The notes under the pieces: model-generated
What the model was told of the DNA's origin: nothing
Seen by the model: only the letters and a program-made list of their open reading frames with translations
Database searches by the model: none
Assembly: GCF_017301615.1 (NCBI RefSeq)
Contig: NZ_CP059066.1
Location: 2,153,001-2,217,000, forward strand
Length of the DNA stretch: 64,000 nt
Reading direction: 5' to 3'
DNA from: Koleobacter methoxysyntrophicus
Lineage (GTDB): Bacteria > Bacillota > Thermosediminibacteria > Koleobacterales > Koleobacteraceae
Part shown: piece by piece, positions 1 through 64,000 of the stretch
Layout of the letters: every line of letters starts with the position of its first letter
How positions within the stretch are numbered: position 1 is the first letter of the stretch
Translations under genes and position numbers: made by a program

Positions 1-375
1 CCCTGTATTGGTGAAAATATAGAAAGCGATTTAAATGCAAAAGTCAATGAATATAATGAATCCATTAGGAATTTATGCATAAAGTATGGTGTTGCTTTTG
101 TTGATTTTAATAAATGGCAAAAAGAAATCATTAATAATAGCAATCCGGGAACCGGTTATTTTATTTCGAAAGACCCTTTCGATGTTATGATAGATTCATT
201 AACAACAACCTATCTTGGCTTTTCAAGTTGGATAAGTAAAAAAAGGAAGCTCATTCTAACTGTTGATGGCATCCATTTAAATAAAAATGGTGCGAAAGGT
301 TTAGCACGTTTAATTGAGGAAAATGTGAAGAGTAAAAACAATGGATCTTATCTTTCGGCCCTATGCAAAAGATGA
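1..375 (+). CDS. SGNH/GDSL-type hydrolase, C-terminal part (5' end outside window)
   Basis: The reading frame is open from base 1, so the start lies upstream of the window. About 124 residues are visible. Near the end is VDGIHLNKNGAKGLA, which fits block V (Asp-x-x-His) of the SGNH/GDSL esterase family, the block that supplies the catalytic Asp and His. The segment before it (KYGVAFVDFNKW) fits the strand ahead of the last helix. The Ser and Gly/Asn blocks would lie outside the window. These enzymes remove acyl groups from lipids or glycans; the substrate cannot be told here. Confidence 0.65.
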   Translation, partial: PCIGENIESDLNAKVNEYNESIRNLCIKYGVAFVDFNKWQKEIINNSNPGTGYFISKDPFDVMIDSLTTTYLGFSSWISKKRKLILTVDGIHLNKNGAKGLARLIEENVKSKNNGSYLSALCKR

Positions 376-380
376 TTTGA

Positions 381-510
381 TCAGATGCGCCGAACTCACT
401 CTACATTTTTAAGGTTCAGGCCAACAGGTTGGCAAGTCAGCCCAAACATTTTAAAAACCAAGTCGGCGTAGCCTTGGTCGCCACTGACTGTTGGTTCAAG
501 AGGTCCATTT
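381..510. repeat. Degenerate palindromic intergenic element, copy A
   Basis: This non-coding stretch between the hydrolase tail and the convergent glutamine synthetase gene contains short inverted pairs: GCCAAC/GTTGGC near 419-434 and CCAAG/CTTGG near 459-477. It begins with a block (GCGCCGAACTCACTCT) resembling the start of two other intergenic stretches at 19,478 and 21,241. The similarity is weak and seen only by eye. Confidence 0.3.
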
Positions 511-526
511 TTTGCAAGCATCAAAT

Positions 527-560
527 AACCCTCACCTTAAAAAGATGAGGGTTCATAATT
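527..560. terminator. Hairpin between convergent genes
   Basis: AACCCTCA (527-534) pairs perfectly with TGAGGGTT (546-553). The stem can continue after one mismatch with CTT/AAG, leaving an AAA loop. It lies between two convergent genes, so it may serve both, but neither side has a strong T run. Confidence 0.5.
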
Positions 561-652
561 CTCTATTTTTCACTTTACAAACTTCGGGCAATGTAGCTGA
601 ATCTGAGTGATGCTGTTAAGTTTATCTCTCGTTAGCAGTTCGATAGCATTGC

Positions 653-2632
653 TTACGAACGATTTGCAGAGCCTTGATTTGAAAGGGTTTCAAAATGCAA
701 AATATTTCGCTTGTATTCACTGTACAGAGCCTTTAATTCATTTATTTTAGATGACATTTCCAGTTGAAGTTTAGATACGGTGCTGTAATCCTTTGCGGAA
801 ATAGCTGTTTTGATTTTAGAAAATAGAGATTTTGTATTAGATGTGTCTTTTAAGAGATAGAGTTTCAGATCATTAATTTTATTCCAGCGTTCTTTATCAA
901 GGGAGTTTTCTTCTTCATCGTGTAAACGAATACATGAGCGAACTAATTCTATATTTTCCGGTATTATCCTATCTCGCAATTCCATAACCCATCGATGGAG
1001 CATAGCATGGGTATAGGAATTTATCAATTTTTGTGTAAATACATTGCCATGTTTTAGCACCTCTGTCTTTTCGGGGAATTTGTTTAGGTTTTCAACTGCT
1101 TCCCAGACGGTAGCCGGGGGAGTACCGAAGAGCTTATTTCTTTCTTCAGGAGTATAGTACTCAAAAACATCCTCTTCACTCCGGTAAGCCCTGTCTTTTT
1201 CAAGGTAATCGCTTTCCTCACCGGGTTTTTTAGAGAATTCCTTTTCCAGTTCTTCAGAGGTTTTGCCGCTTTTTGCTGCATATCCGATCCCATCAATCAT
1301 TGACTGATAAATAGCTGCAAGGGCTAGATATGTGTTTGTATGGGGGTTTGGGGAACGCACTTCAAAACGGGTAGCCAGTGGGTTTGACTTATCCCGTATT
1401 AAACCTACAAGGACAGTTCTGTTTCTCGACGGCATATTAACAGAATGACCTATGGAAGCTACAATACAGACAGGAGCCTCGAATCCCGGTTTCAACCGAT
1501 TAAATGCATTATTGGTGCATGTTATAAATGTCCCTACTACTTCATAGTTTTTCAGTAATCCCATTAGAGCTCCCCAACCTGCAGGGCTTAAATAATCCTT
1601 TTCCGGGTTTATCGGGGTAAAAAGATTTTTTATGCTGCCGTCCTTCATTCTGACCGCAATCCCTACATGAGTATGTTCTCCATTACCTGCAACCCCTTCT
1701 ATCGGTTTTGGCATAAATGTGACTTCCAGACCGTGCTGGCGGAAAACCTCTTTAATGGCGATTCGGGCAAGGAGTTCATTATCTGCTGCCTGCAGGGGAT
1801 AGGAGTATTTCCAATCGATTTCAATTTGTTCCATTACATGGCTGAAACGGCCTTCGCCACCCAGCTGGGCCGTTACACCCCCTACCTCTTTATGCCCCAT
1901 TTCGGGATTCAAACCATACCTTTCAAGCAAAATCAGGGATTTTTCCAGAGATGTCCTTACATTGCCTTTTGTTCTTTTCCAGTACTGTTCCTGAAGGACC
2001 TGGGAGACCGTTAACTGGTCGATGTCTGCCTTATCCCCTGGGGTTTTTACCCAGAATTCCAGCTCAGTGGCTGCGGTTAATACTATATCAACCACATCTT
2101 CTGGATCTATACCAATATTGCGAGCAAAAGACGGATACTCAGAGAGGTATTTTTTGATCTGCTTTTTTGCATTTTCCTGAGCTTTGACAAGTATTGAACG
2201 GGAATCGACCCTTTCACCTCCGTGAACAAGAAAAGACGGAATCCTAAGTGTACCTACGGGCAGGCCCGTCTTTGAGTCTATATGTTCATAATTGTAGTCT
2301 ACGGTCCAGTTAACAGAAGCATCTGCCATTAAATCAACCTTTGCATTATTGATGGTAACAATACCGGGGAGAACTACACTTGAACCGTCTGTCTGGATTC
2401 CTCCGTTCAGGAATTCTTCTATTTCTTTAAAGAATACTGAAATAGGTATTTTTTCATCGGTATCATTACCATCCAGGTCAATACCTACAAGAGAAACGAA
2501 TTTAATCTCGGGGTGATTGTTGAGCAGGTCTTTTATCTTTTCAGGAGTTCTACCTTCAGGTGGAATAAAGTACAGCAGTCTGTCTTCCCAGGATAGATCC
2601 GGTTGTTTAAACAGGTATTTGCTATCAGCCAT
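653..2632 (-). CDS. Glutamine synthetase family protein (long form)
   Basis: Probable ATP-dependent ligase of the glutamine synthetase family, joining ammonia to glutamate in the cytoplasm. Visible signatures are ATELEFWV near residue 188 (metal/substrate-binding strand), NGEHTHVGI near 317 and RFEVRSPNPHTNTYLALA near 422, the counterpart of the RxExRxPDxxxNPYL region. The protein has 659 residues, longer than type I enzymes (about 440-470). The extra length is a charged, helical C-terminal tail, so it is closer in size to type III enzymes. The ATG at 2632 is chosen because GGAGAGGAG lies just upstream; a TTG six codons earlier would put that site inside the gene. No regulator gene is adjacent. 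Confidence 0.85.
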   Translation of the reverse strand: MADSKYLFKQPDLSWEDRLLYFIPPEGRTPEKIKDLLNNHPEIKFVSLVGIDLDGNDTDEKIPISVFFKEIEEFLNGGIQTDGSSVVLPGIVTINNAKVDLMADASVNWTVDYNYEHIDSKTGLPVGTLRIPSFLVHGGERVDSRSILVKAQENAKKQIKKYLSEYPSFARNIGIDPEDVVDIVLTAATELEFWVKTPGDKADIDQLTVSQVLQEQYWKRTKGNVRTSLEKSLILLERYGLNPEMGHKEVGGVTAQLGGEGRFSHVMEQIEIDWKYSYPLQAADNELLARIAIKEVFRQHGLEVTFMPKPIEGVAGNGEHTHVGIAVRMKDGSIKNLFTPINPEKDYLSPAGWGALMGLLKNYEVVGTFITCTNNAFNRLKPGFEAPVCIVASIGHSVNMPSRNRTVLVGLIRDKSNPLATRFEVRSPNPHTNTYLALAAIYQSMIDGIGYAAKSGKTSEELEKEFSKKPGEESDYLEKDRAYRSEEDVFEYYTPEERNKLFGTPPATVWEAVENLNKFPEKTEVLKHGNVFTQKLINSYTHAMLHRWVMELRDRIIPENIELVRSCIRLHDEEENSLDKERWNKINDLKLYLLKDTSNTKSLFSKIKTAISAKDYSTVSKLQLEMSSKINELKALYSEYKRNILHFETLSNQGSANRS

Positions 2633-2754
2633 ATATTTTCTCCTCTCCAAAAAAACTATTTATTTAATTTTATATTAACTATTTTTACAAATCAAGCACC
2701 GGCTGCTACCTACTTAAATTTTACACTGCCCTTGAGTTTATTTTTGACAGGGGG

Positions 2755-2790
2755 AAAAACAATTAAAGCGGGGTATATAGTCCCCACTTT
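2755..2790 (-). terminator. Rho-independent terminator after the coat gene pair
   Basis: On the minus strand AAAG-T-GGGG and CCCC-G-CTTT form a stem around an ACTATATA loop, followed by AATTGTTTTT. It lies just past the CotF-type gene stop. Confidence 0.7.
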
Positions 2791-2812
2791 AGTTGTCCGG
2801 TAATGTAATTAA

Positions 2813-3178
2813 TTAATGGGTTATATCCTGAAAAGGAAACTGGGTTTTGTAATTTTCAAACTGTTGTTGAACCTGCTGTATTTCCTGCCTTTCGGCACCT
2901 TGCAGTGAATACCAACCCTTTTTAAACATCAGGTTAAATATTTCTCTTGTGCATTGATGGGTTTCGGCGAGGATCTTGTTGAGGTCACCATAGAGGTTAA
3001 TGTGGCTTGCTTCCCTAACAAATATATTTAGATTTTCCGTAAGATATTTTTCCGTTGAAAGGGCATCATTGAGGAAGTCCCTGTCATTCATTTCAGGGCC
3101 TTTTACATTTTGCAAACCACTTTGAGGGTTTTTAATTTCTCTTCTGTTTTGCTGGTTTTGCTGTTGCTGATAATCCAT
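2813..3178 (-). CDS. Spore coat protein, CotF family
   Basis: A 121-residue protein with a Gln-rich N-terminus (residues 1-30) followed by a CotF-type coat domain. The domain is marked by MNDRDFLNDALSTEKYLTEN near residue 31 and ETHQCTREIFNLMFKKGWY near 70-90. The family is helical and ferritin-like and associates with the spore coat. GGAGGT lies six bases before the ATG. It is the second gene of a pair, 15 bases after its upstream neighbour, and a terminator follows it. Confidence 0.85.
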   Translation of the reverse strand: MDYQQQQNQQNRREIKNPQSGLQNVKGPEMNDRDFLNDALSTEKYLTENLNIFVREASHINLYGDLNKILAETHQCTREIFNLMFKKGWYSLQGAERQEIQQVQQQFENYKTQFPFQDITH

Positions 3179-3193
3179 GTTTATACCTCCAAT

Positions 3194-3454
3194 CTATGAA
3201 ATTGATTTCTTTACATCTACATGTTTTAAGAGTATTTCATAATGCTTTTGGTGCATTTTACCTGCCCTTTCCAGGATGTTCCTTACTTCTGCATCACTGC
3301 ATTCCCTGGCAAAATGATAACATTTTTTCATTGCCGTAAGTTCCCATGACATAGCGTCCTTCAAATATGCCAGATCTTTTGTAGTAATGATTTCAGGGGG
3401 CTGGTCCATTACCCTTGTTTGGGCGGTTTGGCCTTGAGTTTCCATGTATTCCAT
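3194..3454 (-). CDS. Small coat-associated helical protein (CotF-like partner)
   Basis: An 86-residue protein whose core (TTKDLAYLKDAMSWELTAMK, then HFARECSDAEVRNILERAG and MHQKHYEILL) reads as a short ferritin-like two-helix unit, as seen in small spore coat proteins paired with CotF homologues. The start at 3454 is set by AAAGGAGG nine bases upstream; longer readings would include the ribosome site. A CATACTAT motif at 3489-3496 on this strand resembles a mother-cell sigma (E or K) -10 box, but no -35 is clear. Function is inferred from the family and the neighbour. Confidence 0.65.
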   Translation of the reverse strand: MEYMETQGQTAQTRVMDQPPEIITTKDLAYLKDAMSWELTAMKKCYHFARECSDAEVRNILERAGKMHQKHYEILLKHVDVKKSIS

Positions 3455-3565
3455 TATTAATTTCCTCCTTTTCCTGATGTTTTCTTTAATAGTATGGCTG
3501 ATAAACAAGGTTTTAATGTGTAAATTTAGTTAAAAACAGATTTTTTTAAATATTAAGTTTGGTTT

Positions 3566-3595
3566 TTGATTCTATATGATGATATACTATATAAT
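3566..3595 (+). promoter_or_regulatory. Sigma-A-type promoter for the zinc-ribbon/DUF2007 gene
   Basis: TTGATT (3566-3571) and TATAAT (3590-3595) are separated by 18 bases, about 50 bases upstream of the ATG at 3643. Confidence 0.5.
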
Positions 3596-3642
3596 AAGTT
3601 ACTTCCTTTAAATTTCTAAATTTCTAGAACGGGGGAAAGATA

Positions 3643-3981
3643 ATGCCTTTTTGCCCTAAGTGCAAAGCCGAGTACAGAAAAGGCTTTAAAATCTGTGCCG
3701 ACTGTAATGAAAAGTTAGTAGATGTTCTGGAAGAAGATAAAAAAAATGACTATAAAAATAGGAGTGAGAAATGGGTATATTTAATGAGTACATATAATGA
3801 TTTGGAGGCCGATATTGTTATCGGATTATTAAACAATTATGGGATTAAAGCAATAAAACAGTATTCGGGGCCTTACCAGTATTTAAAGGTATATATGGGT
3901 ACTGCCTTTAATGTAAAAATCCTTGTTCCTGAATCCCTTTTAAATCAGGCTAAAGAAATTATTGAGAATACGGTAATTTAA
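3643..3981 (+). CDS. Zinc-ribbon plus DUF2007 (signal-transducing-like) protein
   Basis: A 112-residue cytoplasmic protein. Its N-terminus holds CPKC (residues 4-7) and CADC (17-20), a four-Cys zinc ribbon. The rest (VYLMSTYNDLEADIVIGLL, then VKILVPESLLNQAKEII) matches the DUF2007 layout, a small PII-like fold of unknown ligand. GGGGGAAAG precedes the ATG. It appears to have its own promoter and is followed after 68 bases by the DUF815 ATPase. The biological role is unknown. Confidence 0.7.
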   Translation: MPFCPKCKAEYRKGFKICADCNEKLVDVLEEDKKNDYKNRSEKWVYLMSTYNDLEADIVIGLLNNYGIKAIKQYSGPYQYLKVYMGTAFNVKILVPESLLNQAKEIIENTVI

Positions 3982-4049
3982 TTCCTGATCCTTCAAGACA
4001 TTAGTTTTAGTCAAAATTAAATCAAGGAAAAGGGAAAGGGGTAATTCGT

Positions 4050-5456
4050 ATGCCGGTCCTAAGTAAAGACCATATTTATTCTATATATCTGGGGATAAAA
4101 TGTTTAGTGGTTTTTAGAGATGTAACAAAATATGATGCCCTGTTTAAAAAATTCAACGCTTTTCTGGAAATTATCTTGAAAAAAGATTCATCTGTCGAAG
4201 AACTGCTGGATTCCTATTCCTCATTTGTAAACAGATTATTCAAAATTAAAGAAGAAGCTTTAGATCGGGATTCAGGGGATATATGGCAAAACCACATACT
4301 AAACACCATATTGTCCGATGAAAACATTTTTTCATTAAAGGCCGAGTCGGGGAAAATAGGAAGTCTAGAATCACCTCTAGTTAATAATTTCAAAAATGAT
4401 TTGCTTCTTCTCCAGCAAATCTATAAGGATTTTTCATTACCCAATATTGAGAAGGCTGTTAAAGAAAAAATATCGAAAATATTACTGGATTCAGATAGTG
4501 ATAATGTAATAAAAAATCAAATATCTGCCTTTCTTCCTAGCATAGACAGGGTAATACCTGAATCTGAAAATAGGTTTCTGAACTTTTATCTTGAAGAGTC
4601 TAATAATATAAAAAGGGTTTTAGCTTCCTCTTCTGATTGGCGAAATAACGTGGAAGCCTTAGTAGATTTTTACAGAAATGTAGGCTGCGGGAAATTGGGC
4701 AGGTTTCTTGCCTTTAAATGGGTGAGGAGGCAGAAAGGGGGTTATTTAGCAGGAATCCCCAACCCGGATCCTATTCGTCTTGAAGATTTAATAGGATATG
4801 AAGAGCAGAGAACCGAGGTTGTAAGGAATACACAGCAATTTGTAAAGGGCTATCCTGCAAATAATATGCTTCTTTATGGGGATAGGGGAACAGGTAAATC
4901 CTCAACAATTAAAGCCCTCATTCACAAATTTGGTATAAATGGCCTGAGATTGATTCAGGTTTCAAAAGATAGCCTGGCTGATCTGCCTGATATTCTTGAA
5001 GTAATCAGGGAGCGGCCTTATAGATTCATCATATTTATTGATGACTTGTCTTTTGAAGAATATGAGACAGAGTATAAGTATTTAAAAGCAGTGTTAGAAG
5101 GAAATTTAGAAGCAAAACCCGATAATGTCGTGATATATGCCACATCCAACCGCAGACACCTGGTTAAAGAATTTTTATCCGATGTAGAAAAAACAGGGGA
5201 AATAAGAGCTCAGGATACCGTCCAGGAGAAGCTTTCTCTGTCAGATAGATTCGGAATTACGGTAATATTCCCTACACCGGACCAGGAAACTTATCTGAAA
5301 ATTGTAGAAGGTCTTGCAGAACAGAAGAAACTGAATATAGAAAAAGATAAATTGCGAAAATTAGCTCTTCAATGGGAAATATGGCATAATGAGCGGTCAG
5401 GCAGAACGGCAAAACAGTTTATTGACGACTTGCAAGGAAAGTTAGGTTTATATTGA
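4050..5456 (+). CDS. AAA-type ATP-binding protein, DUF815 family
   Basis: A 468-residue protein. The N-terminal 240 residues are helical and poorly conserved. The AAA-type ATPase core follows: EEQRTEVVRNTQQFV before the P-loop, Walker A GDRGTGKS near residues 277-284, Walker B FIIFIDDLSF near 326-335 and the sensor-like VVIYATSNRRHL. This combination is typical of DUF815 ATPases, which are widespread in Clostridia and of unknown substrate. GGGAAAGGGG precedes the ATG. No partner gene is obvious. Confidence 0.8.
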   Translation: MPVLSKDHIYSIYLGIKCLVVFRDVTKYDALFKKFNAFLEIILKKDSSVEELLDSYSSFVNRLFKIKEEALDRDSGDIWQNHILNTILSDENIFSLKAESGKIGSLESPLVNNFKNDLLLLQQIYKDFSLPNIEKAVKEKISKILLDSDSDNVIKNQISAFLPSIDRVIPESENRFLNFYLEESNNIKRVLASSSDWRNNVEALVDFYRNVGCGKLGRFLAFKWVRRQKGGYLAGIPNPDPIRLEDLIGYEEQRTEVVRNTQQFVKGYPANNMLLYGDRGTGKSSTIKALIHKFGINGLRLIQVSKDSLADLPDILEVIRERPYRFIIFIDDLSFEEYETEYKYLKAVLEGNLEAKPDNVVIYATSNRRHLVKEFLSDVEKTGEIRAQDTVQEKLSLSDRFGITVIFPTPDQETYLKIVEGLAEQKKLNIEKDKLRKLALQWEIWHNERSGRTAKQFIDDLQGKLGLY

Positions 5457-5555
5457 ATATACAATGGGATTTTCTTTGATAATTTTAGAAATATTAATTA
5501 GACAAATGGGGGAACATATTATTATAAAGTAAACTTTAAAGGAGGCAGATTGGAT

Positions 5556-5753
5556 ATGGATATTCGAAGCGTAATACTCAATAATATGAAAGGCAAATCA
5601 AAGGAGGAAATAAGGGGTTTTATTCAGGATGCTGTTGATAAAAAAGAAGAACTGGCCCTTCCGGGAATGGGTATTCTTTTTGAAACTATGTGGCAGAAAA
5701 GCAGTGAAGAACAAAAGAATACATTGATGGACTGGTTGGTAAAGGCTATTTGA
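5556..5753 (+). CDS. sspI: Small acid-soluble spore protein, SspI type
   Basis: A 65-residue protein resembling Bacillus SspI, with the central LPGMGILFETMWQKSS aligning to the family's LPGLGVLFEVIWQ block and a following EEQKNTLMDWL. SspI-type proteins are minor acid-soluble proteins made in the forespore late in sporulation. The ATG at 5556 has GGAGG ten bases upstream; a TTG six bases earlier is only four bases from it and looks less likely. CATATTA at 5515-5521 fits a sigma-G -10 box, but no -35 partner is at the right distance. Confidence 0.8.
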   Translation: MDIRSVILNNMKGKSKEEIRGFIQDAVDKKEELALPGMGILFETMWQKSSEEQKNTLMDWLVKAI

Positions 5754-5783
5754 GATATCTTATTCAGCCATGAATCACATAAG

Positions 5784-5829
5784 ATGGGCCTTTTTCCAAA
5801 ATGGGAGTAATAAAAAAGGCTCATTTTTT
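5784..5829 (+). terminator. Rho-independent terminator after sspI
   Basis: ATGGGCCTTTTT (5784-5795) pairs with AAAAAGGCTCAT (5813-5824) with one G-T pair, followed by TTTTT. Confidence 0.8.
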
Positions 5830-5834
5830 ATTTG

Positions 5835-6000
5835 AGTTTATCCTGCAAAGAACCATGGCGGCGTGGAGGACAGTGGCTGTTGCACTTTATAATACATATC
5901 ATGAGATATGGAAAGCAGTGCATCACTTAAAAGCGACAGTCGATTTAAGAGAATATGAAGGCTTTTCCGGACACCGGGGGCCAGTTGCCTGATTATTAAC
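5835..6000. other. Unexplained intergenic stretch, more G+C-rich than its flanks
   Basis: Between the sspI terminator and the ATP-grasp gene. It contains an open frame from ATG 5854 (45 codons, beginning MAAWRTVAVALYNTYH) but no ribosome site near it, and no RNA family I recognise. The base composition differs visibly from the AT-rich flanks. Confidence 0.3.
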
Positions 6001-6077
6001 AAAAGTCTATTGTAGTAGAGATATATTGGTGTTATAATTATTCTGCTGATTTATAATTATGAATGGGGGAATAGTTA

Positions 6078-7076
6078 ATGTATAACATAGGATTAACTTA
6101 TAATCTAAGAAAAGGGGTAAATAATGCAGTTGAAGATGAAGAAGCTGAATTAGATGACTGGCAGACCGTAGAAGACATTAAAAAAGCTATTGAATCTCTG
6201 GGTTGCAATGTTATACTTTTGGAAGCTACAGGGGATATAATTTATGAAATACCAAAATATAAAATCGATATTGTATTCAATTTTGCCGAGGGGTTAAAAG
6301 GCCGAGGAAGGGAAGCTCAAATACCTGCTTTATTAAACCTTTTAAAAATCCCTTTTACCGGCTCAGACGAAACAACTTTAGGAGTAGCTTTGGACAAAGC
6401 ACTTGCAAAAAAGATAGTTTCATATTCAGGTATCAAAACCCCTAAATTTCAGCTTTTTTTTAGTCCAAATGAAAAATTAAAAAAGACCTTAAAATTTCCT
6501 TTAATAGTAAAACCTAATGCTGAAGGTTCCAGCAAAGGGATAAGTGATACAGCTATTGCTGAAAATGAAAAAGAACTAAAGGAACTAATTGAACGTAATA
6601 TTAAAAACTATAATCAATCAGCCCTAGTTGAGGAATTTATAAAAGGAAGGGAATTTACCATAGGCCTAATAGGCAACAGAGATTCTCTAGAAATATTACC
6701 AATAATGGAAATAATATTTAAAAACACCCCTACTAAATACAATTTTTATAGTTATAAAGTAAAAAAAGAATCCAGCAAATTCATAAAATACGTGTGTCCT
6801 GCAAAACTGTTACCCCAGGAAGAAAGGAAAATAAAGAGATTCGGACAGAGGATTTTCAATGCCTTGCAATGCCAGGATGTTGCACGGATAGATTTAAGGC
6901 TGTCTGAAGAAGATAATGAACCTTACTTTCTTGAAATAAATCCCTTACCGGGTCTGGTGAAGGGATATAGCGACCTGCCTTTAATAGCTGAATCGATCGG
7001 GATATCATATGAGGAACTGATTAAAAAAATCTTGAATGCAGCACTGAAAAGGTATAATATGAAAGAGATCTGCTGA
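6078..7076 (+). CDS. ATP-grasp ligase of the D-alanine-D-alanine ligase family
   Basis: A 332-residue cytoplasmic ligase of the D-Ala-D-Ala ligase type. Visible blocks are VFNFAEGLKGRGREAQIPALL near residue 71-91 (substrate entry), PLIVKPNAEGSSKGI near 141-155 (ATP-binding loop), VEEFIKGREFTIG near 183-195, and the metal-binding ARIDLRLSEED followed by PYFLEINPLPGL. True Ddl enzymes share all of these, but many relatives use other amino acids, and the gene is far from the mur cluster. GGGGGAATA precedes the ATG. A terminator follows. Confidence 0.75.
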   Translation: MYNIGLTYNLRKGVNNAVEDEEAELDDWQTVEDIKKAIESLGCNVILLEATGDIIYEIPKYKIDIVFNFAEGLKGRGREAQIPALLNLLKIPFTGSDETTLGVALDKALAKKIVSYSGIKTPKFQLFFSPNEKLKKTLKFPLIVKPNAEGSSKGISDTAIAENEKELKELIERNIKNYNQSALVEEFIKGREFTIGLIGNRDSLEILPIMEIIFKNTPTKYNFYSYKVKKESSKFIKYVCPAKLLPQEERKIKRFGQRIFNALQCQDVARIDLRLSEEDNEPYFLEINPLPGLVKGYSDLPLIAESIGISYEELIKKILNAALKRYNMKEIC

Positions 7077-7079
7077 CTA

Positions 7080-7110
7080 TAGAGAGGTTTAAAACCCCTC
7101 TATTTTGCTT
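7080..7110 (+). terminator. Rho-independent terminator after the ATP-grasp gene
   Basis: TAGAGAGGTTT pairs with AAACCCCTCTA across one A-C mismatch, followed by TTTTGCTTTT. Confidence 0.6.
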
Positions 7111-7243
7111 TTAGGGTATATATTAAAAGAAAAATGAAAAAGAAGGGCTTAAATAAGTCAATTATGTAGGAAATAAATAATCCTTCTCGAATATATATAA
7201 AAAATATATATAAATACAATTATTGAACATAAAGGTGATTTAT

Positions 7244-7591
7244 GTGATTAAAGAATTGCTTTTATCCTTAATGAATCGTTTGGGAATGCTAATGATGCTG
7301 GCTCTATTCCTATCTCGAACAAAGCTGTTTAAAAGACTTGTTACTAAACAGAATATTACATTTCAAGAAAAACTTATGTTGACACTGATTTTCGGCATTC
7401 TTGGGTCTTTGGGGAGTTATTTCAGTATCAGTTTCCATGGGGCTCTTGTTAATACGAGGATAATAGGGGTAGCTGCCGGCGGTTTATTGGGAGGGCCGTT
7501 AGTCGGGTTTGGAGCCGGGCTTTTAGCAGGGGTCCATCGATGGTTTATTGACATCGGCGGATCGTTTCACCTATTTCACCACATTATTTAA
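7244..7591 (+). pseudogene. LytS-type 5TM sensor, truncated N-terminal fragment
   Basis: The 115 residues read as the membrane domain of a LytS-type sensor (5TM-5TMR_LYT): NRLGMLMMLALFLSRTKLFK, then EKLMLTLIFGILGSLGSY and VNTRIIGVAAGGLLGGPLVG followed by GLLAGVHRW. In intact relatives the text goes on to the last membrane helices, a GAF domain and a histidine kinase. Here the similarity stops after HRWFIDIGG and the frame closes about ten codons later. The GTG at 7244 is chosen because AAAGGTGA lies five bases upstream. Without a kinase part it cannot signal in the usual way; it is best read as a broken gene. Confidence 0.65.
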
Positions 7592-7674
7592 AAATAAATG
7601 GACAAAGATACAACCTTGTAGAGATTGCAGGTGAATGGGCACAGATAAAAATATATCCGGCAAGGAGGGATTGA
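7561..7674 (+). pseudogene. C-terminal remnant of a DUF1850-like, TRAP-associated protein
   Basis: In the frame ending at TGA 7672-7674, the text YLKINGQRYNLVEIAGEWA continues to the stop. It resembles the C-terminus of DUF1850 proteins, which sit directly upstream of fused TRAP permeases and end in a pattern like LxINGKxYxLxEYxxxGxWxxI. The frame differs from that of the LytS fragment and has no start of its own: it opens after a stop at 7549-7551. The remnant ends two bases before the TRAP permease ATG. The DUF1850 assignment is from memory of the family pattern. Confidence 0.5.
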
Positions 7675-7675
7675 A

Positions 7676-9610
7676 ATGAAAAAAAAAAACAGGGAAGAAC
7701 TTATTGAATCGACTATTAAGAAATACGATAGAAGTGAAAGGACCAGAGATCTTACAGGGCTTTTAAAAATCCTTTTAACGTTTATAGCCGTGGGAATGTC
7801 ATTATATCATTTATATACTGCCCGTTACGGGACCCCTATAGCTATTATACACAGATCCATTCACGTGAGTTTCATTTTAGTAATGGTGTTTTTACTCTAT
7901 CCCCCTTTTAGAAAGAACAATGTATTATTTAGAATAATTGATGGTATTTTAATAATATTATCTATAATACCAAGTTGCTATCTAATAACCCAATATAAAG
8001 AAATTGTTTTGCGGGCAGGTATGCCCAATAAAACCGACCTTATTCTAGCAGGTTTGATTATTCTACTGGTCCTTGAAGCAGCAAGAAGGGTTATGGGATG
8101 GGTTTTGCCAGCCCTTTCAATATTATTTTTACTGTATGGTTATTACGGCAGTTATTTCATAGGGAGGTTAAGTCACAGAGGGTTTTCTTTTGATGAAATT
8201 TTTGAATATATGTACCTGACTACAGAGGGGATCTATGGTGTGCCCATAGGGGTTTCAGCTCAATACCTGATACTATTTATTCTATTCGGAGCATTTTTGT
8301 TGAAGTCGGGGGTAGGAGACTTCTTCAATGACCTTGCTATAGCCATTGCGGGTCAAAGCAAAGGTGGACCGGCCCAGGTTGCGGTAATATCCAGCGGATT
8401 CATGGGTTCAATAAATGGGTCGGCTGTTGCTAATGTAGTTACTACCGGAACATTTACCATACCCCTTATGAAAAGGATCGGATATTCGCCGGAATTCGCC
8501 GGTGGGGTAGAAGCAGCTGCATCCTGCGGTGGTCAGATATTGCCCCCTGTTATGGGTGCAGCAGCCTTCATCATGGCCGAAACCTTAGGAATTAAATACG
8601 TAAATATAATGTATGCAGCTATTATTCCCGCCCTTTTATACTACGGTTCAGCATTGACGATGGTCTATTTGAGAGCATCTCATCGAAACCTGAGGGGATT
8701 GGATCAATCGGAAGTTCCCAATTTGTGGGTTCTCATAAAGAAAAAATTCTACCTTTTTACTCCTATGGTTGTGCTTGTATATTTGCTTGTAAGAGGATAT
8801 ACACCAACATATGCAGCATTTTTTGCAATAATAACCTCTGTTCTAGTTAGCTGGATCAAACCAGAGACAAGGATGACACCCAAAAAAATAATTGAAGCCC
8901 TTGAAATGGGAGCAAGAAACACGATTAGTGTTGCTGTTCCGTGTGCTGTAGTGGGTATTATTGTCGGTATTTCAACCCTAACGGGATTCGGTTCTAAAAT
9001 TGCCGGTTCAATAATAAGCTGGTCTGGCGGGTCGCTGTTTTTAACCCTTTTCTTTACAATGATAGCCTGCATTGTACTGGGCTTGGGTATGCCATCTATT
9101 CCCGCATATATACTGACGGCTACCATGGCAGCCCCAGCCCTTGCCAGGATGGGGGTACCCCCTCTTGCTTCTCATTTCTTCGTATTCTATTTTGCTATGA
9201 TGGCGAATGTTACTCCTCCCGTTGCTCTTGCAGCCTTTGCGGCGTCGGGAATTTCAGGGGGAGATATAAATAAGACGGGTTATGAAGCCTTTAAGCTGGC
9301 CCTTGCCGGATTTTTAATACCTTATATGTTTGTTTACAGCCCCGCACTGCTTGGAATAGAGACGACTTTTGGCGGGATATTAGTAGTGGCAATTACAGCG
9401 ATGATAGGAGTGATAGCCCTTGCAGGTGCTGTAGAAGGATATCTCTTAATAGAAGCAAAACTATACCAGAGACTTATATTGTTAGCTGCAGCTTTTACCC
9501 TGATTAAACCGGGAGGAATGACCGACATAATAGGCTTCCTTTTGATAGGGATTGTAATAGTTTTGCAATTAGTAACCAAAAGAAGTAGCAATAAAAGTAA
9601 TTCCCTTTAA
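7676..9610 (+). CDS. TRAP transporter permease, fused 4TM/12TM type
   Basis: A 644-residue polytopic membrane protein in which the small (DctQ-like) and large (DctM-like) TRAP permease subunits are joined. The large-subunit part shows GFMGSINGSAVANVVTTGTF near residue 240-262, ASCGGQILPPVMGAAAF near 281-297 and LGLGMPSIPAYILTATMAAP near 462-482. This type is normally driven by an ion gradient and fed by a TAXI-family solute-binding protein. No such gene is next to it; only a fragment of the usual upstream DUF1850 gene remains. AAGGAGGG lies six bases before the ATG. The substrate is unknown. Confidence 0.88.
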   Translation: MKKKNREELIESTIKKYDRSERTRDLTGLLKILLTFIAVGMSLYHLYTARYGTPIAIIHRSIHVSFILVMVFLLYPPFRKNNVLFRIIDGILIILSIIPSCYLITQYKEIVLRAGMPNKTDLILAGLIILLVLEAARRVMGWVLPALSILFLLYGYYGSYFIGRLSHRGFSFDEIFEYMYLTTEGIYGVPIGVSAQYLILFILFGAFLLKSGVGDFFNDLAIAIAGQSKGGPAQVAVISSGFMGSINGSAVANVVTTGTFTIPLMKRIGYSPEFAGGVEAAASCGGQILPPVMGAAAFIMAETLGIKYVNIMYAAIIPALLYYGSALTMVYLRASHRNLRGLDQSEVPNLWVLIKKKFYLFTPMVVLVYLLVRGYTPTYAAFFAIITSVLVSWIKPETRMTPKKIIEALEMGARNTISVAVPCAVVGIIVGISTLTGFGSKIAGSIISWSGGSLFLTLFFTMIACIVLGLGMPSIPAYILTATMAAPALARMGVPPLASHFFVFYFAMMANVTPPVALAAFAASGISGGDINKTGYEAFKLALAGFLIPYMFVYSPALLGIETTFGGILVVAITAMIGVIALAGAVEGYLLIEAKLYQRLILLAAAFTLIKPGGMTDIIGFLLIGIVIVLQLVTKRSSNKSNSL

Positions 9611-9662
9611 TAAATTTTGCTTATATTTTTTTAAAATCCCTGGAAGTTAGAAGGTGTTCTAT

Positions 9663-9692
9663 AAAAAAAGCTGGTGAAAAGCCAGCTTTTTA
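9663..9692. terminator. Bidirectional rho-independent terminator
   Basis: AAAAGCTGG and CCAGCTTTT flank a short loop, with an A run before and a T run after. It separates the TRAP permease from the convergent caspase-like gene and can serve both strands. Confidence 0.8.
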
Positions 9693-9695
9693 AAT

Positions 9696-10283
9696 TTACC
9701 ATGCCCTTATTCGTTTGCCCATATCGTACACAGCTACTTGACCATTGTAATACTTTACCCATCTGCCGGCAGATATAAATACCCCCGTTTCCTTATTGGC
9801 TTTAATTTCAGGGCTAACCCCTGCATATGAAGCAATTACCGTTCCGCCGGTAATTTCCGAAAGTTTGCGGGAAAAATCCCCATTTGCCAGGTTGCAGCCG
9901 AACATAACGATTTGTGAATTAGGAGCAAAGGATATATTGCCTTTTTCTATAAATTCCGCTAAATCAACTAAATAAGCGGCCCTGTTTGTATCATTGGGTC
10001 CCTGAGAATAATAAAACCCGCTCCAGTTAGTCATTATTATTCCCCTAGGATAAGAATGACTGAAAATCTTCATATTTAAGATCGGATGGTTTTTGTTTGA
10101 AAATGCTGCTAACAGTTCAAGAAATTCAATTCCATCAGCGGGTTTTATTACACTATAACCGGTTTTACCGGCTCTAAAATCAAAAGTAATTTCATCTCCA
10201 TAACCCTGGGCAGATACAGCCAGATTCATATCTGTCGAAAAGTGTTCTGATTCAAAGGAGAATTTGATCAACTGCAAATTCAT
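9696..10283 (-). CDS. Orphan protein with a caspase-like His/Cys motif pair
   Basis: A 195-residue protein I do not recognise as a named family. Two blocks stand out: a hydrophobic strand ending in His, MKIFSHSYPRG (His76), and a second strand ending in Gly-Cys, IVMFGCNLANGDF (Cys130), followed by TGGTVIASYAGV. That order is the arrangement of clan CD (caspase-like) peptidases and of DUF4347-like domains. There is no signal peptide or membrane segment. GGGAGGG lies seven bases before the ATG. It is a single-gene unit, convergent with the TRAP permease. Peptidase activity is an inference from two motifs only. Confidence 0.55.
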   Translation of the reverse strand: MNLQLIKFSFESEHFSTDMNLAVSAQGYGDEITFDFRAGKTGYSVIKPADGIEFLELLAAFSNKNHPILNMKIFSHSYPRGIIMTNWSGFYYSQGPNDTNRAAYLVDLAEFIEKGNISFAPNSQIVMFGCNLANGDFSRKLSEITGGTVIASYAGVSPEIKANKETGVFISAGRWVKYYNGQVAVYDMGKRIRAW

Positions 10284-10428
10284 TGTTTATCCCTCCCCTG
10301 TGCATAAAAAACCTTTTAATTCCATAATATTATTGAACTGTTATCTAGATGCCTTTGACTCAAAAAAAAGATTGGTTTAGAATATAAATAAAACCCTCAT
10401 TAAAAAAGATTCGTTAAGGAGAATTTTC

Positions 10429-11394
10429 GTGAATACTGCAAAAAAGAGATATAATCTGTATTCTCAATATCTGAAGAATAAATACGGCCAGAAGGTTTAT
10501 AAACTTCCGATAAATCTAACCACAACCTGTCCAAACAGGGATGGAACTTTAAGTGTGGATGGATGTATTTTCTGTGATGAATCGGGTTCAGGATTTGAAA
10601 ACCTGCCGAATATTATGCCCGTTGAAGAACAGATTTCCCGTAATAAAGAATACATTAGAAAGCATTACGGTGCTAAAAAATTCATAGCCTACTTTCAGAC
10701 CTATACAAATACATATATGCCGGTTAATAAATTCAAGGAATATATAAGCAGGGTATGCCAGGAAGATATAGTTGAAATTGCTATATCAACGAGGCCTGAT
10801 TGTATTGATGAAATTTACATGGATTTTTTGGAAGAATTTAGCGAAAAAAGCGGGGTTAATATAAGTATCGAGCTGGGCTTGCAGACGGTTAATTATCACA
10901 CTTTGAAAAAGATAAATAGGGGACACACTTTGGCAGAGTTTATTGATGGGGCTTTAATGGTTAAAAAGAGGGATTTTCATTTATGTGCCCATTTAATACT
11001 GAACCTACCTTGGGACGATTGTGATGATGTTGTTGAAAATGCAAAAATATTGTCGGCCCTTGGGATAGATTCGGTAAAACTTCATTCCCTTTATATAATA
11101 AAAGGGACTCCCCTCGGAGAAATGTATCAAGAGGGGAAAATTAAAATTATTACAATGGATGAATATATTGACAGGGTTATTACCTTTTTGGAATATCTGG
11201 ATCCCGGGATTGTAATACAGCGCCTTATAGGTAGAGCACCGGAGAAACACGCTCTGTTTGTAAACTGGGGCACCAGCTGGTGGAAAATAAGGGATCGCAT
11301 TGAAGAAGAAATGGAAACAAGGGATACCTATCAGGGTAAAAGATTCAACTATTTGAACGGCCGAGCAATAAAAGGTTTCTATCAATCCCAGTGA
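10429..11394 (+). CDS. Radical SAM protein, TIGR01212/YtqA type
   Basis: A 321-residue radical SAM protein. The iron-sulfur ligands fit Cys34, Cys46 and Cys49 in CPNRDGTLSVDGCIFC, a wider spacing than the common CxxxCxxC and typical of the TIGR01212 (YtqA) family. Further blocks are YFQTYTNTYMP near residue 87, IELGLQTVNYHTLKKINRGH near 146-165 and HLILNLPWDD near 187. In E. coli the related YhcC is poorly characterised; no reaction can be assigned. The start is a GTG with AAGGAGA upstream. It stands alone between two minus-strand genes. Confidence 0.85.
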   Translation: MNTAKKRYNLYSQYLKNKYGQKVYKLPINLTTTCPNRDGTLSVDGCIFCDESGSGFENLPNIMPVEEQISRNKEYIRKHYGAKKFIAYFQTYTNTYMPVNKFKEYISRVCQEDIVEIAISTRPDCIDEIYMDFLEEFSEKSGVNISIELGLQTVNYHTLKKINRGHTLAEFIDGALMVKKRDFHLCAHLILNLPWDDCDDVVENAKILSALGIDSVKLHSLYIIKGTPLGEMYQEGKIKIITMDEYIDRVITFLEYLDPGIVIQRLIGRAPEKHALFVNWGTSWWKIRDRIEEEMETRDTYQGKRFNYLNGRAIKGFYQSQ

Positions 11395-11437
11395 AAAGGC
11401 ACGGATGTATTTGAATTCTGTATGGGGGTCTCCGTAA

Positions 11438-12163
11438 TCAGTATATTATTTGGCCATTTATCCCTATTTTAATTTTATTAAAAGGAATATCTTTGCCTGA
11501 GTTAGATAGAGCAATTTCAACGGCCCTGACAATACCTGAACAGCAGGGGACTTCCATATATGCTATTGTTATACTGTTCAAATTGTTAATTCTAAAGATT
11601 TCTGTTAATTTTTCTATATAATAATCTATATCATCCAGCTTAGGACAACCTATGACCAGCCTTTTCCCCTTTAGAAAATCCAGGTGATAGTTTGGATAAA
11701 CGAACGGTACACAATCGGCGGTAATAAGAAGATCCGCTCCTTCAAAGAAGTCAGCATCGGGTGGAACGAGCATTAACTGAACAGGCCATTGTTTTAATTG
11801 AGACTTTATTTTGATTTCCACATCATCGGTATTGATTTTTGTAGGGTCATTATTATTGTCTTCAAAGAAAGCTGTCCTGCTTCCCGGACAAACGGTATTT
11901 CTTTTGAAAGTGGGCTTGTTTAAATTATTTAAATGCTGTTCTACAGCTTTTTCATCAACTTCTTCTGCTTCTTTTTCTATAAGTGATATAGCCCCATGGG
12001 GGCATTCTCCGAGGCATGCTCCCAATCCATCACAGTATTTTTCAGAAACGAGTTTCGCCTTTCCATCTACTATTTGAAGGGCGCCTTCATGACATGATGG
12101 AATACACAGCCCGCAGCCATTACATTTTTCTTCATCGATATGAACGATTTTTCTCTTAGTCAT
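11438..12163 (-). CDS. Ferredoxin-domain iron-sulfur protein
   Basis: A 241-residue protein. The N-terminal 60 residues are a double-cluster ferredoxin domain with CNGCGLCIPSC and a second, altered motif CDGLGACLGEC. Further Cys residues follow in NTVCPGSRT, ADCVPF, VIGCPK and VPCCSG. The two-domain protein is common in anaerobic Clostridia, usually annotated only as a 4Fe-4S protein. An electron-transfer role is likely; the partner is unknown. GGAGAGG precedes the ATG. The next gene, mobA, is divergent, with 155 bases between them. Confidence 0.75.
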   Translation of the reverse strand: MTKRKIVHIDEEKCNGCGLCIPSCHEGALQIVDGKAKLVSEKYCDGLGACLGECPHGAISLIEKEAEEVDEKAVEQHLNNLNKPTFKRNTVCPGSRTAFFEDNNNDPTKINTDDVEIKIKSQLKQWPVQLMLVPPDADFFEGADLLITADCVPFVYPNYHLDFLKGKRLVIGCPKLDDIDYYIEKLTEIFRINNLNSITIAYMEVPCCSGIVRAVEIALSNSGKDIPFNKIKIGINGQIIY

Positions 12164-12318
12164 TAAAAACCTCTCCTTTTACTTGAAAATATAAAACTAA
12201 ACCATAAATTTTTTTACTTCATTTTTAATTGTAAGGTAGCTGTATTTTTTGTTCAGTGATTTGACTCACAGTTTAATTGATCAAGGACATTAAAAAAAAC
12301 AAATAAAAGGGAGGTCAG

Positions 12319-12921
12319 ATGTTGAAAGAGTTTAATTCAGCCATTATATTAGCTGGGGGCAAAAGTTCAAGAATGAAATTCAATAAAGCCTTGGTACAAA
12401 TCGGGGAAAAAACGTGCATGGAAATAATAATTGAAAAATTAAAACGGGAATTTAATGAATTAATAATTGTTACAAAAAATAAGAATATTTTCCCATTCGC
12501 AGGAGTAAAAGTGGTAGAAGATGAACTGGATGGCTACTCTCCTGCTATAGGGCTTTATAGCGGATTAATTGCTTCCGGTAGTTTGTATAATTACCTTATA
12601 GCATGTGATATGCCCTTTATCTCCTTAAGGGCAATATATGAATTGAGAAACAGTATAGAGAAAGGTTCAGAGGTAATTGCCTTTTCAAAAGACGGATTTA
12701 TAGAGCCCTTTAATGCTGTATATTCAAAAAAATTAATCCCCAGGATAGAATACAATCTTAAAAAAGGGGAAAAAGGGCTGTTCAGGTTAATAAAAAGCTC
12801 AAAACTTGTTGAGCTGGATATAAAAAACTTACCCTTTAAATTTGATGAAAGGGTTTTCAGCAATATCAATACGATGAAAGATTTGGAACTTATTAAAGAA
12901 AAATATTGTGATATTGATTAG
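12319..12921 (+). CDS. mobA: Molybdenum cofactor guanylyltransferase
   Basis: A 200-residue nucleotidyltransferase that joins GMP to molybdopterin to make the bis-MGD form of the molybdenum or tungsten cofactor. The nucleotide-binding loop reads IILAGGKSSRMKFNKAL near residues 10-26, ACDMPFI is near 94-100 and holds the metal-binding Asp, and EPFNAVYSK is near 135-143. Length and order fit MobA. GGGAGGT precedes the ATG by five bases. No other cofactor gene or molybdoenzyme is in the window, so those genes must be elsewhere. Confidence 0.85.
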   Translation: MLKEFNSAIILAGGKSSRMKFNKALVQIGEKTCMEIIIEKLKREFNELIIVTKNKNIFPFAGVKVVEDELDGYSPAIGLYSGLIASGSLYNYLIACDMPFISLRAIYELRNSIEKGSEVIAFSKDGFIEPFNAVYSKKLIPRIEYNLKKGEKGLFRLIKSSKLVELDIKNLPFKFDERVFSNINTMKDLELIKEKYCDID

Positions 12922-13016
12922 ATTAAAAACCTGCAGGAGTTCCTTGGAAATAAATTTAAAATTTGGATGCCCAATGTCTGCAGGATATTAGGCACCCATA
13001 TTATCATTATTCAGAA

Positions 13017-13589
13017 CTAATAATATTTTTTCTTATCTCTGTGTTCATAAAGCAATTCTAGAGTTTCTCCAAAACGTTGAAAATGAACAACTTCCCTCTC
13101 TCTTAGAAATCTAAGGACATCTGTAACATAAGGGTCATCAGAAAGATTGATTAGGTATTCATAAGTAGATCTGGCCTTTTGTTCTGCTGCCATGTCTTCA
13201 TATATATCTGTAATTGGGTCACCTTTTGATTGAATGTATGAAGCTGTCCATGGGGCACCTTCAGCATTGACAAAATATAGTGCCCTGTCATGATCAGCAT
13301 AATATCCGTCCAAACCTGCCTTCTTTATTTCTGCGATTGGAGCGTTTTTTATTAAATTATACACCAAAGCTGCAACGATTTCCATATGAGCCAGTTCTTC
13401 TGTCCCAATATCAGTTAATATGGCTTTAGCCTGGGGTATCGGCATTGTATATCTCTGAGTTAGGTATCTCAGGGAAGCTGCCAGTTCTCCATCAGGCCCT
13501 CCATACTGGGTAATGATGTTCTTGGCTAGCCCGGGATTCGATCCCGAAACTCGAACTGGATATTGTAGCTTTTTTTCATATAACCACAT
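13017..13589 (-). CDS. cotJC: Spore coat protein CotJC (manganese catalase family)
   Basis: A 190-residue protein of the dimanganese catalase/ferritin-like group. The metal-site residues fit QYGGPDGELAASLRYLTQRY near residue 26-45, DIGTEELAHMEIV near 60-72 and EDMAAEQKARSTYEYL near 126-141, with REVVHFQRFGE near 163. In Bacillus CotJC is a coat component made in the mother cell. The start at 13589 follows AAAGGAGG; longer readings would include that site. It is the last gene of the cotJA-cotJB-cotJC operon, 19 bases after cotJB. Confidence 0.9.
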   Translation of the reverse strand: MWLYEKKLQYPVRVSGSNPGLAKNIITQYGGPDGELAASLRYLTQRYTMPIPQAKAILTDIGTEELAHMEIVAALVYNLIKNAPIAEIKKAGLDGYYADHDRALYFVNAEGAPWTASYIQSKGDPITDIYEDMAAEQKARSTYEYLINLSDDPYVTDVLRFLREREVVHFQRFGETLELLYEHRDKKKYY

Positions 13590-13608
13590 TACCGTAATTG
13601 CCTCCTTT

Positions 13609-13866
13609 CTAATACATCGTTTCCCAAGGCCAAGGTTCATCTATCCACTTCCATTTACCGTGGCTTGAAGAATACCCATAATTTATAATAGGCCCGTAAA
13701 GGGATTCATATTCCTGCTTAGCCTCCAGAAGTTCCCTCGAAAATCTATTAAAATCACTTAATGCCTTTTGGTCATCAGGATGGGTGTCAAGGTATAGATT
13801 CAACTCTAAAGTAGTGAATTCGAGGGCCTGGAGCTTGTGCAGCAGTTTTATGCACTCTCTATCCAT
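13609..13866 (-). CDS. cotJB: Spore coat protein CotJB
   Basis: An 85-residue protein with the CotJB pattern: LLHKLQALEFTTLELNLYLD near residues 7-26, HPDDQKALSDFNRF near 28-41, YGPIINYGYS and the Trp-rich end WKWIDEPWPWE. It is required with CotJA and CotJC in the spore coat of Bacillus. The ATG at 13866 shares its A with the TAA stop of cotJA (TAATG), so the two are translationally coupled. Confidence 0.9.
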   Translation of the reverse strand: MDRECIKLLHKLQALEFTTLELNLYLDTHPDDQKALSDFNRFSRELLEAKQEYESLYGPIINYGYSSSHGKWKWIDEPWPWETMY

Positions 13867-14045
13867 TAATATTCCCCCTTCCATGCAGCTTCTTTATAAG
13901 GGAAATATAGCTCCGGGAATATTGTTCCTCTATCAAGGCCTTCTAAAGGAGTATATCTTTCTGTATATGTCTGAAAAGGAACATAAGCCCGGGCCAATTG
14001 TCTGCCGTAATAGTGTTGAGCTTTAGCATCTGTTTTGCCTTCCAT
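13866..14045 (-). CDS. cotJA: Spore coat-associated protein CotJA
   Basis: A 59-residue protein read from the minus strand: it begins MEGKTDAKAQHYYG and contains RAYVPFQTYTERYTPLEGL and RGTIFPELYFPYK. The Pro- and Tyr-rich PxQxY...P...L.RGTxFPELY layout is typical of CotJA. GAAGGAGGG precedes the ATG. It opens the three-gene cotJ operon and overlaps cotJB by one base. In Bacillus this operon is transcribed by sigma-E in the mother cell; I could not find a clear sigma-E site upstream. Confidence 0.85.
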   Translation of the reverse strand: MEGKTDAKAQHYYGRQLARAYVPFQTYTERYTPLEGLDRGTIFPELYFPYKEAAWKGEY

Positions 14046-14128
14046 TATTAAAATCCCTCCTTCTTGCTTATATAATATTCAAAACTTGATTTTTGCGTTA
14101 AAAACTATATCAAAATTTTTTGCAATAA

Positions 14129-14166
14129 AAAAGAAAAGGTTTTTTAAAAAGACCTTTTCTTTTCTT
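14129..14166 (-). terminator. Rho-independent terminator after the Cys/His-rich gene
   Basis: AAGAAAAGGT and ACCTTTTCTT form a ten-pair stem around an AT loop. On the minus strand it is followed by TTTTTTATTG. It lies between the small Cys/His-rich gene and cotJA, so the two are separate units. Confidence 0.75.
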
Positions 14167-14209
14167 AGTTTTATAAATATCTTTCAGATTAGAGAAAACC
14201 TAAAGAAAT

Positions 14210-14389
14210 CTACACTAGACGATGGTGTTCCTTTAAACATCTGTCTTTAATTTCTTCACTGCAGGGACAGTTTTTTCCCCATGAGTGCTGATCACAATAT
14301 GAAATAAAACCATAAATACTTTCTTCATGTCTTAAAAAGCTGCATTTATTAATTTCCGAATGATTTGAGTTTTGAGGTATAGTATTCAT
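14210..14389 (-). CDS. Small Cys/His-rich protein of unknown function
   Basis: A 59-residue protein that I do not recognise. It has five Cys (16, 32, 41, 43, 51) and five His (10, 21, 35, 55, 56), with KCSFLRH, YCDQHSWGKNCPC and DRCLKEHH as the likely metal-binding blocks. No signal peptide or membrane segment is visible. GGAGGT lies before the ATG at 14389. It has its own sigma-A-type promoter and its own terminator, which supports a real gene. A metal-binding role is only suggested by composition. Confidence 0.55.
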   Translation of the reverse strand: MNTIPQNSNHSEINKCSFLRHEESIYGFISYCDQHSWGKNCPCSEEIKDRCLKEHHRLV

Positions 14390-14416
14390 TCCGGCCACCT
14401 CCATTTCTTTATTCAT

Positions 14417-14445
14417 ATAATATCATAAAGAAACATAGATGTCAA
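14417..14445 (-). promoter_or_regulatory. Sigma-A-type promoter for the Cys/His-rich gene
   Basis: On the minus strand TTGACA (14445-14440), a 17-base spacer, then TATTAT (14422-14417). This is close to consensus and lies about 28 bases from the ATG. Confidence 0.65.
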
Positions 14446-14528
14446 ACTATTCTGAAAAAAAGAAAGATTTCACATTCACATTATTACAATAATTATAATA
14501 ATACGAAGGGATATGCCATTAAAAGTCA

Positions 14529-14558
14529 TTGTCTTATTATAGAGAGAAAGCCTATAAT
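14529..14558 (+). promoter_or_regulatory. Sigma-A-type promoter for the transporter gene
   Basis: TTGTCT (14529-14534) and TATAAT (14553-14558) are 18 bases apart. Transcription from here would give a leader of about 250 bases before the transporter start. Confidence 0.55.
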
Positions 14559-14564
14559 ATATAA

Positions 14565-14815
14565 GAACTGTTAAAAAATTTTTTAAACTTTGAAGGATTT
14601 TATAAGTTTTTGTAGAATTAAAATATATACAGCTCATCAATGATGAGGTTGTGCTAAACCTTTTATTTCTAATTAATAATTTTAATAATTTATCAATTGA
14701 AGGGGGGGATTTTCATAAGACAATATAAAACAATAGAGAAGGGGGGATGAGAGAAGAGAAAGCTGAACAAATTTCTATAATTCTAAAAAAAATGCCAAAG
14801 GAGGTTGGCAATTAT
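14565..14815 (+). promoter_or_regulatory. Long AT-rich 5' leader of the transporter gene
   Basis: About 250 bases between the predicted transcription start and the chosen ATG. It contains a short palindrome CTCATC/GATGAG (14633-14647, AAT loop) and two purine-rich runs (14701-14708 and 14740-14746). I do not recognise a riboswitch class and see no terminator hairpin. Confidence 0.3.
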
Positions 14816-16207
14816 ATGACTTTTGCACATTGGCTTTATGTTTTCGGTGTTATAATAGTAGTATTAACTATGATACTAAGAAGAAATGTAGTAATTCCAT
14901 GTATTGTTTTTACATTCCTTTTGGGTTGGGTATACTTAGGCAGCTTTATCGGTGGAATCCAGGCATTATTTAATGCTAGTATTGTTGCAGCTAAGGACCT
15001 TTTTAGTATTTTTTATATTATTGCTATAATGGTTGCTATGTTAAAGTCTATAAGTGTAACAGGGGCAGACCAGATGATGGTCACTCCCTTGAAAAAATTA
15101 ATGGTCTCCCCGTTAATCAGCTATCTGGTTCTGTGCGTTGCGACAGTTTTTATATCCCTTTTCTTCTGGCCAACTCCCGCAGTACCTTTAATTGGAGCAC
15201 TTTTGGTTCCCGCAGCCATTCAAGCAGGTTTGCCACCGATGTTGGGAGCTATGGCTTTAGCTTTTGCAGGACAGGGCTTGGCTTTAGGGGGAGATGTGAT
15301 TATTCAGGGAGCTCCGGGCCTTACGGCTGGTGCTGCTAATATACCTGTAGAAATGGTTACCGTTAGAGGAGGATTATTAAGTCTGATTACAGGTGTTGTA
15401 GCTATATCTCTGGGATACTGGATGAACAAGAAGGATATAAAGGAATTCCAGGCTACCGTTAAACAGGCAGCCCTGACGGGTGAAACAATACCTGTTGTTA
15501 AACAGCAGGAGGATGTAGAGCTTGTAAAACCCCAGTATGCTCCATTCTTGGTTTATCTGCTGGCTATTTCAATGGTTGGAGTCATTTTATCTATGTTTAT
15601 TTTCGACTTAAAAGGGGGAGATGCATCAGCCCTTTTAGGTGGTGTGGGTCTATTAATCATGCTGATTGCTTCTTTACTAACATATGGGGCTAAAGGTTTG
15701 GATTCTATGGCTGATTTTCTTGCTGATGGTCTGGTATTTGCCTTTAAGGTAATGGGACCGATTATTCCTATTGCAGGATTTTTCTTTATGGGCAATCCGG
15801 AAGCTGTTGTCGGCATTCTCGGTGAAGGTGCCCCCGGGTTCCTCTTTGATGTGGGAAAGATGATTTCTGAGGTCATACCTCCCACAGGAATTCTGGCCGG
15901 GTTCGGTATGCTGATATTGGGAGCGATAACCGGTCTTGATGGTTCAGGTTTCTCCGGTTTACCTGTCGTGGGAACCCTTGCAGGAGCCATGGCTTCAGGT
16001 AAGGCTTCTGTAGCTGCAGGGCTGGGTGCTATTGGCCAGATAGGAGCTATATGGTCAGGAGGCGGAACCCTTGTGGCATGGTGTTCTTTAGTAGCGGTTG
16101 CCGGTATTGTAGGTGTACCTGTACTGGATCTGGTAAGAAAGAATTTCATACCCGTAATAGCCGGCCTTGTTGTTTCAACTATAATAGGGGTTTTGTTCTT
16201 AATGTAG
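14816..16207 (+). CDS. Multipass membrane transporter, family not assigned
   Basis: A 463-residue, strongly hydrophobic protein with roughly a dozen membrane segments. Gly-rich loops such as FAGQGLALGGDVIIQGAPGL in the first half and GLDGSGFSGLPVVGTLAGA in the second suggest two repeated halves, as in the ion-transporter (IT) superfamily. I cannot name the substrate. The ATG at 14816 is preferred because AAAGGAGGT lies ten bases upstream; the earlier ATG at 14747 directly abuts a G run. Single-gene unit with its own promoter. Confidence 0.65.
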   Translation: MTFAHWLYVFGVIIVVLTMILRRNVVIPCIVFTFLLGWVYLGSFIGGIQALFNASIVAAKDLFSIFYIIAIMVAMLKSISVTGADQMMVTPLKKLMVSPLISYLVLCVATVFISLFFWPTPAVPLIGALLVPAAIQAGLPPMLGAMALAFAGQGLALGGDVIIQGAPGLTAGAANIPVEMVTVRGGLLSLITGVVAISLGYWMNKKDIKEFQATVKQAALTGETIPVVKQQEDVELVKPQYAPFLVYLLAISMVGVILSMFIFDLKGGDASALLGGVGLLIMLIASLLTYGAKGLDSMADFLADGLVFAFKVMGPIIPIAGFFFMGNPEAVVGILGEGAPGFLFDVGKMISEVIPPTGILAGFGMLILGAITGLDGSGFSGLPVVGTLAGAMASGKASVAAGLGAIGQIGAIWSGGGTLVAWCSLVAVAGIVGVPVLDLVRKNFIPVIAGLVVSTIIGVLFLM

Positions 16208-16252
16208 TTAAAGATTTTTTGATATAACTGAATTTATAATAAAAATGTAATG

Positions 16253-16278
16253 AACCGGGGGGTAATAACCTCCCGGTT
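16253..16278. terminator. Hairpin between transporter and ldh
   Basis: AACCGGG and CCCGGTT (16253-16259/16272-16278) form a stem between two convergent genes. The T run after it is short, so this is a moderate candidate for both strands. Confidence 0.5.
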
Positions 16279-16298
16279 TCACTAAATTCACAAAGGCT

Positions 16299-17258
16299 TT
16301 AAATACCCCCTGCATCCATGAGCAGTTTTTTTAACCTTTCCCCTGAATTGTAAAAAGCCTGTTGTTCTTGTTGAGTTAAAGGGAGTTCCAATACTGCTGA
16401 AACTCCTTTACGGTTAATTACCGAAGGGAGGCTCAATGCAATGCCGTGAACTCCATAATACCCCTGCATCACACTTGAAACCGTCATAATTGAATTCTCA
16501 TCCCTTAGTATTCCTTCAACAATTCTTCTTATAGCAAGCCCTACGGCATAATAAGTTGCTCCCTTTTTTTCAATTATTTCGTATGCTGCATTCTTTACTT
16601 TAAAAAAGATTTCCTCCTTGTTTATTTTCCTGTCACAGTTTCTGCAATAATTCAAGCAATATTCGTCGATGCCTATTCCTACAATATTGCTTAAACTCCA
16701 TATGGGGACTTCCGTATCCCCGTGTTCACCTATAATATATGCGTGTACATTCCTTGCTGCTATACCACACTGCTGGCTGATAAGATATCTAAATCTGGAG
16801 GTATCGAGGACGGTTCCAGAACCAATGACCCTGCTTACGGGCAGCCCAGACATTTTCCACGTAACATATGTTAATATGTCTACAGGATTGGTTACAATTA
16901 TATAGATTGCTTTATCATTGTATTTAATGGTATTGGGGATAATGTCTTTGTAGATTTTAATATTTCTGCCAAGGAGGTCTAGCCGGGTTTCTCCAGGTTT
17001 TTGGTTAGCTCCTGCAGTGATAATTATTATACTTGCTTCTTGACAGTCGGAATAGTCACCGTGTTTTACAATTACCGGTTTAACAAATGCTGTTCCGTGA
17101 TTGAGGTCCATTGCTTCTCCCATTGCCTTGTCCTTATCAATATCTATTAATACTATTTCTGAAGCAATACCGGAGATCATGAGTGCGTATGCCGTAGTTG
17201 AACCCACATTTCCTGCCCCAATAACTGCAATTTTGTTATGGGTTAAATTTGTAAACAT
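16299..17258 (-). CDS. ldh: L-lactate dehydrogenase
   Basis: A 319-residue NAD-dependent enzyme that reduces pyruvate to L-lactate in fermentation. The Rossmann loop GAGNVG is at residues 14-19. NQKPGETRLD holds Gln86, which favours pyruvate over oxaloacetate (malate dehydrogenases have Arg there), and Arg92. The substrate-binding Arg157 lies in DTSRFRYL and the catalytic His179 in IGEHGDTEVP. Length is normal. AGGAGGG precedes the ATG. The Cys-containing stretch NYCRNCDR near residue 210 is unusual for LDH but lies in a variable surface loop. Single-gene unit. Confidence 0.92.
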   Translation of the reverse strand: MFTNLTHNKIAVIGAGNVGSTTAYALMISGIASEIVLIDIDKDKAMGEAMDLNHGTAFVKPVIVKHGDYSDCQEASIIIITAGANQKPGETRLDLLGRNIKIYKDIIPNTIKYNDKAIYIIVTNPVDILTYVTWKMSGLPVSRVIGSGTVLDTSRFRYLISQQCGIAARNVHAYIIGEHGDTEVPIWSLSNIVGIGIDEYCLNYCRNCDRKINKEEIFFKVKNAAYEIIEKKGATYYAVGLAIRRIVEGILRDENSIMTVSSVMQGYYGVHGIALSLPSVINRKGVSAVLELPLTQQEQQAFYNSGERLKKLLMDAGGI

Positions 17259-17464
17259 TTTAGAGCCCTCCTAATAGATCTTTATTTTGTCATATTTTTC
17301 CCCTTTAAAAGGGTTATTATTAACATCTTCTAATATTTTTAAACTATTTTTCGAAATTTGGTTATATACAGCAAATGTTCAATATGTCTCTTAGTACGGA
17401 TGCCGCTGCAGACAATATAAATTTTTCTTATCAGGCCAGTTATTTATCGCAAATTAATGCAAGA

Positions 17465-17911
17465 AGACTACCATCTCTATAGGTGGGAGATGAATTGCGT
17501 ATACCATTTTGCAAAAAAATAGCATATAATATAAGCATAACCCAAATAGAAGGAGGTGTAATGGTGGAAGTAACCAGGGTAACAGCAATACAACTAAATC
17601 CCACAAAAGAACAACAGATAATAATAGGCCACCTGACCTATTCTGCCTCCAAGCTTTGGAATATCGCAAACTATAATATAAAGCAGAGTAGATAAGTCAA
17701 ACCGCAAATACAGAGGGCTGTATGTTTGCAGCTGTGGTAATGTAATAAACGCAGATGTAAACGGTGCTGTAAATATACTAAAAAGGGTATCTCCGAACCT
17801 AACATTAGGTAGGAGTAGAGGGAATCTGGACATCCCGGTTAGAGTACGTGTTAATGACGTTCTCTAAACTAAACAGAATCCCCCGCTTCTATAAGCGGTG
17901 GGAGGGTTCAA
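17465..17911 (+). mobile_element. Internally deleted IS200/IS605-type element carrying a TnpB remnant
   Basis: About 450 bases. The left end has a hairpin (CATCTC 17472-17477 with GAGATG 17487-17492). The right end has a hairpin CCGCTT/AAGCGG (17883-17898) followed by TGGGAGGGTTCAA; subterminal hairpins at both ends and no inverted terminal repeats are typical of IS200/IS605. A terminal TCAA matches the right cleavage site known for IS608. Between them are the first 45 and last 57 codons of a TnpB gene. No Y1 transposase gene is present. The outer boundaries are estimates. Confidence 0.7.
17561..17867 (+). pseudogene. TnpB (IS605 OrfB) with internal deletion
   Basis: The N-terminal piece starts at ATG 17561 after AAGGAGGTGTA and reads VTRVTAIQLNPTKEQ and SASKLWNIANYNI, the usual TnpB opening. 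It stops at TAA 17693-17695. Immediately after, in the next frame, comes the C-terminal piece: RKYRGLYVCSCGNVINADVN and GAVNILKRVSP, the family's zinc-finger half and final RuvC motif (NADxNGAxNI). The middle (about 270 residues in full-length relatives, including most RuvC motifs) is missing. It cannot be an active nuclease. The retained 3' segment overlaps where the element's guide RNA (omega/reRNA) is normally encoded. Confidence 0.8.
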
Positions 17912-18750
17912 TTATAATATTCTTCTAATTTAAAGAGCTCAGGAATAGTAACAAAGGAATATCCTTTTTTCTTCAATTCTTTAATAATTATGGGGACAGC
18001 CTCAACACTCCCGGTTAGATTTTGTTTAGGATCACCCGCAGAATGCATCAAAATTACGGAACCCGGTTTAATGCCGGTTGTAATATTTTTAACAATTTCT
18101 TCTTTAGGCAGACTCCGCCAGTCTATAGAATCTATGCTCCATAAGACAATCTTGTATCCTTCTTTTTCTATGGTTTCAACGGATTCTGGGTCGAGGGCAC
18201 CGTAGGGAGGTCGGAATAGCTTAGTTTGTTTTTTTGTATGTTTATATATTAAATCATAGTTTTTTTTCAAGTCTTCCTTTATATTTTCAGGGTTTAAATT
18301 GGTATATTTTTGGTGCAGGAATCCATGACTACCCAAGACATGACCGTCTTTTGCTATATCCTTTAAAATATCGGGGAATTCCTGACCCCTTATTCCGGAA
18401 ATGAAGAATGTAGCCTTCACTTTCTCATCTTTTAGATGTTTTAGTATTTTTGGAGTATAAATATCATCCGGCCCATCATCAAAGGTTAATGCTACTACTT
18501 TCTCTTTTGTGTCCTTAAGCCTATATACGACTTCTGGATATAATCGGGCGAGATCGGAGTTTTGGATTATCCTATTTTCCTTTTCTGTGCCGTGTTTGAA
18601 AGGGGTTTTTGGCGTAGATGGCTCCGAATTTTCTCCATTTGGAGGTGGAATGGGCTTTAAATAATTGCCAGGATAAAAGTAAATATAGCCGCCTATTATA
18701 ATTGCTGCAAGTATGAGTATTAAAGTTCCGATATATAAAAACCTTTTCAT
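17908..18750 (-). CDS. Polysaccharide deacetylase (NodB domain), membrane-anchored
   Basis: A 280-residue extracytoplasmic enzyme predicted to remove acetyl groups from peptidoglycan or another polysaccharide. Residues 7-26 form a membrane anchor, followed by a Pro-rich linker. The NodB domain has TFDDGP with Asp91/Asp92, the metal pair His142 and His146 in GSHGFLH, RPPYG at 180-184, and His236 in ILMHSAGD. GGGAGTGA precedes the ATG. Its stop codon lies in the terminal TCAA of the adjacent IS605-type element, so the last residues may have been changed by insertion. In spore formers such enzymes often act in cortex or wall maturation, but the exact role is open. Confidence 0.88.
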   Translation of the reverse strand: MKRFLYIGTLILILAAIIIGGYIYFYPGNYLKPIPPPNGENSEPSTPKTPFKHGTEKENRIIQNSDLARLYPEVVYRLKDTKEKVVALTFDDGPDDIYTPKILKHLKDEKVKATFFISGIRGQEFPDILKDIAKDGHVLGSHGFLHQKYTNLNPENIKEDLKKNYDLIYKHTKKQTKLFRPPYGALDPESVETIEKEGYKIVLWSIDSIDWRSLPKEEIVKNITTGIKPGSVILMHSAGDPKQNLTGSVEAVPIIIKELKKKGYSFVTIPELFKLEEYYN

Positions 18751-18926
18751 TAAATCACTCCCTGAAATTACGATAGTTCTGTCCTTATAATTCTATTTTT
18801 TCCCTATGGTTTTATTTTATGTATAAGTTAAACAGTCAGTTTTTGAAGATTAAAATTATAATTACCCCTAATAAAGTGGTTTTCCTTTTCAGCCAATTTG
18901 TTTTAGAAATTAAGGAGGAGTTTTCG

Positions 18927-19445
18927 ATGGATGACAAATCTGAAATATATTATAAATTATTTAAAAGCCCTATAGGTGAAATATTTGTCGCTTCAACGCC
19001 TTTGGGATTGTGCAGGGTGGGAATAAATTCTGATCTTAGGGAAGAGATGATCTGGTTTGAGGAGAAATTCTCCAATTTTAGTATTGAAGAGAGTGACGAC
19101 CAAACCCAAATTTATGTGTCCCAATTAATTGAATATTTTGAAGGAAATAGGAAAGAATTCGATATCCCGGTTTTTTTAATAGGAACAAATTTCCAAAAAC
19201 GTGTTTGGAAAGCCTTGACCGAAATACCTTACGGGAAAACGGCGAGTTATAAAGAAATAGCACTAAGGGTTAGTAACCCTAAAGGAGTAAGGGCAGTTGG
19301 TCAGGCAAATAATAAAAATCCAATCCCTATTGTTATTCCGTGCCACAGGATTATAGGTTCTAATGGGGAACTTACGGGTTATGGGGCAGGCCTAGAGATT
19401 AAAAAGTGGTTGTTAGAATTAGAAGCTAATAATTCATGCCGATAA
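18927..19445 (+). CDS. ogt: Methylated-DNA-protein cysteine methyltransferase
   Basis: A 172-residue suicide repair protein that takes the methyl group from O6-methylguanine in DNA onto its own Cys139. The active-site block IPIVIPCHRIIGSNG is at residues 133-147, the helix-turn-helix PYGKTASYKEIALRVSNPKG at 101-120 and the Arg finger in VRAVGQANNKNP follows. The ATG at 18927 is set by AAGGAGGAG upstream; a longer reading would begin in AT-rich non-coding sequence. No adaptive (Ada) domain is fused. Single gene. Confidence 0.9.
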   Translation: MDDKSEIYYKLFKSPIGEIFVASTPLGLCRVGINSDLREEMIWFEEKFSNFSIEESDDQTQIYVSQLIEYFEGNRKEFDIPVFLIGTNFQKRVWKALTEIPYGKTASYKEIALRVSNPKGVRAVGQANNKNPIPIVIPCHRIIGSNGELTGYGAGLEIKKWLLELEANNSCR

Positions 19446-19477
19446 TCAGGTTTGCGGTAGGAAAAATCTTGGAATTT

Positions 19478-19515
19478 CGTGCTACGCTTACTCTAAAAAA
19501 TTGGTTCTCCACCTA
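19478..19515. repeat. Degenerate intergenic element, copy C (short)
   Basis: The stretch beginning TGCTACGCTTACTCT matches the start of the element at 21,241 (TGCTCCGCTCACTCT) and keeps a second matching block (TTGGTTCTCC versus TTGGCTCTCT). By eye about 24 of 33 positions agree. Confidence 0.35.
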
Positions 19516-19634
19516 AAAGCTTGCCTTCGGGATGAATGGCTGATATAATAAAGTTGGCTGGTTACCTTGGTCTAAGTGCTAGAATGACTATACTGTCGGG
19601 CGGACGAGAATGTTTTTGTAAAGGTGAACCATTA

Positions 19635-20327
19635 ATGAGCAGAGATAACCTTATATATCTCAAAAATATATCCTTATTTTCAGGTTTATCTGATGAACTG
19701 CTACAAAAAATCAATGATATCGTAATTGTAAGGGATTACAAGAAAAATACCGTCATTTTTATGGAAGGAGAGCCGGGTGAAGCTCTGTTTTTTATAAAAG
19801 CGGGAAAAGTCAAAATAACTAAAATGGCAGAAGATGGCAGAGAACACATCCTGCACTTTTTTAAAGACGGGGACGTTTTTGCAGAAATAGTATTGTTTAC
19901 CGGTGATAATTACCCTGCTACTGCTGAAACAATAGAAGATTCAAAGATAGGGATAATTAAGAATAATAATATGGAACGACTAATTCGGGAAAACCCGGAT
20001 ATTTCACTTGAATTATTGAAATTGATGAGCCGACGTCTTCAATATGCCCAGGAAAAGGTGAAAGACATGGCTTTTAAAGATACTACAAGCAGAATGGCAA
20101 AGGTATTACTCGGATTGGCAGAAAGGCATGGTAAAAAATCAGAGGAAGGAATAGTCATATGCTTAAAATTAACTCATCAGGAACTGGCAGGGTTGGTTGG
20201 TATTACAAGGGAAACAGCAACCAGAATATTGAACAGCCTTAAGAAATCCGGTATCATCGATACCGGTAAAAAATGTATTGTTATTTTAGATAAAAATGAA
20301 CTGCAAAAATTATCCCAAATAATGTAA
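19635..20327 (+). CDS. Crp/Fnr family transcription regulator
   Basis: A 230-residue regulator. Residues 1-115 form a cyclic-nucleotide-binding-type domain with VIFMEGEPGEALFFIKAGKV and FAEIVLFTGDNYPATAET. Residues 115-145 form the dimer helix. The winged helix contains THQELAGLVGITRETATRIL, where the Arg-Glu-Thr recognition helix is typical of Fnr-type proteins. There is no N-terminal Cys cluster, so it is not a standard iron-sulfur oxygen sensor. The ATG at 19635 has AAAGGTGA seven bases before it; a longer reading crosses the intergenic region. The ligand and targets are unknown. Confidence 0.85.
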   Translation: MSRDNLIYLKNISLFSGLSDELLQKINDIVIVRDYKKNTVIFMEGEPGEALFFIKAGKVKITKMAEDGREHILHFFKDGDVFAEIVLFTGDNYPATAETIEDSKIGIIKNNNMERLIRENPDISLELLKLMSRRLQYAQEKVKDMAFKDTTSRMAKVLLGLAERHGKKSEEGIVICLKLTHQELAGLVGITRETATRILNSLKKSGIIDTGKKCIVILDKNELQKLSQIM

Positions 20328-20436
20328 TCAAGGAGTCACCCCCATAGTGTGCAAAAGTGTAAGCGAACCTGTATGAATAAATGCATTTTCTTTAGGGAAT
20401 TTTATTATTACAATGAAAACTATGGAGGTGACCTTT

Positions 20437-20886
20437 ATGAACTTAATTCCATGGGGGAAACCGTATGAATTGGAACGGTTTAGAGAAGAAATGGATAGGT
20501 TTTTTGATCGTTCGCTGGGTAATTTTTTTGCGATTGGTATAGGCAGACATCCTTCTGTGGATGTTTATCAGACAGATAGTGAAGTTATTGTGAAGGCCGA
20601 AATCCCCGGGGTGGATGCTGAGGACCTTGAGATATTGGCTACAGAGGATACACTTTCTATTAGGGGGGAAATAAAACATCAGGAAGAAATAAAAGAACAT
20701 GGATATATTCATAGAGAGAGAAAGCACGGCAGTTTTTACCGTTCAATTCCGCTTCCGTATCCCGTTAGAAGTGAAGAAGCAAAGGCCAGCCTTAACAACG
20801 GAGTTTTGGATATAAGGCTGCCGAAGTCAGAAAACCATAGAGAGCGGGCAGTAAAAATCCAGGTAGAAGATAGGAATAAACACTAA
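20437..20886 (+). CDS. Small heat-shock protein, Hsp20/alpha-crystallin family
   Basis: A 149-residue ATP-independent chaperone that holds unfolding proteins. The alpha-crystallin domain covers about residues 40-135: PSVDVYQTDSEVIVKAEIPG, then SFYRSIPLPYPV and the closing ASLNNGVLDIRLPK, the usual A-x-x-x-n-GVL motif. The N-terminus (MNLIPWGKPYELERFREEMD) is typical. The ATG at 20437 follows GGAGGTGA by five bases, and an ATG eight codons earlier lacks such a site. No CIRCE element is visible upstream. A terminator follows at once. Confidence 0.92.
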   Translation: MNLIPWGKPYELERFREEMDRFFDRSLGNFFAIGIGRHPSVDVYQTDSEVIVKAEIPGVDAEDLEILATEDTLSIRGEIKHQEEIKEHGYIHRERKHGSFYRSIPLPYPVRSEEAKASLNNGVLDIRLPKSENHRERAVKIQVEDRNKH

Positions 20887-20888
20887 TA

Positions 20889-20926
20889 AAACCCTGATGA
20901 TTTAAATCAGGGTTATAATTTTTTTG
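20889..20926 (+). terminator. Rho-independent terminator after hsp20
   Basis: AACCCTGAT and ATCAGGGTT form a nine-pair stem with a short loop, followed by ATAATTTTTTT. Confidence 0.88.
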
Positions 20927-21027
20927 TTTTGATAAATTTAGGGGATAGGAAGAAGGATTTTTGTAATTTGTGTTGAAGTAAATATATGTTTTTAAAGTTA
21001 TGATATAGTCTTGTGGAGGTGACGGAA

Positions 21028-21195
21028 GTGGCATATTTTATCACAGATGAATGTATCGCATGTGGTGCGTGCCAGGCAGAATGCCCGGTTGATTGTATTC
21101 AAGAAGGGGATATTTATGTTATAAACCCGGATGAATGCATTGATTGCGGCTCCTGTGCTGAGGTTTGCCCGGTAGGTGCTCCTAAACCAGAATAA
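21028..21195 (+). CDS. 2[4Fe-4S] ferredoxin
   Basis: A 55-residue clostridial-type ferredoxin, a low-potential electron carrier. Two cluster motifs are complete: CIACGACQAECP and CIDCGSCAEVCP. Only the N-terminal AYFITDE lies before the first. The GTG at 21028 is chosen because GGAGGT lies seven bases upstream; an earlier in-frame GTG would contain the site. A terminator follows 11 bases after the stop, so the gene is probably a single unit. Confidence 0.92.
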   Translation: MAYFITDECIACGACQAECPVDCIQEGDIYVINPDECIDCGSCAEVCPVGAPKPE

Positions 21196-21205
21196 TTTCA
21201 AAAGG

Positions 21206-21237
21206 AAAAACCCTCTTTTGTTGAAGAGGGTTTTTTA
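21206..21237 (+). terminator. Rho-independent terminator after the ferredoxin gene
   Basis: AAAACCCTCTT and AAGAGGGTTTT with a TTGTTG loop, then a run of six T. Confidence 0.88.
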
Positions 21238-21238
21238 A

Positions 21239-21340
21239 CTATGCTCCGCTCACTCTGGGATTTGGCTCTCTGCCATCACAGGCTAGGAGCCAAATTAACA
21301 GTCGCTTATGTGTTCAACCGAACTTACTGTTTCCTGAGTA
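21239..21340. repeat. Degenerate palindromic intergenic element, copy B
   Basis: Directly behind the ferredoxin terminator. It contains a nine-base inverted pair ATTTGGCTC/GAGCCAAAT (about 21,259-21,296) and a second pair AACAGT/ACTGTT enclosing a stem-like region. Its first 33 bases resemble the stretch at 19,478; resemblance to 381-510 is weaker. Confidence 0.35.
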
Positions 21341-21370
21341 ACCATTATATAAATTAGGCTGAGGTTTTAA

Positions 21371-21399
21371 TTGTAATTTAGAAGTTAAAGGTTTATACT
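21371..21399 (+). promoter_or_regulatory. Sigma-A-type promoter for the aminotransferase gene
   Basis: TTGTAA (21371-21376), 17-base spacer, TATACT (21394-21399), about 85 bases before the GTG start. Confidence 0.45.
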
Positions 21400-21483
21400 G
21401 AAGTAGGTAGGTATATAAATGCCTGATGGGGGAACTATTAAGTTAAGGTATTAACAAACCTAGTAATAAGGAGGGATTTACAA

Positions 21484-22872
21484 GTGGATAAAAGGCTGTA
21501 TAATGTTAACGATGTAATTAATTTTACCAGAAAAGACATAATGGATAATTATAAAGAATATGTAAACCCGGGATTTGCCAATTTAATAGGTATCTTAGGA
21601 TTGGATAAGAATTATACCAGAGCGAGCGGTGTTTCTGTTTGGGATAGTGAAGGAAATGAATATCTGGATTTTTTAGGGGGATTTGGTGCTTTAAACCTGG
21701 GACACAACCCACCGGAAGTTATAGAGGCAGTAGAAAAGGTTAAGCAATTACCCAATATTCTTAAGTCAACTTTAGGGAAAATGGCGTCTGCTTTAGCTCA
21801 CAATCTTGCAAAGATAGCACCCGGCGATCTTAACAACACATTTTTCTGTAACAGCGGGACCGAAGCTGTTGAAGGGGCTATCAAAACGGCCAGGATTGCT
21901 ACAGGAAAAACGAAATTGATTAGTTGTAAAGGGTCTTTTCACGGTAAAACCCTTGGAGCTTTATCCATAACCGGGCGGGAAAAATACCGGATTCCTTTTG
22001 CACCTCTAGTTCCGGAATGCTATTCTGTGCCTTACGGGGATCTTGCAGCATTAGAAGAGGCTCTTGCAGATGGTGAAGCTGCTGCCTTTATCGTTGAGCC
22101 TATACAAGGTGAGGGAGGTGTAATCCTTCCGCCTGAAGGTTATCTTAAAGGGGCAAGAGAGCTGTGTGATAAATATAATGCCCTCCTTATAATAGATGAG
22201 GTTCAAACAGGCCTCGGGAGAACAGGATATATGTTTGCATGTGAATATGAGCAGGTAAGCCCGGATATCATGTGCCTTGCTAAATCTTTGGGCGGCGGAA
22301 TCATGCCCATAGGAGCCTTTATAACAACCAAAGATGTTTGGAATAAAGCATATGGAGGGATAGAAAAATGCCTTCTCCACTCATCAACTTTTGGGGAGAA
22401 TTCGTGGGCTATGGCTGCGGGGATAGCTGCTATTAATTCGATTATACATAAGGATTTATCGAAAAAGGCAAAAGAAAATGGCGGTTATTTCATGGACAAA
22501 CTAAAAACCTTGATTGATAAATATAAGATAATAAAGGACATAAGAGGCAGGGGTTTATTAATAGGTATTGAGTTTGAAGAACCGGCAAAGGGTTTATTGG
22601 ATAAAATCTCTAAGGGGACTATAAATAAGCTGGCTGGAGAGTATATAGGGGCAATGATTGCTGGTGAACTCCTCAATACATATAAGATAATAACGGCTTA
22701 TACCCTTAATAACCCGAACGTAATCCGCCTTGAACCGCCATTGGTCGTAACCAGGGAACAAATTGACAGGGTTATTTCTGCCCTGGAAGAGATTTTTGAA
22801 AAGAATAGGGGGTTTCTAGGAATAACCCTTAAAAGCGCAAAAACTGTTTTAAGTTCCATCTTGAGTAGGTGA
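21484..22872 (+). CDS. Class III aminotransferase, putrescine/ornithine type
   Basis: A 462-residue PLP enzyme. The cofactor region shows NSGTEAVEGAIKTAR near residues 124-138, SCKGSFHGKTLGALS near 153-167, the Asp of IIDEVQTGLGRTG near 237-249 and the Schiff-base Lys in CLAKSLGGGIMPIGA near 266. The long N-terminal extension (GFANLIGILGLDKNYTRASG) is like that of putrescine aminotransferases (YgjG/PatA), which move an amino group from putrescine to 2-oxoglutarate; ornithine or acetylornithine remain alternatives. The GTG start follows GGAGGGA. The next gene begins 4 bases after the stop. Confidence 0.82.
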   Translation: MDKRLYNVNDVINFTRKDIMDNYKEYVNPGFANLIGILGLDKNYTRASGVSVWDSEGNEYLDFLGGFGALNLGHNPPEVIEAVEKVKQLPNILKSTLGKMASALAHNLAKIAPGDLNNTFFCNSGTEAVEGAIKTARIATGKTKLISCKGSFHGKTLGALSITGREKYRIPFAPLVPECYSVPYGDLAALEEALADGEAAAFIVEPIQGEGGVILPPEGYLKGARELCDKYNALLIIDEVQTGLGRTGYMFACEYEQVSPDIMCLAKSLGGGIMPIGAFITTKDVWNKAYGGIEKCLLHSSTFGENSWAMAAGIAAINSIIHKDLSKKAKENGGYFMDKLKTLIDKYKIIKDIRGRGLLIGIEFEEPAKGLLDKISKGTINKLAGEYIGAMIAGELLNTYKIITAYTLNNPNVIRLEPPLVVTREQIDRVISALEEIFEKNRGFLGITLKSAKTVLSSILSR

Positions 22873-22876
22873 GGAT

Positions 22877-24346
22877 ATGCCTTTGTATAAAAGGTACAGC
22901 CATTTATCCAGATATCGTGACATAGCAAATATTTTATTTAAACATGGTCTCGGTTATGTGATAGATATTTTAGGATTTAGGGAGTTCCTTTCATATAGAA
23001 TGAAATTTTTTAAACGTGAAAAAGCGAAACTCCCTTTGAGCCTTGCCCAGAGAATAAGAATGGTATTAGAAGAACTGGGGCCTACTTTCATAAAATTCGG
23101 CCAACTTCTCAGCACAAGGTCTGATATTATTCCGGCAGAAATTATAAAGGAATTAGAAAAACTGCAGGATGATGTTCCACCCTTTTCATTTGAAGATGTA
23201 AAAACACAAATCCAAAATGAACTTGGCGGTTCGATCTCTGAGTTTTTCAGTGAGTTTGAGAAAAAAACCCTGGCAGCAGCTTCCATCGGGCAGGTGCACA
23301 GGGCGGTTTTAAAAAGCGGGGAGAATGTAGTAGTTAAAGTCCAGCGACCCGGAATTGAAAAAATAGTGGAAAGGGACCTGGATGTACTCTTTGATATAGC
23401 GCGGATAGCGGAAAGACGAACGGAAATCGGCAAGATATATAGTCTGACAGAACTAGTTGAAGAGTTTGCGAGAATAATAAAGGAAGAGATGGATTATACC
23501 AGAGAGGGGCGGAATGCTGATAAATTCAGAAAGAATTTCAGTAATTTAAACTATATTCAAATACCGAAGGTTTATTGGCAGTTTACCACAAAACGTGTTT
23601 TAACTATGGAAATGGTAAAAGGGATTAAAATTTCAAACATAACAAAGATAAAAGAGATGGGCTTTGATTCTAATCTTATAGCAGAAAAGCTGGCAAGGGT
23701 TTTTTTAAAACAGGTGCTCATCGATGGATTTTTTCATGGAGACCCCCACCCGGGAAATATCTTTATTACTGAAAAAGGTCAAATCGCACTGATGGATTTC
23801 GGTGTAGTTGGAAGAATAGATGATGATTTAAAGTTTCGATTTGTTAATTTAATTTTAGATATAATTAAAAAAGATACAGATTCTATTGCCAGAGATGTTT
23901 TACAAATCGGGATAATTAAAAGAAAGGTAGATTTTAGAGAACTGAAAAAAGATATAAGGGAGATATTCCAAAAATACTCTGAATTGCCTCTGATTGAAAT
24001 AAGTATCGGGGAAAGCCTAAGGGAAGTAATGGGACTGGCTTATAAATATAATGTGGTTATTCCGTCTGATTTAACACTTTTGGCAAAGACTACAATAACC
24101 CTTGAGGGTATAATAAAAAACCTATCTCCTGCCGTAAGTTTGATTGAAATGGCAGAACCGTTTGGACGGGAATTGATAAAAGAAAGATTTTCGTTACGAT
24201 ATATTAAAAGGCGGACCATGAAAAACATTAGTGAGTTAAGCATTGTTCTGAGTTCAATTCCCATTAAAATCCATTCGATACTCGAAAAAATGGAAGAAGG
24301 AAAAATAAGGCTAAATCTTCAGCATACTAATTTTTGGATAAACTGA
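22877..24346 (+). CDS. ABC1/UbiB-family atypical kinase, main part (C-terminus frameshifted off)
   Basis: The 489 residues carry the full atypical kinase core: KFGQLLSTRSDIIP near residue 75 (the KxGQ motif), AAASIGQVHRAVL near 135, VVKVQRPG with the nucleotide-binding Lys, DGFFHGDPHPGNIF near 285-298 and the metal-binding LMDFGVVGRI. UbiB-type proteins are needed for quinone synthesis in Proteobacteria; in Clostridia the role is unknown. Relatives end in two membrane helices joined by a short linker. Here the frame stops before them, and the helices follow in the -1 frame (24,334-24,546). GAGGAT precedes the ATG. It may be cotranscribed with the aminotransferase. Confidence 0.82.
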   Translation: MPLYKRYSHLSRYRDIANILFKHGLGYVIDILGFREFLSYRMKFFKREKAKLPLSLAQRIRMVLEELGPTFIKFGQLLSTRSDIIPAEIIKELEKLQDDVPPFSFEDVKTQIQNELGGSISEFFSEFEKKTLAAASIGQVHRAVLKSGENVVVKVQRPGIEKIVERDLDVLFDIARIAERRTEIGKIYSLTELVEEFARIIKEEMDYTREGRNADKFRKNFSNLNYIQIPKVYWQFTTKRVLTMEMVKGIKISNITKIKEMGFDSNLIAEKLARVFLKQVLIDGFFHGDPHPGNIFITEKGQIALMDFGVVGRIDDDLKFRFVNLILDIIKKDTDSIARDVLQIGIIKRKVDFRELKKDIREIFQKYSELPLIEISIGESLREVMGLAYKYNVVIPSDLTLLAKTTITLEGIIKNLSPAVSLIEMAEPFGRELIKERFSLRYIKRRTMKNISELSIVLSSIPIKIHSILEKMEEGKIRLNLQHTNFWIN

Positions 24347-24546
24347 TCTCGAAACTCGATATAATTTTAAACAGATTATCTTTTAGCATAATCGTAGCAA
24401 GTCTAATTGTAGGGTCTTCTTTGATTGCCCAGAGAAGCCCGAATTCCTTTTTATGGGGTTTACCCGTTGCTGAAATAGGGTTTATTATGGCCGGGATAAT
24501 GGGCTTCTGGCTGCTGATTTCGATACTCAGGTCAGGCAGGTTTTAG
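24334..24546 (+). pseudogene. Detached C-terminal membrane segment of the UbiB-like protein
   Basis: Seventy codons reading DKLISKLDIILNRLSFSI and two membrane helices, ending in GFWLLISILRSGRF. This is the standard C-terminus of ABC1/UbiB proteins. The segment overlaps the main part by 13 bases at a run of five T (24,331-24,335); a sixth T would fuse them into NFLDKL. There is no ribosome site for an independent start, and a stop lies just upstream in its frame. It is a recent frameshift, a sequencing slip or a slippage product. Confidence 0.7.
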
Positions 24547-25190
24547 CAGTCTTTGTGGAGGTATAAAGTTGTAGGACGGTTACTTACATATTTAATTATT
24601 TTTACTTCTGATTTAGGGAGGATTTTTTTACCACATTTAAGGCAGTAATAATGATAGTTTCTGAGGATGCCGTAAGAAATATCAAGATGTAGATAACCGT
24701 ACCTTTGCCAGCTTGGCCACCCTTTCTTGCAGTAGTTAGATCTGTTTTTATAATCGGCATAAACCCACTTTAGTAATCGATGAAAATGAAAAGGGAAACG
24801 GGTATATTTTATATAGTTTTCGGGTAATCCCAGTGAAATTGCATGAGAAGCGAAAGAACTTTCTACTTTTTGCTGAAGAAGCCCCTCTATTTTACCGCTT
24901 CTCCAGTTGTAACCCTGGATGGTTAACCATTCCCTTAATAGATCAAAAATATAACCTTGACAAATTATAATAGGTTCCTTTTTAGGAACCTTTAACTTTT
25001 CAAAGATATTCTTTGTAATATTGATTACCTCTCTGAGGTATGCTTTTTGTTTAAAGCTTTCGGGTTGGTAGTATTTTAAATCGATAAATCCGCAAAGATA
25101 TTTGCCTGTTTCCTTTCTTAAAACCCCTATACATGTCTGACCGACCAGGCTGCCGCTTCCTGCATCATCTATTTCGATCAAGTATTTCAA
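24543..25190 (-). CDS. Uncharacterised protein with a C-terminal putative zinc site
   Basis: A 215-residue protein not recognised. The N-terminus YLIEIDDAGSGSLVGQTCIG with a following GFIDLKYY strand resembles the first hairpin of an RNase H-like fold (acidic residues, then a Gly/Ser turn). A helix near IEGLLQQKVESSFASHAI follows. The C-terminal 40 residues contain YCLKCGKK and LHKDC, giving a C-x2-C...H-x2-C set. The long middle part is rich in aromatic residues (Trp, Tyr). It converges on the UbiB-like gene with a 4-base overlap and lies 11 bases beyond the tRNA-Pro 3' end. Function is unknown; a nucleic-acid role is a guess. Confidence 0.55.
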   Translation of the reverse strand: MKYLIEIDDAGSGSLVGQTCIGVLRKETGKYLCGFIDLKYYQPESFKQKAYLREVINITKNIFEKLKVPKKEPIIICQGYIFDLLREWLTIQGYNWRSGKIEGLLQQKVESSFASHAISLGLPENYIKYTRFPFHFHRLLKWVYADYKNRSNYCKKGWPSWQRYGYLHLDISYGILRNYHYYCLKCGKKILPKSEVKIIKYVSNRPTTLYLHKDC

Positions 25191-25200
25191 CTCCTTCTAA

Positions 25201-25277
25201 TGGTCGGGGCGGCGGGATTTGAACCCACGACCTTTCGGACCCGAACCGAACGCGCTACCAAGCTGCGCTACGCCCCG
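25201..25277 (-). tRNA. tRNA-Pro (anticodon CGG)
   Basis: The minus strand folds as a complete cloverleaf: acceptor CGGGGCG/CGCCCCG, D stem GCGC/GCGC, anticodon stem TTCGG/CCGAA with loop TTCGGGT (anticodon CGG) and T stem GTGGG/CCCGC with loop TTCAAAT. The CCA end is encoded (TGG at 25,201-25,203 on the plus strand). Confidence 0.95.
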
Positions 25278-25391
25278 ACCATTATATTATACAACAAATA
25301 AAAAGATTTTTCTATATCATTGAGAAAAAAATTTTTTAAATTACATTCAAGTTCCTTGAATATAGAGCAGAATTTACTATTGATTATTGTT

Positions 25392-25595
25392 TTACTGTTG
25401 ATTTAACGGGTTATTCTTTTCTATATATGATAACCTGCTGTTTAATTGATCAATATGCCTCTGCATATCCTGAGCCATTTGCTGAAACATCTGTTTTGCT
25501 GACTGGTCCTGGGTAGACTCGGCAAACGTAGAATAGCTTCCTAAAGCACTCTGGGCTGAAGCAAGGGCTTTCTTTAAGTCACTTTGAACAGTCAA
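25392..25595 (-). CDS. DUF1657 family spore-related small protein
   Basis: A 67-residue helical protein: LKKALASAQSALGSYSTFA, then QDQSAKQMFQQMAQDMQRHI and LNSRLSYIEKNNP. This is the DUF1657 pattern, a family found in spore formers near spoVA-type genes. The start is a TTG with GGAGGT six bases upstream. A sigma-G-type promoter fits 30 bases further up. Single gene, with no other spore gene beside it. Confidence 0.8.
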   Translation of the reverse strand: MTVQSDLKKALASAQSALGSYSTFAESTQDQSAKQMFQQMAQDMQRHIDQLNSRLSYIEKNNPLNQQ

Positions 25596-25626
25596 TTTTG
25601 CACCTCCTTATCTATACTTTTGAATT

Positions 25627-25656
25627 TAGTATTTTAAATAGCAAGCCATTTTATTC
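25627..25656 (-). promoter_or_regulatory. Sigma-G-type promoter for the DUF1657 gene
   Basis: On the minus strand GAATA (25656-25652), an 18-base spacer, then AATACTA (25633-25627). The -35 fits GHATR and the -10 fits CATNHTA in six of seven positions, with the expected spacing. Confidence 0.5.
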
Positions 25657-25806
25657 TGGCGGAAATAAATGTAAAATATAAATAAAAGTTATCCTATAGG
25701 GGAAATATAAATGTGTAAAAATACATACCTGTTTTGATAAATGAGAGGAAACACAGGATAAATATAGAATAAATATAACTTAGCAAACTAAAAGGAGGTA
25801 GGTTTG

Positions 25807-27084
25807 GTGGAAAGGGATTTAGTTAAAAGGCAGTTAAAAAACGGAATTAACGTCCATATTCTGCCTACAGAAAAATTTAAGACTACTTTAATTAAGGTAT
25901 TTATACATCAAGACCTGGGAAAAGAACTGGTTACAAAGACCTCTTTAGTTCCTCTTGTGTTGAAAAGGGGATGTAGCAGATTCCCTACAGCACAAAAAAT
26001 TAGAATGTATTTTGAAGAGCTTTATGGTGCTGACTTTGATGCAGATGTTTTGAAAAAGGGTGAAAGACATATCCTGGTATTTGAAACGGATCTGGTCAAC
26101 GAAAAATTTATTGGAGGGAAAAACGACATATTGAGGAATGGCTTATTGGCTCTAAGGGAGATAATGGTTGATCCCCTAGTAGAAAACGGGGGTTTTAAAG
26201 AAGAATACGTGGTGCAGGAGAAAGATGTTCTCAAAAGGGAAATTTTAAGCCTGTTTAACAACAAAATGCAGTATGCTATAGAGCGCTGCATCCAGGAAAT
26301 GTGCAAAGACGAGGATTATAGCTTATTTAGATACGGTAGAATTGAGGACCTCGACAGCATTGACAAAATCAGTTTATACAAATACTACTTGGAAATGATA
26401 AAAACCAACCCGATAGATATATATATTATGGGAGATGTTGACCCTGATAGGGACTTTCCCATAATTGAAGAGGCATTTTCATATGATAGAGGACAGTGTA
26501 AAGTTTTAAAACAAACCCTTGTCAATAAAGAGGTTTTAAAAGAAAAAACCGTTTTTGAAAAACAGAATGTCGAACAGGGGAAACTATCCCTGGGGCTCAG
26601 AACATATACAACGTATAGTGATGATGATTATTATCCCCTCTTAATGGCAAACGGAATCCTCGGGGGAGGGCCTCATTCCAAATTATTTCAGAACGTAAGG
26701 GAAAAAGCAAGCCTTGCTTATTATGCCTTTTCAAGGATAGAAAAAACCAAAGGTCTGATGTTAATTACATCGGGAATTGAAATAGGTAATTATGACAGGG
26801 CCCTTGAAATTATTTTGCAGCAGATTCAGGATTTAAAGAACGGCCATATTACTGAATATGAAATAGAATCTACCAGAAAGATGCTGATAAATTCTTTTAG
26901 AGAAACCTCTGATAATCCGTCAGCTACTATAAATTTGTATTTAGATGGAATAATAAATAATCGTAACGAAACTATCGATGATATGATTAAGCAGGTGAAA
27001 GAAGTTGACAAAGAAGAGATAGTAGAAGTTTCCCAAAAAATTAAGCTGGATACCATTTACTTTTTAACGAATAATAAAGATTAA
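25807..27084 (+). CDS. M16-family peptidase-like protein, inactive type (YmfF-like)
   Basis: A 425-residue member of the M16 (insulinase-like) family that lacks the zinc-binding HxxEH; the matching N-terminal stretch reads SLVPLVLKRGCSRFPT. The C-terminal half keeps the family's Arg/Tyr region (KLFQNVREKASLAYYAFSRI near residue 296-315). Such inactive subunits pair with an active one; the active partner follows 14 bases downstream, the same order as ymfF-ymfH in Bacillus. The GTG at 25807 gives seven bases from AAGGAGGT; a TTG one codon earlier is a possible alternative. The peptide substrate is unknown. Confidence 0.82.
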   Translation: MERDLVKRQLKNGINVHILPTEKFKTTLIKVFIHQDLGKELVTKTSLVPLVLKRGCSRFPTAQKIRMYFEELYGADFDADVLKKGERHILVFETDLVNEKFIGGKNDILRNGLLALREIMVDPLVENGGFKEEYVVQEKDVLKREILSLFNNKMQYAIERCIQEMCKDEDYSLFRYGRIEDLDSIDKISLYKYYLEMIKTNPIDIYIMGDVDPDRDFPIIEEAFSYDRGQCKVLKQTLVNKEVLKEKTVFEKQNVEQGKLSLGLRTYTTYSDDDYYPLLMANGILGGGPHSKLFQNVREKASLAYYAFSRIEKTKGLMLITSGIEIGNYDRALEIILQQIQDLKNGHITEYEIESTRKMLINSFRETSDNPSATINLYLDGIINNRNETIDDMIKQVKEVDKEEIVEVSQKIKLDTIYFLTNNKD

Positions 27085-27098
27085 GGGGTGAATTTACT

Positions 27099-28364
27099 AT
27101 GATAGGAGAAGAAATATATTCACAAAAGTTACAGTGCGGTCTTCCGGTTTATCTCCTCCCTAAAAAGGGGTACAAAAAGAAGTTCGCTGTATATGCGACC
27201 AAATACGGTTCTATAGATAGCGAATTTATTGTTCCGGGAGAAAAAGAACCCATTAAGGTTCCTGAAGGTATTGCACATTTTTTAGAGCATAAGCTGTTTG
27301 AAGAAGAATTCGGCAACATATTTGATAAATTTGCTGAACTGGGGGCTTCCGCAAATGCTTATACTAATTATACAAATACGGCCTATCTTTTTTCATGCAC
27401 AGATAAATTTGAACAAAATCTTGAACTCCTGATAGATTTCGTTCAGAGGCCGTATTTTACTGAAGAGAATGTAGAAAAGGAAAAGGGGATAATACAGCAG
27501 GAACTTAGGATGTACAGGGATGATCCGAACTGGATGGTATTTTTAAATCTTTTAAAAGCACTTTACAAAAAACATCCGGTGAGGAATGATATAGGAGGGA
27601 CGATTGAATCTATACAATATATAGATGTAGATACGTTGTATAAGTGTTATAATACGTTTTATCATCCTGAAAATATGGTTTTATTTGCTGTCGGAGATTT
27701 TAACCCAGAAGCCATATTTGAGCTAATAAAAAGCAATTTTGATAAGAGGGAATACAAACCCCAGGGAGAGATAAAAAGGATATATCCGGATGAGCCGGAA
27801 GAAATAAACGAAGATATAATAGTCCAAAAGCTTTCTGTATCAGAACCTCTAATCAACTTAGGGTTTAAAGACAGAGACATAGGCTATCAGGGAGAAAAGC
27901 TGTTTAAAAAAGACATAATGACCCGTATTTTACTTGATATTCTTTTGGGACGAAGTTCTGACCTTTACCGTGAGTTATATGAAGACGGTCTAATAGATGA
28001 TAGGTTCCATATAGATTTTGAAGGCCAGAGAGATTACGGGTTTTGTGTTTTAGGCGGGCCTACCAAAGACCCTGAGACCCTTCACAGGAAAATCCTGAAT
28101 GGTTTGACAAAATATAAAGACAGTTCATTGAATGAGGAAACTTTTGCGCGCATCAAAAAGAAAAAGATCGGTAATTATGTAAAGGGATTTAATTCACCTG
28201 AATTTATTGCTTCGGCTTTTATATCTTATTATTTTAGTGACATAGATATTATGAAATATATAGATGTTTTGAATCGTATTACTTTTGAAGATATTAAATC
28301 AAGATTCGATACATTAATTGACCCCGCATACCATTCGTGCTCTATAATATACCCCAGCAGTTAA
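27099..28364 (+). CDS. M16-family zinc peptidase, active type (YmfH-like)
   Basis: A 421-residue M16 peptidase. The zinc motif HFLEH is at residues 60-64 and the third ligand region EKEKGIIQQELRMYRDD near 127-143. The C-terminal half carries GRSSDLYRELYEDGLI near 288. With the inactive partner just upstream it probably forms a cytoplasmic two-subunit peptidase that degrades or processes short peptides. GGGGTGA precedes the ATG. A terminator follows, so the two genes form one unit. Confidence 0.88.
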   Translation: MIGEEIYSQKLQCGLPVYLLPKKGYKKKFAVYATKYGSIDSEFIVPGEKEPIKVPEGIAHFLEHKLFEEEFGNIFDKFAELGASANAYTNYTNTAYLFSCTDKFEQNLELLIDFVQRPYFTEENVEKEKGIIQQELRMYRDDPNWMVFLNLLKALYKKHPVRNDIGGTIESIQYIDVDTLYKCYNTFYHPENMVLFAVGDFNPEAIFELIKSNFDKREYKPQGEIKRIYPDEPEEINEDIIVQKLSVSEPLINLGFKDRDIGYQGEKLFKKDIMTRILLDILLGRSSDLYRELYEDGLIDDRFHIDFEGQRDYGFCVLGGPTKDPETLHRKILNGLTKYKDSSLNEETFARIKKKKIGNYVKGFNSPEFIASAFISYYFSDIDIMKYIDVLNRITFEDIKSRFDTLIDPAYHSCSIIYPSS

Positions 28365-28372
28365 AAACCTTT

Positions 28373-28402
28373 AGGCCTACTTTTTAAGTAGGCATTTTTG
28401 TT
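28373..28402 (+). terminator. Rho-independent terminator after the M16 pair
   Basis: GCCTAC (28375-28380) and GTAGGC (28388-28393) with an AT loop, followed by ATTTTTGTT. Confidence 0.8.
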
Positions 28403-28404
28403 CA

Positions 28405-28433
28405 TTGATTTTTTCCCAGATTTATTCTATAAT
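28405..28433 (+). promoter_or_regulatory. Sigma-A-type promoter for the MATE gene
   Basis: TTGATT (28405-28410), 17-base spacer, TATAAT (28428-28433), 35 bases before the ATG. Confidence 0.6.
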
Positions 28434-28468
28434 CTTTAAGTCGAGAGTTTTAAGTAGAGGGGATCTTC

Positions 28469-29815
28469 ATGAAATTGAAACTTAGTCTAAATAAAATGAA
28501 AAAAGAAATCCTCTATTTAGCCTGGCCGGCTATTGCGGAACAGGCATTGCTTACGATAACCCAAATTGTAGATATGGCGATGGTTGGGAGATTAGGGGCA
28601 GATGCTGTTGCTGCAGTGGGTTTTTCAATGCAGCCGCTGTTTTTTGGAATGGCCATCTTTGCCTCCCTCGGTGTTGGTGCCGTTGCCTTGATATCCCGTT
28701 TCGTAGGAGCTAATGAACATAAAAAGGCTTCTAAAGTTCTGGGGCAGGCCGTTAATATGTCTATTTTTTTGGGGCTGCTGTACGCTTTAGTGATATTTTT
28801 CTTATCGGAAAAAATAATTATTTTTTTAGGCGGAGAACCGTCTGTAGTATCTTTGGGTTCCTCTTATCTTAAGCTTATCAGCCCGGGATTAGTTTTCATG
28901 CTGTTAAGCTTTGTTATGACTTCAGCCATGAGAGGGGCCGGAGATACCCTTATACCTATGAAGGTAAATGTTCTTGTGAATGTTTTAAATGTAGCTGGAA
29001 ACTATATACTTATATTCGGCAAAATGGGTTTTCCAGCTTTAGGTGTTGATGGAGCTGCAATTTCCACCTCGATTTCCAGATTCGTTGGAATGATTATAAC
29101 ACTAGTAGTGCTTTTTAGAGGGAAGTCAAGAATAAGGATTAACACAGGGGATTTTTATCCCTTTAAGCTCCCTCTGGTGACGAGAATATTGAATATTGGG
29201 ATACCTTCGAGCATGGAACAGCTGGCAATGAGGATAGCCTTTATTTTTTTTGTTAAAATTGTAGCCTCTCTTGGAACTGTTGCCTATGCAGCCCACCAAA
29301 TTGCAATAAATGCGGAAGCTATATCATATATGCCAGGATTTGGCCTAGCGATGGCGGCAACCACTCTAGTCGGTCAAAATTTAGGGGCAAAAAAGCCCAA
29401 ACGGGCAGAAATAAGCGGATATGAATCCCTAAAAATAGGAATTTTCATCATGGGATTTATGGGTATAGTAATCTTTTTATTCCCAAATTACTTAATGGCG
29501 ATTTATACCAGCGACCCCGAAATCATAAAACTCGGGTCAGTTTGCCTCAGGATATCTGCCTTAGGTCAAATCCCTATGGCTACTTTTATGGTTGTATCCG
29601 GAGGATTAAGGGGGGCAGGAGATACCCGTTTTATTTTTTATGTTACATTAATTTCTACATGGGTAATTCGGATATTCTTTTCGTATTTTATAGTTATAAA
29701 ATTGGGTTTGGGTCTTTTTGCGGCATGGTGGGCTATGGTACTTGATTGGAGTATAAGGGGTTTTTTGGTGCTCTGGCGTTTCAAACAGGGAGAATGGAAA
29801 AATATAAGGGTTTAA
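28469..29815 (+). CDS. MATE family efflux transporter
   Basis: A 448-residue membrane protein with about 12 helices in two halves. Family marks are YLAWPAIAEQALLTITQIVD near residues 16-35, the first-half AMRGAGDTLIPM near 152-163, and the matching second-half GGLRGAGDTRFIFYV near 377-391. MATE proteins export cationic drugs or metabolites against a sodium or proton gradient. A ribosome site AGAGGGGAT precedes the ATG, with its own promoter and no partner gene. The substrate cannot be predicted. Confidence 0.9.
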   Translation: MKLKLSLNKMKKEILYLAWPAIAEQALLTITQIVDMAMVGRLGADAVAAVGFSMQPLFFGMAIFASLGVGAVALISRFVGANEHKKASKVLGQAVNMSIFLGLLYALVIFFLSEKIIIFLGGEPSVVSLGSSYLKLISPGLVFMLLSFVMTSAMRGAGDTLIPMKVNVLVNVLNVAGNYILIFGKMGFPALGVDGAAISTSISRFVGMIITLVVLFRGKSRIRINTGDFYPFKLPLVTRILNIGIPSSMEQLAMRIAFIFFVKIVASLGTVAYAAHQIAINAEAISYMPGFGLAMAATTLVGQNLGAKKPKRAEISGYESLKIGIFIMGFMGIVIFLFPNYLMAIYTSDPEIIKLGSVCLRISALGQIPMATFMVVSGGLRGAGDTRFIFYVTLISTWVIRIFFSYFIVIKLGLGLFAAWWAMVLDWSIRGFLVLWRFKQGEWKNIRV

Positions 29816-30055
29816 TGTTTATAATAACTAGGGGGAAAATGCAGGAAAATAGTTATATTGGAAATTTATCTTTACTATAATAGAGGAAAAATTATAATAA
29901 TGGTGAATAAAATAATTATAGCAGTATTAAGCACAAAACAAGTGCTCCGGGCATTATCATTAATTCAATAGTATCAGCTTTTTATAATTTTAGGCAGATA
30001 TAGACGTTATAAAGTTTTTAACAATACAATACTAGGAGATTAAGGGGGAAATCAT

Positions 30056-30817
30056 ATGAATCCGGTTGCTTTCCAGCTCTTCGGTATCAGTGTTCACTGG
30101 TATGGAATAATCTTATCCTTTGCTGTTATAGTCGGTTTGGTTTTGGCTATTTTTGAAGCAAAGAGGGTTAATTTTAACCCTGAGGATGTTGTCGATTTGG
30201 TGATATGGGCGTTACCGATTTCCATACTGGGTGCGAGATTTTATTATGTATTTTTTAATTGGGGCTTTTACCAAAGAACCCCCGGGGAAATCCTGGCTAT
30301 ATGGCATGGCGGGCTTGCTATTCATGGAGCTGTTATTAGTGCTTTAATAACTACATGGGTGTTTGTTAAATATCGACAATTGAACTTTTGGAAAACCGTT
30401 GATATATTTGCACCGGGTTTGATCTTAGGCCAGGCTATCGGCAGGTGGGGGAATTTTATCAATCAAGAAGCATACGGGTATGAAACCGATCTTCCATGGG
30501 CAATGTATATTGATGGCGCATATCGCCATCCTACATTTCTGTATGAATCGCTTTGGAATTTTAGCGTTTTCCTATTTCTCCTATGGTTAAGGAAAAAACC
30601 TAAATTGGTATCCGGGGATATATTTCTGGCATATAGCGGATTATATTCTCTGGGTAGGTTTTTTATAGAAGGTTTGAGAACCGACAGCCTTATGCTGGGG
30701 AATATCAGAGTTGCTCAATTGGTTAGTGCAGTAGCTATTTTCCTTTCTGTCATACTGATTTATTCTAATCACAGAAAACAAAGGGAAAATGAAGAATTTA
30801 CGGATAATTTAGGGTAA
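30056..30817 (+). CDS. lgt: Phosphatidylglycerol-prolipoprotein diacylglyceryl transferase
   Basis: A 253-residue membrane enzyme that transfers diacylglycerol from phosphatidylglycerol to the lipobox Cys of prolipoproteins, the first step of lipoprotein maturation. The Lgt signature GRWGNFINQEAYG spans residues 129-141; the HGGLAIHG block near 84-91 holds the essential His, and HPTFLYESLWN follows near 159-169. Seven membrane helices fit the family. GGGGGAAAT precedes the ATG. A terminator separates it from the mraZ operon. Confidence 0.95.
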   Translation: MNPVAFQLFGISVHWYGIILSFAVIVGLVLAIFEAKRVNFNPEDVVDLVIWALPISILGARFYYVFFNWGFYQRTPGEILAIWHGGLAIHGAVISALITTWVFVKYRQLNFWKTVDIFAPGLILGQAIGRWGNFINQEAYGYETDLPWAMYIDGAYRHPTFLYESLWNFSVFLFLLWLRKKPKLVSGDIFLAYSGLYSLGRFFIEGLRTDSLMLGNIRVAQLVSAVAIFLSVILIYSNHRKQRENEEFTDNLG

Positions 30818-30822
30818 TTTTT

Positions 30823-30848
30823 GCCAACTCCGTTGGCTTATTTTTTTT
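30823..30848 (+). terminator. Rho-independent terminator after lgt
   Basis: GCCAAC TCC GTTGGC (30823-30837) followed by TTATTTTTTTT. It isolates lgt from the dcw operon. Confidence 0.85.
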
Positions 30849-30905
30849 GTACAAAAACATGATACCTGGAAGGAATTTAGTTTTATTTATAGAATATTTA
30901 AGTTT

Positions 30906-30949
30906 AAGTGGGGAGAAGTGGTGGAAAGTGGAGGTAATTCCCTTATAAT
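30906..30949 (+). promoter_or_regulatory. Probable MraZ operator and dcw operon promoter
   Basis: Three tandem decamers start AAGTG at exactly 30906, 30916 and 30926. MraZ regulators bind rows of short direct repeats with ten-base period (AAAGTGKNNN in Mycoplasma, TGGGN repeats in E. coli). TATAAT at 30944-30949 would be the -10 box; the repeats then cover the -35 region, where no good -35 hexamer is seen. Confidence 0.6.
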
Positions 30950-30962
30950 GGGGTGAAGGAAT

Positions 30963-31394
30963 ATGTTCATGGGGGAATACAACCATACAGTTGATTCCAA
31001 AGGCAGGTTAATTATACCGGCTAAATTTAGGGAGCTTTTAGGGGAGAAATTTGTTATTACAAAGGGATTAGATCACTGCCTTTTTGTGTACCCTATGGAT
31101 GAATGGGCAAACCTAGAACGTAAGTTAAAGGACCTGCCTTTTACTCAAAAAGATGCAAGGGCTTTTGTGCGCTTTTTCTTTTCTGGAGCGACAGAAATCG
31201 AACTAGATAAGCAGGGGCGGGTTCTTATTCCCCCAAATTTAAGGGAATTTGCCAAGATTGAGAAGGATGTTGTCATAATTGGAGTATCTTCCAGGGTAGA
31301 GATATGGAGTCTGGATGAATGGCAATCCTACAGCAGTAGTGCTGAAGTTTCTTATGAAGAAATAGCCGAAAAGATGGTTGAACTGGGTATATGA
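30963..31394 (+). CDS. mraZ: Transcription regulator MraZ
   Basis: A 143-residue DNA-binding protein of the AbrB/SpoVT-type fold, with two copies of the half-domain: [20 protein letters not shown] at residues 4-23 and [20 protein letters not shown] near 77-96. MraZ binds repeats in front of its own operon and controls the dcw genes. Start MFMGEY is the family standard and GTGAAGGA precedes it. It is the first gene of the cluster and is followed 13 bases later by rsmH. Confidence 0.95.
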
Positions 31395-31407
31395 GGAAGG
31401 TGACTTT

Positions 31408-32340
31408 ATGCAGTTCCAACATATTCCTGTACTCCTTAATGAGAGCATTTCTATGCTGAAAATAATACCCGGTGGTGTTTATGTAGATTGTACTGTCGGT
31501 GGAGGCGGCCATTTTCTAAAGATTTTAGAAGCAGTAGGTGATAATGGTATTGTCGTTGGTATTGATAGGGATGAGAATGCAATTTCAGCCGTAAAGAACA
31601 AAATAGGGAAAAGACATAATATTATACTGGTACATGAAAATTTCAGGAATATTAAAAAGATCATGAGAGGTCTTGGTTTCGAGAAAGCAAACGGAATATT
31701 GTATGATTTAGGGGTTTCTTCCTATCAGCTGGACGAAAAAGAAAGGGGTTTTACTTATAAAGAAGATGCCCCACTGGATATGAGAATGGATAAGAATCAA
31801 AAATTGAGAGCGGAGGACTTGGTGAATGATCTACCGGAAAGGGAACTGGCACAAATTATAAAGGAGTACGGAGAAGAAAGGTGGGCTGCCCGTATTTCTA
31901 ACTTTATTGTTAAATACAGAATGAAGGAAAGAATAAAAACTACAGGCCAGTTGGTTGAAATAATAAAGAAGGCTATTCCAGCGGGTGCTAGGAGAACGGG
32001 GCCTCACCCTGCCAAAAGAACCTTTCAAGCTTTACGGATAGCCGTTAATGGAGAGCTGGAGTCATTGAGGCAGAGTCTGTATGATGCCGTAGATATTTTA
32101 ATTTCAGGGGGAAGGTTGTGTATAATTAGCTTTCATTCCCTTGAGGATAGAATTGTTAAGCAAACCTTTAACTATTTTTCATCAGAGTGCATATGCCCAC
32201 CGGGTTTACCTGTATGTAAGTGTAATAAAAAAAAGCTATTAGAAGTAGTAACTAAAAAACCGATTACTCCTGAAAAAAATGAAATAGAAGATAATCCCCG
32301 TTCCCGCAGTGCAAAGCTAAGAGCGGCACAAAAGGTATAA
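31408..32340 (+). CDS. rsmH: 16S rRNA (cytosine-1402-N4) methyltransferase
   Basis: A 310-residue SAM-dependent enzyme that methylates C1402 of 16S rRNA. The SAM loop is VDCTVGGGGHFLKIL near residues 24-38; GILYDLGVSSYQLDEKERGF near 98-117 and PLDMRMD near 124-130 are typical, as is the C-terminal RSRSAKLRAA. The ATG at 31408 follows GGAAGGTGA by four bases. It is second in the cluster in most bacteria, as here. Confidence 0.95.
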   Translation: MQFQHIPVLLNESISMLKIIPGGVYVDCTVGGGGHFLKILEAVGDNGIVVGIDRDENAISAVKNKIGKRHNIILVHENFRNIKKIMRGLGFEKANGILYDLGVSSYQLDEKERGFTYKEDAPLDMRMDKNQKLRAEDLVNDLPERELAQIIKEYGEERWAARISNFIVKYRMKERIKTTGQLVEIIKKAIPAGARRTGPHPAKRTFQALRIAVNGELESLRQSLYDAVDILISGGRLCIISFHSLEDRIVKQTFNYFSSECICPPGLPVCKCNKKKLLEVVTKKPITPEKNEIEDNPRSRSAKLRAAQKV

Positions 32341-32352
32341 AATTGAGGGGGA

Positions 32353-32832
32353 ATGAATAAAGTGATAATAGCGGAAAAGAAAAATTACAGTTATCAACAT
32401 GATTATCAACCGAAAATTAAAGTCAAAAAAGGACGGAAGATTAAAGTCAGGCTATTATTGAGTGTATTTGTTGTTTTTGTGTTGGGTTTATCTGTACTTT
32501 TTAGATATGTATATATAGTTGAAAGCAAATATCAGCTGGAAAATATGAAAAGGGAACTTTCGAGAATCGATAAAGAAAATCAGCTTCTAAAGGTTAAATT
32601 AGCCGAATTAAAATCTTTAGATAGGATTGAAAAGATTGCAAAGTCAAAACTTGGGATGATTGAACCGGGAGTTAATAATTTTGTATTTATCAGAGTTCCT
32701 GAGTATAGTGTTACTTCAGAACAGGGCAGGAATACCGGTGATATTGATAAAGGTTTAAATAAACCTGAAGACAAATCAAACTCTTCGGGGATTCTATCCG
32801 CATTAATAAAGATAAAGACCCTCTTTGATTGA
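32353..32832 (+). CDS. ftsL: FtsL-like divisome protein
   Basis: A 159-residue single-pass membrane protein. Basic N-terminus (1-32), a membrane helix near residues 33-51, then a coiled coil (YQLENMKRELSRIDKENQLL) ending in the conserved RIEKIAKSKLGM region, a hallmark of FtsL/DivIC. Its position between rsmH and the class B PBP is that of ftsL. It would hold the FtsQ-FtsL-DivIC complex at the septum. The C-terminal 40 residues are low-complexity and not conserved. GAGG is four bases before the ATG; a GTG nine bases later is an alternative. Confidence 0.85.
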   Translation: MNKVIIAEKKNYSYQHDYQPKIKVKKGRKIKVRLLLSVFVVFVLGLSVLFRYVYIVESKYQLENMKRELSRIDKENQLLKVKLAELKSLDRIEKIAKSKLGMIEPGVNNFVFIRVPEYSVTSEQGRNTGDIDKGLNKPEDKSNSSGILSALIKIKTLFD

Positions 32833-32863
32833 TATTACCTGTTAGTTTTATGGAGGGATATCA

Positions 32864-34921
32864 TTGCCTGTAACAAATGTGACAGTAAAAAAGAGATTGG
32901 TCTTACTGCTGTTAATTACATGTATAGCATATTCAGCATTAATCCTTCGATTGGCTTGGCTGCAGTTATTAAAAGGTGAAGAACTGCAAAAAAAAGCCCT
33001 CCATCAATGGACTAAGGAGATTCCTGTTGAACCTAAGAGGGGAACAATATATGATAGGAAAGGCCGGGAACTGGCCATCAGCGCTAGTGTAGATACGGTT
33101 ATTGCCTATCCGCCTGAGATTGAAAACCCTGAAGCAGCTGCCGAGGCTTTAAGTAAAATACTTGATATGGATGAAGAAACAATATTAGAACTGATTACTA
33201 AAGAAAGGGCTTCAGTGTATCTTAAAAGAAAAATCGACAGCGAAAAGAGTAAGGAGATAAGGAAGCTCGGAATAAAGGGGATCGGATTTACAGAAGAAAG
33301 TAAAAGATATTATCCTGATAGGAATTTGGCGGCACATGTTTTAGGTTTTGTGGGTATTGATAGTCAAGGCCTTGCAGGTATCGAATATTATTATGACAAA
33401 TATCTTAGGGGATATCCGGGGAGAATAGTTTCTGAAACCGATGCACTCAGCAGAGAGCTGCCTTTTGGTGCCCAGCATTTTGTTCCCCCGAAAGACGGAT
33501 TAAATTTAGTACTGACAATTGATAAAACAATTCAGCACTTTGCTGAGAGGGAACTGGAGAAGGCCATGAACAGGCACAGAGCAAAAAAGGGTACTGTTTT
33601 AGTAATGGACCCAAGAACCGGTGAAATACTTGCATTGGTAAATAAACCTGATTTCGACCCGAATAATTATAATGATTATCCTGAAGAATCATGGAAAAAT
33701 ATAGCTATATCTGATGTATATGAACCGGGATCGACCTTTAAGGTTATAACGGCTTCTGCAGCCCTCGAGGAAAAAGTTGTTACACCGAGCACCAGATATT
33801 ATGATAAAGGTTATACAATTGTAAGCGGGGTAAGAATAGGATGCTGGAGACACGGTGGTCACGGCAGCCAAACCTTTACACAGGTGGTCCAGAATTCGTG
33901 TAACCCCGGTTTTGTTGATGTGGCTATGAAACTGGGCAAAGAAAAGTTTGTAAACTATATTAATGCCTTTGGATTCGGTCAAACTAGCGGTATCGATTTC
34001 CCGGGAGAAGGAAAAGGTATTTTCAACCCGGAAAAAATTGGGCCCGTTGAACTGGCAACATTATCCTTTGGGCAGGGGATTTCCGTTACCCCGTTACAGC
34101 TTTTAACTGCAATGTCGGCTATTGCGAATGATGGGAAACTAATGCAGCCATACATTGCAAAGCAATTGGTGGATGATAATGGAAATATAATCCATGAATT
34201 TAAACCGCGGGTAGTTAGGTATGTTATTTCGGAAAGCACATCAAAAGAAATGATACAGATTTTGGAAAGTGTTGTTACTAATGGAACAGGAGGAAATGCA
34301 TACCTGGAGGGATACAGGGTCGCCGGTAAGACGGGTACCGCTGAGAAATATATAGATGGTAAATATGTTTCTTCTTTTATCGGTTTTGCTCCAGCTGATG
34401 ACCCACAGGTTGCAATTTTAGTTATCCTCGATGAACCCCAAGGGATTTATTATGGGGGGCAAACAGCTGCCCCTGTATTCAGACAGGTTATGCTGGACAC
34501 CCTCAGGTATTTGGGGGTTACACCGCAAAAACAGGAGGATGAGTCAGATAAAATAAAGGTTCCTAATGTAATAAACCTTTATATTCAGGAAGCCTGTTCA
34601 GTTTTAATAAAAAAGGGGTTAGAATATAATATAAAAGGAACGGGTCTTATTGTGGCAGAACAATTTCCGGCACCCGGTACAATTGTAGCCAGGGGCGAAA
34701 CAGTGGAATTATTATTAATTGAAGGCAAGACAGATAAAAGCCCTGCAGTGGTACCTGATTTAACAGGCAAGACTATTAGAGAAGCCGGTGAAATCCTCGA
34801 TATAGTTGGCTTAAAAATCCAGGCTGTAGGAAACGGTTTGGCGATTGACCAAGAACCGAAGCCGGGGACAAAAGCCGAACTCAATACAACGGTTAAAGTT
34901 TATTTCCAACAGAGAAATTAA
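32864..34921 (+). CDS. spoVD: Class B penicillin-binding protein with PASTA domains (SpoVD/FtsI type)
   Basis: A 685-residue peptidoglycan transpeptidase. A membrane anchor at residues 10-28 is followed by the dimerisation domain. The transpeptidase domain has the catalytic Ser290 in STFK, SCN at 345-347 and KTG at 489-491. Two PASTA repeats close the protein (VPNVINLYIQEACSVLIKKG and VPDLTGKTIREAGEIL). SpoVD makes spore cortex in Bacillus; it is the only class B PBP in this cluster, so it could also serve division. The start is a TTG with GGAGGG six bases upstream. Confidence 0.9.
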   Translation: MPVTNVTVKKRLVLLLLITCIAYSALILRLAWLQLLKGEELQKKALHQWTKEIPVEPKRGTIYDRKGRELAISASVDTVIAYPPEIENPEAAAEALSKILDMDEETILELITKERASVYLKRKIDSEKSKEIRKLGIKGIGFTEESKRYYPDRNLAAHVLGFVGIDSQGLAGIEYYYDKYLRGYPGRIVSETDALSRELPFGAQHFVPPKDGLNLVLTIDKTIQHFAERELEKAMNRHRAKKGTVLVMDPRTGEILALVNKPDFDPNNYNDYPEESWKNIAISDVYEPGSTFKVITASAALEEKVVTPSTRYYDKGYTIVSGVRIGCWRHGGHGSQTFTQVVQNSCNPGFVDVAMKLGKEKFVNYINAFGFGQTSGIDFPGEGKGIFNPEKIGPVELATLSFGQGISVTPLQLLTAMSAIANDGKLMQPYIAKQLVDDNGNIIHEFKPRVVRYVISESTSKEMIQILESVVTNGTGGNAYLEGYRVAGKTGTAEKYIDGKYVSSFIGFAPADDPQVAILVILDEPQGIYYGGQTAAPVFRQVMLDTLRYLGVTPQKQEDESDKIKVPNVINLYIQEACSVLIKKGLEYNIKGTGLIVAEQFPAPGTIVARGETVELLLIEGKTDKSPAVVPDLTGKTIREAGEILDIVGLKIQAVGNGLAIDQEPKPGTKAELNTTVKVYFQQRN

Positions 34922-35102
34922 TTTGTAATCATCCAAATCCGATAAATTCTATCTATATTATATATTTATATATTCGTGAAACGCTTCACGGCATACCTGT
35001 GAAGATGAACTGGTTATTATCTGTACTGTATATTCCTGAAGCCGGTAAGTATAACGAAAATATTTTAAGTTAATAATATTTCCAGAAAGGTGGATCTATT
35101 AA

Positions 35103-36563
35103 ATGAGCCAATTAAAAAAACTGATTGAGAAGCTGGATGACATAAAAGAATTAAAAGGAGAATCGGATAAAGAAATACAAGGAATTGCGTATGATTCAAG
35201 GAAGGTTGAAAAGGATTTTATTTTTGTAGCAATAAAAGGTTTTGTTCATGACGGCCATGACTTTATCGGAGATGCTGTAAAAAAAGGAGCAGCTTGTGTA
35301 GTTGTAGAGGAAGGAGTACCTTTACCCTTACATATTACTCAAATAAAAGTAAAGAATACAAGAAAAGCCCTGGCTTGCCTAACGAAGGCTTTTTATAATA
35401 ATCTCGACGAAAAAATGCATTTAATCGGAGTAACCGGAACTAACGGTAAAACAACTACCACACACTTAATTAAGAAAATTTTAGAGGAGTCAGGTAAAAA
35501 GGTTGGGCTTATCGGCACTATCAGCAATAAAATTGGAGATAGGGAAATTCAAGCAGAACGGACAACTCCAGAAGCCCCTGACCTTTTTAAACTTTTTAAG
35601 GAAATGTACGACAATGGTGTAGAATATGTAGTTATGGAGGTATCATCCCATTCCCTTGAACTGGAGAGGGTTTACGGATTAAAATTTAAAATAGGGGTCT
35701 TTACAAACCTAACCCAGGACCACCTGGATTTTCATGAGAATTTTGAAAATTATTATCAAGCTAAAAAAAAGCTGTTTAAAATCTCTTCATTAGGTGTAAT
35801 AAACTGTGACGATAAAGCCGGCCGCAGGCTGGTAGATGAGATAGATATACCCGTATTAACGTACGGGATAGGAGGAAAATGTGATATAAAAGCTGAAAAT
35901 ATTAATTTCTCGTCAAAGGGTGTTACCTTTGATATTGCTACGCCGTCGGTAGAATCATATAGAATTTCGTTGAACATACCCGGCACCTTTTCTGTATATA
36001 ATGCCCTTGCCTGTATTTCAACAGGGATCGCACTGGATATCGATTTGCAAAAAATAAAAAAAGCACTGGCACAAATTAGGGGTGTACCCGGAAGATTCGA
36101 AATCATAGATGAGGGGCAGGATTTTACCGTTATAGTTGATTATGCCCATACCCCTGATGGGCTGGAAAATATTTTAAAGGGAGTCAAGGAATTCGCATCA
36201 GGGAAAATAATTGTGGTATTCGGATGCGGCGGGAATAGAGATAAAAAGAAGAGACCTGTAATGGGCAGAATAGCGACGGAAATAGCCGATCTATCCGTTA
36301 TAACATCGGATAACCCGCGGTATGAGGAACCAGAAGCGATCATTTCGGAAATCGAGGAAGGAGCGAAACTGGGTAGAGGGGAATATATAAAAATCGCCGA
36401 TAGAAGGGCCGGAATAGAATATGCATTAAAACATGCCCGAAAGGACGATGTGGTTGTAATAGCGGGGAAGGGACACGAAACCTACCAAATTATCGGAGAT
36501 AAGTCAATACCCTTTGACGACAGAGAGGTTGCCAGAGAAATTCTCAGGGGGTTCAAGAAATGA
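35103..36563 (+). CDS. murE: UDP-MurNAc-tripeptide synthetase (meso-DAP type)
   Basis: A 486-residue Mur ligase that adds the third residue to UDP-MurNAc-L-Ala-D-Glu. The ATP loop GTNGKTTT is at 112-119, the carbamoylated Lys region and HSLELERV near 184, and the specificity motif DNPR is at 403-406. DNPR marks enzymes that add meso-diaminopimelate; Lys-adding enzymes have DNPA. AGAAAGGTGG precedes the ATG. It overlaps murF by four bases (ATGA), so the two are translationally coupled. Confidence 0.95.
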   Translation: MSQLKKLIEKLDDIKELKGESDKEIQGIAYDSRKVEKDFIFVAIKGFVHDGHDFIGDAVKKGAACVVVEEGVPLPLHITQIKVKNTRKALACLTKAFYNNLDEKMHLIGVTGTNGKTTTTHLIKKILEESGKKVGLIGTISNKIGDREIQAERTTPEAPDLFKLFKEMYDNGVEYVVMEVSSHSLELERVYGLKFKIGVFTNLTQDHLDFHENFENYYQAKKKLFKISSLGVINCDDKAGRRLVDEIDIPVLTYGIGGKCDIKAENINFSSKGVTFDIATPSVESYRISLNIPGTFSVYNALACISTGIALDIDLQKIKKALAQIRGVPGRFEIIDEGQDFTVIVDYAHTPDGLENILKGVKEFASGKIIVVFGCGGNRDKKKRPVMGRIATEIADLSVITSDNPRYEEPEAIISEIEEGAKLGRGEYIKIADRRAGIEYALKHARKDDVVVIAGKGHETYQIIGDKSIPFDDREVAREILRGFKK

Positions 36564-37960
36564 ATTTAACAGTGGATGAGGTTGTAAAAGCCTGCAGGGG
36601 TAAATTTATTAAGGGGAATCCTCAAGAATCTATTTTGGGGATTTCTATTGATAGCAGGAATATAATGCCCGGAGAGCTATTTATACCATTAAAAGGAGAG
36701 CGTTTTGATGGTCATGATTTTATCACGGAAGCCTGTAAAAGAGGAGCTGCAGGGTTCTTAACCAGCAACCTTGAATCTGTAAAGGGTTGTGAAGGCAGCA
36801 TAATTTTAGTTGAAGATACTTTATCTGCTTTACAGGATATTGCTCATTTTTACAGAAAAAAATTTCCTATACCCTTTATTGCTGTAACGGGAAGTACCGG
36901 AAAGACCACTACTAAGGATTTGATATCAAAGGTGCTTTCCCAGAGATTTAATGTTTTAAAGACTACTGGTAATCTAAATAATCAAATTGGCCTGCCTTTA
37001 ACACTATTGAAATTAAACAGTCAGCACCAAATTGGGGTTGTTGAAATGGGAATGAGCGGTTTTGGAGAAATCGCTCGTCTGACAAAAATAGTAAACCCTA
37101 GAATCGCAGTTCTTACAAATATCGGTTTGTCTCACATAGAAAAGTTGGGTTCCGTTGAAAATATCGCAAAAGCTAAAAGTGAAATCTTCGAAGGTTTGGA
37201 ACAAAACGGTAAAGCCTTTTTAAATGCTGATGATATACATTTACTGGAGATAAGGCGAAAATTTCCTCATATTGAGTTTAAAACATATGGAATCAAAAAC
37301 GGTGACATAAGGGCTGTTAATATAGTATCATCAGGTCAAAAGGGAATAACCTTTGACATAGTATCAGATGAAAGGACAGAATACGGATTTATATTGAAGA
37401 TTCCGGGGGTGCATAATGTCTATAATGCCCTTGCAGCTGTTTCTGTAGGATTTGAGTTCGGCTTAAACCCCGATGAGATCCAAGCAGCATTAAGGGATTT
37501 TAAGATGTCTAAGATGCGATTAGAAATAACTGAAGAGAAGGATAGCAATCTCATAATTATAAATGATGCCTATAATGCGAGTCCCGATTCTATGAAAGCA
37601 GCTCTTAATTTGTTACAAGAAATTTCTTCTCAAAGAGGAAGAAGGGCAGTTGCTGTTCTCGGAAACATGTTAGAGATGGGAACCTGGGGCCCACCTGCCC
37701 ACAGAGAAATCGGGAGATTTGTTGCGGAAAAAGGGATTGATTATTTAATTACTGTTGGAGATGTAGCAGAATACATAGCTGCTGGCGCAAAAGAGGGAGG
37801 AATGCCCGGCGATAGGGTATTTTCGTTCAAAACCAATATGGAAGCAATAAAAAAATTAGAGGAAATAAAAAAGGAATATGATATAATTTTAGTTAAAGGC
37901 TCACGGGGCATGAAAATGGAGGAAATAGTGCATTATTTATCGTGTGGGGGTAACTTTTGA
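36560..37960 (+). CDS. murF: UDP-MurNAc-pentapeptide synthetase
   Basis: A 466-residue Mur ligase that adds D-Ala-D-Ala to the UDP-MurNAc-tripeptide. The ATP loop GSTGKTTTKDLI is near residues 112-123, VVEMGMSGFGEIARL near 157-171 and INDAYNASPDSMKAAL near 333-348, all typical of MurF. The start overlaps the murE stop and AGGGGG lies upstream. mraY follows after one base. Confidence 0.95.
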   Translation: MNLTVDEVVKACRGKFIKGNPQESILGISIDSRNIMPGELFIPLKGERFDGHDFITEACKRGAAGFLTSNLESVKGCEGSIILVEDTLSALQDIAHFYRKKFPIPFIAVTGSTGKTTTKDLISKVLSQRFNVLKTTGNLNNQIGLPLTLLKLNSQHQIGVVEMGMSGFGEIARLTKIVNPRIAVLTNIGLSHIEKLGSVENIAKAKSEIFEGLEQNGKAFLNADDIHLLEIRRKFPHIEFKTYGIKNGDIRAVNIVSSGQKGITFDIVSDERTEYGFILKIPGVHNVYNALAAVSVGFEFGLNPDEIQAALRDFKMSKMRLEITEEKDSNLIIINDAYNASPDSMKAALNLLQEISSQRGRRAVAVLGNMLEMGTWGPPAHREIGRFVAEKGIDYLITVGDVAEYIAAGAKEGGMPGDRVFSFKTNMEAIKKLEEIKKEYDIILVKGSRGMKMEEIVHYLSCGGNF

Positions 37961-37961
37961 A

Positions 37962-38927
37962 ATGAAGGTAATTATTATATTCTTTCCCTTAGTTACGGCT
38001 TTTTTTATAACTTTGATTCTGGGACCCGTAACTATACCCTTTTTAAAAAGATTAAAATTTGGTCAGCATATAAGGGAACAGGGTCCAAAAAGACATCTGA
38101 CTAAAGCCGGGACACCTACTATGGGTGGTATAATAATAATATTGTCTTTGATACTAACCAGCTTTTTTTTTGGTAAATATAATAAGGATTTGATTTTAAT
38201 TTTAGGCATTACTTTAGGTTTCGGACTAATTGGTTTTATCGACGATTTTTTAAAAATAGCTTTAAAAAGAGCCTTAGGGCTTCGAGCTAACCAAAAGATT
38301 ATATGTCAACTAATTTTAGCTACCCTTCTTGTATATTACGGAACCTTATATTTAGAGAAGGACATATCTTTGAAAATACCCTTTTCAGGGTTTTTAGTAA
38401 ACCTGGGCGTTTATTTTATTCCTTTTTCAGTATTTGTAATAATTGGGACAGTTAACAGCGTAAATTTAACTGATGGTCTTGATGGGTTGCTTGCTGGCAT
38501 CACGGTAATTATATCGTCTGCATATACCTTTATAGGGGTAATTAACCAAAACTATAATTTGGTAATTTTTTCAAGCGCCCTAACAGGGGCCGCAGTGGGA
38601 TTCTTAGTCTTTAACAGGTATCCTGCACAGGTTTTCATGGGAGATACCGGTTCACTGGCTATTGGAGGGGCTTTAGCCTCTATGGCCGTATTGACAAAAA
38701 CACAGCTGTATTTGCCGGTTTTTGGATTTATCTTTGTGCTGGAAACCCTGTCAGTTATACTTCAGGTTATATCATACCGTTTCTTTGGAAAAAGGATATT
38801 CAAAATGAGTCCACTGCACCATCATTTTGAACTGATGGGATGGTCAGAACCCGCAGTAGTATTTTTGTTTTGGTGCATAACCCTTATTTCGGTTACTATA
38901 GGTTTAATATCATATTTTTATATTTAA
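37962..38927 (+). CDS. mraY: Phospho-MurNAc-pentapeptide translocase
   Basis: A 321-residue polytopic membrane enzyme that moves phospho-MurNAc-pentapeptide onto undecaprenyl phosphate to form lipid I. Catalytic and binding marks: GTPTMGGI near residue 49, FIDDFLK near 97-103, NSVNLTDGLDGLLAG near 172-186, FMGDTGSLAIGG near 226 and MSPLHHHFELMGWSE near 281. ATG 37962 follows the murF stop with one base between (TGAAATG), and GTGGGGGTAA lies in the murF end. Confidence 0.95.
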   Translation: MKVIIIFFPLVTAFFITLILGPVTIPFLKRLKFGQHIREQGPKRHLTKAGTPTMGGIIIILSLILTSFFFGKYNKDLILILGITLGFGLIGFIDDFLKIALKRALGLRANQKIICQLILATLLVYYGTLYLEKDISLKIPFSGFLVNLGVYFIPFSVFVIIGTVNSVNLTDGLDGLLAGITVIISSAYTFIGVINQNYNLVIFSSALTGAAVGFLVFNRYPAQVFMGDTGSLAIGGALASMAVLTKTQLYLPVFGFIFVLETLSVILQVISYRFFGKRIFKMSPLHHHFELMGWSEPAVVFLFWCITLISVTIGLISYFYI

Positions 38928-38953
38928 AAATGTAAACATTAGGAGTGAATTTG

Positions 38954-40369
38954 ATGGATGTTCAAAATAAAAGGGTTTTAATTCTCGGAATGGCCCGCAG
39001 TGGTGTTGCAGCTGCTATGTTTTTGCGCTATAACGGTGCACATGTCATTGTCAATGACAAAAAACCTTTATCAGAGGTTCAAGATACAGTTAATACCCTG
39101 GATAAAATTGGCATAAAAACTGTTGCCGGCGGGCATTATGAAGAATTAATAAATGGAGTAGACTTGATAATTCCAAGCCCGGGAGTGCCAATGGATATAC
39201 CTATGCTTATTAAAGCTAGAGAATCAGGTATACCCATAATAAGTGAAATTGAGCTGGGGTATCTTTTTGCAAAGTCCCCTATAATTGCTATCACAGGAAC
39301 TAACGGCAAAACAACTACTACTACCTTAATTGGCGAGATTTTAAAAAACGATAATAAAAATGCAGTAGTTGCCGGGAATATAGGGGTTCCTCTGATTCAG
39401 GTGGTAGACAGACTGGATGGTAACGGATATTTAGTCGTTGAGGTCAGCAGTTTTCAGCTGGAAGGAATACAAAAATTCAAACCCTATATAAGCCTTATTC
39501 TAAACATAACCAAAGACCATATTAACAGACATAAAACATTTGATAATTATATAAAAGCTAAGATGCGGATATTCGAAAACCAGGATAAAGGGGACTTTAC
39601 CGTATTAAATGCCGATGATGAAATAGTATCCGGTTTTTCTTCAATTACAAGGGGCAAAGTTATACCGTTCAGCAGGAAAAAGGAATTAGATTATGGTGTT
39701 TTTGTTAACAACCAGGTAATTGTTGTAAAGGATGAAGATAACATTCATCCGATATGTCATGTAAAAGAATTAGGGATTAAGGGAAGCCATAATCTCGAAA
39801 ACGCCCTTGCCGCTATATGTGTCTGCTGGATATGCAAGGTAAACTTTAATAGCATGGCAGAAACTCTAAGGGAGTTCCGAGGAGTGGAACATCGTTTGGA
39901 GTTAGTAGATGTAATTGGGGGTGTAAAGTTTATAAACGATTCTAAGGGAACAAACCCTGATGCTGCAATTAAGGCCATTGAAGCCGTTGAAGAACCTATT
40001 GTTTTAATTGCGGGGGGTATGGATAAAGGTAATGACTTTACGGAATTTGTAAAAGCCTTTGAAAATCGGGTAAAAGCCCTTATTGTTATGGGTGAAACTG
40101 CTGATAAAATAAAACGAACAGCCGAGATTAATGGTTTTGATAAAAATAAGATAAAAAAGGTAGATTCCATGAAAGATGCGGTTATAGAAGCTTTTAAATT
40201 TTCGAGTGAAGGTGATTGTGTTTTGCTCTCACCTGCATGTGCCAGCTGGGATATGTATAAAGACTTCGAGGAGAGGGGAAGGGATTTCAAAGAATGTGTT
40301 AGAAATTTAAGGGGACCTTATGAAACTCCGCCAAAAAAGGAGAAAAGAGGATTGCAAAAAATGTGTTAG
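38954..40369 (+). CDS. murD: UDP-MurNAc-L-Ala:D-Glu ligase
   Basis: A 471-residue Mur ligase that adds D-Glu to UDP-MurNAc-L-Ala. It shows the N-terminal Rossmann-like LILGMARSGVAAAMFL, the ATP loop ITGTNGKTTTTTLIG near 114-128, FINDSKGTNPDA near 322-333 and LLSPACASWDMYKDFEERG near 425-443. The usual end is FKECVRNLRG; here 20 further residues (a Lys-rich PKKEKRGLQKMC end) follow, produced by a local duplication. GGAG lies eight bases before ATG 38954. Confidence 0.93.
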   Translation: MDVQNKRVLILGMARSGVAAAMFLRYNGAHVIVNDKKPLSEVQDTVNTLDKIGIKTVAGGHYEELINGVDLIIPSPGVPMDIPMLIKARESGIPIISEIELGYLFAKSPIIAITGTNGKTTTTTLIGEILKNDNKNAVVAGNIGVPLIQVVDRLDGNGYLVVEVSSFQLEGIQKFKPYISLILNITKDHINRHKTFDNYIKAKMRIFENQDKGDFTVLNADDEIVSGFSSITRGKVIPFSRKKELDYGVFVNNQVIVVKDEDNIHPICHVKELGIKGSHNLENALAAICVCWICKVNFNSMAETLREFRGVEHRLELVDVIGGVKFINDSKGTNPDAAIKAIEAVEEPIVLIAGGMDKGNDFTEFVKAFENRVKALIVMGETADKIKRTAEINGFDKNKIKKVDSMKDAVIEAFKFSSEGDCVLLSPACASWDMYKDFEERGRDFKECVRNLRGPYETPPKKEKRGLQKMC

Positions 40370-40381
40370 AGATTTAAGGGG
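40293..40381 (+). repeat. Direct duplication at the murD/ftsW junction
   Basis: AATGTGTTAGAAATTTAAGG (continuing GG) at 40293-40314 recurs at 40360-40381 with one change (G for A), 67 bases apart. Copy 1 encodes the normal murD end in one frame; copy 2, in another frame, supplies the actual murD stop and the ribosome site of ftsW. Confidence 0.8.
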
Positions 40382-40389
40382 GGGTAGAT

Positions 40390-41487
40390 ATGCTTAATAG
40401 CAGAAAAAACCCTGATTTTGTGCTGATTTTAATGGTCCTCATTCTTTTGGGGATAGGAATTGTCATGGTATTTAGTTCCAGTGCCGTATGGGCTTTTTAT
40501 AGACATAAGGATAGTTTTTATTTTCTAAAGAGGCAGACCCTATGGGGTTTAATCGGTTTATCGGGTATGATTTTTTTTATGAATTATGATTACTGGCATC
40601 TTAAAAGATATTCGAAGATAATCATTCTCAGCGTTATTGTATTATTGATACTGGTGTTAATACCCGGGATAGGGGTCGAATTGAACTATGCCAGGAGATG
40701 GATAGGAGTAGGTTCCTTTACAGTCCAACCCTCTGAGATGGCCAAACTGGGTATGATAATATACGTAGCAAGCAGCATATCCAATAAGAGAGATAAAATT
40801 GAAAGCATATTTCAAGGGATATTACCCTTTTTAATTGTCCTTGGAATAGTAAGTGCTCTTATATTAAAACAACCGGATCTGAGTACTGCAGTAGTGATAT
40901 GTGGTACAGTTTTTATAATGATTTTTGCTGCCGGAGCCAGAATATTCCATCTGTTAGGCTTAATAATAACAGGTTTGCCCCTGATAATGTATCTTATTAT
41001 GAGTGAAGAATACAGATGGAAGAGGCTCATGTCTTTTTTAAATCCATGGTCTGATAGTTTGGATACCGGTTACCATATAATACAATCATTATATGCCCTG
41101 GGGTCGGGAGGGGTTTTAGGTTTAGGTTTAGGCAAAAGCCGTCAAAAATTTTTCTATCTACCCGAACCCCAAACTGACTTTATTTTTTCAATTTTAGGCG
41201 AGGAATTAGGGTTTATAGGTGGGGCTACCGTTATTATACTCTTTATGGTGCTTCTATGGAGAGGATTTAGAATAGCAATAAAAGCCCCCGATTATTTTGG
41301 AACCATGTTAGCAATTGGGATAACTGCCAGTATAGGTCTCCAGACCTTTATAAATCTTGCTGTTGTTACAGCTTCTATGCCTGTAACGGGAATACCCTTG
41401 CCTTTTATAAGCTTTGGAGGCTCCTCTTTAATACCTAGTATGATGGGAATTGGTGTTTTATTGAATATTTCTAGGTATATTACATAA
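40390..41487 (+). CDS. ftsW: Lipid II polymerase of the SEDS family (FtsW/SpoVE)
   Basis: A 365-residue membrane glycosyltransferase that polymerises lipid II together with a class B PBP (here SpoVD). Ten helices are predicted. Family marks are MVFSSSAVWAFYRHKDSFYF near residues 25-44, RRWIGVGSFTVQPSEMAKLG near 102-121, ALGSGGVLGLGLGKSRQKFF near 235-254 and PQTDFIFSILGEELGF near 258-273. In Bacillus the gene at this place is spoVE; sequence alone does not separate the two. AGGGGGGG lies five bases before the ATG. Confidence 0.92.
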   Translation: MLNSRKNPDFVLILMVLILLGIGIVMVFSSSAVWAFYRHKDSFYFLKRQTLWGLIGLSGMIFFMNYDYWHLKRYSKIIILSVIVLLILVLIPGIGVELNYARRWIGVGSFTVQPSEMAKLGMIIYVASSISNKRDKIESIFQGILPFLIVLGIVSALILKQPDLSTAVVICGTVFIMIFAAGARIFHLLGLIITGLPLIMYLIMSEEYRWKRLMSFLNPWSDSLDTGYHIIQSLYALGSGGVLGLGLGKSRQKFFYLPEPQTDFIFSILGEELGFIGGATVIILFMVLLWRGFRIAIKAPDYFGTMLAIGITASIGLQTFINLAVVTASMPVTGIPLPFISFGGSSLIPSMMGIGVLLNISRYIT

Positions 41488-41535
41488 TTAAGATAATAAA
41501 CAGTTTGTCGGCAAAAAAGCAGAGGAGGAAATGAT

Positions 41536-42654
41536 GTGAGGGTTGTTTTAACTGGAGGCGGGACAGGAGGACATATTTATCCGGGAATATCTATTGCGAG
41601 GTATATTATTCAGAAAAATCCCGGTACGGAGATTCTATTTATAGGTACAAAAAAGGGGCTTGAGATAGAGCTGGTACCTAAGGCAGGTTTTAAGCTGAAA
41701 ACCATCGTAGTTAGAGGGTTTCCGAGGGGAAAATTTTCTATGCAGTTAATTACTGCTTTTAAGGAGGTGATTACTGCCATTTGGCAGGCTCGAAGGATTT
41801 TGTTAGAATTTTCCCCTACAGTTGTAATCGGCACAGGGGGTTATGTGTGCGGCCCGGTAGTTCTATGTGCTTCATTAATGGGCATACCAACTATTATACA
41901 TGAGCAAAATGTAATCCCGGGGATAACGAACAGAATACTTTCCCGATTTGTAAAAAAAATTGCAGTAAGTTTTGATGAATCACTGAAGTATTTTCCTGAT
42001 AGGAGAAGAGTTATTGTTACCGGGAATCCCCTCAGGCCTGAGGTCTTTCAAACTTCCAGAGATGAAGGTTTTAAGGTTTTAGGCCTTGACCCTGAAAAAA
42101 AATTGATATTAGCTTTTGGGGGGAGTAGGGGTGCCAGGGTTATAAACCAGGCAATGATTGAAGTTATAAAGTTAAATATGCAAAACCCTAAAATACAAAT
42201 AATTTTAATAACCGGGAATGACCAGTATAAAAATGTTATTGAAGCCCTGACAGCCTCTGGAATAGATATAAAAAAATGTGGAAATATTATAATTAAATCT
42301 TATTTTTATAATATGCATTACGCCCTTGCTGCTGCTGACCTAATCATTTCAAGGGCAGGAGCTATGACTGTTTCAGAGATAACCGCACTGGGGAAACCCG
42401 CAGTATTAATTCCTTTAAAAATTGCAGCGAATAACCATCAGAAACATAATGCCCTTGCCCTGAAGAAATATGGAGCTGCTGAAATAATCTGCGAAGATGA
42501 CCTCAGTGGGTATATATTATATAATAAAATAACTTCTTTGTTGGGTGATGAAGAAAGATTAAAAAGAATGGCTGAAAACAGTAAAAAATTAGGGAAAAGA
42601 GATTCCCTAGAAAAGATATATGCAGTTATTAAATCTGTAACAAACTGTATTTAA
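41536..42654 (+). CDS. murG: UDP-GlcNAc:lipid I N-acetylglucosamine transferase
   Basis: A 372-residue peripheral membrane glycosyltransferase that converts lipid I to lipid II. The N-terminal GGGTGGHIYPG (residues 7-17) and HEQNVIPGITNRIL near 122-135 bind lipid I; FGGSRGARVINQAM near 194-207 and ISRAGAMTVSEITALGKPA near 272-290 bind UDP-GlcNAc. The GTG start follows GAGGAGG. The downstream gap before murC (124 bases) shows no terminator. Confidence 0.95.
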   Translation: MRVVLTGGGTGGHIYPGISIARYIIQKNPGTEILFIGTKKGLEIELVPKAGFKLKTIVVRGFPRGKFSMQLITAFKEVITAIWQARRILLEFSPTVVIGTGGYVCGPVVLCASLMGIPTIIHEQNVIPGITNRILSRFVKKIAVSFDESLKYFPDRRRVIVTGNPLRPEVFQTSRDEGFKVLGLDPEKKLILAFGGSRGARVINQAMIEVIKLNMQNPKIQIILITGNDQYKNVIEALTASGIDIKKCGNIIIKSYFYNMHYALAAADLIISRAGAMTVSEITALGKPAVLIPLKIAANNHQKHNALALKKYGAAEIICEDDLSGYILYNKITSLLGDEERLKRMAENSKKLGKRDSLEKIYAVIKSVTNCI

Positions 42655-42778
42655 AATCTTTTCTATTTTTAAAGGACAAGCACCGGGCGGTTGTAACAAT
42701 AAAATTGATAAATGCATATCATATAGAATATAGACCGTTTTTTTTAGGGGATCAATCTTTTGGAAGGAGAGAAGGAAG

Positions 42779-44155
42779 TTGATCGGCAGTTATAATACCA
42801 TACATTTTATTGGCATAGGTGGAACAGGAATGAGCGGTATCGCAAAAGTTCTCTTCGAGATGGGTTATAGGATAACCGGTTCGGATATAAAAGAATCGGA
42901 AGCAACTAAACGTTTAAAAGAAATGGGCGTTAGAATAGATATAGGCCATTCATATGGCAATGTTGGGGATGCCGACCTGGTTGTTGTATCTACTGCTATA
43001 CCCGAGGATAATCCTGAGTTGACAGAAGCCAGGGATAGAGGAATTCCCATTGTTCACAGGGCTGACATATTGAGTAAGTTAATGGATATGAAAAAAGGGA
43101 TTGCTGTAACTGGCGCTCATGGAAAGACTACAACCACTTCTATGATTTCTTTAATCCTTGAAAAAAATAATTTTTATCCAACGGTAATAGTAGGTGGTGA
43201 ATTAAATGATATAGGGGGCAATGCTACATCAGGTAAAGGAGATTATCTGGTTGCAGAAGCAGATGAAAGCGATGGTTCTTTTTTAAAGTTGAATCCTAAA
43301 ATTGCTGTAGTAACAAACATAGAGAATGACCATTTGGATTACTACAAAAGTATGGAAAATTTGAATAATGCCTTTATTCGCTTTTTAATGAAGATACCTG
43401 AGGATGGATTTGCTGTCCTGGGGATAGATAATTCCAATGCAGCATATGTTTCAAATATGGTTAATATAAAAAAGATTTCTTTTGGCATAAGAAACAATGC
43501 CGATTATATGGCTGAAAATATTGAATTCAACGGGCTAAATTCTTCTTTCAATGTAGTTTACAAAGGAAAAGATTTAGGGAAGATGGAATTGAGTGTTCCG
43601 GGTTTGCATAATGTATATAATGCCCTTGCAGCTATAGCAGTCAGCCATCAATTGGGCTTGAACTTAAAGGATATTAAAAGGAGTTTAGTAACTTTTAGGG
43701 GCGTGAAAAGGAGATTCCAAATAATAGGTGATTTTAAAGACCTTAAGATTATAGATGATTATGCTCACCATCCGACTGAAATAAAAGCAACCCTTGAAGC
43801 AGCCAAACAATTTACGCCCAAGCGCCTAATAGCCGTTTTTCAACCTCATAGATATACCAGGACACAGAACTTATATGAAGATTTTGGCCGTGCTTTTAGC
43901 TGTGCTGATGAAGTAGTCATCACAGATATATATGGTGCGGGAGAAAAATCTATACCTGGGGTATCGTCAGAATTAATTATCAATTCCCTTAAAGAAAATC
44001 ATTCTCTGGTTACTTATATTAATAACAAGGACGATATTCCTGCCTATTTAATAGATAAGATTAGACCGGGTGATTATGTCATTACTATAGGAGCAGGGGA
44101 TATTTGGACAGTTGCTTACAGTTTAGCCAATAAACTCAGGGGGAAAACGGCATAA
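42779..44155 (+). CDS. murC: UDP-MurNAc:L-alanine ligase
   Basis: A 458-residue Mur ligase that adds the first L-Ala to UDP-MurNAc. The N-terminal IHFIGIGGTGMSGIAKVL (residues 7-24) binds the nucleotide sugar, GAHGKTTTTSMI near 113-124 is the ATP loop, EADESDGSFLKL near 160 and DDYAHHPTEIKATLEA near 325-340 are family marks. The start is a TTG with AAGGAGAGAAGG upstream. murA follows after 34 bases. Confidence 0.95.
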   Translation: MIGSYNTIHFIGIGGTGMSGIAKVLFEMGYRITGSDIKESEATKRLKEMGVRIDIGHSYGNVGDADLVVVSTAIPEDNPELTEARDRGIPIVHRADILSKLMDMKKGIAVTGAHGKTTTTSMISLILEKNNFYPTVIVGGELNDIGGNATSGKGDYLVAEADESDGSFLKLNPKIAVVTNIENDHLDYYKSMENLNNAFIRFLMKIPEDGFAVLGIDNSNAAYVSNMVNIKKISFGIRNNADYMAENIEFNGLNSSFNVVYKGKDLGKMELSVPGLHNVYNALAAIAVSHQLGLNLKDIKRSLVTFRGVKRRFQIIGDFKDLKIIDDYAHHPTEIKATLEAAKQFTPKRLIAVFQPHRYTRTQNLYEDFGRAFSCADEVVITDIYGAGEKSIPGVSSELIINSLKENHSLVTYINNKDDIPAYLIDKIRPGDYVITIGAGDIWTVAYSLANKLRGKTA

Positions 44156-44189
44156 TTGTTAGAAACTCCGAATTTCGGGGGTGGAGTTT

Positions 44190-45452
44190 ATGGAGAAATA
44201 TATAATAAAGGGCGGCATTAAATTAAATGGGACTGTAAGGATAAACGGAGGGAAAAATGCCAGCCTTCCAATTTTAGCTGCTTCAATATTAAATCGAAGT
44301 TTAAGTATAATACATGATGTGCCCGTTTTAAAGGATATTTCGGTAATGATGGAAATATTACAAACATTAGGGGCAGATATAGTTCGAAAAGACAGGACAG
44401 TGTATATAAACACAGAAAAAATTAAGACCGTAGAAGTGCCGGAATCGTTGATGAGACAGATGAGGTCTTCTATATTTCTAATGGGTCCGCTTTTAAGCAG
44501 ATACGGCAAGGTCAGGGTATCATATCCCGGAGGGTGTGAAATCGGACCGAGGCCGGTAGATTTACATTTAAAAGGGTTAGCCCTTCTGGGGGCAAATATT
44601 AAAGAGAGATACGGTTATATTGAAGCCGAAGCTGAACAGTTGAAAGGAACAGAAATACATCTGGATTTCCCGAGTGTTGGTGCCACTGAAAATTTGATGA
44701 TGGCAGCAGTTTTGGCTAAAGGGAGTACGGTAATAAGGAACGCTGCAAAAGAACCGGAGATTGTGGATTTGCAAAATTTTTTAAATGGTATGGGTGCATG
44801 CATCAAAGGGGCTGGTACTGATACAATTAAAATAGAAGGGGTACAGGAGTTATCTTGTGTAGAACATACAGTTATACCGGATAGAATAGCTGCCGGTACT
44901 TTTTTGATTGCTGGTGCAATAACAGGCGGGAGGGTTATATTGAAGAATATTATCTCAGAGCATTTGGAATCAATTATTGCTAAGTTAAAAGAAGCAGGTT
45001 GTAAGATAACTTCAGGAGAGGATTCTGTAACCATCGAAGGGTCATTGCCGCCTAAACCAATAGATGTAATACGGACATTGCCATATCCCGGCTTTCCTAC
45101 CGATTTACAGGCACCAATTATGGCACTTATGAGTATTGCAGACGGAACGACTGTTTTGACCGAAACAGTATTTGAAAATAGATTTAAGCACGTTGATGAG
45201 CTGAGAAGAATGGGAGCTAATATAAAAATCAACGGTCATACTGCAATTATTAAAGGTGTAGAAACTTTAACCGGTGCGGTTGTTGAAGGGAAAGATCTGA
45301 GAGCGGGAGCGGCTTTAATTTTGGCAGGTCTAACTGCTGAGGGTACAACTGTAATAGAAGGGGTGCACCATGTAGAAAGGGGTTATGAGCAAATTGAAAC
45401 AAAACTGAAAGCCCTCGGAGCCGAGATAGAAAAGGTGCAAGTTGATTCCTGA
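44190..45452 (+). CDS. murA: UDP-GlcNAc 1-carboxyvinyltransferase
   Basis: A 420-residue enzyme that moves enolpyruvate from PEP to UDP-GlcNAc, the first committed step of peptidoglycan synthesis. The N-terminal INGGKNASLPILAAS has the substrate Lys/Asn; catalytic Cys116 is in YPGGCEIGPRPVDLHLKG, the residue fosfomycin modifies, so the enzyme is of the sensitive type. The closing half has PGFPTDLQAPIMAL near 297. ATG 44190 is chosen over an upstream GTG because MEKYIIKGG is the family start. The ribosome site can pair with the sequence just before it. Confidence 0.94.
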   Translation: MEKYIIKGGIKLNGTVRINGGKNASLPILAASILNRSLSIIHDVPVLKDISVMMEILQTLGADIVRKDRTVYINTEKIKTVEVPESLMRQMRSSIFLMGPLLSRYGKVRVSYPGGCEIGPRPVDLHLKGLALLGANIKERYGYIEAEAEQLKGTEIHLDFPSVGATENLMMAAVLAKGSTVIRNAAKEPEIVDLQNFLNGMGACIKGAGTDTIKIEGVQELSCVEHTVIPDRIAAGTFLIAGAITGGRVILKNIISEHLESIIAKLKEAGCKITSGEDSVTIEGSLPPKPIDVIRTLPYPGFPTDLQAPIMALMSIADGTTVLTETVFENRFKHVDELRRMGANIKINGHTAIIKGVETLTGAVVEGKDLRAGAALILAGLTAEGTTVIEGVHHVERGYEQIETKLKALGAEIEKVQVDS

Positions 45453-45518
45453 CAAAGCGGCATTAATATGCTGCTTTTTGAGTTAACAAAAAGTGGACGA
45501 GAATGGGAGGGGGCTAAT

Positions 45519-46241
45519 TTGAAAAAAAATGGATTTAGTAGACTATTATTTGCCTTGTTATTAATTATTTTGATATTAATGGTTTTTTATACTCCAATAT
45601 TTGCTATAAAAAATATTATTATAAAAAATAATCGGGTACTTTCCCAAAAAGACATAATCTGTTATTCTAATATTAATATAGGTGATAATATTTTTAAAAT
45701 AAACAAAAAACAAATAAAGCAAAACCTTTTAAGAAATCCATGGATTCAAGAAGTGGACTTAAAACGAATACTGCCTTCAACAGTAATAATATCTGTTACC
45801 GAAAAAAAGGAGTGTGCTGCATTATATTTTTTAGGGTCGTTTATAAAAATTGATTCCCAAGGATATGTATTAGAGATTACCCAGAATCTCGGGAAAAATT
45901 CCCTCCCCATAATTACGGGAATAGATTTGGTATCATACAGTGAGGGAAATAAATTCCAGCCGAAAGTTGCCGAAAAATTTGAACTTCTAATTGATTTTAT
46001 CAATTTATTGGACAAATACCAGATGTCAGAAATAGTGTGTGAACTAAATTTAGAGGATTTGAACAACATTGGTATTTATTTTGTAGAGGGTATTGAGGCG
46101 AGGATTGGTAGTTACGAAAAAATGGATGAAAAATTATATATGTTAAAAGGCATTATTGCCGATGTTCTGAAAAATAACAGGAAAAACGGATATATAGAGA
46201 TGCGGGGAGTTCACGACCCGGTCTTTAAATCTTTCGATTAA
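45519..46241 (+). CDS. ftsQ: Cell division protein FtsQ/DivIB
   Basis: A 240-residue bitopic protein of the divisome. A membrane helix spans residues 7-27. The POTRA domain follows (IKNIIIKNNRVLSQKDIICY to LPSTVIISVTEKKE, about 30-100), then the beta domain with KIDSQGYVLE near 109-118. It links FtsL and DivIC at the septum and, in spore formers, helps engulfment. TTG 45519 follows GGGAGGGGG; longer readings would start in the gap after murA. Confidence 0.85.
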   Translation: MKKNGFSRLLFALLLIILILMVFYTPIFAIKNIIIKNNRVLSQKDIICYSNINIGDNIFKINKKQIKQNLLRNPWIQEVDLKRILPSTVIISVTEKKECAALYFLGSFIKIDSQGYVLEITQNLGKNSLPIITGIDLVSYSEGNKFQPKVAEKFELLIDFINLLDKYQMSEIVCELNLEDLNNIGIYFVEGIEARIGSYEKMDEKLYMLKGIIADVLKNNRKNGYIEMRGVHDPVFKSFD

Positions 46242-46256
46242 GCGAGAGGTAATAAC

Positions 46257-46979
46257 ATGAACAATAGAGGAAACTTAATAATCTTAATATTGTGTTTTTT
46301 ATTGGGAATAATGCTAGTTTCACAATTTAAAAGCATTGACAGCGGTGTTGGAATTATTTCAATCCAGAGGGCTCAGGAATTAACGAATGAATTGAAAAAT
46401 ATAAAGGAAGAACGTAAGGCCTTATATGAAGAGTTAAATCTGTTAAGGCAAAAAATGCGTGAATATGAGGAAGCTGCTGCCCAAACCGATGAACTTGCTG
46501 AGGCGTTAAAAAAAGAACTCGAAAGAATGAGAATACTTGCGGGTATCACTGATGTAGAAGGACCGGGAATAATTGTTTTACTGGATGACAGCAAGATTCC
46601 CCATCAAGTAGGAGAAAATCCTAATCTATTTTTGATTCACGATGATGATATATTAAAGGTGGTAAATGAACTGTTTGCGGCAGGAGCCGAAGCTGTTTCA
46701 ATTAATGAACAAAGGCTTATATCAACTTCAGAGATAAGATGTGTTGGGCCCACTATTAGTATAAATAATATAAAATTTTCTCCTCCGTATGTAATAAAAG
46801 CAATAGGTAATCCAAAAACCCTTGAAGCATCATTAAAACTGAGGGGCGGGGTTATAGAGACATTACATGCATGGGGGATAGAAGCCACAATTAAAATACA
46901 GGAGAATGTATTAGTACCGGGTTATAAGGGACCTATAAAATTCGAATATGCACAACCGGCAAAGGTGGGAGGTAAATGA
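46257..46979 (+). CDS. DUF881 family protein
   Basis: A 240-residue bitopic protein: a membrane helix near residues 6-22, a coiled coil near 37-90 (ERKALYEELNLLRQKMREYE) and the DUF881 domain (VEGPGIIVLLDDS near 100, LFAAGAEAVSINEQRL near 138 and the closing VPGYKGPIKFEYAQP). DUF881 genes (ylxW/ylxX in Bacillus) stand between ftsQ and ftsA in many Firmicutes and their role is not settled. It overlaps the next gene by four bases. Confidence 0.85.
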   Translation: MNNRGNLIILILCFLLGIMLVSQFKSIDSGVGIISIQRAQELTNELKNIKEERKALYEELNLLRQKMREYEEAAAQTDELAEALKKELERMRILAGITDVEGPGIIVLLDDSKIPHQVGENPNLFLIHDDDILKVVNELFAAGAEAVSINEQRLISTSEIRCVGPTISINNIKFSPPYVIKAIGNPKTLEASLKLRGGVIETLHAWGIEATIKIQENVLVPGYKGPIKFEYAQPAKVGGK

Positions 46980-47320
46980 TTTATGCTCTTTCAGGTTTAT
47001 TATTGGGTATTATTGCAGGTTTTCTTACACCGATAAAGATACCATCGGTATATTCCGGGTATGTTTCTATAGCATTACTGGCTGCTTTTGATTCTGTTTT
47101 TGGCGGAATAAGAGCAATACTGGAAGAAAAATTCGATAATATTGTATTCATTACGGGTTTTTTTTCAAATACGCTCATAGCAGGTTTATTAGCATATTTA
47201 GGTGACAGATTAGGGGTTCCTCTTTATCTTGCAGCTGTTTTTGCCTTTGGAGCAAGATTGTTTCAAAATTTGGCTATTATAAGACGGCAGTTGATTGCTA
47301 AGCACATTAAAGGGAAATAA
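46976..47320 (+). CDS. sbp: Small basic membrane protein (Sbp, DUF1290)
   Basis: A 114-residue protein with three or four membrane helices: ALSGLLLGIIAGFLTPI at the N-terminus, then YVSIALLAAFDSVFGGIRAI with the conserved Asp and Gly-Gly, and a basic C-terminus. This is the DUF1290/Sbp family, located before ftsA in Bacillus and Clostridia; the function is unknown. The start overlaps the DUF881 stop (ATGA). Confidence 0.88.
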   Translation: MIYALSGLLLGIIAGFLTPIKIPSVYSGYVSIALLAAFDSVFGGIRAILEEKFDNIVFITGFFSNTLIAGLLAYLGDRLGVPLYLAAVFAFGARLFQNLAIIRRQLIAKHIKGK

Positions 47321-47401
47321 TTTTTTAATAAAAAAAGGGAATTGTTTGTTGATGTTGAATATTTTAAATGGGGAAAGGACTGCCCTGGGGAGGTGCAGGA
47401 T

Positions 47402-48622
47402 TTGCAGAAACGGAATATAGTAGCTGGCTTAGATATAGGTACTTCAAAAATCTGTGCTATTATCGGTGAAGTAAACAGAAATAACAGGCTTGATATAGTG
47501 GGCATCGGTGTCAGCCCTTCTGCGGGAATAAAAAAAGGAGTTATAGTAGATATAGATAGTACTGTGGATTCGATAACACAGGCAGTAAAGAAGGCAGAAC
47601 AGATGGCAAATGTGAATTTAGGTTCGGTTTTTATAAATTACACAGGGGGCAATATCAACCTTTTGAAAAATCGAGGGATTGTTGCAGTTACAGGGGAGAA
47701 TAAAGAAATAACCCATCAGGATATAGAGAGGGTTATACAAGCTGCAAGGGTTGTTGCAGTTCCTTCCGATAAGGAAATTATAGATATTATGCCTATCGAG
47801 TTTATTGTCGATGGGTATAATGGTATAAAAGACCCTATGGGTATGGTAGGCACCAGGTTGGAAGTAGATGCTTATATTATCATGGGTTCTACTACCTCTG
47901 TGCAGAATCTGATAAAAAGTGTTCAACGATCGGGTCTTATGGTTGAAGGTATTATCCTCGGGCCATTAGCAGCATCACAAATCATTCTATCTAGAGATGA
48001 AAAAGAATTAGGTGTTGCTCTGCTTGATATCGGTGGAGGAACATCCGATATATCCATTTTTTCGGGAGGGAATCTTATATTTACTGCAACTCTTCCAATA
48101 GGAGGCGAACATATAACTAATGATATTGCCATTGGTTTGAGAATTCCAATATCTCTGGCCGAAGGGATAAAAAAATCATACGGTTGTGCTTTGATCTCTC
48201 ATGGGGATCCCGGTGTTGAAATTGAAATTAAAAGGATCGGGGACCAGCAAGCAAGTAAAATTACTCAGCAGGATTTAGCGGAAATAATAGAACCCCGGGT
48301 TCAGGAAATATTTGTTCTAATTAAGAGAGAACTGTCAAGAACGGGCAATATCAAACTGCTGCCTGCAGGTGCTGTTATAACAGGAGGTGGGGTTTATTCA
48401 TTAAAGGGGGCTCAGGAACTAGCAAGCCAAATTTTGGATATGCCCGTCAGGATGGGAAACCCTGAATATTTAGGTGCAAATGAGCCGATGTTTTCGGTAG
48501 CTGTAGGAATAATAGAATTTGCATTTAGAAATAAAGGTTATAGATTGCATATAACAGATAAAAAGAAGAACATACAGGGGATTTTTTTGAAAATGAAAGA
48601 TTGGATAAAAGATTACTTTTAA
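47402..48622 (+). CDS. ftsA: Cell division protein FtsA
   Basis: A 406-residue actin-like ATPase that ties FtsZ to the membrane. [19 protein letters not shown] at residues 6-24 is the first phosphate loop; [19 protein letters not shown] near 208-226 the second; [18 protein letters not shown] near 322 the adenosine site. The C-terminal [13 protein letters not shown] is the expected amphipathic membrane helix. TTG 47402 is set by GGGGAGGTG six bases upstream; earlier in-frame starts lack a site. Confidence 0.9.
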
Positions 48623-48662
48623 ACCATCAAACATATCGGCAAAGAAGGGGGCATATTTTGTT

Positions 48663-49715
48663 ATGCTTGAATTTGATATTGAAATGGAACAATTTGCACA
48701 GATAAAGGTTATAGGGGTAGGGGGAGGGGGAAGTAATGCGGTAAACAGGATGATAGAAGCTGGGTTAAAAGGAGTGGAATTTATTGCTATAAATACCGAT
48801 GCTCAGGCTTTGTTTTTGTCAAAGGCCGATAATAGAATTCAGATTGGAGATAAACTTACTAAAGGATTGGGAGCCGGTGCCAACCCGGAAATTGGACAAA
48901 AAGCGGCTGAAGAAAGCAGAGAACAAATACAAAAAATTCTAAAAGGTGCCGATATGGTATTTATTACTGCCGGTATGGGTGGAGGTACAGGTACGGGAGC
49001 TGCTCCTATTGTTGCGGAAATAGCAAAAGAAGCTGGTGCACTGACTGTAGGAGTTGTAACAAAGCCTTTCAGCTTTGAAGGAAAAAGAAGAATGGCTCAT
49101 GCGGAAACCGGTATAGCCAATTTAAAGACCCGTGTAGATACACTTATAACAATTCCCAATGATAGACTTTTACAGGTAGTTGAGAAAAAAACTTCTATTT
49201 TAGATGCTTTCAAGATAGCCGATGAAGTATTGAAACAGGGGGTTCAGGGTATTTCTGATTTGATTGCGGTTCCGGGATTAATAAACTTGGATTTTGCTGA
49301 TGTTAAAACGATTATGCTTGAGAAAGGGTTAGCCCACATGGGTATTGGTAGAGGAAACGGTGAAAACAGGGCAGCTGAAGCAGCAAAACAAGCTATATCC
49401 AGCCCGCTTCTCGAGACTTCCATTCAAGGGGCAAAAGGAGTTTTGCTAAATATAACAGGGGGTTCAAATTTAGGCCTTTTTGAGGTAAATGAAGCTGCTG
49501 AATTAGTGGCAGATGCCGCTGATGCCGATGCTAATATTATTTTCGGAGCGGTTATTGATGAAAAGCTTAAGGATGAAATAAGAATAACGGTTATAGCTAC
49601 CGGTTTTGAGCAGGAAGCAGCAAAACCTTCGAAGAAAGAAGAATTTGAAATAAAACCGTTCGCCAGTGATGACCTGGATATACCTGCTTTTCTCAGGAGA
49701 AACCGCTCAAAATAA
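48663..49715 (+). CDS. ftsZ: Cell division GTPase FtsZ
   Basis: A 350-residue tubulin-like GTPase that forms the division ring. The nucleotide loop [15 protein letters not shown] is at residues 16-30, the signature [10 protein letters not shown] at 106-115 and the T7-type loop [11 protein letters not shown] near 208-218. The C-terminal [15 protein letters not shown] is the conserved tail that binds FtsA. The linker before the tail is short (about 20 residues). GGGGG lies 11 bases before the ATG. A strong terminator follows, closing the cluster. Confidence 0.97.
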
Positions 49716-49740
49716 AAGGTGTATAAAAACACCTTTTTTT
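49714..49740 (+). terminator. Rho-independent terminator after ftsZ
   Basis: AAAGGTGT and ACACCTTT with an ATAAAA loop, followed by a T run. It closes the dcw operon and separates it from spoIIGA. Confidence 0.9.
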
Positions 49741-49749
49741 ATTTTGGTT

Positions 49750-49796
49750 TTTGACACTATGATTTGACAAATTTTTAATAATCTGTTCAATATAAT
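49750..49796 (+). promoter_or_regulatory. Spo0A-type promoter of the spoIIGA-sigE operon
   Basis: Two TTTGACA boxes (49750-49756 and 49763-49769) are 13 bases apart; each differs by one base from the reverse 0A box TTCGACA. The second overlaps a TTGACA that is 21 bases from TATAAT (49791-49796). The B. subtilis spoIIG promoter has the same odd long spacing (22) and 0A boxes over its -35 region. Confidence 0.55.
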
Positions 49797-49867
49797 TATC
49801 ATAAAAACATTCTCTTTTGAATAAAAATTTTATGGGAGATAATTATTAAATACCGGAGGCCATGAAA

Positions 49868-50770
49868 ATGGTAATATACTGGGATATAGTTTTTTTAATA
49901 AATCTCGTAATGAATTTCATTATTTTATGGTTAACATCGATAATAACTAAATCAAAGGTCTCCCTCATTCGCATAGGATTGGGTTCTTTAGCGGGCAGTA
50001 TTTATTTAGTAGCTCTATTTTTCCCGGTCATGCACTTTCTTAATACTCTCTCTATGAAATTTATACTTTCCCTACTCATCATCATTTTGACTTTTTTCCC
50101 TGCTAGAATAAAGGATTTTTTAAAGCTTCTGGGCTACTTTTACATTGTATCCTTTATGATAGGTGGAGCAGCATTTGGGATTTTTTATTTTTCGGATATT
50201 GGGGTTTTCTTCTATAATGGAATAATCCTTTTCAAGAATAATTCTATTCAGTGGTGGATTCTTATACTGTCTGTAATAATTGTATGCATTTTGATGAAAT
50301 TCTTGCGGGACTATATTCAAAAAAATTTTTTTAAAGAAAAAACTTTTGTTCCTGTTACCATATTTTTAAATAAAAGGCTCTTAGAGGTTAAAGCATTGAT
50401 TGATACAGGAAATAACCTTTATGACCCTTTTTCAAACGCACCGGTAATAATAGTGGAATATGAAGCCATAAAGAACCTGCTATCAGATGAATTACAGGAT
50501 ATCTTTAATAAAGGTCAGGATAAAGATTTATATCTGATTACCGAAAAACTATCCAAATCCCAATGGTCAACAAGGTTCAGATTGATTCCATTTACATCCA
50601 TAGGTAAGACTAACGGAATGTTAATTGGTCTTAGACCTGATAAAATCAGGGTGAAAACTGATGATCAGGAAGTTGAGATTGAAAATACAATAATAGGTAT
50701 ATACCATGATACTCTATCACCTGATGGCAATTATAAAGCATTATTACATCCCGATGTATTAAATTGTTAA
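49868..50770 (+). CDS. spoIIGA: Sigma-E processing peptidase SpoIIGA
   Basis: A 300-residue membrane aspartic peptidase that removes the pro-sequence of sigma-E in the mother cell. Five helices fill residues 1-145, starting VIYWDIVFLINLVMNF. The protease half contains ALIDTGNNLYDP, with catalytic Asp179 in the DTG motif, and VIIVEYEAIKNLL. ATG 49868 gives eight bases from GGAGG; an ATG two codons earlier is too close to it. sigE follows after 21 bases, the standard operon order. Confidence 0.92.
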   Translation: MVIYWDIVFLINLVMNFIILWLTSIITKSKVSLIRIGLGSLAGSIYLVALFFPVMHFLNTLSMKFILSLLIIILTFFPARIKDFLKLLGYFYIVSFMIGGAAFGIFYFSDIGVFFYNGIILFKNNSIQWWILILSVIIVCILMKFLRDYIQKNFFKEKTFVPVTIFLNKRLLEVKALIDTGNNLYDPFSNAPVIIVEYEAIKNLLSDELQDIFNKGQDKDLYLITEKLSKSQWSTRFRLIPFTSIGKTNGMLIGLRPDKIRVKTDDQEVEIENTIIGIYHDTLSPDGNYKALLHPDVLNC

Positions 50771-50791
50771 TATGATTAGGAGGGATTTTTA

Positions 50792-51526
50792 GTGTTAAAT
50801 TTCTATTATAAGGGTAAAACTATGTATAGACTATTGTTGATTCGATTGCTGCAGAGATTGAAGTTATTGCCCAAACATCCAATATTTTATATTGGTGGAA
50901 GTGAAGCTCTACCTCCTCCCCTGACTAATGATGAAGAAAATTCCCTTATCTCTAAATTGGAAAAAGGGGATAGCAATGTAAAAACTGTCTTGATAGAAAG
51001 AAACCTGAGGCTGGTTGTATATATAGCAAGAAAATTCGAAAATACCGGGGTTGGGATAGAAGACCTTATATCAATAGGCACAATAGGCCTTATAAAAGCC
51101 GTAAATACGTTTGACCCTAACAAAAGAATTAAACTCGCTACATATGCATCAAAGTGTATTGAAAACGAGATTTTAATGTTTCTTAGAAGAAACAATAAAA
51201 TACGGGTTGAAGTTTCCTTTGATGAACCTTTAAATATTGACTGGGATGGCAATGAACTCCTCCTTTCTGATGTTCTGGGAACTGAAAATGACCTGATTTT
51301 TAAATACATAGAAGAAGAAGTGGATAGAGAATTACTGAGTCTGGCTATGGAAAAACTGTCTAAAAGAGAGAGAAATATTATGGAGCTCAGATTCGGTTTA
51401 AAAGATGGGGATGAAAGAACTCAAAAGGAAGTCGCTGATTTATTAGGTATTTCTCAATCTTATATATCCCGTTTGGAGAAGAGGATTATAAAAAAACTTA
51501 AAAGAGAAATCAATAGAATGATTTAA
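50792..51526 (+). CDS. sigE: RNA polymerase sigma-E factor precursor
   Basis: A 244-residue sporulation sigma factor of the mother cell. The first 25 or so residues ([20 protein letters not shown]) are the hydrophobic/basic pro-sequence. [14 protein letters not shown] marks the start of the mature part, region 2 contains [20 protein letters not shown] and [18 protein letters not shown], and region 4 contains [20 protein letters not shown]. SpoIIGA, encoded just upstream, would process it. The GTG start follows AGGAGGGA. A terminator follows. Confidence 0.95.
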
Positions 51527-51553
51527 AAATCTACCTTAGTTGGTAGATTTTTT
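51525..51553 (+). terminator. Rho-independent terminator after sigE
   Basis: AAAATCTACC (51526-51535) and GGTAGATTTT (51542-51551) form a ten-pair stem with a TTAGTT loop and T run. Confidence 0.88.
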
Positions 51554-51565
51554 ATATTTACGGGT

Positions 51566-51595
51566 GAATAAAATATAAGGTTCAGGGTAATACTT
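51566..51595 (+). promoter_or_regulatory. Sigma-F-type promoter for sigG
   Basis: GGTAATACTT (51586-51595) fits the sigma-F -10 consensus GGNRANANTW in all positions. GAATA lies 15 bases upstream (51566-51570) and fits GYWTA in four of five positions. sigG (spoIIIG) is sigma-F-dependent in Bacillus. Confidence 0.5.
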
Positions 51596-51633
51596 TAACT
51601 GTATACAAGATACTGGAAAGGGAGGAACCGGTT

Positions 51634-52407
51634 ATGCTAGTTAATAAAGTAGAGATATGTGGTGTTAATACGTCAAAACTTCCGGTACTATCCAGTAACC
51701 AAATGAAAGAATTATTCCAGCAGATGCACAATGGAGATAAACAGGCAAGAGAAAAGTTGATTAATGGGAATTTACGACTTGTTTTAAGCGTTATTCAGAG
51801 GTTTAGCAACAGGGGAGAGTATGTAGACGATCTATTTCAGGTAGGCTGTATTGGTCTTATGAAGGCAATTGATAATTTTGATTTGAATCAAAATGTAAAA
51901 TTTTCCACATATGCTGTTCCCATGATAATAGGGGAAATAAGAAGGTATTTGAGGGATAATAACCCTATAAGAGTAAGCAGATCTTTAAGAGACATAGCAT
52001 ATAAAGCCCTTCAGGTTAGAGATTCTTTAGTTAACAAATATTCAAGGGAACCATCTATAACCGAAATCGCAAAGGAATTGGGGATTCCCAGGGAAGAGAT
52101 AGTTTATGCCCTAGATGCAATTCAGGACCCGATCTCACTTTTTGAACCAATATATCACGATGGCGGAGATCCAATATTCGTCATGGATCAGATAAGTGAT
52201 GAAAAAAATCAGGATGAGAGTTGGTTAGAAGGTATAGCAATAAGAGAAGCTCTGCAAAAGCTATCTGATCGAGAAAAATATATTTTGTCCTTACGTTTTT
52301 TTGAAGGAAAAACCCAGATGGAAGTAGCAGAGGAAATAGGAATTTCTCAGGCTCAAGTTTCCAGATTGGAAAAAGCTGCTCTAAAACATATGAGGAAGCA
52401 TATCTGA
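51634..52407 (+). CDS. sigG: RNA polymerase sigma-G factor
   Basis: A 257-residue forespore sigma factor for late genes such as the small acid-soluble proteins. The N-terminal NKVEICGVNTSKLPVLS is the sigma-G signature. Region 2 has NGNLRLVLSVIQRFSNRGEY and DDLFQVGCIGLMKAIDNFD; region 4 has TQMEVAEEIGISQAQVSRLE. It has no pro-sequence. GGGAGGAA precedes the ATG. It lies directly behind spoIIGA-sigE, as in Bacillus. Confidence 0.96.
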   Translation: MLVNKVEICGVNTSKLPVLSSNQMKELFQQMHNGDKQAREKLINGNLRLVLSVIQRFSNRGEYVDDLFQVGCIGLMKAIDNFDLNQNVKFSTYAVPMIIGEIRRYLRDNNPIRVSRSLRDIAYKALQVRDSLVNKYSREPSITEIAKELGIPREEIVYALDAIQDPISLFEPIYHDGGDPIFVMDQISDEKNQDESWLEGIAIREALQKLSDREKYILSLRFFEGKTQMEVAEEIGISQAQVSRLEKAALKHMRKHI

Positions 52408-52427
52408 TGTTTACTGGAGGGGATAGA

Positions 52428-52595
52428 ATGAAAAAATTATATATAGTCTTAATATTGATTTTCTTAGTAATTAATGTAATAATGAATTTGATGCCGAAAT
52501 ATACGGTTGCATATAATATGGAAAATCTCGTTTCATATAATGTAGCAGTTAATAACGGAATGGGAATAGATTTTAATCTTTTCTCCATGGACTAA
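52428..52595 (+). CDS. Small membrane protein behind sigG
   Basis: A 55-residue protein not recognised by name. Residues 3-22 (KLYIVLILIFLVINVIMNLM) form one membrane helix or an uncleaved signal anchor; the rest is polar and Asn-rich. The ATG at 52428 has GGAGGGG upstream and lies 20 bases after sigG, so it is likely cotranscribed with it and expressed in the forespore. The gene's last codons form the left arm of a terminator. Confidence 0.55.
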   Translation: MKKLYIVLILIFLVINVIMNLMPKYTVAYNMENLVSYNVAVNNGMGIDFNLFSMD

Positions 52596-52610
52596 CAGCC
52601 ATGGCTTTTT
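52585..52610 (+). terminator. Rho-independent terminator after the sigG unit
   Basis: CCATGG (52585-52590) and CCATGG (52599-52604), each self-complementary, form a stem with an ACTAACAG loop, followed by CTTTTTT. Confidence 0.7.
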
Positions 52611-52725
52611 TATTTTTATCACATTTTATAATTATTTGTTCATATAATATTATTATATAATAATTATAATAGAAATAGAGAATTTACTTCATCCAGTGGG
52701 TTTTTTGGCTAAGGAGGGGAGTAGA

Positions 52726-52974
52726 ATGATTAAGACCTCTGACTTAAGACTTAGAGAGATTATAAATATATCAGATGGGAAAAAATTGGGCTTAATAAAA
52801 GACCTTGAGCTGAATCTCGAAGAGGGGAAAATAGAAGCTATTGTTGTCCCGGGGCCGGGGAAATTTTTGGGTTTATTTGGTAAAGATAATGATTATGTAA
52901 TACCCTGGGAAAATATAAAAAAAATAGGTGTAGATGTTATTTTAGTTGACCTCAACGGAACACAGACTAAATAA
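52726..52974 (+). CDS. ylmC: PRC-barrel protein, YlmC/YmxH family
   Basis: An 82-residue PRC-barrel protein: TSDLRLREIINISDGKKLG at residues 4-22, then EGKIEAIVVPGPGKFLGLFG and DYVIPWENIKKIGVDVILVD. This is the YlmC/YmxH sporulation-associated family, standing behind sigG in Bacillus as well. The exact role is unknown. AAGGAGGGG lies six bases before the ATG at 52726. Confidence 0.88.
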   Translation: MIKTSDLRLREIINISDGKKLGLIKDLELNLEEGKIEAIVVPGPGKFLGLFGKDNDYVIPWENIKKIGVDVILVDLNGTQTK

Positions 52975-53090
52975 TTTTAGTAAAGCTTTTAATATATATA
53001 AGGTAAAAAACTTAAGTATAACAAGTTATATCGAGCTAATCGCTTATAAATGTCAATAATTCATAAATATCCCTATTTTAAATCTTAGCA

Positions 53091-53138
53091 ATACAATATT
53101 TTGAGAAATATAATGTAATTACCTACAAAATATAGGAT
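53091..53138 (+). promoter_or_regulatory. Candidate pair of NrdR boxes in front of nrdR
   Basis: Two 16-base stretches, 53091-53106 and 53123-53138, agree with the NrdR box pattern (ACACWATATWTNGTGT) at about 12 and 10 positions. They start 32 bases apart, so 16 bases lie between them, the usual spacing for paired NrdR boxes. Confidence 0.4.
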
Positions 53139-53169
53139 TTTTTTTGCCGCAGGAAAGGATGAATTATAT

Positions 53170-53628
53170 ATGAAATGCCCCTATTGTGGATTTAACGAAA
53201 GCAGGGTTATAGACTCACGACCTGCAGAAGAAGGGACGGCTGTCCGGAGGCGAAGGGAATGTCTTGATTGTCAGCAGCGTTTTACAACATATGAAAAGAT
53301 AGAAGAGGTGCCTTTAATTGTAATTAAAAAGGATGGAAGCAGGGAGATTTTTAAAAGAGAGAAAATATTAAAAGGAATCATCAAAGCCTGTGAAAAAAGA
53401 CCCATTTCCCTAAAAACCCTGGAAAAAGTGGCTGATGATGTTGAAAAAGAGTTAAAAAACACAATGGAAAGAGAAATTACCAGTGAGCAAATAGGTGAAA
53501 TGGTGATGGAGTACCTTAAAGATATTGATGAAGTCGCATATGTAAGATTTGCCTCCGTTTATAGAGAATTCAAAGACGTCAATACCTTTATGGAGGAGCT
53601 GAAGAAAATCCTGCAGGAAAATAAATAG
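53170..53628 (+). CDS. nrdR: Ribonucleotide reductase transcription repressor NrdR
   Basis: A 152-residue repressor of ribonucleotide reductase genes that senses ATP/dATP. The zinc ribbon uses the Cys pairs in MKCPYCG and ECLDCQQRF, with [20 protein letters not shown] between them. The ATP-cone (about residues 49-139) includes [20 protein letters not shown]. Length is standard. GGAAAGGAT precedes the ATG. It is followed after 11 bases by the B12-type radical SAM gene and probably shares its transcript. Confidence 0.95.
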
Positions 53629-53639
53629 AGGAGGTTAAT

Positions 53640-55394
53640 ATGAACTGGGGTTTAGTTGAAAGATACAAAAAAATACTCTATGCAGAAAAACCTCTACTAA
53701 GAATTTATAACTTTGGTGAAAAGGAAGTAAGTTTTGCACTAATATACCCTAATACTTATAACCTGGCCATGTCTAATTTAGGTTTTATGTCAATATATTA
53801 TCAAATAAATATCAGGAGAGATACCCTCTGCCACAGGGGGTTTTTACCCTTTAAAGGCGATGAGAAGGCTTTTTATAAAACTAACACCCCTTTATTTAGT
53901 TTAGAATCTCAAGTTCCTTTAAAGGATTACGATATAATAGGTTTTTCAGTTTCTTTTGAACTAGATTATATCAATATTTTGAAGATATTGGAGATTTCGC
54001 ATATCCCTTTAGAAAAAGAAAAAAGAGATGAAAGATTCCCTTTGATAATAGCGGGCGGGCCATGTGCGACTTTTAATCCCGAACCCTTAACACCATATAT
54101 TGATATCTTTGTAATTGGAGAAGGAGAAGAAGTAATTCATGAAGTCATTGAAAGATATAAAAGCCTCCGTTCTTATGGTAAACAAGCTGTATTACAGGGT
54201 ATGTCTTCTATTCCGGGGGTTTATGTCCCTTCCATGTACGGGGTTGAATATCATGATGACGGAAGAATTAAAAACATACAACCTAAAGGTAATGCCCCGG
54301 CAAAGGTTAAAAAACGCTGGATAAAAGATTTGTCCGGCATACAGACTAGTTCGGTTATTATATCTCCCTTATCCGAATTTAAAGATATGTACCTTATTGA
54401 AATTTCCAGGGGGTGTTGGAGAAATTGCAGATATTGTATGGCCGGCTATTGTTATAAAATTCCAAGGATAAGAGAATTAAGGGATATAATCAATAATGCG
54501 AAAAAGGCAAAGGATTTAGGGCTAAGAGTAGGCCTTGTAGGGGCTGCTGTTTCTGACTACCCTTATATAGATGAACTGATTCGGGAATTGATTAAACAGG
54601 GTATAAAATTTTCGGTTTCTTCTTTAAGAGCCGATTCGGTAACTCCATCCCTTGTCCGGGGGCTGGCCTTTAGTGGACATAAAACAATTACAATTGCTCC
54701 TGAAGCAGCATCTGAACGTCTAAGAAAAGTTATAAATAAGGGAATAGGGGAAGAAGATATTTTTAGGGCTGTATATTTGGCTGCAACCAACAACATACCA
54801 AACATAAAACTGTATTTTATTATAGGCCTTCCTACGGAGGATTTGGAGGATATAAATCAAATAATTATCTTGACTAAGAGAATTATAGATTACTTAAATA
54901 GCATCAATGCTGTTTACGAAACCATTATATTGAGTATAAACCCTTTTATTCCAAAACCCTTTACTCCCTTCCAATGGTTTGGTATGGACAGGCAGGATTC
55001 TCTAAATTATAAAATGAATATTATAAAAGAGGGCCTTACTAGATATAAAAAAGTAAAACTAATAATGGAGAGCCCAAAATGGTCAATAATACAGGGTTTA
55101 TTATCAAGAGGGGACAGGAAGTTAGGAAGGGTTTTACTGAAAGTTCATCAATATGGGGGTAATCTATCTGCCTGGAGAAAGGCGTTAAGGGAGTTAGAAG
55201 TTGATTTTGACTTTTATTTATATCGAAAAAGGGATTTTACAGAAATTTTACCATGGTCTCATATAAACCTGGGTATTGATGAAAATCATTTAAAGAGGGA
55301 AGCTATTAAGGCGATAAAAGAACACGGCACTTTACCCTGTTCACTGGAAAAGTGCAGTAAATGCAATATTTGCAGTTTTAAAGGAGGAGTATGA
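53640..55394 (+). CDS. B12-binding-type radical SAM protein (TIGR03960-like)
   Basis: A 584-residue radical SAM enzyme. The N-terminal 240 residues resemble a cobalamin-binding domain (IIGFSVSFELDYINILKILE, IIAGGPCATFNPEPL and IGEGEEVIHEVIE). The iron-sulfur motif is C259-x3-C263-x2-C266 in RGCWRNCRYCMAG. APEAASERLRKVINKGI follows in the barrel. The C-terminus has an extra Cys cluster (CSLEKCSKCNICSF). Relatives (TIGR03960) stand near rpmA or division genes; the reaction is unknown. GAGGAGG precedes the ATG. The stop overlaps the pgeF start. Confidence 0.85.
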   Translation: MNWGLVERYKKILYAEKPLLRIYNFGEKEVSFALIYPNTYNLAMSNLGFMSIYYQINIRRDTLCHRGFLPFKGDEKAFYKTNTPLFSLESQVPLKDYDIIGFSVSFELDYINILKILEISHIPLEKEKRDERFPLIIAGGPCATFNPEPLTPYIDIFVIGEGEEVIHEVIERYKSLRSYGKQAVLQGMSSIPGVYVPSMYGVEYHDDGRIKNIQPKGNAPAKVKKRWIKDLSGIQTSSVIISPLSEFKDMYLIEISRGCWRNCRYCMAGYCYKIPRIRELRDIINNAKKAKDLGLRVGLVGAAVSDYPYIDELIRELIKQGIKFSVSSLRADSVTPSLVRGLAFSGHKTITIAPEAASERLRKVINKGIGEEDIFRAVYLAATNNIPNIKLYFIIGLPTEDLEDINQIIILTKRIIDYLNSINAVYETIILSINPFIPKPFTPFQWFGMDRQDSLNYKMNIIKEGLTRYKKVKLIMESPKWSIIQGLLSRGDRKLGRVLLKVHQYGGNLSAWRKALRELEVDFDFYLYRKRDFTEILPWSHINLGIDENHLKREAIKAIKEHGTLPCSLEKCSKCNICSFKGGV

Positions 55395-56215
55395 TGGACC
55401 GGGGTTTTATTTTGAAAGAAAAAAGTGGAGTCAAATATTTTGTTATAGATGCCTTTGAAAAAACAAATCTTGTAAAACATTGTTTTACTACGAAGGTAGG
55501 AGGGGTTAGTAAGGGATATTATTCAGGGTTAAATCTAGGCTTACATAAAGAAGATAATCGCGAAGATGTAATAGAGAATTATAAGATAATTTGTGGGATT
55601 TTAGGGATTGAATATAAACACCTGGTTGCTTCAGATCAAGTCCATGATAACAAAATATATAAAGCGGATAAGAAGGATTTAGGGAAGGGGATTGTTAGGG
55701 AGTCCGATATTATAGGTATCGACGGCCTTATAACCGATGTGAAAGGCGTTCCCCTTATTACCTATTACGCAGATTGTGTTCCTCTGTTTTTCTTGGACCC
55801 CGTTAAAAAATCTATAGGTACAAGCCATGCGGGTTGGAAAGGTAGTGTATTAAAAATAGGCCAGGAAACTGTATTTAGAATGAAAAAGGAATTTGGAACA
55901 AAACCCGAAGATCTGCTGGTCGGTATAGGGCCTTCTATAGGCCCCTGCTGTTATGAAGTAGATGAACCCGTAATTTCCCGGGTAATAGAAGCCTTTCCAT
56001 CTCTTTGGCAAAAATTAGTTATTGACAGAGGTAACGGTAAGTGGGATTTAAACCTTTGGGAGACAAATGCCCTTCAGTTAGAAGAAATAGGGGTGAGGAG
56101 GGAAAATATTTTTGTGAGCGGCATTTGTACTTCGTGCAGCAAAGAATTATTGTTTTCTCACCGAAGGGATAAGGGTAAAACCGGAAGTCTTGCAGCTATA
56201 ATTCAGTTGATTTAA
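55394..56215 (+). CDS. pgeF: Peptidoglycan editing factor (YlmD/YfiH, DUF152)
   Basis: A 273-residue protein of the multicopper-oxidase-like DUF152 family; in E. coli the homologue YfiH (PgeF) removes L-Ser wrongly placed in peptidoglycan. Metal-binding marks are ASDQVHDNKIY near residue 76, YYADCVPLFFLDP near 116-128, GTSHAGWKGSVLKIG near 133-147 and GPSIGPCCYEVDEPV near 175-189. The second ATG (55394) gives six bases from GGAGG; the first (55391) is also possible. In Bacillus ylmD also follows sigG and ylmC. Confidence 0.9.
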   Translation: MDRGFILKEKSGVKYFVIDAFEKTNLVKHCFTTKVGGVSKGYYSGLNLGLHKEDNREDVIENYKIICGILGIEYKHLVASDQVHDNKIYKADKKDLGKGIVRESDIIGIDGLITDVKGVPLITYYADCVPLFFLDPVKKSIGTSHAGWKGSVLKIGQETVFRMKKEFGTKPEDLLVGIGPSIGPCCYEVDEPVISRVIEAFPSLWQKLVIDRGNGKWDLNLWETNALQLEEIGVRRENIFVSGICTSCSKELLFSHRRDKGKTGSLAAIIQLI

Positions 56216-56242
56216 GAGCGTTTATTTAAAACGCTTTTTTTA
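56216..56242 (+). terminator. Rho-independent terminator after pgeF
   Basis: AGCGTTT (56217-56223) and AAACGCT (56229-56235) followed by TTTTTTA. Confidence 0.85.
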
Positions 56243-56339
56243 TTTTTAAAATAGTTAATTCGATTTTAGGGATCATAAATGTGTATTTTTTTTTGTGATA
56301 AGGAAAAAATAAATTATATAAAAAAGTCAAAGGGGTGTG

Positions 56340-57062
56340 ATGTTTTTGTCTTTGGGAATTATAATACTTCTGATCGTTTCCGTTCTTATTTTCTTCGGAT
56401 TAGCTCAAAGGGTTTTAGATAGAATGAAACTGAACGATAAAACGGCCATTTTATTTATAGGGGCAATGGTAATAGGTTCATTTCTACCTAATATTCCTTT
56501 GTTTTCAGGATTATCCATAAATATAGGAGGGGGAATTATACCTATAGTTTTGGCTGTATATTTAATAATAGGTGCTGAAAATCAGGAGAAAACACGGGCT
56601 ATTATGGCCTCAATTATAACCGGAGGTTTTGTATATACAGCTTCAAAATTATTAGGGGCAGATCCGGGAACGATGTTTCTAGATCCGATTTATATGTACG
56701 CCCTGATTGCAGGGTTAGTGGCATATTTAATAGGTAGATCCCGAAGAGCTGCGTTTATTGCTGGAATTTTAGGAATTGTTTTGAGTGATATAGCATATAT
56801 CGTCGAAATAACGCTAACAAATACTCCGGGGGGTACAACTATAGGTGGTGCAGGAGTATTTGATACTACTATTCTTGCAGGAATAATCGCTGTGGCAATA
56901 GCAGAGATAATTGGCGAAACTAGAGAGAGGCTTCAGGGAGGGACAAAAAAGGTTAGGCTGAAGTCCGATGAAGAAAAAAACCAGATGGCTAGTTTTCTTT
57001 CCGAAGACTATTTCGATAACGAAAAGGATAATAATGAAAAGGATAATAAGGAGAGTGATTGA
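56340..57062 (+). CDS. Membrane protein, DUF1614 family
   Basis: A 240-residue protein with about seven membrane helices. VIGSFLPNIPLFSGLSINIG and GGGIIPIVLAVYLI near residues 45-78 fit the DUF1614 pattern. The C-terminal 45 residues are cytoplasmic, acidic and repetitive (EKDNNEKDNKESD). No function is known. ATG 56340 is chosen; a GTG one codon earlier is nearly equal. The stop is four bases before the spoIIP ATG, which suggests cotranscription. Confidence 0.65.
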   Translation: MFLSLGIIILLIVSVLIFFGLAQRVLDRMKLNDKTAILFIGAMVIGSFLPNIPLFSGLSINIGGGIIPIVLAVYLIIGAENQEKTRAIMASIITGGFVYTASKLLGADPGTMFLDPIYMYALIAGLVAYLIGRSRRAAFIAGILGIVLSDIAYIVEITLTNTPGGTTIGGAGVFDTTILAGIIAVAIAEIIGETRERLQGGTKKVRLKSDEEKNQMASFLSEDYFDNEKDNNEKDNKESD

Positions 57063-57066
57063 AAAA

Positions 57067-58179
57067 ATGGATAGAATTAAAAATATAATCCAGGGTTTTT
57101 TAATATTAACATTAATCCTCTGCTTTATTCCCAATAATGTCCTTGCAGAAGAAAGGGATGATGGCTACTTTACTATAAAGGATAAAAAGACGGGAGAAAT
57201 AATATTTCAGACTTCAAGATACGTTTATATAGGTGATGAATATCTTAATGAAAACAACAAACTGTACAGGGTAATCAGTGTAGATGGTGATGAAGGGTTG
57301 GCGGAGTTTGTAGAAGAGGTTGATTTAACCGATTTCCTTCCTTCGAGCACCGAACAGAAGGACTTTCCTGTAACGGCTGAGCAGAGCAGAAGGATATCTG
57401 TATATCATACCCATGGTGATGAGTCTTATGTACCCACAGATGGTGCAGCAAGCATAAAGAACGGTGGGGGTATTTTGTCTGTAGGCGAAGTTTTTGCAAA
57501 AAACCTTGAGGAAAAGGGTGTTGAGGTTTTACACTCTACACGAGTGCATTTCCCCCATGATAATGCCGCTTATCAAAGGTCCAGGAGAACAGCCAGGGAG
57601 TTACTGCAGCAGGGTGTTGATGCACAATTTGATATCCACAGGGATGCTATACCGCCCGAAAGGTATATTACAGATATAAATGGTGAAAAGGTAGCTAGAG
57701 TCCGTTTAGTGGTTGGTAAACAGAATCCCAATTATATAGCTAATGATAATTTCGCAAAACAATTAAAAGCAGCGGGAGACCAGATTTATCCCGGTCTTAT
57801 AAAAGGTATATTTTATGCAAGAGGGACTTATAACCAGGACCTGGCTCCGAGAAGTATTTTAGTTGAAGTTGGAACGGATAAAAATGACAAACAAATAGCT
57901 GAAAAGGGGGCAGCTTTATTTGCTGATGTGGCAGCCAGAACATTATATGGTGAAGATCTGAAAGAAACCCCAGGTCCAGCAGGAACCACTTCGCCGATCA
58001 AAGGAGAAACGAGTGCTATAGGGAAGACCCTATTATGGCTGATAGTTTTGACGGTAATAGGGATAGGCGGTTATATGTTGATTACAGGTGGAAGCTGGGA
58101 GGAAATTAAAACTAAGTTATCAAAATTTAGTACTAAAGAATTTGCCAATTTCTTAAAGAAAAAGAAAAATAGAGATTGA
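57067..58179 (+). CDS. spoIIP: Stage II sporulation protein P (SpoIIP)
   Basis: A 370-residue mother-cell peptidoglycan hydrolase that, with SpoIID, drives engulfment as an amidase/endopeptidase. A signal anchor covers residues 6-27. The catalytic domain begins at VYHTHGDESYVP (His114, His116, Glu119) and includes VGEVFAKNLEEKGVEVLHS and SRRTARELLQQG. Unlike B. subtilis SpoIIP it carries a C-terminal membrane helix (near 320-340) with a short basic tail. ATG 57067 is 13 bases from AAGGAG; a GTG four codons earlier is too close to that site. Confidence 0.88.
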   Translation: MDRIKNIIQGFLILTLILCFIPNNVLAEERDDGYFTIKDKKTGEIIFQTSRYVYIGDEYLNENNKLYRVISVDGDEGLAEFVEEVDLTDFLPSSTEQKDFPVTAEQSRRISVYHTHGDESYVPTDGAASIKNGGGILSVGEVFAKNLEEKGVEVLHSTRVHFPHDNAAYQRSRRTARELLQQGVDAQFDIHRDAIPPERYITDINGEKVARVRLVVGKQNPNYIANDNFAKQLKAAGDQIYPGLIKGIFYARGTYNQDLAPRSILVEVGTDKNDKQIAEKGAALFADVAARTLYGEDLKETPGPAGTTSPIKGETSAIGKTLLWLIVLTVIGIGGYMLITGGSWEEIKTKLSKFSTKEFANFLKKKKNRD

Positions 58180-58202
58180 AAAGAAACACAGGGTGAATTA
58201 CT

Positions 58203-58667
58203 GTGAAATTTATATATAATTGCTCTAATGGAAGATATTCTTCTGTTATTGCTGCATCCTTACATTTAGGCCTTATTCCGATAAATGAAATTCCTGATTA
58301 CGAGAAAATTCTCAAATTACCTCTTTTGGGAAGATCAAATGATACGGAAATAGGAAAGCTTGAATATTATGGTGAAGATAGTAGAGGAAATCGTGTTTAT
58401 ATATTGGGAAGAAAGAAATCTGAAAAAATTATTGTTAATGCGTTAAAGGGTATATATCAAATTTTTGGTCAAAACCCTGATGACCTTATTTTTATAAACA
58501 CACAGAGATTTTCGAATATTTTTATTTATTTAGGTGGGTTTTTAATAGAACATCTCGGTCTTCAATATGTAGGCCGGTCCGTTCTTTTATTCGGGATAAG
58601 GAGAAGCTATTTTAAGATGTGCAATTTGGTGGAACGGGTGAAAAAAATGAATGGTGATAAAAAATGA
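58203..58667 (+). CDS. DUF3189 family protein, first paralogue
   Basis: A 154-residue cytoplasmic protein. The opening FIYNCSNGRYSSVIAASLHL and the later GRSVLLFGIRRSYFKMCNLV fit DUF3189. The family is found almost only in spore-forming Clostridia and has no known activity. The start is a GTG. It overlaps the next DUF3189 gene by four bases, 23 bases behind spoIIP. Confidence 0.75.
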   Translation: MKFIYNCSNGRYSSVIAASLHLGLIPINEIPDYEKILKLPLLGRSNDTEIGKLEYYGEDSRGNRVYILGRKKSEKIIVNALKGIYQIFGQNPDDLIFINTQRFSNIFIYLGGFLIEHLGLQYVGRSVLLFGIRRSYFKMCNLVERVKKMNGDKK

Positions 58668-59119
58668 AGATCTTTTACTGTTGCTATGGGAGCGCACATT
58701 CCTCGGTAGTAGCTGCATCTATTCATCTGGGAATGTTGTCTGAACGAGGCAAGCCTTCTATTAAAGATTTAATAAACCTGCCTCATTACGATAAAACAAG
58801 GTCTTATCAGATTGGCATTCCTTTTTTTATGGGCACCGATGAAAAAGGGAGGGATATTTATATTATAGGAATGGGAGGGGAAAAACAGATGATAAAAAGG
58901 GCAATTATAAGCTTGCTATACGAATTGAAGGTTCCGGATAATGAATATGTTTTTGTTGATACGTTACATTTAACAAATTTTATTACCAAAATCGGAGGAG
59001 TATTATCCAGAAGACTTGGAATCATATTTTTAGGACGACCTTTAACGGCAATAGGTATTAGAATGAAATTTTTTGACTTTGTTAATTTAGTCAAACATGT
59101 AAAAAATGAAACCAGCTGA
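58664..59119 (+). CDS. DUF3189 family protein, second paralogue
   Basis: A 151-residue protein related to its upstream neighbour: IFYCCYGSAHSSVVAASIHL at the N-terminus, YIIGMGGEKQMIKRAIISLL in the middle and GRPLTAIGIRMKFFDFVNLV at the end line up with the first paralogue. The Cys-Cys-Tyr-Gly start is closer to the typical family. The pair may form a heterodimer (inference). ATG start overlaps the preceding stop. A terminator follows. Confidence 0.8.
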   Translation: MKIFYCCYGSAHSSVVAASIHLGMLSERGKPSIKDLINLPHYDKTRSYQIGIPFFMGTDEKGRDIYIIGMGGEKQMIKRAIISLLYELKVPDNEYVFVDTLHLTNFITKIGGVLSRRLGIIFLGRPLTAIGIRMKFFDFVNLVKHVKNETS

Positions 59120-59126
59120 ACAGAAA

Positions 59127-59152
59127 ATGGTGTATAGACATCATTTTTTTTT
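59127..59152 (+). terminator. Rho-independent terminator after the DUF3189 pair
   Basis: ATGGTGT and ACATCAT (one G-T pair) with a short ATAG loop, followed by a run of eight T. Confidence 0.78.
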
Positions 59153-59233
59153 ATAACTTGACATTTTGTACCTAATAAAAGATAATTGTTAGTAGTAGCT
59201 AATATAAGCAGCTGTAAAAACGGAGGAATGTAG

Positions 59234-60553
59234 ATGTTTAGCAGTAGGGTAAAGGGTTTGGTTTCAAAGGTTGTTCCGGGCAGTATCGGAGAAGAAGCCG
59301 GTATCCGCCCCGGTGATTCTTTAATTGAAATAAATGGTAATTTGATCAGAGATTACATTCATTATAAATATTTGATTGCCGATGAGCATATCGATATTAA
59401 GGTTTTAACGGCCAATAATGAATACCTAATGGTGGATATTGAGAAGGGGTACGATGAGGATCTGGGTTTGGAATTTGAAAACAGTATTATGGATAAACCT
59501 AAAAGGTGTAATAATAAGTGTATTTTTTGTTTTATGGATCAAATGCCTCCTAATATGCGAGAATCCCTGTATTTTAAGGATGATGACTATAGAATCTCTT
59601 TCCTTCACGGAAATTTTATAACCCTTACAAATGTATCAGATGAAGAAATGAAAAGGATTGCTGATTTAAAATTAAGCCCTTTGTACGTTTCTGTGCATAC
59701 TACAAATCCCTCTTTAAGGATAAAAATGATGAATAACCCTAATGCAGGGGATATACAAGGTCAGCTTAAAACTCTAGTTAATAACGGAATTCAAATTCAT
59801 TGTCAAATTGTTTTATGTCCGGGTATAAATGATAAAGGAGAGCTGGATAAGACAATTAAAGACCTTTCCGCACTATGGCCGGGAATAAAGTCTGTTGCAG
59901 TTGTACCTGTTGGTTTGACAAAATATAGAAATGGCCTTTTTCCTATTAGAGCAGTAAATGAATCAGACGCCCTTCAGGTTATCCGCCAGGTTGAAGGCTG
60001 GCAGCAAAAATTTAAAAAGAAGTTTAAATATAATTTCGTTTTTGCTGCAGATGAATTCTATTTAACAGCCGGTAAAGAGGTTCCCGCTTATGATAGTTAT
60101 GAAGATTTTCCCCAACTGGAAAACGGTGTAGGGTTAATTTCAATTTTTAAAAAAGAATTTGAATCTATAAAAATAAACCTGCCAAAAGACTTAGAATTTT
60201 ATAAAGAACTGACGGTAGTTACAGGGGTATTGGCTGAGAAGCTTATGAGAGGGATAATAGATGAATTAAATAGGATCAACAATTTAAAAGTTAACCTTTA
60301 TCCGGTAAAAAATAACTTCTTCGGAGATAATATCACGGTAGTCGGCCTTATTGTCGGCAGAGATATAATCGATCAGCTTAAAGACAAATCCTTAGGTAGT
60401 GAGATAATTATTCCTGAGGTTATGTTAAAGGAGGAAGAATATGTATTTTTAGACAACATGTCACCGGTTCAGGTTGAAAAAGAATTGGGTGTTAAAGTTA
60501 AAATATCCAGGGTTTGTGCGAAGGATTTCATAGAGAAAATTTTAGAGCACTAG
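59234..60553 (+). CDS. DUF512 radical SAM-type protein with N-terminal PDZ domain
   Basis: A 439-residue protein. Residues 7-60 form a PDZ-like domain (VVPGSIGEEAGIRPGDSLIEI). The radical SAM-type cluster Cys92, Cys96, Cys99 is in CNNKCIFCFMDQMP. SVHTTNPSLRIKMMNN and QIVLCPGINDKGEL lie in the barrel. The C-terminal part is the DUF512 domain. The family is common beside der in Clostridia; its reaction is not known. GGAGGAA precedes the ATG. der follows after 76 bases. Confidence 0.88.
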   Translation: MFSSRVKGLVSKVVPGSIGEEAGIRPGDSLIEINGNLIRDYIHYKYLIADEHIDIKVLTANNEYLMVDIEKGYDEDLGLEFENSIMDKPKRCNNKCIFCFMDQMPPNMRESLYFKDDDYRISFLHGNFITLTNVSDEEMKRIADLKLSPLYVSVHTTNPSLRIKMMNNPNAGDIQGQLKTLVNNGIQIHCQIVLCPGINDKGELDKTIKDLSALWPGIKSVAVVPVGLTKYRNGLFPIRAVNESDALQVIRQVEGWQQKFKKKFKYNFVFAADEFYLTAGKEVPAYDSYEDFPQLENGVGLISIFKKEFESIKINLPKDLEFYKELTVVTGVLAEKLMRGIIDELNRINNLKVNLYPVKNNFFGDNITVVGLIVGRDIIDQLKDKSLGSEIIIPEVMLKEEEYVFLDNMSPVQVEKELGVKVKISRVCAKDFIEKILEH

Positions 60554-60629
60554 ATACCGGGTGATATAAATATAAAAGGTGATTAATTTATAGAGGAACA
60601 TGATGACATAGATCGGGAGGGTTCAAGGT

Positions 60630-61943
60630 ATGGATAATCCGATTGTAGCTATCGTCGGCAGACCAAATGTTGGGAAATCAACCCTTTTTAATAAAATAGT
60701 CGGGAAAAGGATATCAATAGTTGATAATCTCCCCGGTGTTACTAGAGATAGGATCTATGCAGATGCCGAATGGTTAAATAGGGGCTTTACTTTAATAGAT
60801 ACCGGTGGTATTGAAGTTGATGTTAAAAACGAAATACATCAGCAGGTTAAATACCAGGCGGAAGTTGCTATAAATACTGCAGACGTTATAATATTTTTAG
60901 TGGATGCAAAAGAGGGTCTAACACCTTCCGACCAAGAAGTAGCAGAATTATTAAGGCGCTCTGCAAAACCTATAATTTTAGCAGCAAATAAAGTAGATAA
61001 TTTTAACGATATTCCCGAGGGGATATATGATTTTTTTGCTTTAGGTTTCGGGGAACCTGTTATGATCTCATCGGCCCTGGGCCTTAATATAGGGGACCTT
61101 CTGGATAGAGTCGTAGAACGTTTTCAAAAAATTGAAAAAATTAAATATGGCGAAGATGTTATCAAAGTTGCTGTTGTTGGGAAACCCAATGTAGGCAAGT
61201 CTTCTCTAATTAATGCTATTCTTGGGGAAGAGAGGGTTATAGTCAGTGATATTCCCGGAACTACAAGGGATGCCGTTGATACCCCTTTTGAAAAAAACGG
61301 CCAGAAATATGTATTTATTGATACGGCCGGAATAAGGAAAAAGAGCAAAATCAGTGAAAGCATAGAATATTACAGTGTTTTACGGGGATTCAAAGCTATT
61401 GAAAGGGCAGATATAGTTTTGATAGTAATAGATGCCCTGGAAGGTATAACTGAACAGGATAAAAAGATATCCGGATTTGCTCATGATACAGGAAAGGCAT
61501 CTATAATTGTTGTAAATAAATGGGATCTGATTGAAAAAGACCATACTACTATGGATAAATACCGGAAGGATATTAGAAATAAACTGGCATTTATGCAATA
61601 TGCACCCATAATTTTTGTTTCAGTTAAGACCGGAAAAAGGGTTACAAGAATTTTAGATCTGGTTAAATTTGTATCAGATCAATATTCCATGAGAATCCAG
61701 ACCAGCATTTTAAATAGAATAATCAGTGATGCCGTAGCTGTAGTTGAACCTCCATCATTTAAAGGCAGAAAATTAAAAGTATACTATGTTACCCAATCCT
61801 CTACCAGACCTCCCACTTTCAATTTTTTTGTGAATGACCCAAATTTAATACATTTTTCATATCAAAGATACCTAGAAAATCAGCTCAGGGCTTCCTTCGG
61901 ATTGGAAGGCACTCCATTAAAATTCTATTTTAAAAAACGGTGA
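60630..61943 (+). CDS. der: Ribosome assembly GTPase Der (EngA)
   Basis: A 437-residue protein with two GTPase domains in tandem, needed for late 50S subunit assembly. The first P-loop GRPNVGKS is at 10-17, with DTGG near 57 and NKVD at 120-123; the second P-loop GKPNVGKS is at 184-191, with DTAG and NKWD following. The C-terminal KH-like domain has KVYYVTQSSTRPPTFNFFVN. GGGAGGG precedes the ATG. The order der-plsY-gpsA-spoIVA is conserved in Clostridia. Confidence 0.96.
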   Translation: MDNPIVAIVGRPNVGKSTLFNKIVGKRISIVDNLPGVTRDRIYADAEWLNRGFTLIDTGGIEVDVKNEIHQQVKYQAEVAINTADVIIFLVDAKEGLTPSDQEVAELLRRSAKPIILAANKVDNFNDIPEGIYDFFALGFGEPVMISSALGLNIGDLLDRVVERFQKIEKIKYGEDVIKVAVVGKPNVGKSSLINAILGEERVIVSDIPGTTRDAVDTPFEKNGQKYVFIDTAGIRKKSKISESIEYYSVLRGFKAIERADIVLIVIDALEGITEQDKKISGFAHDTGKASIIVVNKWDLIEKDHTTMDKYRKDIRNKLAFMQYAPIIFVSVKTGKRVTRILDLVKFVSDQYSMRIQTSILNRIISDAVAVVEPPSFKGRKLKVYYVTQSSTRPPTFNFFVNDPNLIHFSYQRYLENQLRASFGLEGTPLKFYFKKR

Positions 61944-61967
61944 ATGTCTAGGAGGTGAACAGATAAA

Positions 61968-62573
61968 TTGTTTTTTAAAATGATGAGCATAATAATTAGT
62001 TATTTACTGGGCTCGATATCATTCTCATATTTTATAGCTAAAATATGGATGGGCATAGATATAAGAAACTATGGAAGCGGAAACGCCGGTGCGACAAATG
62101 TGCTTAGAGTATTAGGAACCAAACCTGCGATAATCGCTCTTCTAGGGGATGCTTTAAAAGGTATTATAGCTGTGTATTTGGGAAAGTTGACCGGAGATGA
62201 ATCGATAATGTTGTTATGCGGCTTGGCTGTGGTCATAGGGCATAATTGGCCTATCTTTTTAAAATTTAAAGGGGGGAAAGGAATTGCTACCAGTTTAGGA
62301 GTAATTTTGACTATATCTCCCTTGAGTTCTTTAATACTAATTATCATAGGAGTGTTTATTATCTATATCACTAGATATGTTTCCCTTGGTTCTATAACTT
62401 CTGCTATTATTCTGCCTTTTATTTTTTATATGCTTCATAAGTCCGGCTATTATTTAGTCTTTGCTCTGGTTTTAACATTTTTAGCTCTATTCCGACACAG
62501 AAGCAATATTCAGCGGCTGCTTTCAGGTAAAGAATCTAAATTGGGTGAAAAGAAAACTTCGAGGGTTAAGTAA
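61968..62573 (+). CDS. plsY: Acyl-phosphate:glycerol-3-phosphate acyltransferase
   Basis: A 201-residue membrane enzyme that moves an acyl group from acyl phosphate to glycerol-3-phosphate, the first step of phospholipid synthesis. The three loops read GSISFSYFIAK near 16, RNYGSGNAGATNVLRVLG near 33-50 and GHNWPIFLKFKGGKGIATSL near 90-109. Five helices fit the family. The start is a TTG with GGAGGT 11 bases upstream; an ATG four codons later is possible. Confidence 0.93.
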   Translation: MFFKMMSIIISYLLGSISFSYFIAKIWMGIDIRNYGSGNAGATNVLRVLGTKPAIIALLGDALKGIIAVYLGKLTGDESIMLLCGLAVVIGHNWPIFLKFKGGKGIATSLGVILTISPLSSLILIIIGVFIIYITRYVSLGSITSAIILPFIFYMLHKSGYYLVFALVLTFLALFRHRSNIQRLLSGKESKLGEKKTSRVK

Positions 62574-62598
62574 CTGCAGATTTGGGGTGAAAAGTATT

Positions 62599-63636
62599 AT
62601 GAAAAAACGTGTTGCGGTAATAGGTGCAGGTAGTTGGGGGACAGCTCTGGCTATTCTTCTTGCTGATAAGGGTTATGATGTTTGCCTGTGGGGGAGACGG
62701 AGAGAGTATGTAGAAGAAATGCTGGAAACAAGAGAAAACAGAGATTATCTACCGGGGGTTAAGATACCCTACGGGTTACAAATGACGTGGGATTTGGAAA
62801 AAAGCATTTTAAATCGGGAATATATTGTTTTGGTGGTGCCATCTCATAGTATGAGACAGATGGTGTCACAAATAAGACCCTTTATTGATAAAAATGCAGT
62901 AATAATTAGTGCTTCAAAAGGGTTAGAAGTTGACACATTAAAAAGAATGTCTGAAGTGATAAAAGAAGAGCTGCATGAATCGATGCATAAAAATATTGCT
63001 GCAATTTCCGGACCGAGTCATGCAGAAGAGGTTTCAAAAGGTCTTCCAACTACTGTTGTTGCTGCAGCCCCTCATAAAGAAATTGCTGAAAGTGTTCAGG
63101 ACCTTTTTATTACTTCTAAATTCAGGGTTTACACCAATCCTGACATAATAGGGGTTGAACTGGGAGGGGCCCTCAAAAATATCATAGCATTAGGTGCCGG
63201 TATTTCTGATGGTTTAGGTTTTGGGGATAATACTAAAGCTGCCCTTATGACCAGAGGTATTGCAGAAATAGCTCGTCTTGGCATTGCCATGGGGGCCGAA
63301 CCTTTAACCTTTGCAGGTTTATCTGGGATAGGAGACCTTATAGTAACCTGCACAAGCATTCATAGCAGGAACAGAAGAGCGGGTATTTTAATCGGCCAAG
63401 GGAAAACCCTTGATGAGATATACTCTAATACTAAAATGGTCATTGAAGGAGTAAGGACTACAAAAGCGGCATATAAATTGCAAAAAGAATATAACATTGA
63501 GATGCCGATAACATCTGAGCTATATAAAGTATTGTTTGAGGCAAAAAATCCCCTTAATGCCGTTAAAGACCTTATGGAAAGGGGAAGGACTCACGAAATA
63601 GAAGAAGTTGCAGTGCAGAAATCCTGGCATTGCTGA
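62599..63636 (+). CDS. gpsA: Glycerol-3-phosphate dehydrogenase [NAD(P)+]
   Basis: A 345-residue enzyme that makes glycerol-3-phosphate from dihydroxyacetone phosphate, the substrate of PlsY encoded just upstream. The cofactor loop VIGAGSWGTALAILLADKG starts at residue 7; SGPSHAEEVSKGLPT near 138 and the catalytic-Lys region VELGGALKNIIALGAGISDG near 190 are complete; GLSGIGDLIVTCTS follows. ATG 62599 follows GGGGTGA by eight bases. A terminator follows. Confidence 0.95.
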   Translation: MKKRVAVIGAGSWGTALAILLADKGYDVCLWGRRREYVEEMLETRENRDYLPGVKIPYGLQMTWDLEKSILNREYIVLVVPSHSMRQMVSQIRPFIDKNAVIISASKGLEVDTLKRMSEVIKEELHESMHKNIAAISGPSHAEEVSKGLPTTVVAAAPHKEIAESVQDLFITSKFRVYTNPDIIGVELGGALKNIIALGAGISDGLGFGDNTKAALMTRGIAEIARLGIAMGAEPLTFAGLSGIGDLIVTCTSIHSRNRRAGILIGQGKTLDEIYSNTKMVIEGVRTTKAAYKLQKEYNIEMPITSELYKVLFEAKNPLNAVKDLMERGRTHEIEEVAVQKSWHC

Positions 63637-63656
63637 TCTTATAACTTAACTAATTT

Positions 63657-63682
63657 GCTTCCGATTAGGAAGCTTTTTTATT
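63657..63682 (+). terminator. Rho-independent terminator after gpsA
   Basis: GCTTCC GATTA GGAAGC (63657-63673) followed by TTTTTTA. Confidence 0.88.
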
Positions 63683-63687
63683 TTTTG

Positions 63688-63716
63688 GTCATATTCCATC
63701 AGCAAAAACATATATA
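63688..63716 (+). promoter_or_regulatory. Sigma-E-type promoter for spoIVA
   Basis: GTCATATT (63688-63695) fits the sigma-E -35 consensus GKCATATT fully. CATATATA (63709-63716), 13 bases on, fits the -10 consensus CATACAMT in part. spoIVA is a sigma-E gene in Bacillus. Confidence 0.55.
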
Positions 63717-63834
63717 TATAATGTTAATACGAGGCAAGTTTCGAATTTATTAATAATTTATACAAAGTATTAATGGGGAGGGATGATGCCACATCTCATT
63801 TTAAATCTATTATTTCAAAGGAGGGAAAAGATAA

Positions 63835-64000
63835 ATGGAGAGATTTGATTTACTTAAGGATATAGCCGAACGAACTAATGGTGATATATATATAGGTGTA
63901 GTAGGACCGGTCAGGTCGGGCAAATCAACCTTTATAAAAAAATTCATGGAAAAAATCGTACTCCCACACATTGAAAATGTTCACGATAAGAACAGGACTA
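63835..64000 (+). CDS. spoIVA: Stage IV sporulation protein A, N-terminal part (3' end outside window)
   Basis: The first 55 codons are visible: MERFDLLKDIAERTNGDIYI, then GVVGPVRSGKSTFIKKFMEK, which carries the P-loop GPVRSGKS. SpoIVA is a mother-cell ATPase that polymerises on the forespore surface and forms the base layer of the coat. Bacillus SpoIVA begins almost the same way (EKVDIFKDIAERTGGDIY). AAAGGAGGG lies before the ATG. Confidence 0.95.
   Translation, partial: MERFDLLKDIAERTNGDIYIGVVGPVRSGKSTFIKKFMEKIVLPHIENVHDKNRT

What the first reader, a model, noticed from the sequence alone, without database searches (positions are those of the whole stretch)
7244..7674. Deletion scar: LytS-type sensor fused end-to-end with a DUF1850 tail beside a TRAP permease
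Seen: the N-terminal membrane part of a LytS-type sensor stops abruptly near 7,560, and from about 7,561 another frame reads as the C-terminus of a DUF1850-like protein that ends two bases before the fused TRAP permease. Known: DUF1850 genes normally stand directly before such permeases, after a TAXI solute-binding gene. Inference: one deletion removed the rest of the sensor, probably the solute-binding gene, and most of DUF1850, leaving a TRAP permease without its binding protein. The permease is then either a relic or fed by a receptor encoded elsewhere.
Basis: partly seen in the sequence, partly recalled or inferred. Interest (0 to 1): 0.55.

Follow-up and report, generated by a model that had tools for sequence, protein, structure and literature searches.

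The report
Recent deletion strands a TRAP permease
A single deletion of a few thousand bases fused the beginning of a membrane sensor gene to the last codons of a small helper gene, removing a regulator and the binding protein of a nutrient transporter; it is a clear but ordinary gene-loss scar.

Summary
Bases 7244-7561 encode the first 106 residues of a LytS-type sensor (Pfam 5TM-5TMR_LYT, 79 of 169 positions). From 7561 another frame encodes the last 37 residues of a DUF1850 protein, ending one base (not two) before the TAXI-type fused TRAP permease. Pfam misses so short a tail, and equally misses the same tail cut from a true DUF1850. A profile of four close homologues finds it at 1.8e-11, first among 1733 frames of the window.

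Relatives show the undeleted order: LytS, LytT-type regulator, TAXI binding protein, DUF1850, permease (L036, L031). All five close orthologues have TAXI and DUF1850 upstream; none has the compact form. The genome holds only two TAXI proteins, each beside its own permease, so no orphan receptor was found, nor a moved copy of the missing part.

Permease and sensor stub show no excess of changes, so the deletion is probably recent, and the intact permease is no proof of function. Most likely: a stranded, unregulated permease at the start of decay. The kind is ordinary. An assembly error is not excluded.

The parts
7244..7561 (+). 5' remnant of a LytS-type sensor gene (106 codons, first part of the 5TM domain; GTG start inferred)
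   Evidence: PF07694 82.7 bits, profile 1-79/169; 68.6% to LytS of L036 residues 26-130
7562..7591 (+). out-of-frame read-through of the LytS stub into the DUF1850 tail, 9 codons and stop
   Evidence: translation; no counterpart in intact LytS proteins
7558..7563 (.). deletion junction: last LytS codon GGA 7559-7561, first DUF1850-like codon ATC 7561-7563
7561..7674 (+). 3' remnant of a DUF1850 gene (37 codons and stop TGA); carries the permease's Shine-Dalgarno-like AAGGAGG at 7662-7668
   Evidence: four-sequence profile 40.5 bits, E 1.8e-11, first of 1733 frames; sequence
7676..9610 (+). intact fused TRAP permease of the TAXI type, 644 aa
   Evidence: TIGR02123 TRAP_fused 746.7 bits, cut-off 320.65; PF06808 313 bits

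Best explanation
One illegitimate deletion of about 3.6-3.7 kb joined codon 106 of a lytS gene to the last 37 codons of a DUF1850 gene. It removed the kinase part of the sensor, its LytTR response regulator, the TAXI solute-binding protein and about the first three quarters of DUF1850 (shown by comparison with relatives). It spared the likely ribosome-binding site of the permease, which lies in the DUF1850 tail, so the permease can still be translated, now on a message that starts before lytS or not at all (inferred). Without a partner receptor it should not carry out TRAP-type uptake (inferred from published biochemistry of other, DctP-type systems). The stub, tail and permease are all still clean, so the event is probably recent and the locus is at the start of decay (inferred).
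For: Undeleted order in L036 and L031, Pfam names of its members. The stretch between the two homologous break points is 3716 nt in L036 and 3634 nt in L031 (worked out from coordinates). TAXI and DUF1850 stand upstream of the permease in all 5 distinct close orthologues (L036, L037=G062, L038=G104, L031=G005, G137). In the 43 loci, 39 have a TAXI gene within about 600 nt upstream; 3 of the other 4 are cut off by the contig end, and L053 has one downstream only. Own genome: two TAXI genes over the PF16868 cut-off, each next to its own fused permease, one other DUF1850; the best LytS and LytT hits elsewhere are one paralogous pair at 2.82 Mb, 51% and 46% to L036. Private changes at sites where the relatives agree: permease 13 of 311, same as L036 (13 of 311); LytS stub 2 of 27, same as L036.
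Against: No genome of the same genus was found, so the ancestral copy and the exact break points are inferred from relatives of 64-72% permease identity. The age is inferred only from absence of decay. That the permease is useless without a receptor is taken from work on DctP-type systems.
Confidence: 0.87

Rival explanations
1. Assembly error: a misjoin or a minority variant was written into the consensus, and the organism still carries the whole operon.
For: No reads or second assembly are available; the join is clean, as a misjoin would be.
Against: The genome is one contig with 100% completeness; no direct repeat of 12 or more bases at the junction was reported in window 6900-7900, and the lost genes have no other copy in the assembly.
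Confidence: 0.06
2. The compact locus is kept by selection: the permease works with one of the two other TAXI proteins of the genome, or as a receptor-independent carrier, expressed from the former lytS promoter.
For: The permease is intact with no excess of private changes, and its likely ribosome-binding site is spared. Two TAXI proteins exist in the genome.
Against: Those two are only 36-37% identical to the orthologous TAXI of L036 and have their own permeases; a review reports that even a homologous SiaP from another species did not replace the native one (PMC5812351 section 8). The LytS stub, which cannot work as a kinase, is equally undecayed, so recency explains the intact permease.
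Confidence: 0.06
3. The missing genes were moved elsewhere by inversion or translocation rather than lost.
For: A break inside two genes would also result from a rearrangement.
Against: Whole-genome searches with the LytS, LytT and TAXI proteins of L036 and with PF08905 find only paralogues in other settings.
Confidence: 0.01

Closest known systems
TAXI-TRAP transporter operon with DUF1850 (TIGR02122 receptor, PF08905, TIGR02123 permease)
   Same: Permease is a full member; DUF1850 tail directly before it as in the relatives
   Different: Receptor gene and most of DUF1850 are absent
LytS/LytT two-component system placed before a TAXI-TRAP operon (L036, L031)
   Same: First 106 codons of LytS at the expected place and orientation
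   Different: Kinase part and regulator are absent
Ordinary deletion scars / stranded transporter subunits in bacterial genomes
   Same: One join of two coding sequences out of frame, with flanking genes intact
   Different: Nothing; it is an instance

Membership tests
TAXI-TRAP transporter | single fused membrane component | tested here: met
   TIGR02123 746.7 bits over cut-off 320.65
TAXI-TRAP transporter | TAXI solute-binding protein encoded with it | tested here: not met
   none in the window by a four-sequence TAXI profile; two in the genome, each with another permease
TAXI-TRAP transporter | binding-protein dependent uptake | not testable with these tools
   needs a transport assay
LytS-type sensor kinase | complete 5TM-5TMR_LYT domain | tested here: not met
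   only profile positions 1-79 of 169 remain
LytS-type sensor kinase | His_kinase and ATPase domains | tested here: not met
   frame ends at 7591; both domains present in the intact L036 protein
DUF1850 (PF08905) | match over the Pfam cut-off | tested here: not met
   no Pfam match for the tail; the homologous tail of a true member alone also has none. It is a remnant, not a member gene

The most novel reading that the evidence does not exclude
The permease is still in use without its own receptor: either it borrows a distant TAXI protein of the same cell, or it works as a receptor-free carrier, so that the deletion turned a regulated high-affinity importer into an unregulated one.
Probability: 0.06. 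Interest if true: 0.5.

Novelty: new member of a known kind. Interest (0 to 1): 0.2.

Why it matters
It is a clean example of how annotation can mislead: the permease would be annotated as a TRAP transporter although no free receptor for it was found in this genome, and the sensor stub could be called a LytS protein. It also documents a LytS/LytT-headed TAXI-DUF1850-TRAP operon in relatives, which hints at what regulates that poorly studied transporter group.

Tried and rejected
Pfam on the 40-residue tail gave nothing; a positive control showed that this says nothing. A same-genus relative was sought and not found (one same-family genome, G001, whose best permease match is only 48% identical). 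A direct repeat at the junction was sought: the only 13-nt family found (7132/7674) does not lie at the junction. A short overlap of one or two bases (A or AT at 7561-7562) is possible but cannot be tested without a close undeleted copy. Promoter-like and terminator-like sites were not informative: counts are within about 1.5 sd of shuffles, and none on the + strand lies just before 7244. The organism was not identified. Literature: no paper in the library holds 'DUF1850'; one holds 'TRAP transporter', 'LytS' and 'solute-binding protein' together (listing and abstract start only seen). PMC11574862 was seen in passages only.

Full report
What is there. Reading + strand, a D-Ala-D-Ala ligase-like gene (6078-7076) is followed by a GTG start at 7244 with the first 106 codons of a LytS-type sensor, then a join at 7558-7563, then the last 37 codons of a DUF1850 gene in another frame, one spacer base, and a 644-residue fused TRAP permease at 7676-9610. 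The permease is a strong member of TIGR02123 (746.7 bits).

The sensor end. The frame scores 82.7 bits against PF07694 but covers only profile positions 1-79 of 169. Against LytS of L036 the match ends at ...HRWFIDIGG with 68.6% identity. Then nine unrelated residues and a stop follow.

The DUF1850 end. Pfam gave no match to the tail. I therefore tested the method: the same tail cut out of the L036 DUF1850, whose full length scores 61.5 bits, also gets no match. A profile built from four close homologues (L036, L037, L038, L031) finds the tail with 40.5 bits, E 1.8e-11, first among 1733 stop-to-stop frames of at least 20 residues in the window; the second has 8.3 bits, and 20 residue-shuffled sets gave at most 9.9. 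Identity to the four is 42-53% over 38-40 aligned residues (these include two or three non-homologous residues before the junction). The one other DUF1850 of the genome is only 22.5% identical there.

The undeleted order. The nearest permease found in named genomes is in L036 (72%): LytS 1744-3513, LytTR regulator 3519-4310, TAXI 4429-5436, DUF1850 5496-5972, permease from about 5965. The same five genes stand in L031 from genome G005, 66%, though the permease of G005 changes frame near residue 118-151. L037 has the regulator, TAXI and DUF1850, but only a small central piece of LytS. L038 and G137 have TAXI and DUF1850 but no LytS or LytT in the upstream stretches searched. So TAXI and DUF1850 are upstream in 5 of 5 distinct close orthologues, LytT in 3 of 5, a full LytS in 2 of 5. 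G062 and G104 are taken to be the same records as L037 and L038 because contig lengths agree (12734 and 88932). From the homologous break points, the lost stretch corresponds to 3716 nt in L036 and 3634 nt in L031.

How unusual the arrangement is. Among the 43 loci, a TAXI gene stands within about 600 nt upstream of the permease in 39; L055, L073 and L078 are cut off by the contig end, and L053 has one downstream only. In a draw of 398 genomes of the phylum, 8 (own included) have a permease at E up to 1e-200; the upstream stretches fetched for six of the other seven, and L031 for the seventh, all hold a TAXI gene. In one of those six (L115, G067) the DUF1850 match lies on the other strand beyond the permease.

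Is the missing part elsewhere? The genome (one contig, 3,102,782 bases) has two TAXI genes over the family cut-off, at 1.597 and 2.695 Mb, 37% and 36% to the L036 TAXI, each followed by its own fused permease. It has one other DUF1850, in the 2.695 Mb unit. The best LytS and LytT matches elsewhere are a neighbouring pair at 2.82 Mb, 51% and 46% to L036, with a full-length sensor and, by eye, no TRAP gene among the listed ORFs around it. So the piece was lost, not moved, and no orphan receptor was found.

Age and function. At sites where the four relatives agree, the window permease has 13 private changes of 311; L036 has 13 of 311, L037 15 of 313, L038 20 of 318, L031 55 of 353. With L031 left out, it is 31 of 387 for the window against 18 of 374 (L036), 34 of 390 (L037) and 34 of 390 (L038). 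The LytS stub has 2 of 27, as L036 has. The stub cannot act as a kinase, yet is as clean as an intact gene; this points to a recent event, and takes away the force of the intact permease as evidence for function. Other readings of a clean stub (a short useful membrane peptide) are not excluded. A review (PMC5812351, section 8 read in full) states for the DctP-type SiaPQM that the outward-facing cavity opens only with the binding protein and that a homologous binding protein from another species did not replace the native one; the present permease is TAXI-type, so this is an analogy. A 2025 paper (PMC12344293, passages seen) says that orphan TRAP receptors exist but that most are in operons with their membrane partners.

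Mechanism. The junction leaves the last LytS codon GGA at 7559-7561 and the first DUF1850-like codon ATC at 7561-7563, so only a base or two seems to be shared; no longer repeat is seen in the window, but the lost sequence itself is unknown. A small illegitimate deletion is the simplest account. AAGGAGG at 7662-7668, inside the DUF1850 tail, is the likely ribosome-binding site of the permease (read; no test).

Verdict. The finding is real but of an ordinary kind.

Noticed in passing
L037:3141-3476: In a 69%-identical relative the LytS gene before an intact LytT-TAXI-DUF1850-TRAP order is reduced to a short central piece (L036 LytS residues 406-457 match), an apparently separate loss of the same sensor.
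   Followed up: partly
L031:8024-9963 (G005): The orthologous permease in G005 is split into two frames (125 and 512 residues): a frameshift or an assembly error.
   Followed up: partly
L114:6190-7070 (G137): The TAXI gene before the G137 permease changes frame between residues 126 and 127 of the L036 query: a frameshift or an assembly error.
   Followed up: no
L038:3479-4183: In L038 the place before the TAXI gene is taken by a GntR-like regulator (name by eye, not tested) instead of LytS/LytT.
   Followed up: no
L033:790-2539 (genome 1592.8-1594.5 kb): A TnpB-like and a TnpA-like gene of the IS200/IS605 kind (names recalled from the sequence, not tested) lie about 2.5 kb before the second TAXI-TRAP unit of the genome.
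   Followed up: no
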